A DNA stretch of 41,049 nt, from positions 1 through 41,049 of the IMG/VR virus record IMGVR_UViG_3300021134_000009, one strand, 5' to 3'. This stretch comes from a virus. The first letter of the stretch is position 1, and each line of letters begins with the position of its first letter. Both the position numbers and the translations under genes were made by a program. Positions 1 to 41,049 of the stretch are shown here, piece by piece. The notes beneath the pieces are model-generated. The model did not search any database, was not told where the DNA came from, and saw nothing but the letters and a program-made list of their open reading frames with translations.

Positions 1-55
1 CCGGGGCCAACCCGGCCTTTCAAGTTAAAGCCGTACCAAAGATAAGGAGAAACAG

Positions 56-211
56 ATGCATTTGTTGATTAACCCAGTACCAAAAAACCTAATTAAGACC
101 GAGTCTGGAACCATTGAGGTATGTCAGCACCTAGACCAACACGATTACTATTACGGATCACCCGACGTTGGCTTCAAGTACTGCCCCAAGTGCGGGACCA
201 AGCTTCAATGA
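56..211 (+). CDS. Small zinc-ribbon protein (51 aa)
   Basis: Short ORF starting at ATG 56 behind an AAGGAG ribosome site (about 45-50). The C-terminus holds a CPKCG knuckle at about residues 43-47. An upstream Cys (about 23) and nearby His could complete a zinc site, but only one CxxC pair is obvious. Its TGA overlaps the next ATG (ATGA), so the two are translationally coupled. Function unknown; the zinc ribbon suggests a nucleic-acid or protein contact role (inference). The transcript probably enters from outside the window. Confidence 0.75.
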   Translation: MHLLINPVPKNLIKTESGTIEVCQHLDQHDYYYGSPDVGFKYCPKCGTKLQ

Positions 212-417
212 AAGAGTTTCACCGTAAAGGTAAGTACGAGGGCTGGATTGGCTTCGACTGGAAAAGCTTCGGCCTCGGCATTTCAACCCGCTGGAACCGA
301 GACAAGCAGATAACCATCTATCTGCCATTCTTCGAATTCAACATCGACTTTTACGGCAAGAGTGATTTGCCGTGGCAGTACAAAGACTGGTCCTACGAAT
401 TGGGGGAAAAAGAATGA
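208..417 (+). CDS. Hypothetical protein (69 aa)
   Basis: Begins MKEFHRKG at ATG 208, chosen over an in-frame upstream start because it overlaps the preceding TGA as ATGA. Rich in Trp, Tyr and Phe, with alternating hydrophobic stretches such as ITIYLPFFEFNI (about residues 36-47), suggesting a small beta-sheet protein. Its stop overlaps the next ATG. Family not recognised. Confidence 0.7.
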   Translation: MKEFHRKGKYEGWIGFDWKSFGLGISTRWNRDKQITIYLPFFEFNIDFYGKSDLPWQYKDWSYELGEKE

Positions 418-488
418 TAGTGTTAGCGGTATGGCTTACGGCTTGGATCACCGGATTTATTTCGGCATTGTTCTTGGTGAAGCGATGA
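414..488 (+). CDS. Single-helix membrane microprotein (24 aa)
   Basis: ATG 414 overlaps the upstream TGA. The product is almost entirely one hydrophobic helix (MIVLAVWLTAWITGF...) ending in LVKR, the positive end expected at the cytoplasmic face. First of four consecutive tiny membrane-peptide ORFs joined by ATGA overlaps. Too short for homology, but position, coupling and composition support a real gene. Confidence 0.5.
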   Translation: MIVLAVWLTAWITGFISALFLVKR

Positions 489-553
489 AACAGTTTATTG
501 TTATAGCGGTTATCTGGGCACTAGCCTTGATGGCAATCAGGAGGATGCCATGA
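485..553 (+). CDS. Single-helix membrane microprotein (22 aa)
   Basis: Starts at ATG 485 in an ATGA overlap with the previous microgene. One hydrophobic helix (FIVIAVIWALALMAI) followed by basic RRMP. Its TGA overlaps the next start at 550. An AGGAGG-like site (540-545) inside its 3' end serves that next gene. Confidence 0.5.
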   Translation: MKQFIVIAVIWALALMAIRRMP

Positions 554-633
554 CTCAACCTTGGGAACTGTGGCTGTTGTTTGCGCCACTCGTTTTATTG
601 CTAGGTTTCTACGTTTGGTTAGACCGTGACTGA
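550..633 (+). CDS. Single-helix membrane microprotein (27 aa)
   Basis: ATG 550 lies in an ATGA overlap and has a good AGGAGG ribosome site just upstream, the best translation signal in this group. The peptide is a Leu-rich helix (LWLLFAPLVLLLGFYVW) ending in the polar tail LDRD. Role unknown. Phage membrane peptides of this size include holin, superinfection-exclusion and lysis-timing proteins, but nothing here assigns one. Confidence 0.55.
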   Translation: MTQPWELWLLFAPLVLLLGFYVWLDRD

Positions 634-643
634 TCAAACGGCT

Positions 644-730
644 ATGAACATTGAGATATGGGGCACTGTCGCCTCATTTGCCCTTTTTGCCGTTGCCGTA
701 GTAATTGTTATTTGGAGGACCAGACGATGA
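644..730 (+). CDS. Single-helix membrane microprotein (28 aa)
   Basis: ATG 644 begins a peptide with one helix (VASFALFAVAVVIVIW) and a basic RTRR end. An in-frame GTG at 626 overlaps the upstream stop and would add six residues; neither start has a clear ribosome site, so the start is uncertain. Its TGA overlaps the next gene's ATG at 727. Confidence 0.5.
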   Translation: MNIEIWGTVASFALFAVAVVIVIWRTRR

Positions 731-873
731 CTGACGCATTTAAAGAGTTCGACAAGTACGTCGAAGACAACAACATCCAGCCCGACGAGATCGGCGCGGC
801 CTTTGCGGCGTTCCTGAACAAAGTGTCTGGCTGGGATGGAGATTTTGAGCAGGTAGAAGATGACCCCAGCTGA
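727..873 (+). CDS. Small acidic protein (48 aa)
   Basis: Starts MTDAFKEF at ATG 727 behind TGGAGGA. A longer in-frame reading from 658 is rejected because this start fits the ATGA coupling and the ribosome site. The sequence is acidic and helical, ending FEQVEDDPS. It overlaps the next gene by 14 bases. Function unknown. Confidence 0.65.
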   Translation: MTDAFKEFDKYVEDNNIQPDEIGAAFAAFLNKVSGWDGDFEQVEDDPS

Positions 874-1108
874 ACGTGAAGCCCTACGAGCCAAGCACTA
901 CTATGTAGCTGACGCTGACGAGACATACTGTATGTATTGCTCGGAGTGGAAAGAGGGCACCGACGACATTTGGCCGGTGGAGTATCCTTGCGACGTTATC
1001 AAGGTCCTTGAAGCTTACGAACTGGATGAGTTCCACTGGCAAGAGCAGAATGCGGATTTACAGATACAACTCCATGATGCAATGGAGAGGTTAGATGACC
1101 CACGCTGA
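860..1108 (+). CDS. HxxR-type small protein with Cys pairs (82 aa), paralog of next gene
   Basis: Begins MTPAEREALRAKHY. A CMYC pair lies near residues 24-27 and a PCDVIKVL segment near 43-50. The next gene begins MTHAERKALREKHY and carries PCDTIKVL, so the two are tandem paralogs. Resembles small cysteine-containing actinophage proteins of unknown role. Possible metal binding through the cysteines is inference. Confidence 0.7.
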   Translation: MTPAEREALRAKHYYVADADETYCMYCSEWKEGTDDIWPVEYPCDVIKVLEAYELDEFHWQEQNADLQIQLHDAMERLDDPR

Positions 1109-1295
1109 GCGCAAAGCCCTACGAGAGAAGCACTATTCATCAAAACCTTTTGAGTGTTGCACCCCTGAATGTATGGCAGATGATTGTTTATCAAACTATC
1201 CCTGTGACACAATCAAAGTACTGGACTACCTCGACACCGTAGAGCCAATGCCCCTAGAAAGCGCCCCAGAGATTAACTGGGCCGGTGGCAAATGA
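1095..1295 (+). CDS. Paralog of upstream small Cys protein (66 aa)
   Basis: Overlaps its upstream paralog by 14 bases and shares the N-terminal AERKALREKHY block and PCDTIKVL motif. Between them are extra cysteines (FECCTPEC), so any metal site would differ. The overlap with the methyltransferase start at 1292 is ATGA. Looks like a local duplication followed by divergence. Confidence 0.7.
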   Translation: MTHAERKALREKHYSSKPFECCTPECMADDCLSNYPCDTIKVLDYLDTVEPMPLESAPEINWAGGK

Positions 1296-1807
1296 GCGAA
1301 GGTTTCTACCTGCCAAACGGCGTCGGCCTAAGCTCGCAAGACGAGACTTGGAAGACCCCAGGCTATATCTACAGAAGCCTTGACGAAGAGTTCCACTTTA
1401 CGCTCGACGGAGCTGCGCTCAAGAGTTCCACCCTATGCCCTATATGGTATGGTCCGGACCACGACGACCCCGAGATGAGAGACGCCCTAGTCCGAGACTG
1501 GCACAAGGACACCGACGGAGCCATATACCTCAACCCGCCATATGGTCGGGGGATCGGAAAGTGGATGGAAAAGGCGAACCTAGAAGCAAAACTCGGAGCA
1601 ACGGTAGTCTGCCTAATACCAGCCAGAACAGATACAAGTTGGTGGTGGGACTACTGCGTACCCTACGAGATACGCTTCATCCGTGGCAGACTCAAGTTCA
1701 ACGAGGGTAAAAAAGACGCCCCATTTCCCAGCGCCATTATCGTAATAAGCCAAAAGACGTTCGGGCACCCAACCGAGTGGATAGGGGCCTATCGTGCAAC
1801 TTCATAG
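1292..1807 (+). CDS. Phage DNA N-6-adenine methyltransferase (Dam family)
   Basis: A 171-residue protein of the phage Dam family (Pfam PF05869 type). It would transfer a methyl group from S-adenosylmethionine to N6 of adenine in DNA. The catalytic NPPYGRG motif is at about residues 81-87, after DGAIYL. The N-terminal DETWKTPGYIYRSLDEEFHFTLD block is typical: the TP...LDxEF...LD pattern. Length matches the family. Many relatives recognise GATC, which matters because GATC is dense in the regulatory gaps at 7-19 kb. Target specificity here is inference. Confidence 0.9.
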   Translation: MSEGFYLPNGVGLSSQDETWKTPGYIYRSLDEEFHFTLDGAALKSSTLCPIWYGPDHDDPEMRDALVRDWHKDTDGAIYLNPPYGRGIGKWMEKANLEAKLGATVVCLIPARTDTSWWWDYCVPYEIRFIRGRLKFNEGKKDAPFPSAIIVISQKTFGHPTEWIGAYRATS

Positions 1808-1919
1808 GTTCGCCAAGCTAATCCAAAAAATTGCGGGGGTCTTCGCCCTGATGATACTGGGATCATTTGTGCTAGTATTGATCCTACAAGCACTGCACCT
1901 AGTACCGGAGGTAAAATGA
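1794..1919 (+). CDS. Small single-helix membrane protein (41 aa, GTG start)
   Basis: A GTG at 1794 inside the methyltransferase 3' end opens a 41-residue frame ending at TGA 1917-1919, which overlaps the next ATG. It has a basic N-terminus (HRFAKLIQK) then a long hydrophobic helix (VFALMILGSFVLVLILQAL). No strong ribosome site, so the start is inferred from coupling on both sides. Confidence 0.5.
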   Translation: MQLHRFAKLIQKIAGVFALMILGSFVLVLILQALHLVPEVK

Positions 1920-2101
1920 ACGCCCTAGACTCACTAGAAGCCAAAGTGATGACAGCAATGGCTATAATAATGAACGAGCACCCCTATGTAATAGCGGACG
2001 AACTCATCCCCGAGCAGGAGAATCTTTTTGTCGGGGGATACGACGCTTACAGAATTGTGCTACAATGGATTGAAGAAGAAAGGACCAACCAAAATGGGTA
2101 A
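1916..2101 (+). CDS. Hypothetical protein (61 aa)
   Basis: ATG 1916 follows CCGGAGGTAAA, a good ribosome site, and overlaps the upstream stop. Mixed helical sequence with an acidic centre (ADELIPEQEN) and an amphipathic C-terminal helix. Overlaps the next gene by 8 bases. Family not recognised. Confidence 0.65.
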   Translation: MNALDSLEAKVMTAMAIIMNEHPYVIADELIPEQENLFVGGYDAYRIVLQWIEEERTNQNG

Positions 2102-2270
2102 GTCACAGCACTACCAGCTAATCGAGAAGTGGGCCAACAACCCACCCGTATACAAAGCACCACCGTTGTACGAACCAACCAAGACCAACCACCGGAGACA
2201 CCGAATAGCCCTCGGCATCCTGATTGGCACTATCGCCCGAGACATTCGCCACGGAGGCCAGCTACGATGA
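2094..2270 (+). CDS. Small basic protein (58 aa)
   Basis: Starts MGKSQHYQLI at ATG 2094 behind AAAGGA. It has a Pro/Tyr-rich middle (NPPVYKAPPLYEP), then a basic HRRHR stretch and a short hydrophobic segment (IALGILIGTIA). The stop overlaps the next ATG at 2267. Role unknown; the basic patch next to a short hydrophobic run could suit DNA or membrane association. Confidence 0.55.
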   Translation: MGKSQHYQLIEKWANNPPVYKAPPLYEPTKTNHRRHRIALGILIGTIARDIRHGGQLR

Positions 2271-2491
2271 TTAACAACCACCTGCAAGTTCTAATCGAGC
2301 GAACCATCCACGGTCGCTACAGCGTATCCCTACACGAACCGGGCTCAACCGTTATGGTCGGCCACTACGGCTCACTAGACCACGCAAAAAAGGCGGCGAA
2401 GAAGCTTCGTAAAGCCACACGCAAAGGTCAAGAGAAAACATTAATCAGGGTACTAGAACCAACCACCCTGAACCACATCTTCACCGAGTAG
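2267..2491 (+). CDS. Small basic protein (74 aa)
   Basis: Starts MINNHLQVLI at ATG 2267 in an ATGA overlap. A longer in-frame reading from 2129 is rejected as a shadow of the preceding gene. The N-terminal half looks beta-rich (GRYSVSLHEPGSTVMVGHYG). The C-terminal half is very basic (HAKKAAKKLRKATRKGQEK), suggesting nucleic-acid binding (inference). Last gene of the left plus-strand run. Confidence 0.65.
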   Translation: MINNHLQVLIERTIHGRYSVSLHEPGSTVMVGHYGSLDHAKKAAKKLRKATRKGQEKTLIRVLEPTTLNHIFTE

Positions 2492-3207
2492 TACCTCCAA
2501 AAGGTACTTTCACGCCCCTCCGGAAAACCAAGTAATTACTGGATTTTTTTCCGGGGGGAAGATCTACCCCGCAATAGTCATGGTACTTTCCAAAAGAAGC
2601 TAGGCAAGGTACTAAAAAGACTATATAGAGGTATAGATATAAGCCCCCCCTTTTAGATTAAAAAGCAATTTTTCCAAGACGCTTATTTTCAAGGGGAGTA
2701 CCTCCCCCATATTCTATTTGAGCCCCTCAGAGGCCGTTATATGCGGTCTGGTGGCATTCTACGGATGCTTGATCCGTTATAAAGTACCCCCCAGCACCTT
2801 GATTGGACAGCTGGATGAAGAACCAAGTAATTATTGGCCTTAACACCGTGTAGTGATGTTTAAGTGCCCACGTCGGCCCTCACGCGCGCGTATAGGGTAC
2901 TTATATCACATAAACCCCCCATATCTGTACCAATAAACGGCCTTAGTACCGTAAACCCCCCAGCTTACCACATTTATTGTACCAAAACAAGTCGAAACTC
3001 TGTACTAAATATACATTTCTTACAGAAAAATTGGCAAACTCTACAGCCTATCACATGCTTGTGACACGAATATGTATTGCTCACAGAAGATAATTTGAAA
3101 CCGCCCCGGCCGTAATTTAACTTTCTGTCAGAAAAGTTCCCAAACTCTCGAGGGCGCCAACCCCGGCCAGGGGAAGGGGCCTGACCGGGTGGGGAGGAAG
3201 GTAACCC
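2492..3207. other. Non-coding convergence region with GTAC repeats and three motif copies
   Basis: About 700 bases between convergent gene sets, with no credible ORF. Visible content: roughly ten GGTACTTT/AAGTACC-type elements (around 2503, 2583, 2611, 2697, 2781, 2897, 2946, 2978); a second copy of the CCAAGTAATTATTGG dyad at about 2822-2836; and three copies of the AAATACAC/CAGAAAAATTC element at 3007-3035, 3068-3097 and 3113-3141. The last copy is almost a perfect dyad, AACTTTCTG-T-CAGAAAAGTT. A GC-rich stretch at 3150-3200 may end the minus-strand operon. Confidence 0.6.
2519..2557 (+). terminator. Intrinsic terminator after the left plus-strand operon
   Basis: Long palindrome 28 bases after the last stop: outer arms CCGGAAAA and TTTTCCGG enclose an inner CCAAGTAATTACTGG dyad, with a run of seven T. 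The T and A tracts make it usable in either direction. Confidence 0.7.
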
Positions 3208-3483
3208 CTAAATGGCTGTGTCTGGATACATTAGAAACTGATCCATCTCGGTCAGCTTCTCAGCTAGCAGTTCGCGTAGCTTGTCATCGCGTGCATGTAG
3301 GTGATCGCCAATGTTAGCTTCGTCGAGCAGCTTGAGGACCTTGTCGGCCTCCTCCTCATTCCGGACTTTTCCGCCGCGGACCTGGATAAAGCCCTTGGTA
3401 AAGAGTTCACTGCCCATGTCATCATTGATCTCCCAGCCCGTCTCCGAGCTCCAAGTAATGATGTAGTTGTAGCGTTCTTCCAT
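3208..3483 (-). CDS. Hypothetical acidic protein (91 aa)
   Basis: Last gene of the minus-strand operon. Starts MEERYNYIITW, with an amphipathic helical C-terminal half rich in Glu, Lys and Leu (DDKLRELLAEKLTEMDQF). Its ATG sits on the stop of the upstream gene (TAATG type). The N-terminal half of the next gene upstream has a similar YxFIVNYVQGKGW pattern, so the two may share a fold. Function unknown. Confidence 0.7.
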   Translation of the reverse strand: MEERYNYIITWSSETGWEINDDMGSELFTKGFIQVRGGKVRNEEEADKVLKLLDEANIGDHLHARDDKLRELLAEKLTEMDQFLMYPDTAI

Positions 3484-3770
3484 TAATCTTCCAATCTTGT
3501 TAGTAGTTCACTGAGTATTCGGCTGTAGTTGCTGACGTAGTCAGTTTCCCGCTGCCATTCTTCGTTCTCGGGGTCCCAGATTGCCCCGGAAGGGTACTTC
3601 TGCACCAGCTGAGCAGTGTCTACGACCCAGCCCTTGCCTTGTACATAATTCACGATGAAGTGGTATTCCCGTGGGTCATCGACGTCGACGACGTCGTTGG
3701 ACTCCTCGGCCATAGCTTCTTCAATAGCCTTGTCGATCTCGGCCTGAATCATCTTAGCGATATCAGTCAC
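3483..3770 (-). CDS. Hypothetical acidic protein (95 aa)
   Basis: Begins with a charged helix (MIQAEIDKAIEEAMAEE), then an acidic linker (DVVDVDDP), then a WD/WQ-containing domain. Overlaps its neighbours on both sides by a few bases. No recognised family. Confidence 0.7.
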   Translation of the reverse strand: MTDIAKMIQAEIDKAIEEAMAEESNDVVDVDDPREYHFIVNYVQGKGWVVDTAQLVQKYPSGAIWDPENEEWQRETDYVSNYSRILSELLTRLED

Positions 3771-3942
3771 CGTGACTCACATTGTAAAGCTCATCGAGCA
3801 CGCGCTCGAGGGACAGAATCATCCGCTGTTTCTCAGTGGGTAGGGATTTGAATCCGCCCACCGGAGCGACGACGTCAACATAGGTCTTCAGGGCCTCTGT
3901 AAGGGCCGTAGCTTCTTTGTCAGTCAATTCGTATAGGGCCAC
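3763..3942 (-). CDS. Hypothetical protein (59 aa, GTG start)
   Basis: Open frame from GTG at 3942 to TGA at 3763-3765, overlapping the downstream gene's start by 8 bases and adjoining the upstream stop. Sequence VALYELTDKEATAL..., with a predicted two-helix C-terminus (EKQRMILSLERVLDELY). The GTG start is inferred from operon packing. Confidence 0.55.
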   Translation of the reverse strand: MALYELTDKEATALTEALKTYVDVVAPVGGFKSLPTEKQRMILSLERVLDELYNVSHGD

Positions 3943-4118
3943 TACTGATCGGCCTTCTTTGGGAACTGGTCTTTGCCCTGGAAAATTTCTAGGAGGGCGG
4001 CAAAACCCTCCACCGGATTGGCAGCTAAGACGACCTCATCGGCCAACCAAACGTTCCACATGCCGCTAGGCAGCATGGTCAGCTGAATGTGCCCATCGAA
4101 GGTGTATAGGTCTTCCAT
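3942..4118 (-). CDS. Hypothetical protein (58 aa)
   Basis: Starts MEDLYTFDGHIQ behind AAAGGAGC (plus-strand GCTCCTTT just right of the start). Alternating pattern QLTMLPSGMWNVWLADE suggests a beta hairpin, followed by a helix (GFAALLEIF). Overlaps neighbours by single bases. Confidence 0.65.
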   Translation of the reverse strand: MEDLYTFDGHIQLTMLPSGMWNVWLADEVVLAANPVEGFAALLEIFQGKDQFPKKADQ

Positions 4119-4276
4119 TATTTGCTCCTTTGGATAATAGCTAGTACAGCATCATAGCCGTCCAGTAATCCCTCAAAGTACTCGCTGTCCTCGTTTTCTG
4201 GATTGTCCGCGCCTTCGAGGCGTAGCTCCAGAATCCGATTCTCGAGCCATTGGGTTAATTGTTTTAAGTCTTTCAT
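4118..4276 (-). CDS. Hypothetical acidic helical protein (52 aa)
   Basis: Starts MKDLKQLTQW with a GGAAGC ribosome site. Largely helical and acidic (LEGADNPENEDSEYFEG). Promoter-proximal gene of a sub-operon served by the promoter at 4313-4341. Function unknown. Confidence 0.65.
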   Translation of the reverse strand: MKDLKQLTQWLENRILELRLEGADNPENEDSEYFEGLLDGYDAVLAIIQRSK

Positions 4277-4302
4277 TATTTGCTTCCTTTTCGAAAAAAC
4301 TT

Positions 4303-4440
4303 CTAAGTGTCTAGTGTAGCAGATTCCCCGTGGAGAAGCAAGTTCTCACACAGAGCCAGGTAAGTGGCAAAGGGTACGGGGATCTCCTCGTCTGGGGCCC
4401 AGAGCTTTTGCATAATCAATACTGCATCTTCAGCTGTCAT
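4303..4440 (-). CDS. Hypothetical protein (45 aa)
   Basis: Starts MTAEDAVLIMQKLW at 4440 in an ATGA overlap with the upstream stop. Mostly helical. Its last codons overlap the promoter at 4313-4341. Family not recognised. Confidence 0.5.
   Translation of the reverse strand: MTAEDAVLIMQKLWAPDEEIPVPFATYLALCENLLLHGESATLDT
4313..4341 (-). promoter_or_regulatory. Minus-strand promoter TTGCTT-N17-TACACT
   Basis: Read on the minus strand: -35 TTGCTT (4336-4341), 17-base spacer, -10 TACACT (4313-4318), about 37 bases before the start at 4276. The hexamers match the TTGCNN/TACNNT pattern of the cassette promoters. It lies inside the 3' end of the gene at 4303-4440. Confidence 0.5.
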
Positions 4441-4574
4441 TGAGGCGTCGCCGTCAATCCTTCGCACGGAATCCACCAGTAGCCCTCACCGTCGGTGTGG
4501 TACCAAAGCTTCTCCCCCGCGTCAAAGGATATCTTCGCGCCGCAATGCTTGCAGTAGTGGAACTCCTGGGTCAT
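4437..4574 (-). CDS. Small zinc-finger-like protein (45 aa)
   Basis: Starts MTQEFHYCKHCGAK. The CKHCG knuckle (residues 8-12) is a classic half of a zinc ribbon, with a further Cys near residue 37 and several His. Rich in Trp. Starts on a TAATG overlap with the upstream gene. Confidence 0.6.
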   Translation of the reverse strand: MTQEFHYCKHCGAKISFDAGEKLWYHTDGEGYWWIPCEGLTATPQ

Positions 4575-4726
4575 TACATCTCCTCGACGTTGTCAGACCA
4601 AGCGGTCTTCAAGAAGTGGGAGCCCATCTCGGACGCCACCAGGCTCTCGATAATCTCCTGGGCCTCCTCGGCTGTTTCTGCATCAGCGGTAAAGCTGACT
4701 CCGTAGTTCTGTATCCAGCGTTTCAT
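4574..4726 (-). CDS. Hypothetical protein (50 aa)
   Basis: The start MKRWIQNYGVSF at 4726 was chosen over a longer in-frame reading because upstream residues shadow the neighbouring gene. Shows the beta-strand then TAEEAQEIIESL helix pattern found repeatedly in this operon (compare 4851 and 5393). Role unknown. Confidence 0.6.
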   Translation of the reverse strand: MKRWIQNYGVSFTADAETAEEAQEIIESLVASEMGSHFLKTAWSDNVEEM

Positions 4727-4854
4727 TCTGTCGTGTACCCTACTTGGCCGCACTCGAGGCACGTCCACTCAATCCAACCGTTTGCATCTGATATGTAGCA
4801 GGAGCTTTCTGCCCCGCATTCGTCACAGTCTGTGCGTTCTGTTGTTTCACTCAT
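4723..4854 (-). CDS. Zinc-ribbon protein (43 aa)
   Basis: Starts MSETTERTD. Two CxxC knuckles, CDEC (about 10-13) and CLEC (about 33-36), form a complete four-Cys zinc ribbon with a Trp-rich strand between (GWIEWTC). Resembles small ribbons common in actinophage accessory operons. Overlaps neighbours by 4 bases on each side. Confidence 0.7.
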   Translation of the reverse strand: MSETTERTDCDECGAESSCYISDANGWIEWTCLECGQVGYTTE

Positions 4855-5042
4855 TCGCCAATCCTCCTTGATACCCAAAACTCGGCGCTGTCGTCGTAGG
4901 CGAAGGTTTCTGACAGTTCTTCTGCCCCACCCCATACCTCGACGTCAGTCTCGCATATAGCGAGAGCTTGCTCCTCGTTCTCGGCTTCTACGGTGGTCTC
5001 TACCCAAACCGTAGCCTTACGTTGTACTCTAAATTTACTCAT
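4851..5042 (-). CDS. Small alpha/beta protein (63 aa)
   Basis: Begins MSKFRVQRKATVWVETTVEAENEEQALAIC. The strand-strand-helix pattern with an E-x-E-x-E-E-Q-A helix start is typical of many short phage proteins with a VxAxSEEEA motif. The same pattern recurs at 5239, 5393 and 5676, suggesting an expanded family inside this operon. Confidence 0.7.
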   Translation of the reverse strand: MSKFRVQRKATVWVETTVEAENEEQALAICETDVEVWGGAEELSETFAYDDSAEFWVSRRIGE

Positions 5043-5239
5043 TGTAATTCCTCCTCCACATAGTAGTCGTCATACCAACCATCAACCCAATCTGGGCTTC
5101 CTTCTTCTGGCTCGGGCTTTGCCTCGTAGATAAAGCCCCACGCCTCCTCAAAGCTATCAAACGATAGGTTTGGGTCGTTGCTCCCGAACTCTCTCCACAG
5201 GCGATTGCCTGTCCAGCCCTTGATAATCCACTTTGCCAT
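5039..5239 (-). CDS. Hypothetical protein (66 aa)
   Basis: Starts MAKWIIKGWTGNRLWREFG. Includes SFEEAWGFIYE and a very acidic, Trp/Tyr-rich C-terminus (DWVDGWYDDYYVEEE). Coupled to neighbours by short overlaps. Function unknown. Confidence 0.7.
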   Translation of the reverse strand: MAKWIIKGWTGNRLWREFGSNDPNLSFDSFEEAWGFIYEAKPEPEEGSPDWVDGWYDDYYVEEELQ

Positions 5240-5400
5240 TAAATCCTCTCAATCTTTGTGACAAACTTCGCCGGGGCGATTTCCCCGTCATTCCAAATAT
5301 ACTCCGCATACTGCTCAATTGTCAAATCCGTCTCCGCCAGTTCGTCGGCGAATACCTCCTCGACATAGGAAGCTGTGTAAGTGATCCTGTACTTACTCAT
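5239..5400 (-). CDS. Small alpha/beta protein (53 aa)
   Basis: Starts MSKYRITYTASYVEEVFADEL at 5400. The strand-then-acidic-helix layout matches the neighbours at 4851 and 5393. Ends KFVTKIERI. Short overlap with the upstream frame. Confidence 0.65.
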   Translation of the reverse strand: MSKYRITYTASYVEEVFADELAETDLTIEQYAEYIWNDGEIAPAKFVTKIERI

Positions 5401-5572
5401 AGGTCACATCCTCCCAATCACACTCAGGCCAACGAACTCCCTCAACCTGAACATCCGCAATGGCATCAAGCCAACGGTTAATCATCTTCTCGGCTTCTTC
5501 AGGGCTGTTAGCATCAACCTCTAGGAGAGCCTTAAATCTGTAATAACGCTCGCTAATGGGCTGTAGTTTCAT
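5393..5572 (-). CDS. Small alpha/beta protein (59 aa)
   Basis: Starts MKLQPISERYYRFKALLEVDANSPEEAEKMINRW. The VDANSPEEAEKM helix entry is the hallmark shared by several genes here. A GGAGGAC ribosome site precedes it. Function unknown. Confidence 0.65.
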   Translation of the reverse strand: MKLQPISERYYRFKALLEVDANSPEEAEKMINRWLDAIADVQVEGVRWPECDWEDVTYE

Positions 5573-5679
5573 TAGTCCTCCAAAGTCTTTCTACTGCATT
5601 CTACGCAAACGTTAAGCACCTGGTCATTAATACCAAGCTCCACCTCTGCTGGTGCTTCCAAACAAATCTCGCAGGTCAT
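5572..5679 (-). CDS. Tiny zinc-knuckle protein (35 aa)
   Basis: Starts MTCEICLEAP. Two knuckles, CEIC (3-6) and CVEC (25-28), give a four-Cys zinc site in only 35 residues. Joined to its neighbours by TAATG and ATGA overlaps. Confidence 0.6.
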   Translation of the reverse strand: MTCEICLEAPAEVELGINDQVLNVCVECSRKTLED

Positions 5680-5840
5680 TGTTGTACCCCCAGCACCTCG
5701 GCTTCGTAGTTGCCAAAGTCGTAGTCCTGTAGTCGTAGTTGGGCGTGATAAATCGCGTCCTCAACGGTGTCCGCAATAACGTCCACCTCAATCTTAAAGA
5801 CTACGGTCATCCAGTTGGTGCCGTCTGTATCTTTACTCAT
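5676..5840 (-). CDS. Small alpha/beta protein (54 aa)
   Basis: Starts MSKDTDGTNWMTVVFKIEVDVIADTVEDAIYHA. Same strand plus V-A-D-T-V-E-D-A helix design as neighbouring genes. GGAGGAAA ribosome site upstream. Function unknown. Confidence 0.65.
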   Translation of the reverse strand: MSKDTDGTNWMTVVFKIEVDVIADTVEDAIYHAQLRLQDYDFGNYEAEVLGVQQ

Positions 5841-6028
5841 TAGTTTTCCTCCTTTATGACCCGAAACTTATCTTCGGGTAGAGCAAGCATTAGGCTTCGC
5901 CCATTGTCCCATTTTACTGCAACTTGCCACTCGTTCGCAAACTCAACCGTCCCCCGAGTCCCTGAAGGGACTGGGTCGTACGGGTCGTACATACGAATCA
6001 ACTCAATACGGTCGCCTACCTTCGGCAT
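5840..6028 (-). CDS. DUF4314-family protein (62 aa)
   Basis: Starts MPKVGDRIELIRMYD. The order VGDRIELI, then D-P-V-P-S-G-T-R-G-T-V, then VKWDNGRSLML, then a final F-R-V-I matches the DUF4314 family of short SH3-like phage and actinobacterial proteins. Length is normal for the family. Molecular role not established. Confidence 0.8.
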   Translation of the reverse strand: MPKVGDRIELIRMYDPYDPVPSGTRGTVEFANEWQVAVKWDNGRSLMLALPEDKFRVIKEEN

Positions 6029-6276
6029 TATTCCACCTCCTGTAAGAAGAAGAATCCGGGCCCGTTTCCTTCGGGGTCTTGCATTGGGACTACAAAAGTG
6101 CCGTCCGTGAATAAGACACCAAAAGCTTCGGTGTCGTAGTCGGGATCCCAGCCCATTGACTCTATGTCTTTATCGTTCAGGGCGATAATGCCCTTCACGG
6201 TTTTGCCTACCAACGAACCAAATAGTTCGTTAAAGTACTTATTCATATTCTCTACTGCTTTGGCATCTCTTGCCAT
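6028..6276 (-). CDS. Hypothetical protein (82 aa)
   Basis: The start MARDAKAVENMNKYF at 6276 was chosen for the GGAAGGGA site just upstream; longer in-frame upstream sequence overlaps a promoter. A helical N-terminus is followed by a strand-rich part (FGVLFTDGTFVVPM). First gene after the promoter at 6308-6336. Function unknown. Confidence 0.65.
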   Translation of the reverse strand: MARDAKAVENMNKYFNELFGSLVGKTVKGIIALNDKDIESMGWDPDYDTEAFGVLFTDGTFVVPMQDPEGNGPGFFFLQEVE

Positions 6277-6307
6277 TGTTTTATCCCTTCCTGTTGGATT
6301 ATTTAAA

Positions 6308-6336
6308 ACTCTATCATAACTCGCCGGAGTTGTCAA
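6308..6336 (-). promoter_or_regulatory. Minus-strand promoter TTGACA-N17-TAGAGT
   Basis: Consensus -35 TTGACA (6331-6336), 17-base spacer, -10 TAGAGT (6308-6313), 32 bases before the ATG at 6276. Overlaps the 3' end of the upstream gene. Probably boosts the lower half of the operon. Confidence 0.6.
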
Positions 6337-6499
6337 GTAGGTCTTTGACAAACCACTCGCGCACCTTGTCAAAGGTCGCTTCGGGGTCATCTACCATTTC
6401 GTCGTACAACTCTTGTGGCATACGCTGTGCGTCAAGGATTAACAACTCCTGGGCATCACCCCAGTTGCCGTCCGCCGCCAAGTAAATCATTTCTTCCAT
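6314..6499 (-). CDS. Hypothetical acidic protein (61 aa)
   Basis: Starts MEEMIYLAADGNWGDAQELLI. Helical and acidic, with MPQELYDEMVDDPEATFDKVREWF. The start overlaps the upstream stop. Its 3' end contains the -35 of the internal promoter. Family not recognised. Confidence 0.7.
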   Translation of the reverse strand: MEEMIYLAADGNWGDAQELLILDAQRMPQELYDEMVDDPEATFDKVREWFVKDLLDNSGEL

Positions 6500-6762
6500 T
6501 ATTTTTCCTCCGTGTCAAACTCAACATCTTCGTATTCATTACTAACCCAAACAATAACACAGTCGCCCAACTCCCGTCCAACTGTGGGGACTGCGTCAAT
6601 GTCCAAGTAAAAGAAGATACCATCATCAAGCTTGTCGGGTAGTTCCCCTTCTTCGTAGTATCGGCTAGGGGATGCAACGATAACTTCATCCTCTCCGCTC
6701 CAGCCTTCGGGGACGTCGTGCCAAACAATACCGACGTCGTACAGTCTGATTACTTCCTTCAT
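6499..6762 (-). CDS. Hypothetical acidic protein (87 aa)
   Basis: Starts MKEVIRLYDVGIVWHDVPEGW. Beta-rich and acidic, with YYEEGELPDKLDDGIFFYLD and a very acidic end. GGAAGTAA ribosome site. Coupled to the Api92-like gene by a one-base overlap. Confidence 0.7.
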   Translation of the reverse strand: MKEVIRLYDVGIVWHDVPEGWSGEDEVIVASPSRYYEEGELPDKLDDGIFFYLDIDAVPTVGRELGDCVIVWVSNEYEDVEFDTEEK

Positions 6763-7334
6763 TACTCACTTACCTTCGGGCAGTCGGGGTAGGGCATCTC
6801 GGAATCGCAAGCCCAGCACTCCCTGTCTAGGGCAACGTATTCGGCGTGAGAGTTGGGAATGTCCCATTCCCGCACCAACTCAAGTTCAGTTCCGTTAAAG
6901 ACGAACTCTGCGCCCCAGCCCTGTTCCTCCTCGGCATACCACTCAAAGGTAATGCCACCTTGTTGAGCGTAATCGGCTAAGGCGTGGATAATGGGCTCGG
7001 GATAACTCCAAGCGGTGCAGAACCGATACTGAAGCAAGCCGTCCTGTAGGTCAGTCTCTACGTCATAGGCGTTCCACTTAGTACCCCAGCAACGGTTGTT
7101 CCAGTTGTACCAGTTGAACTCGGTTTCGCCTGTTGCCTTGCCTTCGGAGAAGCCGTGAGTAGTGTGATACTCCTCAACCTTGTCCTTCGGGATAGAGATA
7201 AGTTTGGCGAAGTTAAAAATCAACTCCTCGTCAGGCTGATTCATAAAGGTTGGCGTAGCCAAGAACTCCTGAACCATTTTTAGTTGTTCGCTAGTGCCCT
7301 GTATCGCTACAGAGTTAAAAACGTGATTCGGCAT
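6762..7334 (-). CDS. Api92-like ferredoxin-fold protein (190 aa)
   Basis: First gene of the operon, starting MPNHVFNSVAIQGTSEQLKMVQEF. The MPNHV start, a central FNFAKLISIP, and the NRCWGTKWNAYDVE segment are hallmarks of the Api92-like/DUF1281-type phage family with a ferredoxin-like domain. A CWACDSEMPYPDCP segment near the C-terminus adds a possible metal knuckle. No enzymatic activity is known for the family. Start supported by AAAGGAAAAG just upstream. Confidence 0.8.
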   Translation of the reverse strand: MPNHVFNSVAIQGTSEQLKMVQEFLATPTFMNQPDEELIFNFAKLISIPKDKVEEYHTTHGFSEGKATGETEFNWYNWNNRCWGTKWNAYDVETDLQDGLLQYRFCTAWSYPEPIIHALADYAQQGGITFEWYAEEEQGWGAEFVFNGTELELVREWDIPNSHAEYVALDRECWACDSEMPYPDCPKVSE

Positions 7335-7372
7335 AAATCTTTTCCTTTCCTAAATACTGCTTTGTGACAGAA

Positions 7373-7402
7373 ACTTTACCAAAGCCTTGCACCCTCTGTC
7401 AA
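7373..7402 (-). promoter_or_regulatory. Minus-strand operon promoter TTGACA-N18-TAAAGT
   Basis: -35 TTGACA (7397-7402) and -10 TAAAGT (7373-7378) with an 18-base spacer, 39 bases before the start at 7334. Directly upstream lie tandem CCTGAGAAT repeats (7410-7427) and the repeated element at 7432-7459. A degenerate second element copy (7352-7380) overlaps the -10 and start point, a position that suits repression. Confidence 0.65.
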
Positions 7403-7459
7403 ACGCAATCCTGAGAATCCTGAGAATCCCTAAATACACTTTCTTGTCAGAAAGATTCG

Positions 7460-7714
7460 TAGAGTCCGACGACGTCGATCTCGAGCTTCATTCCATATGC
7501 GAAATAAAAAAAATAGTTGATCCTATGAACAGCTGCTGACCCAGGCTCTAGCTGCGCATCCAGGTGACCGATCACTCCTGGCCGCCTAGCCCAAGCTTGT
7601 CCTCGGGATCAATAGAGCAAGCTTGCCCAGGTGCCTAGATACGGAGAACCGACTAGGGGATTTCTCCCCTAGTCGGTGGTCGGAAGGATGACGCTTACTC
7701 TCCTGACCTGTTGC
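7460..7714. other. Regulatory gap between VWA gene and Api92-like operon
   Basis: No gene. From high to low coordinate: a GC-rich hairpin at 7648-7677 (arms ACCGACTAGGGG and CCCCTAGTCGGT) that may end the VWA transcript, though no T-run follows; then a palindrome-rich spacer with AAGCTT twice, CAGCTG, CTCGAG, GACGTC and several GATC. Confidence 0.55.
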
Positions 7715-9181
7715 CTACCCCCTTACCCCTAGTTTCTCCATAGCAGACTTGAGCCGACCCTGATAGACCGACCTTGCGCTATGACCCATAGCCAACGCCT
7801 CAACAGCGTGGCGCATAGTCGGCGCAACGATTACTCGGTGGCGCTTGACCATTTGAGCAACTGCCATAGTCAAGGCTTCGGCTGGCTTATCATCCGAGCC
7901 TGTTGCCTGTCCGTCAAAGACCCAGATAATCGGCTCGCTTGCTCGGCGTTCCGAGATAGCGTAGTCAAGTGCTGGGCCATCCACTCCGTTGCCGATTTTG
8001 CCCTCTGGAATCTTGCCTGTAGCAACTCGCATACCTCGGTTGGCGATTACCCAAGCGTTAGGCGTTCCAACGCTTCGTGGTCGGTGCGAGTAGCCAATGA
8101 CCAGCGCACTAGGCGATAGGTCAAGCAACTGCTCAAGGTCTTCCTCGCTCAAGTCCATAGAGCCACTTTGGTCGATAAGCACGATTCCACCACTTGAGCG
8201 TTGCTTCGTGCCAAAGATTCGGCGCTGAGGGTCGGTCAGTAGTCGTTCGGGATAGCGCAAGGCTCGACCTGTCGTGGTTGGCTTCGTCTTTCTACCCAAG
8301 TGACCTTTGACCTGCTGATTACAGACTACGGTTTCGTCAAGGATGAGCGGTGCGAACTCGCCCTCTTTAGTGCCGACCTCATACTCGACCCCTGCTCGAC
8401 CTGTTGATTTGTGTATGTCCTTAGCGGAGATAACGCTCTTGAGGCTCATCTCGATAAGTGCGACCAACTCAGCAACATAAGTGCCGTAGCCGTATCCAAT
8501 GATGACCTCTCGCTTGTCGGCGTGGTAAGCCCCACCTTGATACTCAACGCCCTTACCGCTACGGCTCGGCTTGTATCTCCGAGCCTGTGCCAACTGTGTG
8601 CTAGCAAGGTCGTGCGTGTCGGCGTTCTTGGCTACCTTGAGTAGAGCCAACTCCAACTTGCGCATAACTTCAGCCAAGTCTTTGTTGTTTTTGCGAACGC
8701 CAGCGAGATACTTGCGGAATACAGGTGTGCCTGTGATAGCAACTCCGAAGCAGATAGCCTCGTTGTAGCCCTGAGGTGAAGTCAATGCCGACAGACCAGC
8801 CTGAACGCCAGCGTTTTGCTCGCTACCGTCAGTCAGTAGAGCCAAGTCGTAGCCAGCACGACCCAGCAAGGTATTGACCCTAAACTCTTCGGCGCACTCC
8901 ATAACTCGGTGTGAGGTAGCCCACTCCTGCTCAAGTGTCTCAAGTGCCTCAACATCTGTAGGTGAGACCTTGATGTGGATGAGTTCGTGACCTCTAACGA
9001 TTCGTGAAGTTTCGTCACTCGCCAATGGAATGCGAACGATACGGTTCTCGAAGTCTGTGTAAGCGTCACCTCGGTTGGCTGTGCCACCTTTGACCGACCA
9101 ACTATCTACGCCCTCGTTGTCGCTTCGGGAAGCGACAACGATTTCGGGCATAGCAGTTGCGAGTTCGATAGCCCTCGCCAT
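7715..9181 (-). CDS. CobT-like VWA-domain protein with HExxH motif (488 aa)
   Basis: Partner of the AAA+ ATPase encoded just upstream. The C-terminal third is a von Willebrand factor A domain: the metal-site motif DQSGS lies at residues 337-341 after a hydrophobic strand, with later VIGYSHRP and IIWVFDGQATG strands. The N-terminal part has HELIH at 65-69 and AEEFRVN near 97-103, the HExxH...ExxR layout of zincin-like metal sites. MoxR-VWA pairs generally act as metal-dependent remodelling machines. Whether the HExxH cleaves protein is unknown. It could instead be called a generic VWA peptidase-like protein. Confidence 0.85.
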   Translation of the reverse strand: MARAIELATAMPEIVVASRSDNEGVDSWSVKGGTANRGDAYTDFENRIVRIPLASDETSRIVRGHELIHIKVSPTDVEALETLEQEWATSHRVMECAEEFRVNTLLGRAGYDLALLTDGSEQNAGVQAGLSALTSPQGYNEAICFGVAITGTPVFRKYLAGVRKNNKDLAEVMRKLELALLKVAKNADTHDLASTQLAQARRYKPSRSGKGVEYQGGAYHADKREVIIGYGYGTYVAELVALIEMSLKSVISAKDIHKSTGRAGVEYEVGTKEGEFAPLILDETVVCNQQVKGHLGRKTKPTTTGRALRYPERLLTDPQRRIFGTKQRSSGGIVLIDQSGSMDLSEEDLEQLLDLSPSALVIGYSHRPRSVGTPNAWVIANRGMRVATGKIPEGKIGNGVDGPALDYAISERRASEPIIWVFDGQATGSDDKPAEALTMAVAQMVKRHRVIVAPTMRHAVEALAMGHSARSVYQGRLKSAMEKLGVRG

Positions 9182-9906
9182 TAGAGCGCACCAATGGTCA
9201 AGGCTTCGACAATGGCTTCGCCTCGGTTCTTACCGAACACTAGTTGAGCAGAGCGACCTATCTCCATACCTGAGTTGAGCAAGGTCTGATAGTCGTAGAA
9301 CGCTCGCAACGATACTCGGCGTTCAGGCTCGGCAGAGATAACTGCGTTCGCCACCTCTCGCAAGTTTTCGGGCAACTGAAGCAGAGCGTTCGGGTGCGGT
9401 GCGTTAATCTCGATAGCCGTTGAGAACCTGTCTCGCAACGCTGGCTTGAGCCATTCGGGGTTCTCAAGGTTGGTCGTTGCGATAACCGAGAAGCCGTCAA
9501 GGGGAGTAATCACCTCGTCAGTTTCAGGGTTGCGGAACGAAGCCGAAGCAATGCTGTCGGTGAAGTTGTGAAGTTCGCCCTCAACATCTCCCGATACCTT
9601 GTCTATCTCGTCAATGACCAAGCGACCGCCGACCTGACCATTACCTCGCCAAGCCTTGAGAGCCATACCCTCAGCGAAAGTCCAACGCTCTCCGTTCGGC
9701 ATCCAAGTTCCTGATACCTGAGCGTTAGTCATCTCCTCAGAGCAGACCAAGCGGAACGAACCGCCCTCGCCAACTGCGTGAGTTAGTCCTGCGTAAGTCT
9801 TGCCTGTGCCTGGCAAACCCCATAGGATTACTCGCTTGATACCTGCTTCGATAACATCCTCGAAGTCAGTCCAGCACTGTGCTTTCGCAATAGCGCCTGT
9901 TTCCAT
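9181..9906 (-). CDS. MoxR-type AAA+ ATPase (241 aa)
   Basis: AAA+ ATPase expected to form a hexamer that remodels or loads the VWA partner. Walker A GLPGTGKT at 30-37, Walker B LVIDEID at 96-102, sensor-1 VIATTN at 141-146, and a likely arginine finger LRDRFS near 157-162. At 241 residues it is near-minimal for MoxR. Start METGAI follows GGAAGGACAGCAGT. Its stop overlaps the VWA start (TAATG), so the two are translationally coupled, as usual for these pairs. Confidence 0.9.
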   Translation of the reverse strand: METGAIAKAQCWTDFEDVIEAGIKRVILWGLPGTGKTYAGLTHAVGEGGSFRLVCSEEMTNAQVSGTWMPNGERWTFAEGMALKAWRGNGQVGGRLVIDEIDKVSGDVEGELHNFTDSIASASFRNPETDEVITPLDGFSVIATTNLENPEWLKPALRDRFSTAIEINAPHPNALLQLPENLREVANAVISAEPERRVSLRAFYDYQTLLNSGMEIGRSAQLVFGKNRGEAIVEALTIGAL

Positions 9907-10356
9907 ACTGCTGTCCTTCCAAACAACCGCCCAGCACTTTGCTAGGTCGGTATGACCACTATAGCCGACCCAGCGACACCCCAGCGTTATCCATTCTCAG
10001 GATTCTCTCAGGATTCTTATCCTGAGAATTAGCTGGCTTGACTTGCGCTCGCAAACCTGCTAGGGAAAACCGACCCCCTCAAAATATACTTTTCATACAA
10101 AAACATTCTTAGTAGGTCGGTCAGTCGTTCGGACCCAAACGACTTTTCGTTTGGACCCAAACGAATTTCTTAAATACACTTTTGTGTCAGAAAAATTCGC
10201 AAGACAAGCTTGCGGCCTGACCCTCGGGCCGTTTCGCTCGAGAGAATTCTCGAGCGGTGCGGCCACAGCTGTGCCAGGACACAGCTGGCGCCGACGTCGA
10301 TGATCGATCACGAGGACCGACGTCGATATGGGATCATGGCAGCTTGGCACCTGGAC
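9907..10356. promoter_or_regulatory. Complex control region upstream of MoxR-VWA
   Basis: No credible gene. It holds inverted and direct TTCTCAGG repeats (9994-10029); element copies at 10081-10108 and 10172-10200; a tandem palindrome CGTTYGGACCCAAACGA at 10126-10142 and 10148-10164 found nowhere else in the window; and a spacer (10201-10356) crowded with six-base palindromes: AAGCTT, CTCGAG, GAATTC, CTCGAG, CAGCTG twice, GGCGCC, GACGTC twice and ATCGAT. Confidence 0.6.
9958..9986 (-). promoter_or_regulatory. Possible promoter of the MoxR-VWA operon
   Basis: A good -10, TATAGT (9958-9963, minus), is preceded by GGC; the -35 position reads CGCTGG, which is weak. A regulator could be needed. 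Upstream are CTCAGG repeats in both orientations (9994-10029), two element copies, and a tandem palindrome at 10126-10164. Confidence 0.4.
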
Positions 10357-10387
10357 AAAACAAAAGGCCGGCCCCGAAGGGCCGGCC
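10357..10387 (-). terminator. Intrinsic terminator
   Basis: Stem GGCCGGCCC/GGGCCGGCC with a four-base loop (10366-10387). On the minus strand it is followed by TTTTGTTTT. Ends the transcript of the gene at 10409-10786. Confidence 0.85.
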
Positions 10388-10408
10388 TCAAGCTTGAGTT
10401 ATCTCTGA

Positions 10409-10786
10409 CTACTCAAAGATGTCGTAGGTGTGAGCCAAGCCAACGGTGTTGGCGTAGTCCTCCCACGAGTATGCCTCGCCGTAGGTGTCTCCACCGTTGT
10501 CCGAAATACGAACGGTCTGTGCGTCAAAGTCCAACTCCACAATGCGCCAAGCATCGCCAGCGACCTGAAAGCCAATGCCGTAGTTCAAGCCACCGTCATC
10601 GCCTTTGATGAGTGTGGTGAAGACAATGCGGTTGAAGTAGTCAAAGTCGTTGCTACGACCGTGCTCCTCAACACGCTGTAATGCTTCCTGAACGGTCACC
10701 GGCAAGCGGTATGCGCTCCAATGAGTGTAGAAAACCAAGTCGGGCTGGTTCTCTGATTTGACAACAATGCAACCACGGTCACCCAT
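10409..10786 (-). CDS. Hypothetical protein (125 aa), single-gene cassette
   Basis: The start MGDRGCIVVKSENQPDLVFYTHW at 10786 is set by the GGAAGGAGTAGCT ribosome site; upstream in-frame residues are leader. Mixed alpha/beta protein with an IVFTTLIKGDDGGLNYGIG strand region, acidic C-terminus. MGDRGxIVVK with a following FYTHW resembles a widespread small family in phages and plasmids of unknown role. Own terminator and probable own promoter. Confidence 0.75.
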   Translation of the reverse strand: MGDRGCIVVKSENQPDLVFYTHWSAYRLPVTVQEALQRVEEHGRSNDFDYFNRIVFTTLIKGDDGGLNYGIGFQVAGDAWRIVELDFDAQTVRISDNGGDTYGEAYSWEDYANTVGLAHTYDIFE

Positions 10787-10826
10787 AGCTACTCCTTCCA
10801 TTAGCAGTATTTCCGCCAACGGTTCA

Positions 10827-10855
10827 ACGGTAGCACAGTTCAAGCCTAAATACAA
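10827..10855 (-). promoter_or_regulatory. Possible promoter TTGTAT-N17-TACCGT
   Basis: -35 TTGTAT (10850-10855), 17-base spacer, -10 TACCGT (10827-10832). The -35 falls in the repeated element (10848-10874). The 5' UTR has an imperfect TTGGCGGAAATACTGCTAA hairpin before the GGAAGGAG site. Confidence 0.4.
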
Positions 10856-10874
10856 ATCATCGTCAGAAAAATTC

Positions 10875-11005
10875 TTAGGAGGTCGGTCGGCCGATCAGCA
10901 TGATCGGTTCCTTATTCGATCAACGATGCAGCCGGGCCCTTGATCCTGAGTACAGCTGTGATGCAGCTGATCCGCAGCTCGAGCGCAGCTCTAGTGATCG
11001 GACAG
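10875..11005. other. GATC/CAGCTG-rich spacer
   Basis: About 130 bases with no gene and six GATC sites, plus CAGCTG-like and CTCGAG sites. Equivalent to the spacers of the other gaps. Confidence 0.6.
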
Positions 11006-11078
11006 CAAAGAACCCCAGGTCGTGCACCTGGGGTTCTAAGAGGGGGAAGGCCGACTAGGGGATTGCTCCCCTAGCCGG
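11006..11078 (-). terminator. Double hairpin terminator
   Basis: First hairpin AGAACCCCAGGT/ACCTGGGGTTCT (11009-11037), followed on the minus strand by a weak TTTG; second hairpin CCGACTAGGGG/CCCCTAGCCGG (11051-11078) nearer the stop of the gene at 11096. The second resembles the hairpin at 7648-7677. Confidence 0.7.
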
Positions 11079-11095
11079 TTATGGTTGAAGTCGCT

Positions 11096-11371
11096 CTATT
11101 TGAGCAACTCCAAGATTTCTTGTGCTTTTTCCTGAACGGTGTCAAAGTCCAGCGAATCTGCTGAACGCTCCAAGTCACGAGCGTTGGAGGAAAGTTCTCC
11201 AACCTCGTAAGAGAGGTTCTCAACATTTCCACGCAAGTCGTCAATTTCTGACAACAGTCCTTCCACGACCGACACAATGTCGTTCGGGTTGAAACCCTTT
11301 GGCGCTTCAACTTCCAATACAACAGCCAACAGTTCAACAATCTGGTTGAACGCTTCCTGCTTCGTAGTCAT
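11096..11371 (-). CDS. Predicted coiled-coil protein (91 aa)
   Basis: Start MTTKQEAFNQIVELLAVVL at 11371, with GGAAGGAATGT upstream. The second half has heptad-like leucines and charged residues (LLSEIDDLRGNVENLSYEV...), typical of a coiled coil. Single-gene unit with promoter and terminator. Function unknown. Confidence 0.7.
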   Translation of the reverse strand: MTTKQEAFNQIVELLAVVLEVEAPKGFNPNDIVSVVEGLLSEIDDLRGNVENLSYEVGELSSNARDLERSADSLDFDTVQEKAQEILELLK

Positions 11372-11411
11372 ACATTCCTTCCGTCTTAGGGAGTTTCCCT
11401 TTGACAAGACC

Positions 11412-11439
11412 ATTATACACGACCGAGCGACCAGCGCAA
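11412..11439 (-). promoter_or_regulatory. Cassette promoter TTGCGC-N16-TATAAT
   Basis: Perfect -10 TATAAT (11412-11417) with -35 TTGCGC (11434-11439). A leader hairpin AGGGA-AAC-TCCCT precedes the ribosome site. Tandem CCTGAGAAT repeats at 11447-11464 lie between this promoter and the divergent plus-strand promoter at 11471. Confidence 0.75.
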
Positions 11440-11470
11440 GTTCATTCCTGAGAATCCTGAGAATCGGTGC

Positions 11471-11500
11471 TTGACAAGATGCCACGCCATGACCTACACT
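11471..11500 (+). promoter_or_regulatory. Plus-strand promoter TTGACA-N18-TACACT
   Basis: Consensus -35 TTGACA (11471-11476) and -10 TACACT (11495-11500). Drives the only plus-strand unit in this region, back to back with the promoter at 11412-11439. The shared CTCAGG repeats could co-regulate both. Confidence 0.7.
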
Positions 11501-11535
11501 TGAAGAGTTGCAAGTTGCAACAAAGGAAGGAAGTT

Positions 11536-11691
11536 ATGAAGAAGAACCCGTGGGAGGGAGATGAGCAAGGCGAGCGTATCGCTGAGGCTTACTCCGACAT
11601 GATGCAGTACCACCAAGAGAACAAGACCTTGCCACTCCTGAGCGAGTGGGAAGATGTTTTCGAAGACCGTGACCCGTTCGAGTTCCTCTAA
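11536..11691 (+). CDS. Hypothetical acidic protein (51 aa)
   Basis: Start MKKNPWEGDEQGERIAEAY, with AAGGAAGGAAGTT upstream, chosen over a longer in-frame start at 11467 that lies inside the promoter. Strongly acidic, ending EDVFEDRDPFEFL. Stop overlaps the next ATG (TAATG). Confidence 0.7.
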   Translation: MKKNPWEGDEQGERIAEAYSDMMQYHQENKTLPLLSEWEDVFEDRDPFEFL

Positions 11692-11963
11692 TGGGTAACG
11701 CTATGTCCAACGACCTTGCTGGCGGGGGTTACGACCTCCGCCAAGCAATCGCTATCCAGTTGCAGAGCAATCACTATCCACCGGTGCCGACGTCAATGGT
11801 CGAGCCTTGCATCCAAGCAATCGAGGCTATGAACGAAGGTCACGGAGGATTAGAGATAGACCTGCCAACTCAGGTGTTTTGGAGAGGCCGAGCAACAGCG
11901 CCAGCATGGGCAATCGTTGAAGGTCACCACCTCGAAGCGTGGCTGTTCGAAGAGGAGGAGTAA
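11691..11963 (+). CDS. Hypothetical protein (90 aa)
   Basis: Starts at ATG 11691 on the upstream stop; an in-frame ATG four codons later (MSNDLAGG) is an alternative. The mid-region has PPVPTSMVEPCIQAIEAMNEG, the end is acidic. Second gene of the plus-strand pair. Function unknown. Confidence 0.7.
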   Translation: MGNAMSNDLAGGGYDLRQAIAIQLQSNHYPPVPTSMVEPCIQAIEAMNEGHGGLEIDLPTQVFWRGRATAPAWAIVEGHHLEAWLFEEEE

Positions 11964-11974
11964 TCGCATACCAA

Positions 11975-12000
11975 CCACCCCGGGTTAATTCCCGGGGTGG
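11975..12000. terminator. Hairpin terminator after the plus-strand pair
   Basis: Stem CCACCCCGGG/CCCGGGGTGG with loop TTAATT, 12 bases after the stop. No long T-run; could serve either strand. Confidence 0.6.
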
Positions 12001-12203
12001 CCTTCCCCTAGCTAAATACACTTAATCGTCAGAAAGATTCGCAAGGCCCCTTATTCGATCAGCGACCTGGCGCTTGGCCGCAACGATAGTTAACGGCCGC
12101 ATTGATCCGTCCAGGGTACAGCTGTCGCCCAGGCACAGCTGTGCTCCAGCTGCCTAATCCCAGGATCAAATCTAAGGCCCCTAGAAGGGCCGTACAGACG
12201 TGC
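12001..12203. other. Gap with one element copy and palindrome-rich spacer
   Basis: Element copy at 12014-12042, then GATC, GTTAAC, GGCCGC and CAGCTG-rich sequence. No minus-strand gene lies immediately downstream here; the plus-strand pair occupies that place, so this copy sits behind converging genes. Confidence 0.5.
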
Positions 12204-12241
12204 AAATACCCCTCCGGTACTTAGCGACCAGAGGGGTATTT
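12204..12241 (-). terminator. Intrinsic terminator
   Basis: Arms AAATACCCCTC and GAGGGGTATTT (12204-12214 and 12231-12241), about 30 bases past the stop at 12270. The arms themselves carry the A and T tracts, so it may work on both strands. Confidence 0.75.
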
Positions 12242-12269
12242 GAACGCCTTAGAGGGGCTTATAGAGGCT

Positions 12270-12677
12270 CTACCACCAACTGTCGTAGTAGATTTCGTAG
12301 CCCTGAGTGATGTACGACAGGGCTTGCTCTACGAAGTCGAGGGTTTGGAGTTCATCCTCCGGCAGAGTTTCACCCCAGAAGAAACCGGTGGCGAACGGTA
12401 GCCCCTCTTCGACTATGTAGGAACGCAAGTCCTCCAAGTCCTGAGCATCCAAGCGAATTGGCTGGCAGTTGAATACATCGGTCTCAACGCCGGCTTTTTC
12501 TGCCTTGTAGAAGTAGATATCCTCCATATAGCCCTGTAGGTTGGCGTGCTTTCGCCATTGGGTGATGAGTTTGACCTCATCACCCGTTGGCTCTGCCTCT
12601 TCGTAGTTCCACCCAATAACTAGGTCGGTGTTCTTTGGGTGGGCTTTTACGGCAAAGCCGTATTGGTCGAGACCCAT
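12270..12677 (-). CDS. Conserved phage protein, MGLD...WRKH...YDSWW family (135 aa)
   Basis: Starts MGLDQYGFAVK and has ITQWRKHANLQGYMEDIY, FNCQPIRLDAQDLEDL, a GFFWGE segment and a YYDSWW end. This order belongs to a widespread small phage family sometimes mislabelled as a kinase; true function is not known. Start overlaps the upstream stop. Promoter shared with the gene at 12677-12886. Confidence 0.75.
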   Translation of the reverse strand: MGLDQYGFAVKAHPKNTDLVIGWNYEEAEPTGDEVKLITQWRKHANLQGYMEDIYFYKAEKAGVETDVFNCQPIRLDAQDLEDLRSYIVEEGLPFATGFFWGETLPEDELQTLDFVEQALSYITQGYEIYYDSWW

Positions 12678-12886
12678 TAGTTCCCCCTTCCAAATAGTGT
12701 GACTGTTCCGTCACGGCGAACCTCTGCGCCACCGGCGAATGAAATGTCGCCAAAGTGAGTGAGCGAGTGGCGAACGGTGATAGCCGTTGGCTTGTCCTCG
12801 CATACAAAGGTGATGTTCTCATAAGTTCCGAGCACATCAACGCCGGTGATACCTAGTTCATCTAGGTAGTTCCTGATTTCTTCCAT
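12677..12886 (-). CDS. Hypothetical protein (69 aa)
   Basis: Start MEEIRNYLDELG at 12886, with GGAAGGTAAGT before it. A helical N-terminus is followed by strands (ITFVCEDKPTAITVRH). Begins a two-gene unit with the 135-residue gene. Leader hairpin arms CCGGT/ACCG lie directly before the ribosome site. Confidence 0.65.
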   Translation of the reverse strand: MEEIRNYLDELGITGVDVLGTYENITFVCEDKPTAITVRHSLTHFGDISFAGGAEVRRDGTVTLFGRGN

Positions 12887-12925
12887 ACTTACCTTCCTGT
12901 GTCGGTGACTTACCGGCACATTTTC

Positions 12926-12954
12926 AAAGTAGCATCATTTCGCTACCAGCGCAA
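12926..12954 (-). promoter_or_regulatory. Cassette promoter TTGCGC-N17-TACTTT
   Basis: -35 TTGCGC (12949-12954), spacer 17, -10 TACTTT (12926-12931), about 40 bases before the start at 12886. CTGAGAA repeats follow at 12964-12989. This gap lacks a clear copy of the 27-base element. Confidence 0.65.
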
Positions 12955-13058
12955 GTCATTCGGCTGAGATTTCTGAGAAACCTGAGAATGGCCCTGATCG
13001 GCCACGATCACGATCAAGCTTGACCTCGAGCGGATCAATAGCTGTGGTACCTGGCCAA

Positions 13059-13086
13059 TAAGAAAGCCCGCCCCGTAGGGCGGGCT
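13059..13086 (-). terminator. Intrinsic terminator
   Basis: AGCCCGCCC/GGGCGGGCT (13065-13086); the minus strand continues TTTCTTATT. Ends the DUF3846 transcript. Confidence 0.85.
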
Positions 13087-13108
13087 CTCTCTCGCTAGGG
13101 GTAGCGAT

Positions 13109-13459
13109 TTATGGAATGCCGATTACTCGGATTTCGTTGGTGGCGATAATCTGCTCTATCTGCTCGTCAGTCAGTCCAACAGTCTCGCCCTCGTCATTAA
13201 CTTGAGTAAAGACAATGTTGCCCGCAATAAAGTCGGTCATTCCATACTCGTTCATCCATAGAGCGTTGCCCTTTGGGTTCTGTGGCAACTGAAGGATTTT
13301 CCCCTCCTCGTTAATCCACATATCCACGCCGAGCGATGGCAGAGCCACGCACTCAATGTAGCCCTGAACCGCACCGCTTAGCAACTCGTAAGAACTGCCA
13401 CGCTCAAACTCAACTACAGAGAGTTCGCCCTCTGTAGTCACAATAACTGCCTTATCCAT
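13109..13459 (-). CDS. DUF3846-family protein (116 aa)
   Basis: Start MDKAVIVTTEGELSVVEF at 13459. The GAVQGYIECVALPS block, then MWINEEGKILQLPQNPKGNAL and IAGNIVFTQ, match DUF3846, a small family common in phages and mobile elements: a G-x-IE-V segment followed by N-EEGK-L and GN-VF. Length is typical. No biochemical role is established. Single-gene cassette. Confidence 0.8.
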   Translation of the reverse strand: MDKAVIVTTEGELSVVEFERGSSYELLSGAVQGYIECVALPSLGVDMWINEEGKILQLPQNPKGNALWMNEYGMTDFIAGNIVFTQVNDEGETVGLTDEQIEQIIATNEIRVIGIP

Positions 13460-13498
13460 TTTTTCCTTCCTGTGGTGGTGCTTTACCGCCACGAATAA

Positions 13499-13527
13499 AA
13501 ACTAGCATACCTCGCAACATTTCGCAA
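13499..13527 (-). promoter_or_regulatory. Cassette promoter TTGCGA-N17-TAGTTT
   Basis: -35 TTGCGA (13522-13527), -10 TAGTTT (13499-13504). A 5' UTR hairpin (arms GTGGCGGT and ACCACCAC) and GGAAGGAAAAA follow. CTGAGAAT repeats and the element (13558-13586) lie upstream. Confidence 0.65.
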
Positions 13528-13586
13528 GTCATTCCCTTAGATTTCTGAGAATCCTGAGAATACAATTTTTTCACAGAAAAATTCGC

Positions 13587-13713
13587 AAGGAGTCGATCCG
13601 CCCCCGCCCCTACCCGCCCCCTTCGTGATCGATCAAGTCGAGCGCATCACTAGCTTTGGATCATCAGATTAGGCAGCTGGCACCTGGAGCTGTGCCTGGG
13701 CGCACCTGGGCAA
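13587..13713. other. Spacer with GATC sites
   Basis: Upstream of the element at 13558-13586: a C-rich stretch, then GATCGATC, GGATC, CAGCTG and several CACCTGG-type repeats. No gene. Confidence 0.5.
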
Positions 13714-13744
13714 CAAAAAAGCGGGGTAGGTTTCCCTACCCCGC
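13714..13744 (-). terminator. Intrinsic terminator
   Basis: GCGGGGTAGG/CCTACCCCGC with a short TTTC-type loop; six T follow on the minus strand. Sister hairpins at 16035-16066 and 18492-18527 differ at paired positions that change together. Confidence 0.9.
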
Positions 13745-13760
13745 TCTCCTGCTGAGTGCT

Positions 13761-14147
13761 CTAGTCCTCTAGAGCCTCGTAGATGGTGCGAGTGACCACC
13801 CGAGCCATCTCATCGCTGAGGTGGGGGAGTGAGCAACCCATCATAATCTGAGGCACAAAGTTCTCCTGAGCCTTGAACATCTCGTAAGAGATGAACTCTC
13901 CACACTCCACGCAAGGCACGAACCGAGCGGTGGTGTGACGAACCTCAATAATCTCGCTTCCGTCATCCTCGTAGATACCGGTAGGCACCTCAAGAGTGAG
14001 GCTGTATGAGCCGGTGCTTGACCACTGACCCATCTCAGTGATTACGCCGGTCACGCCACTTGACTGAGTGGTGTAGGTGCTACCGACAGTTTCGCCGGTA
14101 GGTAATGCGACAACAGGCTCTAGGGTGCCACCCTTTGACTTTGACAT
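13761..14147 (-). CDS. Hypothetical protein with CxxC (128 aa)
   Basis: Start MSKSKGGTLEPVVALPTGE at 14147 behind GGGAAGGACAGAG. A Thr/Ser/Gly-rich strand-forming N-terminal half (YTTQSSGVTGVITEMGQW) is followed by a CVEC knuckle and a helical end (DEMARVVTRTIYEALED). Single-gene cassette. Family not recognised. Confidence 0.7.
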   Translation of the reverse strand: MSKSKGGTLEPVVALPTGETVGSTYTTQSSGVTGVITEMGQWSSTGSYSLTLEVPTGIYEDDGSEIIEVRHTTARFVPCVECGEFISYEMFKAQENFVPQIMMGCSLPHLSDEMARVVTRTIYEALED

Positions 14148-14184
14148 CTCTGTCCTTCCCGTTGGCGTATTTCGCCAACACATT

Positions 14185-14214
14185 TAGTCAAGCATACTTA
14201 GCGACCGGTGTCAA
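14185..14214 (-). promoter_or_regulatory. Probable cassette promoter, TTGACA -35
   Basis: Consensus -35 TTGACA (14209-14214); the -10 at the usual distance (TTGACT or TGACTA) is poor, so strength is uncertain. Leader hairpin GTTGGCG-AAATA-CGCCAAC lies directly before the ribosome site. Confidence 0.4.
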
Positions 14215-14356
14215 GTTCATTTGGCACATTTTTTGAAATAGTTACTGGCCGGTAACTTACCGATCAGTAACCGATCATCTGCCGATCAGCTGCGTATGGA
14301 ACCTTCGATATGATCCTGGTCGCCAAGCTGCGGATCAGCTGCGCTAGTGATCGAGC

Positions 14357-14438
14357 AAAAGCTATCCCCCCAGGCAAAGCCCAGGGGGATAACTAGCGGG
14401 GGAAGGGGTCGGGTGGAGAAAGAGGTATCCACCCGACC
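14357..14438 (-). terminator. Double hairpin terminator
   Basis: Nearest the stop at 14446: arms GGTCGGGTGGA/TCCACCCGACC (14408-14438). Then TATCCCCC/GGGGGATA (about 14363-14392) followed by TTTTG on the minus strand. Both lie 3' of the small membrane gene. Confidence 0.8.
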
Positions 14439-14445
14439 CTATGGT

Positions 14446-14637
14446 CTATCGGCGTTTGCCGACAGAGATTACGACTGCGCTCAATAGTGTAATCAGCAGA
14501 GCCGAGGCTCCGAGCGCAACGGGTAGGCTCCAGAGGTGCGCTTTGGTGGTGGGGATACTCCACATCTCCCCATACACCTCACCGCCTAAGAAACCACCTA
14601 GAAAGATAACCAAGAAACGAACTTGTCCCATAGTCAT
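14446..14637 (-). CDS. Two-helix membrane protein (63 aa)
   Basis: Starts MTMGQVRFLVIFLGGFLGGEVYGEMW. One hydrophobic helix near residues 6-20, a second near 40-58 (ALGASALLITLLSAVVISV), ending in KRR. Size and two-helix layout are compatible with a holin-like protein, but no lysis gene adjoins, so only 'membrane protein' is called. Coupled to the upstream 38-residue gene by TAATG. Confidence 0.7.
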   Translation of the reverse strand: MTMGQVRFLVIFLGGFLGGEVYGEMWSIPTTKAHLWSLPVALGASALLITLLSAVVISVGKRR

Positions 14638-14753
14638 TATTTTGTCTCCTTATCGGGGTTGAATTGGTCTGCCAAGAGTGAGACCAAGGTCTCCCAAGAA
14701 TAGACCGCTACCTGAACTCCATCTACTTCAACTGCCTTTTGTTCTTTTTCCAT
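14637..14753 (-). CDS. Hypothetical protein (38 aa)
   Basis: Start MEKEQKAVEVDGVQVAVYSW at 14753, directly after GGAAGGAAAAA. The ribosome site equals those of the larger cassette genes, which supports translation. Stop overlaps the membrane gene's ATG. Function unknown. Confidence 0.6.
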   Translation of the reverse strand: MEKEQKAVEVDGVQVAVYSWETLVSLLADQFNPDKETK

Positions 14754-14788
14754 TTTTTCCTTCCTGCGTGACAACCTGCCACGACTTT

Positions 14789-14799
14789 ATTGTATCACA
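14789..14799 (-). promoter_or_regulatory. Extended -10 promoter TGATACAAT
   Basis: -10 TACAAT (14789-14794) preceded by TGA, i.e. an extended -10, with no clear -35. Leader hairpin CGTG/CACG before the ribosome site. This gap lacks the repeated element and GATC spacer; only the terminator of the next unit separates it. Confidence 0.45.
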
Positions 14800-14807
14800 C
14801 TTCCAAG

Positions 14808-14837
14808 TGGGGGAGTGGCAACACCACCACTCCCCCG
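14808..14837 (-). terminator. Hairpin terminator
   Basis: GGGGGAGTGG/CCACTCCCCC with loop CAACACCA, 10 bases after the stop at 14847. No T-run; very stable stem. Confidence 0.6.
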
Positions 14838-14846
14838 ACTTAGACC

Positions 14847-15158
14847 TTAGGCGCTGACCTGAGCGTCCTCCCAAGCCTTGAGGGCTTGAGCCTGAACTTC
14901 CAGAGCCTTGTTGTATTCCTCTAGGGCTTCATCGTGCTGGAGGTTGAGTTCCCTGATGTTCCCGTGGATTTCGCTCTCAAGTTCAATCGCAAGTGACTTG
15001 ATACCGCTAGTGAGCCAACTCAACTCCTGAACCTGCTTGAGGAGTTCTTGGTGGTTCTCCAAGTGCTCCTCAATGCTGTTGATGCTTGTAGCGAGTTCAT
15101 CTACCTCATCTTGAGCCCTGATGAACTTGGCTTCCAACTCCCTGACTGATGCTTCCAT
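14847..15158 (-). CDS. Coiled-coil protein A (103 aa), paralog of 16085-16396
   Basis: Start MEASVRELEAKFIRAQDEVDEL at 15158, placed by analogy to other cassettes (leader hairpin then GGGAAAGG then ATG); an earlier in-frame ATG lies on the hairpin arm. Long heptad-patterned helices surround an ELSWLTSGIKSLAIE core. The gene at 16085 has ELPWLNSTIKWAVIE at the same place, so the two arose by duplication. Probably an oligomeric helical-bundle protein; function unknown. Confidence 0.75.
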   Translation of the reverse strand: MEASVRELEAKFIRAQDEVDELATSINSIEEHLENHQELLKQVQELSWLTSGIKSLAIELESEIHGNIRELNLQHDEALEEYNKALEVQAQALKAWEDAQVSA

Positions 15159-15196
15159 AACTGCCTTTCCCATTAGCGTGTTTCGCTAATACAAAT

Positions 15197-15225
15197 ACTG
15201 TAGCCGATAGGTGCGACATTTGCAA
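15197..15225 (-). promoter_or_regulatory. Cassette promoter TTGCAA-N17-TACAGT
   Basis: -35 TTGCAA (15220-15225), -10 TACAGT (15197-15202), spacer 17. Leader hairpin ATTAGCG/CGCTAAT follows. CCTGAGAA repeats (15233-15250), the element (15266-15292) and GTTAC-N6-GTAAC (15333-15348) stack upstream. Confidence 0.8.
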
Positions 15226-15292
15226 CTCCATTCCTGAGAAACCTGAGAAACCCCGCCGATCTTGAGAATACACTTTTTGTACAGAAAGATTC

Positions 15293-15435
15293 TTAGGATC
15301 GATCTGACCCCTGCCCCTACCTGGCCTCTCGAGTTACTAGCCGGTAACTAAGATCGCTCGATCTAGCTGCGGATCCGTTCAGGATCAGCTCGAGCTGGCC
15401 GCCATCTAATTACGTTCCAGCTGCCACCCAGGCAC
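15293..15435. other. GATC/CAGCTG-rich spacer
   Basis: Contains six or more GATC sites, CTCGAG, GGATCC, CAGCTG-type sites and the GTTAC-N6-GTAAC palindrome at 15333. No gene. Confidence 0.6.
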
Positions 15436-15507
15436 AAAGATACCCCGCCCAGGGCGGGCGGGGTATCTAGCGGGGGAGCGGTAGGGGGGCAACACCACCC
15501 CCCTACC
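15436..15507 (-). terminator. Double hairpin terminator, duplicated copy 1
   Basis: Hairpins around AGATACCCCGCCC/GGGCGGGGTATCT and GGTAGGGGGG/CCCCCCTACC. The block 15437-15514 is nearly identical to 16651-16727, showing that a whole cassette boundary was duplicated. Confidence 0.8.
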
Positions 15508-15513
15508 GAGGCT

Positions 15514-15786
15514 TTAGAGTATCTCGGTGACGTTCTCTAGGTCTATCTCATACTCAAAGTCGTCCCAATCGGCTTTGCCGTAGGAGTGACCCTCAAAGAG
15601 GTATGTCCAGCGTAGTCCGTCAGGGGTCTCAAGGACGGCGGTAGCGTAATCCGTTCCGTCATCAAAAAAAGCCTCAAACTCAACTACTGCTGTCCCCGTG
15701 AGGTCATCACACTTGGCAACGCTGTCCAAAATGTCCAGGGCGTTCTCCAAGATGTCGCTCTCGGTTGTAGGCGGGTAATAACTCAT
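15514..15786 (-). CDS. Hypothetical acidic protein (90 aa)
   Basis: Start MSYYPPTTESDILENALDIL at 15786 with GGGAAGGAATGCT upstream; longer in-frame sequence is leader. Mixed alpha/beta with strands VVEFEAFFDDG and TAVLETPDGL, C-terminus acidic. Single-gene cassette. Function unknown. Confidence 0.7.
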   Translation of the reverse strand: MSYYPPTTESDILENALDILDSVAKCDDLTGTAVVEFEAFFDDGTDYATAVLETPDGLRWTYLFEGHSYGKADWDDFEYEIDLENVTEIL

Positions 15787-15824
15787 AGCATTCCTTCCCA
15801 TTGGCGCGTTTCGCCAATACAAAA

Positions 15825-15853
15825 AGAGTAGCAGGTCTATGCGACATTCGCAA
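15825..15853 (-). promoter_or_regulatory. Cassette promoter TTGCGA-N17-TACTCT
   Basis: -35 TTGCGA (15848-15853), -10 TACTCT (15825-15830). Leader hairpin ATTGGCG-AAACG-CGCCAAT. Element copy at 15885-15911, palindrome GTTACCGGTCGGTAAT at 15953-15968. Confidence 0.8.
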
Positions 15854-16034
15854 CTCATTTTTCTCAGTTTTCTTAGTTTCCTGAGAATACACTTTTCATA
15901 CAAAAACATTGTTAGTAGATCGAATCGAGTATCGGCCCCAGGCCGCCTTCTAGTTACCGGTCGGTAATCGTGATCACGTGATCTAGCTGCGGATCAGCTC
16001 GAGCTGGGCCGCCGTCTAGCTGCTGTCCAGGCAC

Positions 16035-16066
16035 AAAAAAACTGGGGTAGGTTTCCCTACCCCAGT
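16035..16066 (-). terminator. Intrinsic terminator
   Basis: ACTGGGGTAGG/CCTACCCCAGT with six T on the minus strand. Compared with 13721-13744 the outer GC pairs are replaced by other complementary pairs. Confidence 0.9.
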
Positions 16067-16084
16067 CTCTTTGAGTGGTGAGCC

Positions 16085-16396
16085 TTAGGCGTTTGCCTTA
16101 GCCCATTGCAAAGTGGTGACGGCTTCAGCCTCTTTAGCCTTCAAGAGTTCCACCTCTTTGTTCCACCGCTCAAGGTGCAACTTGAGTTCGTCACGCTCGT
16201 CACGGGCGTTGGTGATGACTTCAATTACCGCCCACTTGATGGTGCTGTTGAGCCAAGGCAATTCCATAGCCTTCTCAACAAACTCCTCAAATGCCTCCAC
16301 CTGTGCCTCCAGGTCACGCACTTTGTCCTCGGCATACATAGAGTGACCCTGTGCCTCCCATACCGCCGCTTCCAATTCCTCAAGCATTGTTGCCAT
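16085..16396 (-). CDS. Coiled-coil protein B (103 aa), paralog of 14847-15158
   Basis: Start MATMLEELEAAVWEAQGH at 16396 behind GGGAAGGAAAAA. Continuous charged helices with heptads and the shared ELPWLNSTIK core near residue 42. Same length as its paralog, opposite charge preference in places. Single-gene cassette. Confidence 0.75.
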   Translation of the reverse strand: MATMLEELEAAVWEAQGHSMYAEDKVRDLEAQVEAFEEFVEKAMELPWLNSTIKWAVIEVITNARDERDELKLHLERWNKEVELLKAKEAEAVTTLQWAKANA

Positions 16397-16433
16397 TTTT
16401 TCCTTCCCGTTAGCGTGTTTCGCTAACATAAAA

Positions 16434-16462
16434 ATAGTAGCCGATAGGTGAGACAAAAGCAA
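16434..16462 (-). promoter_or_regulatory. Cassette promoter TTGCTT-N17-TACTAT
   Basis: -35 TTGCTT (16457-16462), -10 TACTAT (16434-16439). Leader hairpin GTTAGCG-AAACA-CGCTAAC at 16409-16427. CTCAGG repeats lie beyond the -35, then the element (16500-16526) and two GTTAC-type palindromes (16533-16548, 16558-16573). Confidence 0.8.
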
Positions 16463-16650
16463 GTTTCTTTTTCTCAGGTTCTCAGGTTCAAGATCGCGAA
16501 AATACACTTTTTATACAGAAAAGTTCTCAGTAGTTACTAACGGGTAACCCAGGTGGGGTTACTGGCCGGTAATCAGGATCGCTCGATCTAGCTGCGCTCG
16601 AGCTGGGGATCATTTTCGGATCAGCTGCGGTCTAGCTGCATCGGGACATA

Positions 16651-16720
16651 AAGATACCCCGCCCAGGTGGGCGGGGTATCTAGCGGGGGAGCGGTAGGGG
16701 GGCAACACCACCCCCCTACC
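16651..16720 (-). terminator. Double hairpin terminator, duplicated copy 2
   Basis: Near-identical copy of the terminator block at 15437-15514, with one base missing in the first loop region. Confidence 0.8.
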
Positions 16721-16725
16721 GAGGC

Positions 16726-16956
16726 TTAGTCAAAGTCAGGCGTATTGTCTAGGCAATACTCCACCTTGACGTTCTTGAGACACTCCTCACAGGTGAAACT
16801 GAACTCTCCAATGAGTTCGTCCGAGTTGAGAGAACCAAAAAAGTAAAACTCTCCCTCAACGCTGTAGAGTTCTGCCTCACAGTTGGGGCAGATAACCTCA
16901 TCTGCCTCTACAGACTTCTCAACTTCATCACCACCGAAAGCGGGGTCAATAGGCAT
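16726..16956 (-). CDS. Zinc-ribbon protein (76 aa)
   Basis: Starts MPIDPAFGGDEVEK behind GGGAAGGAATAA. Knuckles CPNC (about 23-26) and CEEC (about 56-59) flank a beta-rich segment (FYFFGSLN), forming a four-Cys zinc ribbon. Single-gene cassette; role unknown. Confidence 0.75.
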   Translation of the reverse strand: MPIDPAFGGDEVEKSVEADEVICPNCEAELYSVEGEFYFFGSLNSDELIGEFSFTCEECLKNVKVEYCLDNTPDFD

Positions 16957-16993
16957 TTATTCCTTCCCACTAGCGAACTTCGCTAGTAGTAAT

Positions 16994-17022
16994 ACAGTAG
17001 CGCATCTATGCGACATTTGCAA
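16994..17022 (-). promoter_or_regulatory. Cassette promoter TTGCAA-N17-TACTGT
   Basis: -35 TTGCAA (17017-17022), -10 TACTGT (16994-16999). The spacer contains GCATAGATGC, a small dyad. Leader hairpin ACTAGCG/CGCTAGT. Element copy 17062-17090; GTTACCGATTAGTAAC at 17130-17145; SOS-like box at 17162. Confidence 0.8.
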
Positions 17023-17161
17023 CTACCTTTTCTCAGGTTTCTCAGTTTCGCCCGATCTACAAAATACACTTTTTATACAGAAAAATTCGCAGGATCGATC
17101 TGCCCCCTGCCCCTACCACCCCTCTTTTAGTTACCGATTAGTAACTCTCGAGATCTAAAAG

Positions 17162-17175
17162 CGAACAAGTGTTCG
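17162..17175. promoter_or_regulatory. SOS/LexA-like palindrome CGAACAAGTGTTCG
   Basis: Matches the Gram-positive SOS box pattern CGAAC-N4-GTTCG with both flanks. It lies about 205 bases upstream of the start at 16956, between the terminator at 17206 and the GTTAC palindrome. Binding by host LexA or a phage repressor is inference. Confidence 0.55.
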
Positions 17176-17205
17176 GTCTAGGCGTTGCAGCTAGACACCT
17201 GGACA

Positions 17206-17236
17206 ACAAAAATACCCCCGCCCGTAGGCGGGGGTA
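17206..17236 (-). terminator. Intrinsic terminator
   Basis: TACCCCCGCC/GGCGGGGGTA (17213-17236) then TTTTTGTTG on the minus strand. Ends the 60-residue gene. Confidence 0.85.
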
Positions 17237-17253
17237 TCTCTGCAAGGTCTGCC

Positions 17254-17436
17254 CTAGAGTGGCAATACTTTGCTCATTGCGCTGTCGGTGACCTGTAGTC
17301 TCTCCCGCCAAAATGCAACCTTTAGGGGCTGTTCAAATTCATTGACGGCGTTTAGGTTATCCTCTACTAGCCATCTGTATTGGGTGATGCAACGCAAAAC
17401 CAATTCTTTTTCTTCAGGTGTAAAAAATTCTTCCAT
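17254..17436 (-). CDS. Hypothetical helical protein (60 aa)
   Basis: Start MEEFFTPEEKELVLRCITQYRW at 17436 behind GGGAAGGAAAAA. Predicted mostly helical with aromatic residues. Single-gene cassette. No recognised family. Confidence 0.7.
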   Translation of the reverse strand: MEEFFTPEEKELVLRCITQYRWLVEDNLNAVNEFEQPLKVAFWRERLQVTDSAMSKVLPL

Positions 17437-17473
17437 TTTTTCCTTCCCGTTAGCGTGTTTCGCCAACATAAAA

Positions 17474-17502
17474 ACCTTACTCTATCCGAGACCAAAAAGC
17501 AA
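17474..17502 (-). promoter_or_regulatory. Cassette promoter TTGCTT-N17-TAAGGT
   Basis: -35 TTGCTT (17497-17502), -10 TAAGGT (17474-17479). Leader hairpin GTTGGCG/CGCTAAC with one G-T pair. This short gap has CTGAGAA repeats and an SOS-like box but no copy of the 27-base element. Confidence 0.7.
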
Positions 17503-17542
17503 ACTCAATTCTAAGAAACCTGAGAATTCCAAGATCAAAAAG

Positions 17543-17556
17543 CGAACAGCTGTTCG
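17543..17556. promoter_or_regulatory. SOS/LexA-like palindrome CGAACAGCTGTTCG
   Basis: Perfect palindrome of the CGAAC-N4-GTTCG type, about 40 bases upstream of the -35 at 17497, with CAGCTG at its centre. Confidence 0.5.
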
Positions 17557-17582
17557 CCCAGGGCGTGGCAGCTAGTAGGGCA

Positions 17583-17612
17583 ATAAAAAAAGCGGGGGCA
17601 ATTACGCCCCCG
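17583..17612 (-). terminator. Intrinsic terminator
   Basis: GCGGGGGC/GCCCCCGC with loop AATTAC, then seven T on the minus strand. Ends the 78-residue gene. Confidence 0.9.
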
Positions 17613-17630
17613 CCCTTTTCGTTTTCGCTA

Positions 17631-17867
17631 CTAGCGAATGTTCGCTAAGCCCCGCTTGACGTAGGACATCTGACGGCTGGTGGTCTGAGAGTACTTTTCC
17701 TCGTTAATCCATACCCATTTAGTAGCCAAATCTACGGTAGCCATCAAGGTAGAGTAGGAGTAAATAACGTACTCTCCCCCCTCAATTACGCCCCGCAAAT
17801 TGTTTCCCTGAAAAGGTACAAGAGAAGCTACCTTTTCAACGGTCTGACGGTAATTCGTGTAAGCCAT
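17631..17867 (-). CDS. Hypothetical protein (78 aa)
   Basis: Start MAYTNYRQTVEKVASLVPF at 17867, with GGGAAAGGAAAAA upstream. Contains a strand-rich middle (EYVIYSYSTLMATVDL) and the WVWINEEKYS segment, which resembles the WINEEGK motif of the DUF3846 gene at 13109. Ends basic (YVKRGLANIR). Single-gene cassette. Confidence 0.7.
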   Translation of the reverse strand: MAYTNYRQTVEKVASLVPFQGNNLRGVIEGGEYVIYSYSTLMATVDLATKWVWINEEKYSQTTSRQMSYVKRGLANIR

Positions 17868-17903
17868 TTTTTCCTTTCCCATTGGCGAATTGCCAATACA
17901 TAC

Positions 17904-17932
17904 TTTTTACCACGCCCCCGCAAGAATTGCAA
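17904..17932 (-). promoter_or_regulatory. Cassette promoter TTGCAA-N17-TAAAAA
   Basis: -35 TTGCAA (17927-17932), weak -10 TAAAAA (17904-17909). Leader hairpin ATTGGC/GCCAAT. CCTGAGAATGCTGAGAAA repeat directly upstream. Confidence 0.6.
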
Positions 17933-17959
17933 ATACCATTCCTGAGAATGCTGAGAAAA

Positions 17960-18240
17960 GATCGACGTCAATGATGAAAAAGTCACGCCGACGTCAAAAA
18001 TTGCAGAAAAAGGGCATTTTTGGCACACCCCTCCAGACGGCCTACAAAGGGTCTATTTTCCTCGCTAAGTGATTATGGGGCGATTACCCAAAGGGCATAC
18101 TTACCGCCCAGTACAACGCCTTGTACAGACACCCCTCCAGACCGCACAGAATGCCCTCTACCGGCCGGTAACCCTCGTGCTACCCGATTACATAGGCAAA
18201 GGGGTTACCGCCCAGTACAAGCCCTTACAGAGTGAGGTAC
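17960..18240. other. Long non-coding region left of the DnaA boxes
   Basis: No convincing gene; plus-strand ORFs here have no ribosome site and odd composition. Direct repeats are visible: TTACCGCCCAGTACAA (about 18101-18116 and 18208-18223), CACCCCTCCAGAC (about 18027 and 18131), and GTTAC-type palindrome halves (CCGGCCGGTAAC near 18161). These could be iteron-like elements of an origin. Confidence 0.45.
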
Positions 18241-18325
18241 TTATCCACAAGTTACTCGCAAGTAATCAACAAGTTATCCACAAGAGCAGCTACCTTACCG
18301 GTCAGTAATTCACAAGTTATCCACA
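18241..18325. other. Candidate replication origin: three DnaA boxes
   Basis: Three perfect TTATCCACA boxes on the same strand at 18241-18249, 18274-18282 and 18317-18325, spaced 33 and 43 bases. Between them are GTTACTCGCAAGTAAT (18251-18266) and CTTACCGGTCAGTAAT (18294-18309). The third box runs into an element copy (18327-18356). The consensus DnaA box is TTATNCACA. Use of host DnaA for phage or plasmid-like replication is inference. Confidence 0.65.
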
Positions 18326-18439
18326 GAAAATATGCTTTTTCCACAGAAAAATTCGCAGGTTGTTGAAAAGTTGGGGGAAACCTCCGCCTTTCCTTACTGA
18401 TCGGTAACTTTTAGATCGAGCTTGGATCGGCGGCCAAAG

Positions 18440-18453
18440 CGAACACTTGTTCG
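18440..18453. promoter_or_regulatory. SOS/LexA-like palindrome CGAACACTTGTTCG
   Basis: CGAAC-N4-GTTCG palindrome in the gap upstream of the origin candidate, between a GTTAC palindrome (18393-18408) and the terminator at 18492. Confidence 0.5.
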
Positions 18454-18491
18454 CCTGGGCAAAGTCACCTGGGTGGCAGCTAGGCGGGCAT

Positions 18492-18527
18492 AAAAAAATC
18501 GGGGGGTAGGTTTCCCCACCCCCCGAT
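18492..18527 (-). terminator. Intrinsic terminator
   Basis: ATCGGGGGGT-AGG/CCACCCCCCGAT-type stem followed by seven T on the minus strand. Third member of the GGTAGGTTTCCC loop family. Ends the small membrane gene at 18539. Confidence 0.85.
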
Positions 18528-18538
18528 TAGCGGTTTGA

Positions 18539-18703
18539 CTACTTACTAGCCAATACTGCCAAAATCGCTACTACTGCGCTAGTGGCAAATACCGCTAGAG
18601 CAATCGCTACTACGGGCAGTATGTCGATACTATTCATTAGTCCTGCGGTAATCGTTGCCGATAGTGCCGAACTTACTGCCGTTAGGCGCAATGCTTTTTT
18701 CAT
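18539..18703 (-). CDS. Small membrane protein (54 aa)
   Basis: Start MKKALRLTAVSSALSATITAG at 18703 behind AGAGGAAACAAA. Basic N-terminus, then a hydrophobic region with signal-like features (residues 7-22) and a second helix near 29-53 (PVVAIALAVFATSAVVAILAVLASK). Likely spans or inserts in the membrane. No recognised family. Confidence 0.7.
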   Translation of the reverse strand: MKKALRLTAVSSALSATITAGLMNSIDILPVVAIALAVFATSAVVAILAVLASK

Positions 18704-18725
18704 TTTGTTTCCTCTTTCTTTAGGT

Positions 18726-18750
18726 GGCAGGGGGGCGTTTCCCCCCTGCC
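18726..18750 (-). terminator. Very stable hairpin between two genes
   Basis: GGCAGGGGGG/CCCCCCTGCC with loop CGTTT between the stop at 18763 and the start at 18703. There is no T-run and no promoter follows, so it may be a processing or stability hairpin like the other leader hairpins rather than a full terminator. Confidence 0.5.
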
Positions 18751-18762
18751 GATACTGCGATA

Positions 18763-18987
18763 CTACCAAACCGGCAGAACTTCCACCAACTCCACAACAT
18801 TTGAGAACTTCCCCTCAACGGTTATGGGCAAACAGTAGGCAAACTTCACCCAAGCCCTAAACCGTCCTGACTCATCTTTCCCAACTTCCTCGGTAATCTC
18901 TACATCTATCATCTCAGCGTAAGAACCTATTTTGTAGGTCCTTTCCAAGACTTTCTCTAACTCTATCTCTAACTCAAACTTATCCAT
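18763..18987 (-). CDS. Hypothetical acidic protein (74 aa)
   Basis: Start MDKFELEIELEKVLERTYKI at 18987, with AGAGGAAAAA upstream. Helical N-terminus, then strands (MIDVEITEEV, RAWVKFAYCLPITVEG). Promoter-proximal gene of a two-gene unit with the small membrane protein. Confidence 0.7.
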   Translation of the reverse strand: MDKFELEIELEKVLERTYKIGSYAEMIDVEITEEVGKDESGRFRAWVKFAYCLPITVEGKFSNVVELVEVLPVW

Positions 18988-19026
18988 TTTTTCCTCTTTT
19001 CTCTCGGCGGTGTTGCCGATAGAAAA

Positions 19027-19055
19027 ACAGTAGCACAACCTCGGCACATTTTCAA
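19027..19055 (-). promoter_or_regulatory. Cassette promoter TTGAAA-N17-TACTGT
   Basis: -35 TTGAAA (19050-19055), -10 TACTGT (19027-19032). Leader hairpin CGGC-AACACC-GCCG. CTCAGTTTCTCAGG repeats follow and two element copies (19083-19110 and 19160-19189) lie upstream. Confidence 0.75.
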
Positions 19056-19237
19056 CTATCTTTTCTCAGTTTCTCAGGTTTCAAAATATACTTTTTTCAC
19101 AGAAAAATCCTCAGTAGCATTTTTCGCCGATCTCCGATCCGCCCGATCCTCGATCTAAAAAAATATACTTTTCTCACAGAAAAATCTGCGAGGCATTTCA
19201 CCTGGGGGGTAGCCCCTACCGTCGCAGCTAAAAGGGC

Positions 19238-19267
19238 AAAAAAAAAGACCGCCCCGAAGGGCGGTCT
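19238..19267 (-). terminator. Intrinsic terminator
   Basis: AGACCGCCC/GGGCGGTCT with loop CGAA, followed by nine T on the minus strand. Ends the gene at 19285-19671. Confidence 0.9.
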
Positions 19268-19284
19268 CTTTTCTTTTTGTTGCC

Positions 19285-19671
19285 TTACAACTCGTCGTCA
19301 GTCTCTTCTGCGAGTAAGGCTTCACGCTTTGCACAGGTGGCGTGTGTCCAGGTTGTCCAATCACTGTCGTCAATGCGCTGACTCTCTACGGCGCTCTTGT
19401 AGTAGCGGGTAGCGATTGACCGATTACAGATAACGCAACAACGGACGGTAGTTGAGCGCTCTACCTTGTTGCCATTGGCGACAATGTCCGCCTCGTTGAG
19501 CAGGTCAATAACCACGCTGAACGAACCCTTACCCGTCAGGTAGATGGTCTTGATGCGCCCCTCCAGCCGGCTTGAGCCGGTAGTGATTACATCACCCAAC
19601 GCTTTGCCGTTAGGCAAAGTATCAAGTGATACCCACCCCGAGGGGATTACTTTCTCTTCATTGGTAGCCAC
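19285..19671 (-). CDS. Hypothetical protein with CxxC knuckle (128 aa)
   Basis: Starts MATNEEKVIPSGWVSLDTLPNGK, with a GGAGGTTAGCCCGTGG leader giving an AGGAGG site. N-terminal beta-rich domain; CVIC knuckle at about 79-82 then a HATC pair near 112-115, so a Cys3His or Cys4-type zinc site is possible. Leader hairpin TGTCGGGC-AACACC-GCCCGACA. Last gene of the minus-strand cassette block. Confidence 0.7.
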   Translation of the reverse strand: MATNEEKVIPSGWVSLDTLPNGKALGDVITTGSSRLEGRIKTIYLTGKGSFSVVIDLLNEADIVANGNKVERSTTVRCCVICNRSIATRYYKSAVESQRIDDSDWTTWTHATCAKREALLAEETDDEL

Positions 19672-19799
19672 GGGCTAACCTCCTGAATAGTGTCGGGCGG
19701 TGTTGCCCGACACATCAAACATACACGCCAGCCCCCACACACCGCCACACAGCGGCGAGCCTCTGATGCCCACACCAGTACGACTTGATCCCCTATATC

Positions 19800-19813
19800 C
19801 GAACATTTGTTCA
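19800..19813. promoter_or_regulatory. SOS/LexA-like palindrome CGAACATTTGTTCA
   Basis: GAACATTTGTTC core between the divergent genes at 19671 and 19927. An identical 12-base core recurs at 19866-19877, 66 bases away. The pair could bridge or co-repress both directions. Confidence 0.6.
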
Positions 19814-19858
19814 AGGAAAGGTGGCGGCATACCCCTCAGAATTTTATCAAGTGTCCCA

Positions 19859-19878
19859 TATAATAGAACATTTGTTCA
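19859..19878 (+). promoter_or_regulatory. Plus-strand promoter -10 TATAAT overlapped by SOS-like box
   Basis: Perfect -10 TATAAT at 19859-19864 with the palindrome AGAACATTTGTTCA at 19865-19878 covering the expected transcription start. This is the classic position for a repressor. The -35 is poor. A second weak promoter (TTGCAG-N16-TAGGAT, about 19895-19922) may also exist. Confidence 0.6.
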
Positions 19879-19926
19879 TCTGTCCTAAAGGGTTGCAGTT
19901 CTCAAAATAACTGCTAGGATGATAGC

Positions 19927-20559
19927 ATGAAAAACGAGTACATCCACCGACACACCGGGATTTGGGTTGATGCGTACCAGTACACAGATCTGGACGTATA
20001 CCATCTTCTCGCGGAGCGACTTAAGCTACAGAAGCACGCTGAGTCCGTGGTATTTACGCCTGTGGATGCCGAGGGTAGTTTTGATATCCACCTTTACGAA
20101 GAAGATGATTTGATTGACTCTCAGGATGTAAACCTTGGCGATTGGATCTCTTTGGTTCCTTTGGAAGATATAATTGTACCCGAGGTCTACACCACCGAAG
20201 AGTTTGAAGCTACATTCGCACCTGTGGATAACTTTGACTTTTCTGGGGTTAACTTTGAGTTCGCTGTGGAAAACGAGCGTGACGCCGAGCAGAGACTAAA
20301 GAACCGTAAGTTGACTACAAGGAGAACAAAAGATCCTGTGGTTAATGTCAAGTGCTATCTTATTGACGGCGGTTTCGATGCTTCAAGATTTCTTGAGTGG
20401 GCCGGGCCCGGTACCACCTTTAAGCTAATACTTGACTGTGCACCTGATGGTCAGTTATACTTTGAAGCTGTTCGATTTGACACCCCCGCGGGTCCACGCA
20501 TCGCTCGACAGGGTAACGCTATTTTTAAGATGTCCGATGGTAGTATGGAGGTACTATGA
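19927..20559 (+). CDS. Hypothetical protein (210 aa), SOS-box-linked
   Basis: First gene of the plus-strand operon leading to GroES-like and HslV-like genes. Starts MKNEYIHRHTGIWVDAYQYTD after an AGGATG site. An acidic N-terminal half (FTPVDAEGSFDIHLYEEDDL, residues about 43-62) is followed by a basic stretch (RLKNRKLTTRRTKD) and a beta-rich end (FKLILDCAPDGQLYFEAVRF). No recognised family. The ATGA overlap with the next gene ties expression to the co-chaperonin. Confidence 0.75.
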   Translation: MKNEYIHRHTGIWVDAYQYTDLDVYHLLAERLKLQKHAESVVFTPVDAEGSFDIHLYEEDDLIDSQDVNLGDWISLVPLEDIIVPEVYTTEEFEATFAPVDNFDFSGVNFEFAVENERDAEQRLKNRKLTTRRTKDPVVNVKCYLIDGGFDASRFLEWAGPGTTFKLILDCAPDGQLYFEAVRFDTPAGPRIARQGNAIFKMSDGSMEVL

Positions 20560-20837
20560 TTCAACCAACCGAAGACCGTGTATTCTTACTCCTTGACCAC
20601 AGTGACACTGTGACCGAGAGTGGCTTCATTGTTCCTAACCGTGAGGTTCCTAACAAGGGTACCGTTATGGCTGTAGGGCCCGGTCGCTACACCGATCACG
20701 GCGTACACATTCCTATGGATGTAAAAGTCGGGGACGTAGTTGTATTCCAAAAGAACATGGCCTCTGGCGTCAAGGTAGAAGGTACTGAGTACGTTCAGGT
20801 TCCTAGTCTAGGTATCCTAGCTATTCTTGAGGACTAA
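20556..20837 (+). CDS. GroES-like co-chaperonin (93 aa)
   Basis: Matches the Cpn10 fold: N-terminal IQPTEDRVFLLL, a loop ESGFIVPN at the mobile-loop position, then KGTVMAVGPGRY, VKVGDVVVFQKNMASGVKVEGTEY and a closing LGILAILED. Length is normal for GroES. It would cap a GroEL chamber, here presumably the host GroEL as no large subunit is in the window. Phage GroES homologs such as T4 gp31 adapt the chamber for capsid protein folding; whether this one does so is inference. Confidence 0.9.
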   Translation: MIQPTEDRVFLLLDHSDTVTESGFIVPNREVPNKGTVMAVGPGRYTDHGVHIPMDVKVGDVVVFQKNMASGVKVEGTEYVQVPSLGILAILED

Positions 20838-21418
20838 TGACAGTCATAGCCGCCGCTCTTACCAAGAAAGATGGAATCGTCATTGTTGGCGACTCATCTG
20901 TCACGGGCGGTTTCTCTAAAGACGAAGATGGCTACAACAAGCTATGGGTCGAAAAAGAGAATGGTCAATTTATTTTTGGGGGGTGTGGCGGAGTCAGGCC
21001 GATGCAAGTCATCAAGCACTGGATCAGCTGGCCCTACTACCGTGACAACATGAGTCTAGAAGAATTCGCGGTCAAAGAAGTAGTACCGCTAGTACGCGAC
21101 GCACTCAAAGATCACGGCGCACTGTTAGTAGATCAAGAAACACTATCTGAATCATTCGACGGCGCATTCGTAATGGCGTGGGCTAATAACCTCATTGTTA
21201 TCGACGAAGACTTCTCCGTGATGATCCCGCATAGTAATCGAGCTGCTATCGGATCCGGTATGAGCGAAGCTATGGGTGCGTTAGGCAACAAAGGACCTTG
21301 GACTAAGGGACAAGTTATCTCATCAGTAAAAAAGTCGGCGGCAACAGCAATTGGCGTCGGTGGACCACTGTGGGTAGCTACTACCAATAGTATGTCAGTA
21401 ACATTAGTAGAGCAGTAA
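20837..21418 (+). CDS. HslV/20S-proteasome-like Ntn hydrolase (193 aa)
   Basis: Starts MTVIAAAL, placing Thr2 at the N-terminus after Met removal, as in HslV and proteasome beta subunits. Counting that Thr as 1, D18 (in VGDSSVT) and K34 (in NKLW) sit where the family has Asp17 and Lys33. IFGGCGGVRPMQ parallels the HslV GFAG segment, and AAIGSGMSEAMGAL parallels GSGGNYALAAA. Expected to be a threonine peptidase acting as a ring. No HslU-like unfoldase is adjacent. Start overlaps the GroES stop (TAATG). Confidence 0.8.
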   Translation: MTVIAAALTKKDGIVIVGDSSVTGGFSKDEDGYNKLWVEKENGQFIFGGCGGVRPMQVIKHWISWPYYRDNMSLEEFAVKEVVPLVRDALKDHGALLVDQETLSESFDGAFVMAWANNLIVIDEDFSVMIPHSNRAAIGSGMSEAMGALGNKGPWTKGQVISSVKKSAATAIGVGGPLWVATTNSMSVTLVEQ

Positions 21419-21424
21419 CAACAA

Positions 21425-21498
21425 GCCCTTGTAGCTCAGCTGGCCAGAGCAACTGATTTGTAATCAGTAGGTCACAGGTTCGAATCCTGTCGGGGGCT
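21425..21498 (+). tRNA. tRNA-Thr (anticodon TGT)
   Basis: Full cloverleaf: acceptor GCCCTTG pairs with CGGGGGC using G-T wobbles, anticodon stem ACTGA/TCAGT with loop TTTGTAA, T-arm GGTTCGAATCC. CCA is encoded at 21499-21501. Reads ACA codons. Begins six bases after the Ntn hydrolase stop. Confidence 0.95.
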
Positions 21499-21503
21499 CC
21501 AAT

Positions 21504-21591
21504 GGAAGCGTGGCAGAGCGGCCGATTGCGTTAGTCTTGAAAACTAAAGGATGTCATAGTCCCGTGAGTTCAAATCTCACCGCTTCCTCCA
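21504..21591 (+). tRNA. tRNA-Ser (anticodon TGA)
   Basis: Class II tRNA with a long variable arm: acceptor GGAAGCG/CGCTTCC, anticodon stem TTAGT/ACTAA with loop CTTGAAA, T-arm GTTCAAATC, encoded CCA at 21589-21591. Reads UCA codons. Confidence 0.95.
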
Positions 21592-21677
21592 AGACAACAA
21601 CACCCGGGGCAGGATCAAATCCTTGACGCTAGTGGTAGTATAGTCTTCCAACCCTCTAGTAGAAAGCTCTTACCTAT

Positions 21678-21791
21678 ATGGAAGACATCGACTTCACTAA
21701 TGGCGCAGAAGCGACCACAAAAGAACTCACAGAGGAAGAGATCCTCGCCTGTTCCCTAGAAAACCCCGAGTACTGCGAAGCCTGTCAATGA
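21678..21791 (+). CDS. Hypothetical acidic microprotein (37 aa)
   Basis: Starts MEDIDFTNGAEATTK at ATG 21678 and ends PEYCEACQ, with a CEAC knuckle. No strong ribosome site. The TGA overlaps the next ATG, which supports a real pair. Confidence 0.5.
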   Translation: MEDIDFTNGAEATTKELTEEEILACSLENPEYCEACQ

Positions 21792-21922
21792 CAGACCTCG
21801 ACCGGGCGAAAGAAGCAGTTCAGAAGCTGGAGGAGTTCAAGGTCTACAAGATGGCCCTAGAAGCCCTAGCTAATACACCAGAACACATTGCTTACAAAAA
21901 AGCCTTAGAGAACGCACAGTAG
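21788..21922 (+). CDS. Hypothetical helical microprotein (44 aa)
   Basis: Starts MTDLDRAKEAVQKLEEFKVY at ATG 21788 in an ATGA overlap. Predicted almost entirely helical. Ends just before a possible small-RNA promoter and hairpins. Confidence 0.55.
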   Translation: MTDLDRAKEAVQKLEEFKVYKMALEALANTPEHIAYKKALENAQ

Positions 21923-21933
21923 TACACTACATA

Positions 21934-22028
21934 TGTTATACTAGGACCGGGTTTATACACCAAAGTGGTGTATTTCTAGGGACCTAGCCAAAGAACCGGA
22001 GTATCCTGCGGAGGTGCTCCGGTTTTTT
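21934..22028 (+). ncRNA. Possible short regulatory RNA with terminator
   Basis: An extended -10 TGTTATACT (21934-21942) is followed by hairpin ATACACCA/TGGTGTAT (21955-21973) and an intrinsic terminator ACCGGAG/CTCCGGT with six T (21995-22028). That would give an RNA of about 80 bases. It could equally be just a two-hairpin 3' end of the upstream genes, since no -35 is seen. Confidence 0.35.
21995..22028 (+). terminator. Intrinsic terminator
   Basis: Stem ACCGGAG/CTCCGGT followed by TTTTT. Ends the plus-strand block that began at 19927. Confidence 0.8.
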
Positions 22029-22363
22029 GCTGTACACAAGTGTATACAGATAAGATTAGCTGTATACGGTTATGCACAGGCAATACCCCGCACAATACAG
22101 GGTATACCCTGCATCTTACGCATAATTAATCAGTTTTCCCTGCTTAACGTTACCGAATTTGCAGGGTAAACAGGTCCCAAAGTGTAGTCTTAAAACTCCT
22201 CAAAGTGTAGCCTTAGAATACATACTTAGAAAATACCCCCTTTATGGGGGTACCCAATTTGAAAAAATTCGCGAAAATTTTTTGGGAATAGTTTTTGTTA
22301 AAGGGGGCGCTTATAAATCAAATTAGGCTTTGCTAAAAATGATTGCGGTTAGCTACTAATGAG
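22029..22363. other. AT-rich convergence region with dyads and one DnaA-like box
   Basis: No gene. Visible: TGTACACAAGTGTATACA dyad (22031-22048), TTATGCACA box (22070-22078), CCCTGC...GCAGGG inverted repeat (about 22139-22166), two CAAAGTGTAG direct repeats (about 22178 and 22201), a minus-strand hairpin TACCCCC/GGGGGTA (22234-22252), and an AAAAATTCGCG-type palindrome (about 22263-22282). Confidence 0.5.
22228..22252 (-). terminator. Minus-strand terminator
   Basis: TACCCCC/GGGGGTA around a five-base loop; the minus strand continues TTTTC. About 112 bases past the stop at 22364. Confidence 0.6.
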
Positions 22364-22573
22364 CTAGTTGGAACCAGGTTCCGCCCCGCCAAAAAATTCA
22401 GGGTCATACACGCGAACCACGTCAATGCAGGGATCTGCCCCCGCCGAAAATGCCGCGTCTTCATCCTCAAACAAGTATGGAGCGTCGTGAGTTCCGCAGT
22501 ACTGTGGCGTGCAGTATCCTCTGTCCACGCCAATTTGTAGCCACTCCTCAAAGGAGAGGTTACTCTGCGTCAT
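22364..22573 (-). CDS. SFEEWL-type conserved actinophage protein (69 aa)
   Basis: Start MTQSNLSFEEWLQIGVDRGYC at 22573, overlapping the upstream stop by 14 bases. The SFEEWLxIGxxxGYCxPxYCxTHDxxP pattern, followed by an E/D-rich stretch and DPCIDVVRVYD, is a well-known small actinophage family of unknown role. Cys and His positions could bind metal. Confidence 0.8.
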   Translation of the reverse strand: MTQSNLSFEEWLQIGVDRGYCTPQYCGTHDAPYLFEDEDAAFSAGADPCIDVVRVYDPEFFGGAEPGSN

Positions 22574-22856
22574 CCTCATCGTCCTCGCTATTAAGAGCAT
22601 CTACAAGCTCTTGTGCTCGAGCTACGGCCATCTCTTCTGTGGGCAGTACGTCGATGATTGCGCCGCCGTGGTCTTCAGCCTCGGCCAAAAGGACAAATCC
22701 GTCCGGGGTCTCGATAACACGAATGTATGTGATCTCGCCCTCTTCGCCTTCAACTTCGCCCTCGTAAACTATGAGTGAGTCTTGAGCCTCTTCTTCAGAG
22801 ACAATCTCCAGATCAGTGTCTTGGAGTTCTTCGATTAGTTCTTCGTTGTTTGTCAT
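22560..22856 (-). CDS. Very acidic protein (98 aa)
   Basis: Start MTNNEELIEELQDTDLEIVSEEE at 22856 behind AAGGAACAAC. Extreme Glu/Asp content, with a TYIRVIETPDGFVLLAEAEDHGG core and an acidic tail (NSEDDEDDAE). A DNA-mimic role is possible for such charge but is only a guess. Confidence 0.7.
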   Translation of the reverse strand: MTNNEELIEELQDTDLEIVSEEEAQDSLIVYEGEVEGEEGEITYIRVIETPDGFVLLAEAEDHGGAIIDVLPTEEMAVARAQELVDALNSEDDEDDAE

Positions 22857-22910
22857 GTTGTTCCTTAGTGTAGCAGCGTGAGGGCGAATCCCCCACGCCA
22901 CCAGACGTAA

Positions 22911-23162
22911 TTACTTCTTCTTGGCTACTGTCTTCTTGACGACAGACTTTGAAGGAACTGCTTTTGGAGCAATCTTCTTTGCAGGGGTAGCCGGTGTGAC
23001 TTCTGCAAGAACCTTGTTCAAAGCGTTCTGAACCTTGACGACTTCACTGATAACGAGGTCGACTTCTTTCTCCAACTTGATGATGAATGCGCGTACGCCG
23101 GCAAAGCCACCGCCACCCAAACCAACAACTCCAATAATCCAGCTAATAACTGACTTAGACAT
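22911..23162 (-). CDS. Membrane-anchored Lys/Ala-rich protein (83 aa)
   Basis: Start MSKSVISWIIGVVGLGGGGFAG at 23162, with AAGGAGAACGA upstream. One N-terminal hydrophobic helix, then a helical region, then a very basic C-terminus (AKKIAPKAVPSKSVVKKTVAKKK). The layout fits a membrane-bound protein with a nucleic-acid-binding tail (inference). Confidence 0.7.
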   Translation of the reverse strand: MSKSVISWIIGVVGLGGGGFAGVRAFIIKLEKEVDLVISEVVKVQNALNKVLAEVTPATPAKKIAPKAVPSKSVVKKTVAKKK

Positions 23163-23193
23163 TCGTTCTCCTTGTTTGGTTATGTCTGAAATC

Positions 23194-23223
23194 ACTATAG
23201 CATCATCTCAGCGAAGCTGTCAA
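23194..23223 (-). promoter_or_regulatory. Minus-strand promoter TTGACA-N18-TATAGT
   Basis: -35 TTGACA (23218-23223) and -10 TATAGT (23194-23199), 32 bases before the start at 23162. Strong match; drives the three-gene minus operon. Confidence 0.8.
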
Positions 23224-23340
23224 AGGTTTCCCCTCAGCCGCACTCCGAATTGTTAAAGCCTAATATTATTATTAAATAATATTATATATATACCCCTGTT
23301 CACCTGTGAGCAGCATGGTCACCTGTGACCACCCTAACCC

Positions 23341-23375
23341 TTGATTATTAAAAAGTCGGGTGTACCATTTTTCTA
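23341..23375 (+). promoter_or_regulatory. Plus-strand promoter with leaderless start
   Basis: -35 TTGATT (23341-23346), N16, -10 TACCAT (23363-23368). The predicted start point falls on or next to the ATG at 23375, and no ribosome site precedes that ATG, so the transcript may be leaderless, as is common in actinobacteria. Confidence 0.5.
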
Positions 23376-23590
23376 TGGTTTCAGATCTAGAGTTAGAACG
23401 GGCAAAGGCGGTCCTTGACCGTGCACGCCTAATCTCGGATCTCGAGGACATCAATCCTATCATCAAGGACCTCTTAAACGCAATAACAGTTGACGTGGAA
23501 TTCCTGTGTGATAGACTGTGGTCGGCCTGGGCTACCGTCGAGGCTTATCAAAAAGAACTAAGAGAAACTTACCAAAATGACAATAATTGA
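23375..23590 (+). CDS. Hypothetical helical protein (71 aa)
   Basis: Start MVSDLELERAKAVLDRARLISD at ATG 23375; a GTG at 23360 is in frame but lies inside the promoter. Predicted helical throughout. Overlaps the next gene by 14 bases. Confidence 0.65.
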   Translation: MVSDLELERAKAVLDRARLISDLEDINPIIKDLLNAITVDVEFLCDRLWSAWATVEAYQKELRETYQNDNN

Positions 23591-23795
23591 TTGGGCACTA
23601 ATACTCTACGCCGTTATCGCCGTAACTGTATTTGCCCGTATGTTCCAGCTGGCTGTCTATCTAGCCAAGCAATCTGGACAAACACTAAACGCTGGTGACC
23701 ACATCCCATCGATGTTGGTTGACGCCGCCTTCTGGTCCTACTTCGTAATCTGGTACGGCCTGAAAAGCTTCCTCGAAGACTTAAAGAAGCCATAA
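23577..23795 (+). CDS. Small membrane protein (72 aa)
   Basis: Starts MTIIDWALILYAVIAVTVFARMF: one clear N-terminal helix (about 5-27), and a second hydrophobic stretch near 48-62 (MLVDAAFWSYFVIWYGL). Stop overlaps the dNMP kinase ATG. Confidence 0.7.
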   Translation: MTIIDWALILYAVIAVTVFARMFQLAVYLAKQSGQTLNAGDHIPSMLVDAAFWSYFVIWYGLKSFLEDLKKP

Positions 23796-24358
23796 TGATT
23801 ATTGGCCTTTGCGGATTCGCACAATCGGGCAAAGATACGCTTGCCGAGATCCTCGCAAAAGAGGAAGGCTTTAAGCGCGTTGCTTTTGCCGACAAGATGA
23901 AAAGTATCTTGTCAATTATCAATCCTTACGTTCGTTATGTTAATGACCACGGCGCAGTTCACTTTTTGCGAGTTCAAGAAGCAGTAGAACTTTGGGGCTG
24001 GGAAGACGTTAAACGATTCACTGAAGTTCGTGAGATGTTACAGAAGCTCGGAACCGAAGGCGGTCGAGAGTTGCTTGGAAAGGATGTCTGGATTTCAGCC
24101 GCCTTTAAGGACATCACCCTTGCCGATGAAAAAGTCGTATTCACCGATGTTCGTTTCCCTAACGAGGCTGAAGCAATTAAGAAGGCTAATGGCATCATCA
24201 TTCGCATTATCCGCGGAGATACGGCGCCGGTAAACGGTCACTCATCAGAGGTAGCGTACAACACACAAGACTACGTTATCCGTAACAACAGCACCAAAGA
24301 AGATATGTACTCGCAATTCAAAAGGATTATAAGTGAACACAAACGACCTACCATTTAA
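23795..24358 (+). CDS. Deoxynucleoside monophosphate kinase (187 aa)
   Basis: P-loop GFAQSGKDT at residues 7-15, followed by RVAFADKMK, a LQKLGTEGGRELLGKDVWI block and the TDVRFPNEAEAI signature of T4 gp1-type dNMP kinases. It would phosphorylate dNMPs to dNDPs for phage DNA synthesis. Length is usual for actinophage members. C-terminus overlaps the next gene by 26 bases. Confidence 0.9.
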   Translation: MIIGLCGFAQSGKDTLAEILAKEEGFKRVAFADKMKSILSIINPYVRYVNDHGAVHFLRVQEAVELWGWEDVKRFTEVREMLQKLGTEGGRELLGKDVWISAAFKDITLADEKVVFTDVRFPNEAEAIKKANGIIIRIIRGDTAPVNGHSSEVAYNTQDYVIRNNSTKEDMYSQFKRIISEHKRPTI

Positions 24359-24617
24359 CCCCGCTAGCGAGTGCCCCAAGTGCGGGGCAAAATGCGATGA
24401 CGCTCAAGTTACCGTAGAGCACACATTTGATCTCAGCACTAAAAAGTGGATTGAGAGCAAAAAGATTATCAGTGGGAACATCCATACCACCTTCGTAAAA
24501 CTCAACGTCGGTCAAGAGTGCCTCTGTGGCCGTAGCGACGGTGTAGAGCACATTCACCGCAAATGCTTGGTCTGCGGTTTCTACTGGTCAGAGGGAACTC
24601 TGGAGCAGTTGCAATGA
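24333..24617 (+). CDS. Zinc-finger protein (94 aa)
   Basis: Starts MNTNDLPFNPASECPKCGAKCD. Cysteine groups: CPKCGAKC near 14-21, CLCG near 63-66 and CLVCG near 78-82, plus an HIHRKC stretch; enough ligands for two zinc sites. Between them is a strand-rich segment. Sits in the kinase-resolvase operon. Function unknown. Confidence 0.75.
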   Translation: MNTNDLPFNPASECPKCGAKCDDAQVTVEHTFDLSTKKWIESKKIISGNIHTTFVKLNVGQECLCGRSDGVEHIHRKCLVCGFYWSEGTLEQLQ

Positions 24618-24943
24618 GCAAGACTCGCGCCAAGGGGACAGCGTTCGAAACCGAGGTAGTGAACTATCTCAAAGAGCACGGCTTTGATGAGGCTGAGCGT
24701 AACGTTCTGAATTCACCTTTGGGCGACATCAAAAACATACCCATTGTTGCCGAGTGCAAAAATCACAAGACCATGACTCTATCTGAGTGGATGAAGCAGG
24801 CAGAGATCTCTGGCACTAAGGCAGGTAAGCTTTGGTCCGTAATCCATAAGCGACGTGGCAAAGGCGTTTCAAAGACCTGGGTCACAATGGAGCTTGATCA
24901 ATTTGTCGAGTTGTTGAAGGCGTACGAAACCTTAAACCCTTGA
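24614..24943 (+). CDS. Holliday junction resolvase-like nuclease (109 aa)
   Basis: Start MSKTRAKGTAFETEVVNYL at ATG 24614 in an ATGA overlap. Residues E (in GTAFE), D (in LGDI) and ExK (AECKN) give the PD-(D/E)XK nuclease site. The layout RAKGTAFET...NYL...GF..AER...GDI matches the Holliday junction resolvase family frequent in actinophages. It should resolve branched DNA before packaging. Confidence 0.85.
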   Translation: MSKTRAKGTAFETEVVNYLKEHGFDEAERNVLNSPLGDIKNIPIVAECKNHKTMTLSEWMKQAEISGTKAGKLWSVIHKRRGKGVSKTWVTMELDQFVELLKAYETLNP

Positions 24944-24968
24944 CATTGAACAATTTGTATGAAACACT
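24940..24968 (+). promoter_or_regulatory. Possible plus-strand promoter, TTGACA -35
   Basis: TTGACA at 24940-24945 with AACACT (24963-24968) or CACTAT two bases later as a weak -10. Another TTGACT follows at 24970. The gap 24944-25020 holds no gene, so a promoter for the pre-terminase gene is plausible. Confidence 0.35.
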
Positions 24969-25020
24969 ATTGACTAAGGTTACACAGGGGTGACTTTTTA
25001 ATCAGGAGCGTTTACAACCA

Positions 25021-25590
25021 ATGGCTAAACTGAACCAACGAGGTCAGCAGCGAATCAAGAGAATGTACGACAGTCTGGAGAACATCAGCAAGATGTTAAA
25101 CCGGCTGAAGCGTGAAGAACTTGAGGAATTGGTAGTAAGAGATCAAATAACCGTAACTCCAAGTTATGGCAAGAGCGGCGGATTTGCCGTAGGTCGTAGC
25201 GGTGGCGGAAAAGCCACAAGCTCCATTGTTGAGACAGCGGTCATTGCCAATATGGACGGTCGCAAAGTCCATGATCCCCTCCGCGAGAACTTAAAGCGGA
25301 TTGAACGCAACATCATCCAAGCCGAAGAGGCCATCCGTCAGATCCACGAAACCATTCGTGTTATCAATGACCCTGTTGAAAAGAAGCGTTCTACCCAAAC
25401 TTCTGAGCCATGCGAAATTTGTATGGTGCTACCAGCTGCTAAAACAGCTATGTGTATTCCCTGCTACCAGGATTGGGTGGACAATGGTGCTCCCGACCGT
25501 TTCCGGTGGAAGGCATATAAACGTCAAATTACCTCATCAGAAGGCGTACCGTTAGTAACCGATAAGCCAGCACCCCGACGAGCGGGTTAA
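25021..25590 (+). CDS. Coiled-coil plus zinc-finger protein upstream of terminase (189 aa)
   Basis: Starts MAKLNQRGQQRIKRMYDSL behind AGGAG (spacing about 13). A helical N-terminus, a Gly-rich loop (GKSGGFAVGRSGGGK, not a proper P-loop), a long helix (LKRIERNIIQAEEAIRQIHE), then CEIC and CIPCYQDW knuckles near 130-152. The C-terminal finger resembles small actinophage DNA-binding proteins. Its place two genes before TerL makes a small-terminase role conceivable but unproven. Confidence 0.75.
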   Translation: MAKLNQRGQQRIKRMYDSLENISKMLNRLKREELEELVVRDQITVTPSYGKSGGFAVGRSGGGKATSSIVETAVIANMDGRKVHDPLRENLKRIERNIIQAEEAIRQIHETIRVINDPVEKKRSTQTSEPCEICMVLPAAKTAMCIPCYQDWVDNGAPDRFRWKAYKRQITSSEGVPLVTDKPAPRRAG

Positions 25591-25594
25591 ACAT

Positions 25595-25622
25595 TTGACA
25601 AACGGAAATTATCGTGTACTAT
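25595..25622 (+). promoter_or_regulatory. Possible promoter TTGACA-N16-TACTAT
   Basis: Good hexamers, but the -10 (25617-25622) overlaps the ATG at 25621, so this promoter could not express that full ORF. It could serve the genes from 25807 onward. Confidence 0.45.
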
Positions 25623-25800
25623 GGAATCGTATAATCGGAAAAACTCTGCCCCCACGACAGAGGAACTATTGCTCCTCGGTTTCGAGGATTGGCAAATCAA
25701 ACTGATGAGAAATCTGCGACCTGAACTTCAATGGGAAGCGCATGATGAATTCGTCCGCCGATTGATGTCGAGCGAAGACACGGACAATTTCTACATTTAA
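25621..25800 (+). CDS. Hypothetical protein (59 aa)
   Basis: Open frame from ATG 25621 (MESYNRKNSAPTTEELLLLGFEDWQIKLM...). Translation from this ATG would need read-in from upstream, because a promoter -10 overlaps it; a shorter start at an internal ATG near 25708 is possible. Helical, acidic end. Function unknown. Confidence 0.55.
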   Translation: MESYNRKNSAPTTEELLLLGFEDWQIKLMRNLRPELQWEAHDEFVRRLMSSEDTDNFYI

Positions 25801-25806
25801 GGAACT

Positions 25807-26079
25807 ATGTCTGAAGAAAACGAATTTGAACACATCGCTGAACAACTAGCTGGCCTAGTTGGTGAAAGCGAATTACAAGCTCGCGAATATCTTGGCAACG
25901 AGAAATACGAAGAGATGGAAGCATTGATTAATCTGTCTAATCAGATTAATCTGCAAAAAGAGCAAGCCTACGTTAAGTGCGGACTTGCTTTGACAAATCT
26001 CTACAACATTATTTCCGGTGCAATCACTGTCGCCGTGCTACTAGGAATTGCTTGGTCAATTTACGCCTGGGTTAACTAA
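25807..26079 (+). CDS. Tail-anchored membrane protein (90 aa)
   Basis: Starts MSEENEFEHIAEQLAGLVGE behind AAGGAAC. Acidic helical N-terminal two thirds, then one hydrophobic C-terminal helix (IISGAITVAVLLGIAWSIYAW, about 68-88). Stop overlaps the terminase start. Role unknown. Confidence 0.75.
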   Translation: MSEENEFEHIAEQLAGLVGESELQAREYLGNEKYEEMEALINLSNQINLQKEQAYVKCGLALTNLYNIISGAITVAVLLGIAWSIYAWVN

Positions 26080-27605
26080 TGTCTAACTTTGGTAAGTTTA
26101 TTTCGGACTCTGTAGTCCCACCAAGTATTGATGCGTTTAGTGCGCTCAACTATACTCCTACTTCGCGACAATTAGCTTTCCACGAAGCATCACGCAAAAA
26201 GACAGAAGCAATTCTGTATGGTGGTGCAGCCGGTGGTGGTAAGTCATGTGCGTTCGTTATGGACGCTATCTGGCATGCAGTAAACTACCCTGGTATGAAG
26301 ATCGGTTGTTTCCGTCGTTCATACCCTGAGCTCGAAGAATCATTCCTTGCGGAACTCGCTAAGCGCGGTTACGCTAAGGCACTTGGTGCGCGTTGGATCT
26401 CCACAACCAAAGTGTTGAAGTTTCCTAACGGCTCAGTTATTAACTTCTCTTACGCTGAAAACCTTGTTGACGCATCCCGTATTCTTGGTGGTGAGTATCA
26501 AGCGTTTTACATTGACGAAGCTTCGCTGATGCTCCCTACTGTTATCCAGCACATTGAGGAGCGTCTACGTTCTGGTAATAAATTGGTTCCTGTCATCGGG
26601 TTGCGCCTCGCATCGAACCCTGGCGGTGTAGGTCACAAGTACCTCAAAGATAGATTTATTAACCCGACGAAGCGGGGTAAGCAGCTGTACACGGAAGTGA
26701 TCGAGGGCACGACCTTTACTCGTACAGTTGCTTACATTCCCGCAAAAGCCTCTGATAACCCTCACATTAACGAGGGTTATGACGCTGTTCTTAATTCCAT
26801 TCCAGACCCACAACGTCGAGCAGCAATGCGTGACGGAGACTGGGACTCGATGGTCGGACAGTTCTTTGAGCAATGGAGTCACATTAAGCATGTGGTCTCA
26901 TCGTTCCCAATACCTAAAGAATGGCCACGCTACGCTGGCATTGACTATGGATACGCCGCCCCTTGGGCCGTGGTCTGGGTCTCTGTAGATAACGATGGTC
27001 GGATCTGGGTATATCGAGAAGCGTACTCAACCAAAGTAAACGCTGACTATCAGGCCAAGATTATTCTTGAAACAGAAAAGTCTGCGGGTGAGCACGAAGT
27101 AATCCGAGTGGCCGACCCCTCAATGTGGGGAAGCCGAGGTACACCTCTCTCAATCGCTGACATCTACGGCCAAGAAGGCTGTGGAATTATGCCGGCGGAC
27201 AATGATCGAATTAATGGTTGGTCGAGAGTCCATCATTTCCTCAATGACGGTCCAGCGTGTGAATACCACCGCTCTATGGGTATGGATTCCTGCCCTATGA
27301 TGCACGTCTTCGAAGATAAGTGCCCAATGTTCATTGAGACCATTCCGGCCCTTCCAAGAAGTGCCGCAAAGCCGGACGATGCCGAAACCCGCAATGTTGA
27401 TGACCACATTGCTGACGCATTGAGGTATGTAATTATGGCCGTAAACACGTTTGCGCGCCCAATCATTTACGACGAAGATCCAATATTCCAATCGGGCTTG
27501 CCCGAGACAATGGCTAGAGGTCCTGAAAATAATAATCCCAATCTGGCGCTGCCAGTAATTGGCGGAAAATTTGTTGGGGACTTTGGTTACTCGAGTCCCT
27601 TCTAG
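26079..27605 (+). CDS. terL: Terminase large subunit (508 aa)
   Basis: DNA-packaging motor. Walker A GGAAGGGKS at about 48-56, Walker B YIDEAS at 144-149, coupling motif region LASNPGG near 178-183. The C-terminal nuclease domain begins YAGIDYG near 285-291 and ends with DHIADALRY near 442-450, supplying the acidic metal ligands. Length is normal. Located right before the portal gene, as in most tailed phages. No separate small subunit is certain. Confidence 0.95.
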   Translation: MSNFGKFISDSVVPPSIDAFSALNYTPTSRQLAFHEASRKKTEAILYGGAAGGGKSCAFVMDAIWHAVNYPGMKIGCFRRSYPELEESFLAELAKRGYAKALGARWISTTKVLKFPNGSVINFSYAENLVDASRILGGEYQAFYIDEASLMLPTVIQHIEERLRSGNKLVPVIGLRLASNPGGVGHKYLKDRFINPTKRGKQLYTEVIEGTTFTRTVAYIPAKASDNPHINEGYDAVLNSIPDPQRRAAMRDGDWDSMVGQFFEQWSHIKHVVSSFPIPKEWPRYAGIDYGYAAPWAVVWVSVDNDGRIWVYREAYSTKVNADYQAKIILETEKSAGEHEVIRVADPSMWGSRGTPLSIADIYGQEGCGIMPADNDRINGWSRVHHFLNDGPACEYHRSMGMDSCPMMHVFEDKCPMFIETIPALPRSAAKPDDAETRNVDDHIADALRYVIMAVNTFARPIIYDEDPIFQSGLPETMARGPENNNPNLALPVIGGKFVGDFGYSSPF

Positions 27606-27616
27606 AAAGATAAAGC

Positions 27617-29173
27617 ATGGCTATCACATCTTTTAGAAAGGGAATAGACGAGGCGTACTTCAACGCTATGGCGCAGATCGAAGAAGGTCGCCCCAAAGCA
27701 TCGCCTAAGCGTGCCGGTTTTGGTACAGGAATTCCAATCGGTGGATCTACCGAAACAAACCCCGGCGTAAACGTTACTGCCGGAACAATGGACCGCAACT
27801 CCTTCATGGAGCAATTGCTTCAGGCTTACCTTGCCTGCACATGGTCCTCAGCCGCAATCGACACTATTGCCCGTACAGCAACCGCTGGCGGCCTTGAGTG
27901 CGTTTACGTTACAACTGCTACTGGCGAGAACAAGACCCCAGAAGCCCCTGAAGAAGTCAAGAAGGTTCAGGCCCTCTTAAACTACATCAACCCATACGAC
28001 GACGTTCGTCAGTTGATGCGTAAGGTTGTAACAGACCTCCTCATTTTTGGTGACTCGTTCACTGAAGTTGTGTGGGTAATGGGAGAGCCAGCTGCGCTTT
28101 ACCCGCTAGACCCAACAACAATGACCGTACTCGCAGATGAGCACGGAAACGTTTCTGGCTACCACCAGAAGACAAAGACAAATCGCGAGTCAATCTTCAA
28201 GCGTCACGAAGTTATCCACGTTAAGTTTGACTCACCCGGTGACACCCTTTACGGTGTGTCTCCAACGCAAAAGAACATTCTTCCCATTACTTCATGGCTC
28301 TTTACAGCCGCTCTTATTAAAGAGACAATGAAGAAGGGTGACCCACTGCGCGCACACGTTGACTGGCCAATCGCATTGCCAGAGTCGGAGATGAAAAAGC
28401 TCCAGCAACAGTACGCAGTTCGCAACCTTGGTGCACGCAACATTGGTAACCTCTTTGAGACCAAGGGTGGCGCACAGGTTCGCGAAATGGGAATGAACCA
28501 GATCAACAACTGGTTGAACACGCTACAACAGCGTCGCGACGAGATCCTCTCCGGTTACGGAGTTCCTCCATCAAAGGTTGGTGTTATCGAAGCCGGTAAC
28601 ATCGGCGGTGGTACTGGAACCCAGCAGGACAAGACTTTCCGTGTCAACACAGTTGGTCCAATTCAAGAACTCATTCTTGAGAAGTTTGCTTTCCACCTCA
28701 TGTACGAGGCTTACGGCATTACTGACTGGACATTGAAGTTTGGTGTTGTGGACTGGCGAGATGACGAAGTTATCGAGCAAATCCGCGACCAGCGTATTCG
28801 TAACGGTTCTTGGACAATTAACCGCGCTCGCGCCGACATCGGTGAGCCACCAATTGACGGTGGAGATGAAGCGGTTCTTGTTGACCGACAGAACATGGTT
28901 CTGTGGCAAGATATCCACGATCTCTCCAAGGCTAACCTTGGACTCGTGCAGGCGCAGGTCAAGACCGCAAATGCACCAGTTATGGGCAAGACCAATCCCG
29001 GCGGTAAAGACGTTAAGGTTGCTAACCCAGACGAAAAGCCTAAGACATCACAGGCACCAGCCGCACTTGACCCGCTAACCACGCCTAAGGGCACAGAGTC
29101 CGTCAAGAGCGAATTAGCAGAGATTAAAGAAGCATTGCTTACACTGCTTGCAAAGGTTGAAGATGTCCAGTAA
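27617..29173 (+). CDS. Portal protein (518 aa)
   Basis: Identified by size, position after TerL and typical content: DLLIFGDSFTEVVW, LDPTTMTVLADEHGNVSGY, HEVIHVKFDSPGDTLYGVSP, then ILSGYGVPPSKVGVIE, the usual portal core pattern. It forms the dodecamer at the capsid vertex and docks the terminase. The C-terminal tail is Lys/Ala/Pro-rich with a final helix. Overlaps the next small gene by 11 bases. Confidence 0.9.
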   Translation: MAITSFRKGIDEAYFNAMAQIEEGRPKASPKRAGFGTGIPIGGSTETNPGVNVTAGTMDRNSFMEQLLQAYLACTWSSAAIDTIARTATAGGLECVYVTTATGENKTPEAPEEVKKVQALLNYINPYDDVRQLMRKVVTDLLIFGDSFTEVVWVMGEPAALYPLDPTTMTVLADEHGNVSGYHQKTKTNRESIFKRHEVIHVKFDSPGDTLYGVSPTQKNILPITSWLFTAALIKETMKKGDPLRAHVDWPIALPESEMKKLQQQYAVRNLGARNIGNLFETKGGAQVREMGMNQINNWLNTLQQRRDEILSGYGVPPSKVGVIEAGNIGGGTGTQQDKTFRVNTVGPIQELILEKFAFHLMYEAYGITDWTLKFGVVDWRDDEVIEQIRDQRIRNGSWTINRARADIGEPPIDGGDEAVLVDRQNMVLWQDIHDLSKANLGLVQAQVKTANAPVMGKTNPGGKDVKVANPDEKPKTSQAPAALDPLTTPKGTESVKSELAEIKEALLTLLAKVEDVQ

Positions 29174-29309
29174 CTCTAACGTCAACGAGCCTAACGTGAA
29201 CAACGAAGGCGGTCTGCGTATGAACGCAGACGGTTCAGAGACATTAATCCCATACAAAGGATTGACGGCTGCTAAGGCTGCCGCTCTAGTGTCTAAAGAA
29301 GTCGGCTAA
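29163..29309 (+). CDS. Small hypothetical protein (48 aa)
   Basis: Frame from ATG 29163 (MSSNSNVNEPNVNNEGGLRMN) overlapping the portal end, stopping at TAA that overlaps the next ATG. Asn-rich N-terminus and a helical end (LTAAKAAALVSKEVG). Probably a minor head-region protein; unknown family. Confidence 0.6.
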   Translation: MSSNSNVNEPNVNNEGGLRMNADGSETLIPYKGLTAAKAAALVSKEVG

Positions 29310-29791
29310 TGAGTAACTATCTCGGGCGTGCGGGTGCTTACGCGCTTCACAAACGCTACCCGACAGGATCTCAAACAGCAGCTCAGTTAAAGGCTGAACG
29401 CGAAAACCTTATTAAAGCGCGCGCTGCTCGTGGTGAATACCGCCACACAAAGTCAGTAACGTATCACGGTCTCCGGAGGGCATCGGTTTCTGGACGTGGA
29501 AGCATTGCGGCTGGTAGGACATATCGACTGTCTTACCTTAGACCAGACCGATTCCGTACCGTAAACGTTCGGTACATTCGGTACAGAAAGAAATACACGA
29601 TTCGTCCGATTCGTATTACTGGTCTTCACAGAAAATTTCGCAGCAGAATCTCTCCGGGTAAATACTTGGGAAGAACTGCGTGGGGCGCTTCAAGAACGCC
29701 ACACTTCAAAAAGAGAGCGAGTAGACGCCAAAGACGTTTCCGAACCATTGCAAGATGGAAAGGTCGCGGAAGGCGTTTTACTCCAAAATAA
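29309..29791 (+). CDS. Very basic Arg/Tyr-rich protein (160 aa)
   Basis: Starts MSNYLGRAGAYALHKRYP. Arginine is extremely frequent (for example RASRRQRRFRTIARWKGRGRRF near the end, and IRYRKKYTIRPIRI mid-protein). Lies between portal and protease genes. Such charge suggests DNA or capsid-interior contact, perhaps an ejected or DNA-condensing head protein (inference). No recognised family. Confidence 0.7.
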   Translation: MSNYLGRAGAYALHKRYPTGSQTAAQLKAERENLIKARAARGEYRHTKSVTYHGLRRASVSGRGSIAAGRTYRLSYLRPDRFRTVNVRYIRYRKKYTIRPIRITGLHRKFRSRISPGKYLGRTAWGASRTPHFKKRASRRQRRFRTIARWKGRGRRFTPK

Positions 29792-29799
29792 ATTTATAT

Positions 29800-32181
29800 A
29801 TGGCAGATGGTTTTTCACCCCCACAACAAGTAAGAAGCAACGCGGCTCGCTCACTAGAACTTCGCAAGAAGTTTGGTCGCGGTATGACCGCGGTTGGCGT
29901 TGCACGCGCTCGCGATTTGTCGAACGGTAAAAACATCTCCGCTGACACCATTAAGAGAATGCACTCATACTTTGCCCGTCACGAAGTTGACAAAAAGGGT
30001 AAGGACTGGGCAAACGCTTCAAACCCATCAGCCGGCTACATTGCGTGGCTTGGTTGGGGTGGAGATGCCGGGCGTTCTTGGGTTAACGGAATTATCAAAA
30101 AGCTTGATGCCAAAGAATCTCAGGAGACTCCAACTATGGCCTCAACCAAGGCAGCTACAATCCGTGGCATTTTCCTTAAGCCAGGACTTTCAAAGAATCG
30201 TCGCCTTTACACCAAGGGCAACATTGCCAAGGCCGTAGAGCGCATGAAGCAACAGCTTGCTAGCGGTGAGGGCATGCCCCTCAACATGGCTACAAGCCAC
30301 GGAGCTGCTTTCAAGGACGACGCTATGTCAACCGTTGCCCGCGTTACTAACGTGTGGCTTAACAACGATGGATCAGCTTCCTTCGAAGCCGATGTAGCGA
30401 ACACAGCAAACGGTCGCGACCTTGCGAACCTTGCAGTTGGAAACTTTATTAAAGGCGTTTCTATTCGTGGAGAATGGCGCGGGGAGCCAAGGGCTATTAC
30501 TTACAGCGACGGCGAAGAAGCCACAACCGCTGACGACCTTGCTATTCACGGCATTGACTTCACTAACAGCCCTGGCGTTGAAGGTGCTGAAATTCAGTAC
30601 GCAACGCTTGCTGAGTCTTACAACCGTCTTTCCATTTTCGAATCAGTCGAGAATGTAGAAATCGTAGAAAAGTTTGACGCTATGTCAGAAGTCGACACAG
30701 AAGAAATTATCCGCGGAGCCGTAGAGAGCGCAATGGAAGCTTTGGCAGAGGCCAAGGATCCCAAGAAGCCTTACGGTGACGTAGTGTACGCCGACCCCGG
30801 CTACCAGAAGGACAAGCAGAAGCGTTACCCAATTAACACCGCTGCTCACGTCCGTGCCGCTTGGTCATACATCAACCAAGCTGACAACGCTCACCTTTAC
30901 ACAACCGCTCAGCTTGCTCGGGTTAAGTCCCGAATCAAGTCAGCCGCTAAGAAGTTTGGCATTAACATTGTTAGCGAGCAGACTCAGCTTGCCGCAGACA
31001 TTCAAGACGTTCTCGAGGCTTACGCTTCAATCGCTTTGGTAAACGACGCCGACACAATCAACATTACCGGTTACACGCAGGATCCTCACCTTTTGAAGAC
31101 TGTTGCTAACCGAATTGCCTTCGGCGCTATTGCTGCTATGCACGCAATTGACCCAGATGACGATGGCGATATCTACCTATCTAAGCCTGACTGGTCACAG
31201 GTTGATGCAACTGGCGATGCTAGTGGCATGGGACCAGAGGAAGAAAACATGCCAGACGACAACAATATGGAATGCGAGCACTGCGGAAACGTAGATTGCC
31301 CAGAGGGCTCAACTTTCTGCCCTTCTTGTGGCGGACAGCTTTCACCAATTTCTAACACCTACGCGATGGAGTGCCACGAATGTGGAACCCCAGCGATGGA
31401 AGGTGCAATGTTCTGTCACAACTGCGGTGCGGCCCGAGTGGTCACACCTGGCAGTGGTGCTCAGGAGTGCGAATCTTGTGGCGCTAACTGCGCTCAAGAC
31501 GCAATGTTTTGCCCCACTTGTGGGACATCTATATCACAGGCGGAGTCGACCGACAACGCCTCTATTCAGAAACAGGAGACTGAAGAAATGAGTGACGAAA
31601 ACGCCACCGTAGCTGACGAGACTCCAGCTGAGGAGACAGCGGTCGAGTCGACCACTGCTCGTACGCTGAGCGACGCAGACCTTCAAGCCCTTGCCGCCCT
31701 AATCATGGGCGCTAAGGCAACCGAAAACACCGAGGAAGAAGTAGCAGCTGAAGTTGCTCCCGAAGCAGAAGTGGCGGCTGAAGAGCCTGCTGTTGACGCT
31801 GAGGAAGTAGCCGTAGAGCCTGCTGCCGACGCCGAAGAATCACACGAATCTAAGGAGATTTCAGTGTCAGAAAACAAGATGTTTAGCGCAGAGGAAGTTA
31901 CTGCAATGATTGCTGAGGCCGCTAAGAACGCCGCCACAGCAGCCGTTGAAGAGGCTACCCGAAACGCTATCGAATCCTACCGTACCGGCAAGACCCCAGC
32001 TTCACGCAAGGGGCTTACCGGAACAGCAGGTAGCGAAGCTTCCGACTTGTCAGAAGCAGAGCTCACGCCTGAGGCATTGGCCGAGATGTCGTCGACCAAC
32101 TTCCGTAAGGTTCAAGCAGAGACATGGGGAGATCACCCATTTTTCGCAACCAAGTTCGCTCAGGCTGAGCGCGGCTTTTAA
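29800..32181 (+). CDS. Prohead protease-zinc ribbon-scaffold polyprotein (793 aa)
   Basis: Start MADGFSPPQQVRSNAARSLEL at ATG 29800; an earlier in-frame ATG lies inside the preceding gene. Domains in order: residues 1-105, a small 'NAARSLELRKKFGRGMTAVGVARARDL'-type domain; about 113-290, prohead protease with candidate catalytic His in TSHGA and Ser in KGVSIRG; about 320-390, DUF6582-like (YGDVVYADPGYQ...AAWSYINQADN); about 490-580, three zinc ribbons (CEHC/CPSC, CHEC/CHNC, CESC/CPTC); then an acidic Ala/Glu linker and a helical scaffold-like tail. Internal starts with good ribosome sites lie at 30136, 31588 and 31864. Confidence 0.85.
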   Translation: MADGFSPPQQVRSNAARSLELRKKFGRGMTAVGVARARDLSNGKNISADTIKRMHSYFARHEVDKKGKDWANASNPSAGYIAWLGWGGDAGRSWVNGIIKKLDAKESQETPTMASTKAATIRGIFLKPGLSKNRRLYTKGNIAKAVERMKQQLASGEGMPLNMATSHGAAFKDDAMSTVARVTNVWLNNDGSASFEADVANTANGRDLANLAVGNFIKGVSIRGEWRGEPRAITYSDGEEATTADDLAIHGIDFTNSPGVEGAEIQYATLAESYNRLSIFESVENVEIVEKFDAMSEVDTEEIIRGAVESAMEALAEAKDPKKPYGDVVYADPGYQKDKQKRYPINTAAHVRAAWSYINQADNAHLYTTAQLARVKSRIKSAAKKFGINIVSEQTQLAADIQDVLEAYASIALVNDADTINITGYTQDPHLLKTVANRIAFGAIAAMHAIDPDDDGDIYLSKPDWSQVDATGDASGMGPEEENMPDDNNMECEHCGNVDCPEGSTFCPSCGGQLSPISNTYAMECHECGTPAMEGAMFCHNCGAARVVTPGSGAQECESCGANCAQDAMFCPTCGTSISQAESTDNASIQKQETEEMSDENATVADETPAEETAVESTTARTLSDADLQALAALIMGAKATENTEEEVAAEVAPEAEVAAEEPAVDAEEVAVEPAADAEESHESKEISVSENKMFSAEEVTAMIAEAAKNAATAAVEEATRNAIESYRTGKTPASRKGLTGTAGSEASDLSEAELTPEALAEMSSTNFRKVQAETWGDHPFFATKFAQAERGF
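31588..32181 (+). CDS. Possible nested scaffold protein, internal ATG (197 aa)
   Basis: In-frame ATG at 31588 preceded by AGGAG at 31574-31578. The product would be the acidic linker plus helical tail of the polyprotein, matching how lambda Nu3 is made inside gene C. A shorter version from GTG 31864, behind AAGGAG (31852-31857), would be 105 residues. Confidence 0.5.
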   Translation: MSDENATVADETPAEETAVESTTARTLSDADLQALAALIMGAKATENTEEEVAAEVAPEAEVAAEEPAVDAEEVAVEPAADAEESHESKEISVSENKMFSAEEVTAMIAEAAKNAATAAVEEATRNAIESYRTGKTPASRKGLTGTAGSEASDLSEAELTPEALAEMSSTNFRKVQAETWGDHPFFATKFAQAERGF

Positions 32182-32213
32182 TCCAACTAACCAATCTTTA
32201 AGGAGATTAGCAA

Positions 32214-33764
32214 ATGTCAAATGACTTGCAAGAAGCCCTTACTGCTGCTGGTGCTGCCGCACTGGTACAGAAGCAGATTGACCCAGTATTGCTCGAGTAC
32301 CAGCGCCGCTACGCGCCTCTGGTCCGCGCTCTGCCGTCAACCAAGTGGGGCTCCACAGTATACTACTTCAACAAGCGTACAACTCTGCCTTCGGGTGGTT
32401 TCGTAACGGACGGTGGCGCACGCCCTGTTTCGACTTCGAACTACGCTCAGGAGAACTTCCAGATTCGTCTGCTCCAGTCAGTCGGTGCTGTCACCGGTTA
32501 CTCGCAGGCTGTCACGGCTGACCTTATTGGTGACCTCCGTGCCCGTGAAATCGAGGGTGCTGCCCGCGGTTTGTACTGGGACATTGAGACTGCACTGATC
32601 TGGGGTGCCGAGGCTCCTACCACGAACGGTGCTTACCCACAGTTCGACGGCTTGGACGTAATCTGCTCATCCTTCTCATCAGCTTCAACCGGTGGCCCTT
32701 CAACAGGCATCGGCGGCGGTACAATCGACAACTACGGCGGTGCTTCAACTTGGGGCGCTCCTAACTTCTCACCTTGGACTGACGGCATTGACCAGAACGC
32801 AATCGACATGGCCGGCGGCTCGCTGACCCTCGGTGCTTTGGACCTTGTCATTGACCTCGTTGAGTCAAACGTTGCCGAGCCCGTCGAGAACTCCGAGTGG
32901 ATGTTCCTCATGTCACCTTCGGCTAACAGCCGTTTGAGCCAGTTGCTTGTCAACCAGCAGCGTTTCGTTGACCAGGTTGAAATTGCAGCAGGTTTGATCG
33001 TTCCTTCATACCGCGGTATCCCAGTTGTCAAGTCTTCATTCTTGTCACCTCGTACCAACGTAATGGGCGCTGTTTCAACCTCATCAACCACCGGTACCCT
33101 TGGCGCCGCAACCTACTTCTACAAGGTTGCTCCTGTCATCGCTCGCTTCGGTGAAATCCAGGCTGCTGCTACAGCTGCTGCTGGTGTCACCTTGGCTTCA
33201 GCCGGCGGTATCTCGCTGTCATTCTCGACCCCAACCGGTCCAGAAGGCTCACAGCCCACACACTACAAGGTCTACCGTGCCACTGGTACGAGCGGAACCC
33301 TTCCTGCCAACAGCTTGTTCTCACTTGTTGGTATGGTCGACGCTTCCTACCTCGACTCAACCGGCAACATCTGGCCTACCACAAAGATTACCGACACTGG
33401 TACAGCTTTGGTTCCTAACGACGGATCGCACTCCATCGGTACCGCTCCAACAACGTACTTCTACGGTAACACTGGAATGCACCCACTCTCCTCAAACGGC
33501 GAGCAGAGCGTCTTCCTCATGTCCCGTGACCCCAACTACATCACACGTCCATTCGTGCGTGAGATGCAGCCGGTCAACGTCTACCCGACCACTGCTTCGC
33601 CTGACAGCCTGCCATTCGCATTCGTTGCGGACACCACGCTCGCTGTTCGTGCTCCTAAGTACATCGGTCGTTTGGCTAACGTCGTCGCTTCGTTGGACAA
33701 GACTGCTGGTAACGGAATTCTTCCTACCAACTCGTCTTACACACCTAGCTTCGTAGTTGACTAA
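32214..33764 (+). CDS. Major capsid protein with FN3-like insert (516 aa)
   Basis: HK97-type major capsid protein by position after the protease/scaffold gene and a strong AAGGAG site. Conserved-looking N-terminal part (YYFNKRTTLPSGGFV..., SVGAVTGYSQAVTADLIGDL) and C-terminal part (REMQPVNVYPTT...). Residues about 285-400 look like a fibronectin type III domain (TYFYKVAPV...GEIQ..., HYKVYRATGTSG), which would project from the capsid surface. Codon use is strongly biased, as expected for an abundant protein. Confidence 0.9.
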   Translation: MSNDLQEALTAAGAAALVQKQIDPVLLEYQRRYAPLVRALPSTKWGSTVYYFNKRTTLPSGGFVTDGGARPVSTSNYAQENFQIRLLQSVGAVTGYSQAVTADLIGDLRAREIEGAARGLYWDIETALIWGAEAPTTNGAYPQFDGLDVICSSFSSASTGGPSTGIGGGTIDNYGGASTWGAPNFSPWTDGIDQNAIDMAGGSLTLGALDLVIDLVESNVAEPVENSEWMFLMSPSANSRLSQLLVNQQRFVDQVEIAAGLIVPSYRGIPVVKSSFLSPRTNVMGAVSTSSTTGTLGAATYFYKVAPVIARFGEIQAAATAAAGVTLASAGGISLSFSTPTGPEGSQPTHYKVYRATGTSGTLPANSLFSLVGMVDASYLDSTGNIWPTTKITDTGTALVPNDGSHSIGTAPTTYFYGNTGMHPLSSNGEQSVFLMSRDPNYITRPFVREMQPVNVYPTTASPDSLPFAFVADTTLAVRAPKYIGRLANVVASLDKTAGNGILPTNSSYTPSFVVD

Positions 33765-33787
33765 GCCGTAGTCGTATCAATTTCAGT

Positions 33788-33827
33788 AAGGTGGGCAGGC
33801 TCCCCTCGTTCCTCCCCTGCCCACCTT
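33788..33827. terminator. Strong hairpin after the capsid gene
   Basis: Arms AAGGTGGGCAGG and CCTGCCCACCTT, 24 bases after the capsid stop, without a T-run. May reduce read-through or protect the capsid mRNA 3' end. Confidence 0.55.
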
Positions 33828-33860
33828 GCTGGATTTACTCCGCTCAAAGGAAATAGATTT

Positions 33861-34148
33861 ATGAGTTTTTGGCTCGCAAAAAAAGAACCCGGTAGCGGTG
33901 GCCCATACAATTGGGACGTTGCCGGCGAAGCTGGTGCTATTGAGGTTCACCCCGCAATCATCCAGCAACTGTTAGACATCCCTGGTGGCGAGTTCTTCGT
34001 GGTTGAAAAGCCCGCAGACAAGCCCGCTAAGAAGATCGAGAAAGTTGCAACTGAAGAAGTTGTAGCAGAAGAAGTTCCCGCTGAAGTCGTCGAAGAGGCG
34101 CCAGCAGAAGAAGTAAAAACAAGTAAGCGTCGCTCTACCAAGGAATAG
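33861..34148 (+). CDS. Small post-capsid protein with acidic-basic tail (95 aa)
   Basis: Starts MSFWLAKKEPGSGGPYNWDVAG behind AAAGGAAAT. The first half includes AGAIEVHPAIIQQLL and a F-F-V-V strand; the second half is low complexity (EEVVAEEVPAEVVEEAP...) ending SKRRSTKE. Similar gp6-upstream proteins occur next to capsid genes in many siphophages and myophages. Likely a minor head protein. Confidence 0.7.
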   Translation: MSFWLAKKEPGSGGPYNWDVAGEAGAIEVHPAIIQQLLDIPGGEFFVVEKPADKPAKKIEKVATEEVVAEEVPAEVVEEAPAEEVKTSKRRSTKE

Positions 34149-34153
34149 TAATC

Positions 34154-34840
34154 ATGGCAAATAACGGGTCCCAATACAATGATCCCGTGTCACTTGCTAC
34201 GGTTGCCGATTTCCAGCGTCGTTTCCCCGAGATTGTCGTCGATCTTGAGCCTACGCTCCTAGCAGACCTGTTAGTAGAAGCCACGGCTCACATCGAAGAT
34301 CTCACAAGTCGTCGATTGGCTCCATTTACCGGCCACATCTATCAAGACCGTTTATTCGGTATTGACCCGATGGAGTACGGTAATAATGCCGACATGCCCC
34401 TAGACATCTACGGATCCCTAGGCTTGTCACAAGCAATGGCCCTCGGCGCATCTACGCTAGTACGTCACTTTTGGCTTGACCAGTTCGCCCCCGCTTATCC
34501 GGAGTTGTGGACGTACGACATTCAAAGCATGAATATTTTCCGTACATACGGAGATTACCAGCCCATTGACTTCCTGCACGGAGGTGTCCACGGACCCGAC
34601 GTTACAGATGGTCACGTCTGGCTTCGTCTAGGTACATTTGCCCCTGAAGGCACGCGTGTTGAGGTTGTTTATAGTGGTGGTTACACCAAGGGTATTCCAG
34701 CCTCGCTTCGTCGTGCTTGCCTATTCCAGGCGGCAAAATTCGTCATGCTTGAATACGAACCCCAAATCCGCCGAGAGATGAACCTCGATGAGATTGAAAA
34801 GACCATTGACAAACTGATTGGTCCTTGGGTACGAGGTTAA
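34154..34840 (+). CDS. Head-tail connector / adaptor protein (228 aa)
   Basis: Starts MANNGSQYNDPVSLATVADFQRRFPE. LLADLLVEATAHIEDLTSRRL, then GLSQAMALGASTLVRHFWLDQF, and a later RVEVVYSGGYTKGIPASLRRACLFQAAKF are the usual helical-bundle plus C-terminal motif of HK97 gp6-type connectors. Forms the ring below the portal. Ends one base before the next start. Confidence 0.8.
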   Translation: MANNGSQYNDPVSLATVADFQRRFPEIVVDLEPTLLADLLVEATAHIEDLTSRRLAPFTGHIYQDRLFGIDPMEYGNNADMPLDIYGSLGLSQAMALGASTLVRHFWLDQFAPAYPELWTYDIQSMNIFRTYGDYQPIDFLHGGVHGPDVTDGHVWLRLGTFAPEGTRVEVVYSGGYTKGIPASLRRACLFQAAKFVMLEYEPQIRREMNLDEIEKTIDKLIGPWVRG

Positions 34841-34841
34841 G

Positions 34842-35885
34842 ATGGCAGAAGCCTCAGCATTTCAAATGAAAGGCTTTGAAGAGATAATGGCCGCCCTAGA
34901 TCTCTTTATTGAGAGGTCTATTGACTTAAGACCAGCCCTTAATGAGGTCACTCAACTTTTTTCCCTCATAGAAGCTGACCGATTTAAAAACTCTGGTTCA
35001 TCAATACTTGGTGGAATACCCAACGAATGGCAACCATTAAGCGAATGGCGACTTAGAGAAAAATTGGGTCCCAAGAACAAGATACTTGTTGATACGGGAG
35101 CAATGGCTCACGCAGCAATGTTTCCTAAAGTTATTATGACTAAAGACACTTTGGATGTGATTGTTGATACATCTAAAGTCCCCTATGCAGAAGATCATCA
35201 AACCGGTGACCCTTCAAGAAATCTTCCTCAACGTGAGTGGTTAACAATCACGGAATTGTTTATGTTAGAGTCTCAGCTCATAATGCTGAATTATCTTTAC
35301 TCAGATAATCCTGCACAGAGGACGGCCGAGAATAACTACGCTAAAAGACTCAAGCAAGAAAGATCTAATAGCAGAGTTCGTAAATTTCGCGACAAAAGGT
35401 CTCGTCCAGTCAAAGAAGCTAAAGTTGCTGAAAATAAAGCAGCTCGAGAAAAAGCGGCTAGACATAAAAAAGAAGCCGCTCAGCAGAGTGCCCAAAAAGC
35501 TAGCAGAAAATGGTCTGAAGAAAGAAAGACTGCTGCAGCCGAAAAAAGGTATGCAGAAAGACGCGGGAATACACCGTTAACCCCTGATCAATACTTCTCT
35601 GCCTTATCCAACAGGATGAAGCGCGCCTACCCAGAATTAAGATTAAACGCACACGAAACTATTAGAGGTTTTCATGGCGCAGCGCAAGCGGAACAAATGC
35701 TTAAACACGGGCTTGTTTCGCCGGGTAAACAATACGAAGAAGCTTTTAGAAGTAAAAGTGGTCTTGATTTACCATCTAGGGATATCAAACAATTTGTTGA
35801 CTTCGCAAGAAGGTACCCAGAACAAATCATTAGACACAGAGTTGCCGCCTACCCGGATCTTTACGGAAGGCCCTCATTAAAATAA
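34842..35885 (+). CDS. Mu gpG-like tail-completion protein with long extension (347 aa)
   Basis: Start MAEASAFQMKGFEEIMAALD at ATG 34842. The N-terminal part (FKNSGSSILGGIPNEWQPLSEWRL..., ILVDTGAMAHAA) is the phage virion morphogenesis (Mu gpG, PF05069-type) pattern: FxxG..W.PL...LxxTG.L. From about residue 150 a very basic, coiled-coil-like region follows (ENKAAREKAARHKKEAAQQ), then a C-terminal domain (TPDQYFSALSNRMKRAYPEL). Base and codon use is more AT-rich than its neighbours. Confidence 0.7.
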   Translation: MAEASAFQMKGFEEIMAALDLFIERSIDLRPALNEVTQLFSLIEADRFKNSGSSILGGIPNEWQPLSEWRLREKLGPKNKILVDTGAMAHAAMFPKVIMTKDTLDVIVDTSKVPYAEDHQTGDPSRNLPQREWLTITELFMLESQLIMLNYLYSDNPAQRTAENNYAKRLKQERSNSRVRKFRDKRSRPVKEAKVAENKAAREKAARHKKEAAQQSAQKASRKWSEERKTAAAEKRYAERRGNTPLTPDQYFSALSNRMKRAYPELRLNAHETIRGFHGAAQAEQMLKHGLVSPGKQYEEAFRSKSGLDLPSRDIKQFVDFARRYPEQIIRHRVAAYPDLYGRPSLK

Positions 35886-35894
35886 AGGAACATT

Positions 35895-36557
35895 ATGGCT
35901 AGTCGCGACTGGTGGACAGATTGGAATTTGAACTACGCCACCGACGCATTTGGCCCGATGTACGGAGCCCAGTCAGTTCAAGAAGCTATGTACAATACGC
36001 TTCAAAAATGGCTTCCCTCCTACATTGCCGAAATTAACCGGCAACTTGGCAGTAAGGTTCTAACGGAACCATACGAATATCGCCATCAACCACAATATCG
36101 TAACCTCCCTAAATACGCCACTGCGGCGATTATGATCGAGGTACCAAGCACTATGGGCATCCCAGCCTTTTATCAGGACGGGATCAGAACTAACTGGTTA
36201 ACCGAAGTGCTTATTTACGTCTACGGAACTAAGGACTGGCAAGAAACGCAAGCCCTTACTTCCGCTTACGCAACTGCCGTAAGAAGCGCAATAATTCAAA
36301 ACCGCGGTCTCGGTGGACTTGCTACAACTACCTTATGGCAGGGAGAGCAGTACATGGAGGGCGAGCACAGTGCCGGTCGAACAACCGGTATTGCGCACCT
36401 TCGCTTTGCGGTAACAGTTAGCAGTGTTCTTGATCCATACGGCGGATTCCCAAACTCGGAGTTTGCTCCTACCGGTGCAAACCTCGGACCTTCCACCAAT
36501 CCACCAGATACGCCACCAAGTGTCGAATCTACCGACGTAACAGTCACCAAGGAATAA
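35895..36557 (+). CDS. Tail terminator-like protein (220 aa)
   Basis: Starts MASRDWWTDWNLNYATDAFG behind AAGGAACATT. Position between the gpG-like gene and the sheath, with strands like ATAAIMIEVPST and WLTEVLIYVYGTKDWQE, suggests a tail terminator or minor tail protein. C-terminus is Pro/Ser/Thr-rich. No firm family. Confidence 0.6.
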   Translation: MASRDWWTDWNLNYATDAFGPMYGAQSVQEAMYNTLQKWLPSYIAEINRQLGSKVLTEPYEYRHQPQYRNLPKYATAAIMIEVPSTMGIPAFYQDGIRTNWLTEVLIYVYGTKDWQETQALTSAYATAVRSAIIQNRGLGGLATTTLWQGEQYMEGEHSAGRTTGIAHLRFAVTVSSVLDPYGGFPNSEFAPTGANLGPSTNPPDTPPSVESTDVTVTKE

Positions 36558-36559
36558 TT

Positions 36560-36826
36560 ATGAGCAAGAAAAAAGTAGTGGTCCAAGCGGATCACACCAT
36601 CTTTGATGACGAGGGCGTAGCCCTAACGCCAGGAACCACCGTAAAGGTGTCGGATGGCCCGCTCATCGATGCATACATTTCAAATGGATTTTTGACCGTT
36701 GTTTCTGAAGAAGCCACAGTAGTGGCCGAAAAGGAAGAGCCTAAAAAGCCCGCCCAAACAACCCCAACTAAAACTCGCCCTCAGGAAACTGGGGCATTAA
36801 CCTCACAGGAGAACGCAAATGGCTAA
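36560..36826 (+). CDS. Small hypothetical structural-region protein (88 aa)
   Basis: Starts MSKKKVVVQADHTIFDDEG. An N-terminal beta domain (ALTPGTTVKVSDGPLIDAYISNGFL) is followed by a low-complexity Lys/Glu/Thr/Pro tail. Overlaps the sheath start by 8 bases. Possibly a small tail-assembly protein. Confidence 0.65.
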   Translation: MSKKKVVVQADHTIFDDEGVALTPGTTVKVSDGPLIDAYISNGFLTVVSEEATVVAEKEEPKKPAQTTPTKTRPQETGALTSQENANG

Positions 36827-38393
36827 CTCAGCCCCCGGCGTAAGCGTAAACGTAACAGCCGCTTCCGCTAACACAAGCGTAAGTAACCCTACCGGTCAAT
36901 GGTTTGTAATCGGAAACGCTTCCGGTCCACAGAACATCCCCTTCTCGGTAACTTCATTAACAGACTTCACAACTTACTTCGGTAAGATTGTTAACGGCCA
37001 GCTCACTGGTCGCTACTCAGTGACACCAGGAGCCACTTTGCTTGACAGCACGGTTCTCTATGACTCATTGGACGTATTCTTCCGCGAAGGCGGTCAGCAG
37101 GCATTTGTTTCGCTTCTGGCTCCTGCTTCCGGTGGAACCGCTGCAATTAGCACACTGGGTACAAACGTTTACACCGCCGTATCAACTGGTACCTGGGCTA
37201 ACGCTGCTTCAGGAACCGGCGCAAACGGTGTAATCATCACAATCTCAAACGTAACAATTAGCGGAAACACATCATACACCGTTAACGTTTCATACAACGG
37301 AAACAGCATTGCCAACTCGCCAGCACTTTACAGCGAGACTGACATCAAGAACTGGCTCAACTCACTGCCAACCGCTCAGAAGCTTGTTTCAGTAGCCACA
37401 TCTGGTTCATCAACTGCTCTTCCATCATCGAACACTTCAGTCATCGTTTACATGGGCTCAGGCACCGGATCGACAGCTGGAGCTGACGCTGCTACATCAG
37501 ACACAAGCATCACCGCTGCTTTGGCCGCTTTCACATCAGACCTTGGTGTTGGACAGGTTTCATACCCTGGTGCGACCACTTCAGCCGCTTACTTGGCATT
37601 AACTAACCACGCTCAGTCTAACAACCGTGTTGCTATCTTGGACGCCGCTAACGGCAACAGCGCATCGACCACAATCAGCGCAGTGCAGACCCTTCAGGGC
37701 GCTGCCGTTGACCCATCGTACGCTGCCATGTTCTCACCTTGGATTGTTGTCCCTGGCGTAACAAACAGCAACCCATCGGGCGCTTCATCAGTTACCTTCA
37801 ACCGCACTGTTCCACCTTCAGCTTTGGCTGCTGGTAAGATGGCCTTGAACGACATTACCTCAGACACCAACGCTCCTGCGGCTGGCTCACAGGGTGGTGC
37901 CTCACGCTACGCGACAGCAGTGACCTCAACATTCACCGCAACAGACCGCGCAAGCCTCAACGCCGCCGGTGTAAACGTAATTCGTTTGATCCCAACATTG
38001 AACCAGATTGCCATCTACGGATTCCGTTCATGCGCATTCGACGCCAACTGGGTCTTCTTGAACAACGTACGCTTCCGCATGCAGATTACTTACGACTTCG
38101 ACCAAATCTCCGAAGGCTTCCTCTTCTCAGAGATTGACGGTAAGGGTCACCTGTTCAGCCAGTTCAACGGCGCACTCGCTGGTCGTTGCCAATTCTACTG
38201 GCTCCGCGGATCACTCTACGGGAACACGCCTCAGGCTGCTTTCGCTGTAAACACTGGACCTCAGGTCAACACACCTGCTACAATTGCTGCTGGACAGCTG
38301 AACGCACAGGTTGCGCTCAAGATGTCGCCAATGGCTGAATTTGTAATCATCAACGTAACTAAGTACACAGCTAACGCTGTACTTCCACAATAG
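36819..38393 (+). CDS. Tail sheath protein (524 aa)
   Basis: Starts MANSAPGVSVNVTAASANTSV. The N-terminal pattern APGVSVN...TGQWFVIGNASGP...FTTYFG and DVFFREGGQQAFVSLL is typical of contractile sheath proteins. The C-terminal domain has GVNVIRLIPTLNQIAIYGFRS...FLNNVRFRMQI, also a sheath hallmark. A Ser/Thr/Gly-rich middle (about 110-260) may be the variable surface domain. This gene makes a contractile tail likely. Confidence 0.85.
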   Translation: MANSAPGVSVNVTAASANTSVSNPTGQWFVIGNASGPQNIPFSVTSLTDFTTYFGKIVNGQLTGRYSVTPGATLLDSTVLYDSLDVFFREGGQQAFVSLLAPASGGTAAISTLGTNVYTAVSTGTWANAASGTGANGVIITISNVTISGNTSYTVNVSYNGNSIANSPALYSETDIKNWLNSLPTAQKLVSVATSGSSTALPSSNTSVIVYMGSGTGSTAGADAATSDTSITAALAAFTSDLGVGQVSYPGATTSAAYLALTNHAQSNNRVAILDAANGNSASTTISAVQTLQGAAVDPSYAAMFSPWIVVPGVTNSNPSGASSVTFNRTVPPSALAAGKMALNDITSDTNAPAAGSQGGASRYATAVTSTFTATDRASLNAAGVNVIRLIPTLNQIAIYGFRSCAFDANWVFLNNVRFRMQITYDFDQISEGFLFSEIDGKGHLFSQFNGALAGRCQFYWLRGSLYGNTPQAAFAVNTGPQVNTPATIAAGQLNAQVALKMSPMAEFVIINVTKYTANAVLPQ

Positions 38394-38418
38394 TCTAGAA
38401 ATTTCTTAAGGAGAAATC

Positions 38419-38895
38419 ATGGCAACAAACTCAACCGTACAGCACCACATTGGTTCTGAGCAACAGTGGCGAGCAGACCTTTCTGTCCCAGCCAGCGTAA
38501 CTCTTCCTGCCTCTTACAACAACGTCATTCCCTTTGACAAGTTTGCAGGCGGAGACGTAACCGCAACAGTCAACAAGCACCGTCCTTCGGGAATGGGCCC
38601 AGAAGTGACTTACTTGTCACTCCCAACCTACTCAGACGTTACCCTCAGTAAGGTGTACAACACCGACGTTGACCACGCTCTGATTGGTGCTTTGCACAAC
38701 CTCGTTGGTAACACAATTGTTACCGTAACTCTTACACCACTGGACGACAACGGATCAGTATTCGTTGGAGGCGGAGCACTGCCCCGTACCTACAGTGGCC
38801 GTATCACATCCATCAAGGATGGCGGTACTGACTCGAACTCAAACGCAGTTCGTATGTGGGAAATCGACATCGCAGTCGAATCAATCGCTAACTAA
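38419..38895 (+). CDS. Tail tube protein (158 aa)
   Basis: Strong AAGGAG site and ATG 38419 directly behind the sheath gene. Size (about 17 kDa), beta-rich content (VTATVNKHRPSGMGP..., HALIGALHNLVGNTIVTVTLTPLD) and position identify the inner tube protein. Highly biased codons suggest high expression. Confidence 0.8.
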   Translation: MATNSTVQHHIGSEQQWRADLSVPASVTLPASYNNVIPFDKFAGGDVTATVNKHRPSGMGPEVTYLSLPTYSDVTLSKVYNTDVDHALIGALHNLVGNTIVTVTLTPLDDNGSVFVGGGALPRTYSGRITSIKDGGTDSNSNAVRMWEIDIAVESIAN

Positions 38896-38911
38896 TAGCA
38901 ACTAACAACCA

Positions 38912-39439
38912 TTGGAGGAACTAATGGATTTTGAAGTAACCCAAGCCGGGGAGCAGGACGAAGTTGTAACAACAGCGGAGTTCAACCCACTCGTATCACT
39001 TCGTGATCGTCGCAAAGCAATTATCGATGACATGTTCATCGACATCAAAGTACCACGCTGGAGCGAACCAGAAATCTACGTTCGCTTCCGCCCGATTTCA
39101 GCTGTTACCCTCAACAAGAAGGTAGAAACCCGGCGCAAGCAGGGTGGCGAGATGTGGTCAATCCTAGCAAACGCCGACATCCTTGCAGACGCCTGCATCG
39201 GTATCTACGGTGTTATGGATGGAGACCTTGACAACAAGATCTCTCTCCGTGATGGTGACCCTAAGGGCGAATGGACCAAGTTTGACGGATTCCTTATGGA
39301 AGCCCTTGGACTTGAAGCCACCCGTGCTTCAGATGCAGTAATGTCTTTGTACCTTACAGAAGGCGACCTCATCGCTACCGCCAACAAACTCTTTGAGTGG
39401 AGCGGTATTGCTTCTAACGAAGCAGACGAAAGTTTTTAG
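38912..39439 (+). CDS. Tail assembly chaperone, upstream product (175 aa)
   Basis: Preceded by GGAGGAACTA; the start is taken at MEELMDFEV with MDFEV (38924) as the better-spaced ATG. Located between tube and tape measure genes, the fixed position of tail assembly chaperones. Ends ...NEADESF at TAG 39437-39439. Just before the stop is a T TTT TAG run, and the -1 frame continues open to 39663 (see frameshift feature). Confidence 0.8.
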   Translation: MEELMDFEVTQAGEQDEVVTTAEFNPLVSLRDRRKAIIDDMFIDIKVPRWSEPEIYVRFRPISAVTLNKKVETRRKQGGEMWSILANADILADACIGIYGVMDGDLDNKISLRDGDPKGEWTKFDGFLMEALGLEATRASDAVMSLYLTEGDLIATANKLFEWSGIASNEADESF

Positions 39440-39663
39440 CAGCCCTAGACGAGGACCCTTACGTTGAGACCGCTGCCTATGCAATTACGCTAGGTGTCGA
39501 TCCAATAAGGGTCCTCGATCAGGGGGCAACTGATTATCTTATCTCAATAGCCTTGTTAAAAAAGGCCATGCAATTAAGTAGTGAGCAAAAATCAGAAGAA
39601 ATTAAAGCTCTTGCGGAATTGACTGGTCTGAAAGTCGCTGAAATCATTGCGAAGATCTTCTAG
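39433..39663 (+). CDS. Tail assembly chaperone -1 frameshift extension
   Basis: From codon TTA at 39436 the -1 frame reads LAALDEDPYVETAAYAITLGV... for 75 codons to TAG 39661-39663, with no start codon near its beginning. Slipping a tRNA-Phe from UUU to UUU on the five-T run 39433-39437, with the stop in the A site, would fuse it to the upstream product. This mirrors the G/GT arrangement of lambda and many actinophages. Confidence 0.75.
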   Translation, partial: FLAALDEDPYVETAAYAITLGVDPIRVLDQGATDYLISIALLKKAMQLSSEQKSEEIKALAELTGLKVAEIIAKIF

Positions 39664-39690
39664 GCAATCCCGTCTTTAATGGCGGTACAC

Positions 39691-39725
39691 AACCGCTATC
39701 CCAAATCGGGGTAGCGGTTTTTTAT
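39691..39725 (+). terminator. Intrinsic terminator between chaperone and tape measure genes
   Basis: AACCGCTATCCC/GGGGTAGCGGTT with six T, a textbook terminator. It sits inside the late operon, so tape measure expression needs read-through, antitermination or a new promoter. Upstream GCGGT (39682-39686) could pair with the ACCGC of the first arm and prevent the terminator from forming. Confidence 0.8.
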
Positions 39726-39738
39726 TTGGTAAACAACT

Positions 39739-41049
39739 ATGGCAGCTAAATCACTAGATTTTATTCTTAAAGTACAAGGTAGTGAGCGTTTAACTAGCGC
39801 CCTCAAAGCCGTGCGCGACATGTTCGCCAAGGTGGCGGAGGCGGAAGATGGCGCCACGCTTAGTGCTAGGGATCTTAACGCCGCATACACGGAACTAAAA
39901 AATGCGTATATGGAAGTTGCGGGAGCCGGTGGAAAAGCCGTTGCCGCAACAAAACAAGACTCAGAGGCAAAAAAGTTAGCTGTAGCGTTCTCTAAAGAAT
40001 ATGCTGATTCTCTTGGCGTAGAAACCGAACAGCTTCAAGCACAAACTGTTGCTGCCACAGAAAACGCCAAAGCGTTTTTGGCTGCTCGTGATGCAGCTGA
40101 AGCTCAACGCCTTTCAATGGGTAAAAGTTTCAACACCGTAAGCTCTATCTCAAGAGCCGGTAACCCCGCCTTTATGAAGATTGCTGGTTGGGCCGGTATT
40201 GACGCGGTGGGTCTTGCTTACGAATCCGTCAAGAAGTTTATGACGTTTAACAGTAAGCTGACGCAGTCTGTTACTCAGGCTGGTGTTCCGCTTAGAAACA
40301 TGAACCAGATCTCTGCTGGCATTCTTGACATTTCACGTCAGACGGGTCAAAGCGCAAATGACCTTGCTGATGCATTCTACCGTGTTGCATCTGCGACAGC
40401 TGGTAGTAAGGCATCCGTTAAGGACATGCTTACCTACACCAAAGCTATCGCTCAGTTCAACGTTCTTGGTAACATCCCTCAGGGCGTGCAGTCTGAAAAC
40501 TCTGCTCGAGTTGTTATGGCCGCCGTTAACGCTCAACTTCGCGGTACTCAAGGTACTGGAAAAGTAGCAGTAGACAAGATTATTGCCAGCTTGAACGCCA
40601 TCATTGGTTCTGGTGACATTCGAGCCTCAGACCTCTTGGCGGGTTTTGGTCGAGGCTACCTCGCCGTAGGTAAAGCAAATAACCTCTCAATGGCTGACAT
40701 GGGTGCGGCCATTGACACCCTGACTCAGTTGGGTACTGGTGGTGCCGCCGCGGGTACAATGGCTCAACGTGCCATTCAAATGATGTTTAGCCCCACCACA
40801 CAGGGCGCTAAAGGTCTTGCAATGGTCGGACTGAAGTACGACAGCCTACGCAAAGCAGAGGCAACTGGTGGACTTCCTGCTGCCTTGAAGATGCTTAGCG
40901 ATCACCTTAAAAAGTTTGACGTATTTAACTACCCTAAATATAAGGGCGCGAGTGGTCGTCAAGGCGCTATTAACCAGCTTGAAGAATGGTTCCAGGGACA
41001 ACTTCCTCAAAGCTTTATTGACAAATGGTCAAAGGGTATGGCCTCAAAG
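39739..41049 (+). CDS. Tail tape measure protein, 5' part (at least 437 aa, partial)
   Basis: Opens at ATG 39739 (MAAKSLDFILKVQGSERLTSALKAV) and stays in frame to the window end. Contains the AGxxxxALAxxFsk-like helical start and a later FNSKLTQSVTQAGVPLRNMNQISAGILDISRQTGQSANDLADAFYRVAS segment, the phage tape measure (TP901-type) core repeated here as GADLLAGFGRGYLAVGKANNLSMADMGAAIDTLTQLG. Sets tail length and is ejected with DNA. The C-terminal part lies outside the window. Confidence 0.9.
   Translation, partial: MAAKSLDFILKVQGSERLTSALKAVRDMFAKVAEAEDGATLSARDLNAAYTELKNAYMEVAGAGGKAVAATKQDSEAKKLAVAFSKEYADSLGVETEQLQAQTVAATENAKAFLAARDAAEAQRLSMGKSFNTVSSISRAGNPAFMKIAGWAGIDAVGLAYESVKKFMTFNSKLTQSVTQAGVPLRNMNQISAGILDISRQTGQSANDLADAFYRVASATAGSKASVKDMLTYTKAIAQFNVLGNIPQGVQSENSARVVMAAVNAQLRGTQGTGKVAVDKIIASLNAIIGSGDIRASDLLAGFGRGYLAVGKANNLSMADMGAAIDTLTQLGTGGAAAGTMAQRAIQMMFSPTTQGAKGLAMVGLKYDSLRKAEATGGLPAALKMLSDHLKKFDVFNYPKYKGASGRQGAINQLEEWFQGQLPQSFIDKWSKGMASK

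Follow-up and report, generated by a model that had tools for sequence, protein, structure and literature searches.

Genes in which a scaffold is nested within a protease gene are already known. In phage lambda, the Nu3 scaffold is described as an in-frame nested product of the C gene (Shaw and Murialdo, 1980, via PMC8508860), and in phage P2 both the protease and the scaffold come from one gene, that of gpO (PMC8508860). In phage T4, an internal start of gene 21 gives rise to a short form, which has been reported to be essential (PMC9026906); this form corresponds to T4p173. The gp21 protease has a catalytic triad of the H/S/D type (PMC5694885) and cleaves after L/I-x-E (PMC9026906). The herpesvirus protease is related to T4 gp21 in both fold and catalytic residues (PMC5694885), and the nested UL26.5 of the herpesvirus gene UL26 provides the main scaffold, with release at the so-called R and M sites (PMC12474303).

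The window considered here, i.e., the whole stretch of DNA that was analysed, is 41,049 bp in length with 50% G+C and belongs to an uncultured virus record. At 29800-32181 it contains a gene that joins three of these precedents: lambda C/Nu3, the second start of T4 gene 21, and herpesvirus UL26/UL26.5. The best explanation of its sequence, and one that we hold to be very probable, is a fused gene of the 21/22 type that is read from nested starts. The features of the head gene cluster are as follows (SD, Shine-Dalgarno sequence).

From 26079: terL, the first gene of the head cluster.
From 27617: portal gene, after terL.
29309-29791, plus strand: very basic 160-aa protein (pI 12, net charge +42), between the portal and the polyprotein.
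29800-32181, plus strand: full open reading frame (793 aa, 84.7 kDa, pI 4.6).
29800-30135, plus strand: N-terminal basic helical module (N-domain), phrog_2859-like (1.4e-21), starting at ATG 29800 with a weak SD.
30122-30138, plus strand: internal start 1, with AGGAG at 30122-30126, spacing 9 and ATG 30136; predicted 681-aa (72.4 kDa) protease-scaffold product.
30136-30654, plus strand: T4 gp21-like (Peptidase_S77) prohead protease domain, from AF2 model, Foldseek and alignment.
30607-30642, plus strand: two candidate release sites just behind the protease, LAE/S (P0001 residue 287) and IFE/S (296).
30757-30975, plus strand: DUF6582 module (PF20223, 1.8e-20; residues 335-407).
31273-31521, plus strand: three single four-Cys zinc ribbons (31273-31329, 31372-31425 and 31468-31521).
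31574-31590, plus strand: internal start 2, with AGGAG at 31574-31578, spacing 9 and ATG 31588; predicted 197-aa (20.6 kDa) scaffold product.
31852-31866, plus strand: internal start 3, with AAGGAG at 31852-31857, spacing 6 and GTG 31864; predicted 105-aa (11.2 kDa) scaffold product.
31864-32178, plus strand: helical (coiled) segment and conserved C-terminal domain, in all four products; candidate end for binding the major capsid protein (MCP).
32214-33764, plus strand: MCP, the next gene (PF17236 SU10_MCP, 3.2e-7, weak; phrog_752, 2.8e-31).

Along the 793-aa protein, the N-domain is followed by the gp21-like protease, DUF6582, the zinc ribbons, an acidic, Ala/Glu-rich linker and the coiled tail; the predicted products of 793, 681, 197 and 105 aa all have the same C-terminus. 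The AF2 model of the full-length protein was poor (pLDDT 50), and that of the protease domain reached a pLDDT of 80.7. When the latter was submitted to Foldseek, the only PDB matches below 1e-3 were to 5jbl, the T4 gp21 protease (E 7e-4, probability 1.00, TM 0.55), and a search of BFVD with the same domain gave 165 matches below 1e-3, many of them named prohead protease. For the Pfam family Peptidase_S77, whose curated cutoff is 27 bits, relatives L032 (5.8e-6, 26.4 bits) and L148 (20.5 bits) approached the cutoff; the window protein was not among the matches to this family, and its sequence match to 5jbl has an E value of 0.085. The residues aligned with the catalytic H85, S140 and D168 of T4 gp21 are invariant (alignment A4), the catalytic Ser of the window protein lying in GVSIRG. 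The fold model, the near-cutoff S77 matches in relatives and the catalytic H/S/D residues support a prohead protease of the gp21 type, in agreement with the initial annotation, which had proposed a prohead protease; a lambda-type protease was rejected because the fold found by Foldseek is that of gp21.

The surroundings of the gene lead in the same direction. The T4 order 20-67-68-21-22-23 is mirrored by the portal, the basic protein, the window gene and the MCP, with the basic protein at the position of T4 gp67/gp68. The gp21 fold, the invariant H/S/D residues and this gene order together lead us to regard the gene as a fused 21/22-type gene, composed of a gene 21 protease and a gene 22-like scaffold. 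Genes 21 and 22 of T4 are, however, separate, whereas the window gene has a single reading frame in which three internal starts are preceded by an SD, and it also encodes the N-domain, DUF6582 and the zinc ribbons. The gene for the basic protein is present in the 19 representatives described below, and its product may belong to the core or condense DNA.

About 27 distinct full-length relatives were gathered and cut to 19 representatives with less than 95% identity; a wider close group comprised 51 distinct ORFs. These relatives are not independent, with a median identity of fourfold third bases of 0.42, a value low enough to indicate that the conservation of SDs and start codons does not simply reflect relatedness. 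The upstream start is ATG 29800, since stop codons lie just before the homologous position in relatives; ATG 29755 was rejected for this reason, and the longer ORF that begins there is best read as an accident.

The internal starts proposed in the initial annotation (ATG 30136, ATG 31588 and GTG 31864) have SDs and spacings exactly as it described, and are conserved throughout the 19 representatives. At 30136, ATG is found in all of them, two with a small alignment offset, and 31588 is likewise always a start codon (GTG in 16, ATG in 3). At 31864, both GTG and SD are present in 19/19, as well as in four further relatives, against a background in which GTG accounts for 10% of the Val codons in the relatives' genes, the start sites themselves counted. 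The mean energy of the duplex with the anti-SD in the 19 relatives was -7.0, -7.9 and -7.1 kcal/mol at 30136, 31588 and 31864, compared with -4.0, -5.3 and -3.6 kcal/mol when synonymous codons were permuted inside each gene (z -6.0, -4.5 and -7.2, respectively; none of 1000 shuffles equalled the observed value), and 31864 shows the strongest synonymous constraint of all sites. For ATG 29800, the mean was -1.4. Nine further internal start-codon columns are conserved in the gene, all of them without a strong SD (means -0.2 to -4.2); the column at 29884 beats its own shuffles, yet its SD mean is just -3.1. Similarly, no strong SD was found at the conserved internal start columns of terL, portal, MCP and ORF 34154, where the best value, -5.2, falls short of the -6 level. 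The MCP gene itself starts behind an AAGGAG SD (mean -7.1). Structure is weaker around the internal starts (means -14.0, -12.8 and -10.2) than at random in-gene codons (-16.5). Neither ATG 31228 nor ATG 31267 was accepted as an additional start ahead of the ribbons: both codons are conserved, but their SDs do not exceed those of the shuffles.

On a tree of the protein without its N-domain, the start codon at 31588 changes three times, a swapping of ATG and GTG that would make sense only for a start codon. In distant relatives, with proteases 37-46% identical and high G+C, a GTG or ATG start and its SD are kept at this position, and the weakness of the SD excess in this set (z -1.6, 41/1000 shuffles) is attributable to a codon usage that favours G-rich codons. 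A 31588-type start is present in every lineage examined. In L148/L151, no 31864-type start was seen, and this start seems to be an elaboration that belongs to the close group.

No part of the protein is more conserved than the N-domain, which must therefore be translated, and 29800 is the sole conserved start before it. It is missing in the close relatives L036/L110, L093, L095, L097-L101, L102, L136 and L150, and in the more distant L148/L149 and L151, and is not encoded elsewhere in the locus of these relatives. All of them start at the 30136 site (the distant pair at the homologous position) with an AGGAG-type SD, which indicates that 30136 is functional as the start of the protease in natural phages. 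On the tree of the remaining protein, the presence of the N-domain changes about five times, and at least three of these changes are forced by well-supported branches; the N-domain is accordingly best described as an in-frame extension gained and lost around 30136. Together with the conservation of SDs and start codons and the ATG/GTG interchange at 31588, these relatives strongly support the idea, put forward at the outset, that nested starts give rise to the protease and the scaffold as distinct products.

Elsewhere, the N-domain behaves as a mobile module, which stands alone in Pseudomonas phage PaBG and Synechococcus phage S-CBS4 and is fused to various other head proteins in further cases. 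The stand-alone relative in PaBG carries the annotation of a putative DNA-binding protein; a PDB sequence search with the N-domain found no relative. A second family, L059-L081, shares the N-domain in front of an HK97-like protease. Most of its members have an AGGAG-ATG before a scaffold-like part, and the linker contains Cys-rich motifs (CLECGC).

The tail of the window protein is probably scaffold-like, as suggested by its position, its acidity and composition, the predicted helices (697-729 plus C-terminal ones, in a low-confidence model), the conservation of its C-terminus and the presence of cleavage-like sites. The L/I-x-E sites behind the protease are conserved in 19/19 (287) and 18/19 (296) representatives, and a second conserved pair, LSE/A (P0001 residue 767) and LAE/M (777), lies near the C-terminus, 31-41 residues from the end. 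L/I-x-E occurs in at least 90% of relatives in four columns, compared with zero to two columns for other offsets, an excess that seems modest but well placed.

We propose that the frame is read from four starts, so that the four resulting proteins would share their C-terminus. ATG 29800, which has a weak SD and whose translation is probably coupled to that of the basic gene upstream, would provide a small amount of the 793-aa N-domain protein; ATG 30136 would give the 681-aa protease-scaffold, and ATG 31588 and GTG 31864 the scaffolds of 197 and 105 aa. Binding of the capsid protein is the most likely task of the common C-terminus, and a minority of protease chains would in this way co-assemble in a core that consists mainly of short scaffold. 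Once assembly is complete, the protease would cleave at the conserved L/I-x-E sites, both those that follow its own domain and those close to the C-terminus, whereby the protease would be released and the scaffold detached. This scheme offers a testable rule on how phages may set the ratio of protease to scaffold.

Since the zinc ribbons precede both scaffold starts, only the protease-bearing products would carry them. The block had been described as three double ribbons; its six CxxC knuckles and the Pfam matches (DZR, 39.1 bits vs a cutoff of 27.3; Zn_Ribbon_1, 33.4 vs 25) correct this to three single ones, each DZR match covering two adjacent ribbons. The number of ribbons in relatives is two, three or four (4-8 CxxC), falls to one in L148/L151, and is zero in some distant relatives. 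According to the initial annotation, the ribbons may bind portal, capsid or RNA. An essential scaffolding role is unlikely, because the ribbons are variable, are absent or replaced in the wider family, where they are dispensable, and are missing from the nested scaffolds; they may instead form a compact module for spacing or docking on the protease-bearing chains. In a more specific version, which is tentative and rather doubtful, the gene yields four C-coterminal head proteins, and the ribbon block of the protease-bearing forms would depend on zinc to dock or activate the protease, determining where or when it enters the prohead. Distant gp21-like protease genes (L155, L156, L157, L159 and L164) have another Cys-rich block (CPCGCGC...CPCxC) at the ribbon position, a DUF5872-like module (VYPSAVANAW..YKKRG) lies between the ribbons and the scaffold start in L021, L032 and L048, and L038/L050 contain another insert after the protease.

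The nearest competitor to nested starts at all sites is a reduced version, in which the protease and a single nested scaffold (31588) are functional and either 31864 or 29800 is minor or unused. The occurrence of the 31588-type start in every lineage examined, the absence of the 31864-type from L148/L151 and the weak SD of 29800 agree with it; however, 31864 is precisely the site under the strongest synonymous constraint, the highly conserved N-domain has 29800 as its sole conserved start, and terL and portal of the window phage also start without an SD, which makes this version improbable. It is very improbable that only the full-length polyprotein is made, its parts being separated by proteolysis in the style of P2 gpO and its internal SDs remaining unused. 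The L/I-x-E sites behind the protease could split the parts, and P2 sets a single-gene example (PMC8508860), but proteolysis alone leaves the conservation of SDs and start codons against synonymous change unaccounted for, as well as the ATG/GTG interchange and the relatives whose sole start is the 30136 site.

The SD-like stretches could also be translational pause sites, or arise by chance from Glu/Lys-rich coding. The region is indeed rich in E and K, so that shuffles too reach -5.3 at 31588, and the excess is weak in high-GC relatives. We nevertheless give this reading hardly any credence, since the stretches sit at start spacing ahead of conserved ATG or GTG codons, GTG at 31864 is invariant against its 10% background, and neither the nine other conserved start-codon columns nor the neighbour genes have a strong SD. 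Least probable of all is that the protein, in view of its ribbons and N-domain, binds nucleic acid as an RNA or DNA regulator for which head assembly is secondary: the basic N-domain and the annotation of its PaBG relative would suit such a role, but the ribbons form an acidic block (pI 4.1, net charge -10), the gene is located in a head cluster and encodes a gp21-type protease, and relatives dispense with both N-domain and ribbons.

Compared with the described systems, the fused gene with nested starts most resembles lambda C/Nu3 in its mode of expression, as its scaffold would come from in-frame internal starts (31588 and 31864) and share its C-terminus with the protease protein. Lambda gpC is a ClpP/SppA-type protease (S49), whereas the window gene has a gp21-type protease, plus three internal starts and ribbons; given this difference in fold, it would work like C/Nu3 but is no member of that group. 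The layout also resembles UL26/UL26.5, with a predicted nested C-terminal scaffold and candidate sites behind the protease (R-like) and near the C-terminus (M-like). However, UL26.5 is a separate gene that starts inside UL26 and has its own transcript, in contrast to the predicted bacterial internal initiation and two scaffold sizes of the window gene. A search of the openly available literature found no description of such an arrangement. New is the combination: a gp21-type protease is fused to a scaffold, with two nested starts for the scaffold and one for the protease, and the gene also encodes zinc ribbons and an N-domain that is mobile. On strong comparative evidence, nested scaffold initiation from a protease gene would also occur with a protease of the gp21/herpes type and with two scaffold sizes, and the call of a single ORF would hide two to three proteins, which is a warning for annotation.

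The 'prohead core scaffolding protein and protease' of phages RaK2 and GAP32 was rejected as a fusion precedent, as it is about 200-210 aa long and the next gene is separate. In the cultured Roseobacter phages CRP-811/406/831/823 (loci L169 3528-5978, L170 3525-5909, L171 3486-6410 and L083 4195-6447), a related N-domain is fused to a protease, and a strong AGGAG-type SD with an in-frame ATG is found just before the capsid part, in genes annotated only as 'major capsid protein'. In these phages, the part downstream is the MCP and not a scaffold, the protease appears HK97-like by inspection, and zinc ribbons are absent. Considered with the AGGAG starts of the N-domain family with HK97-like proteases, these fusions suggest that head genes led by a protease may commonly contain nested starts that annotation misses.

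The phage group that carries the protease-scaffold gene is uncultured and mostly from freshwater, and its MCP (32214-33764) had no tblastn match at 1e-5 in a collection of 50,697 cultured phage records. A scan of GTDB genomes for a host found no relative of the protease, and a single match, to the N-domain only, in a Burkholderiaceae MAG. In other parts of the window, an AAA_5 ATPase gene adjoins that of a protein of 488 aa that has a DQSGSM (VWA-like) motif and no Pfam match, the two (together 7715-9906, minus strand) resembling a MoxR/VWA-like pair, and adjacent genes for tRNA-Thr(tgt) and tRNA-Ser(tga) are located at 21425-21591.
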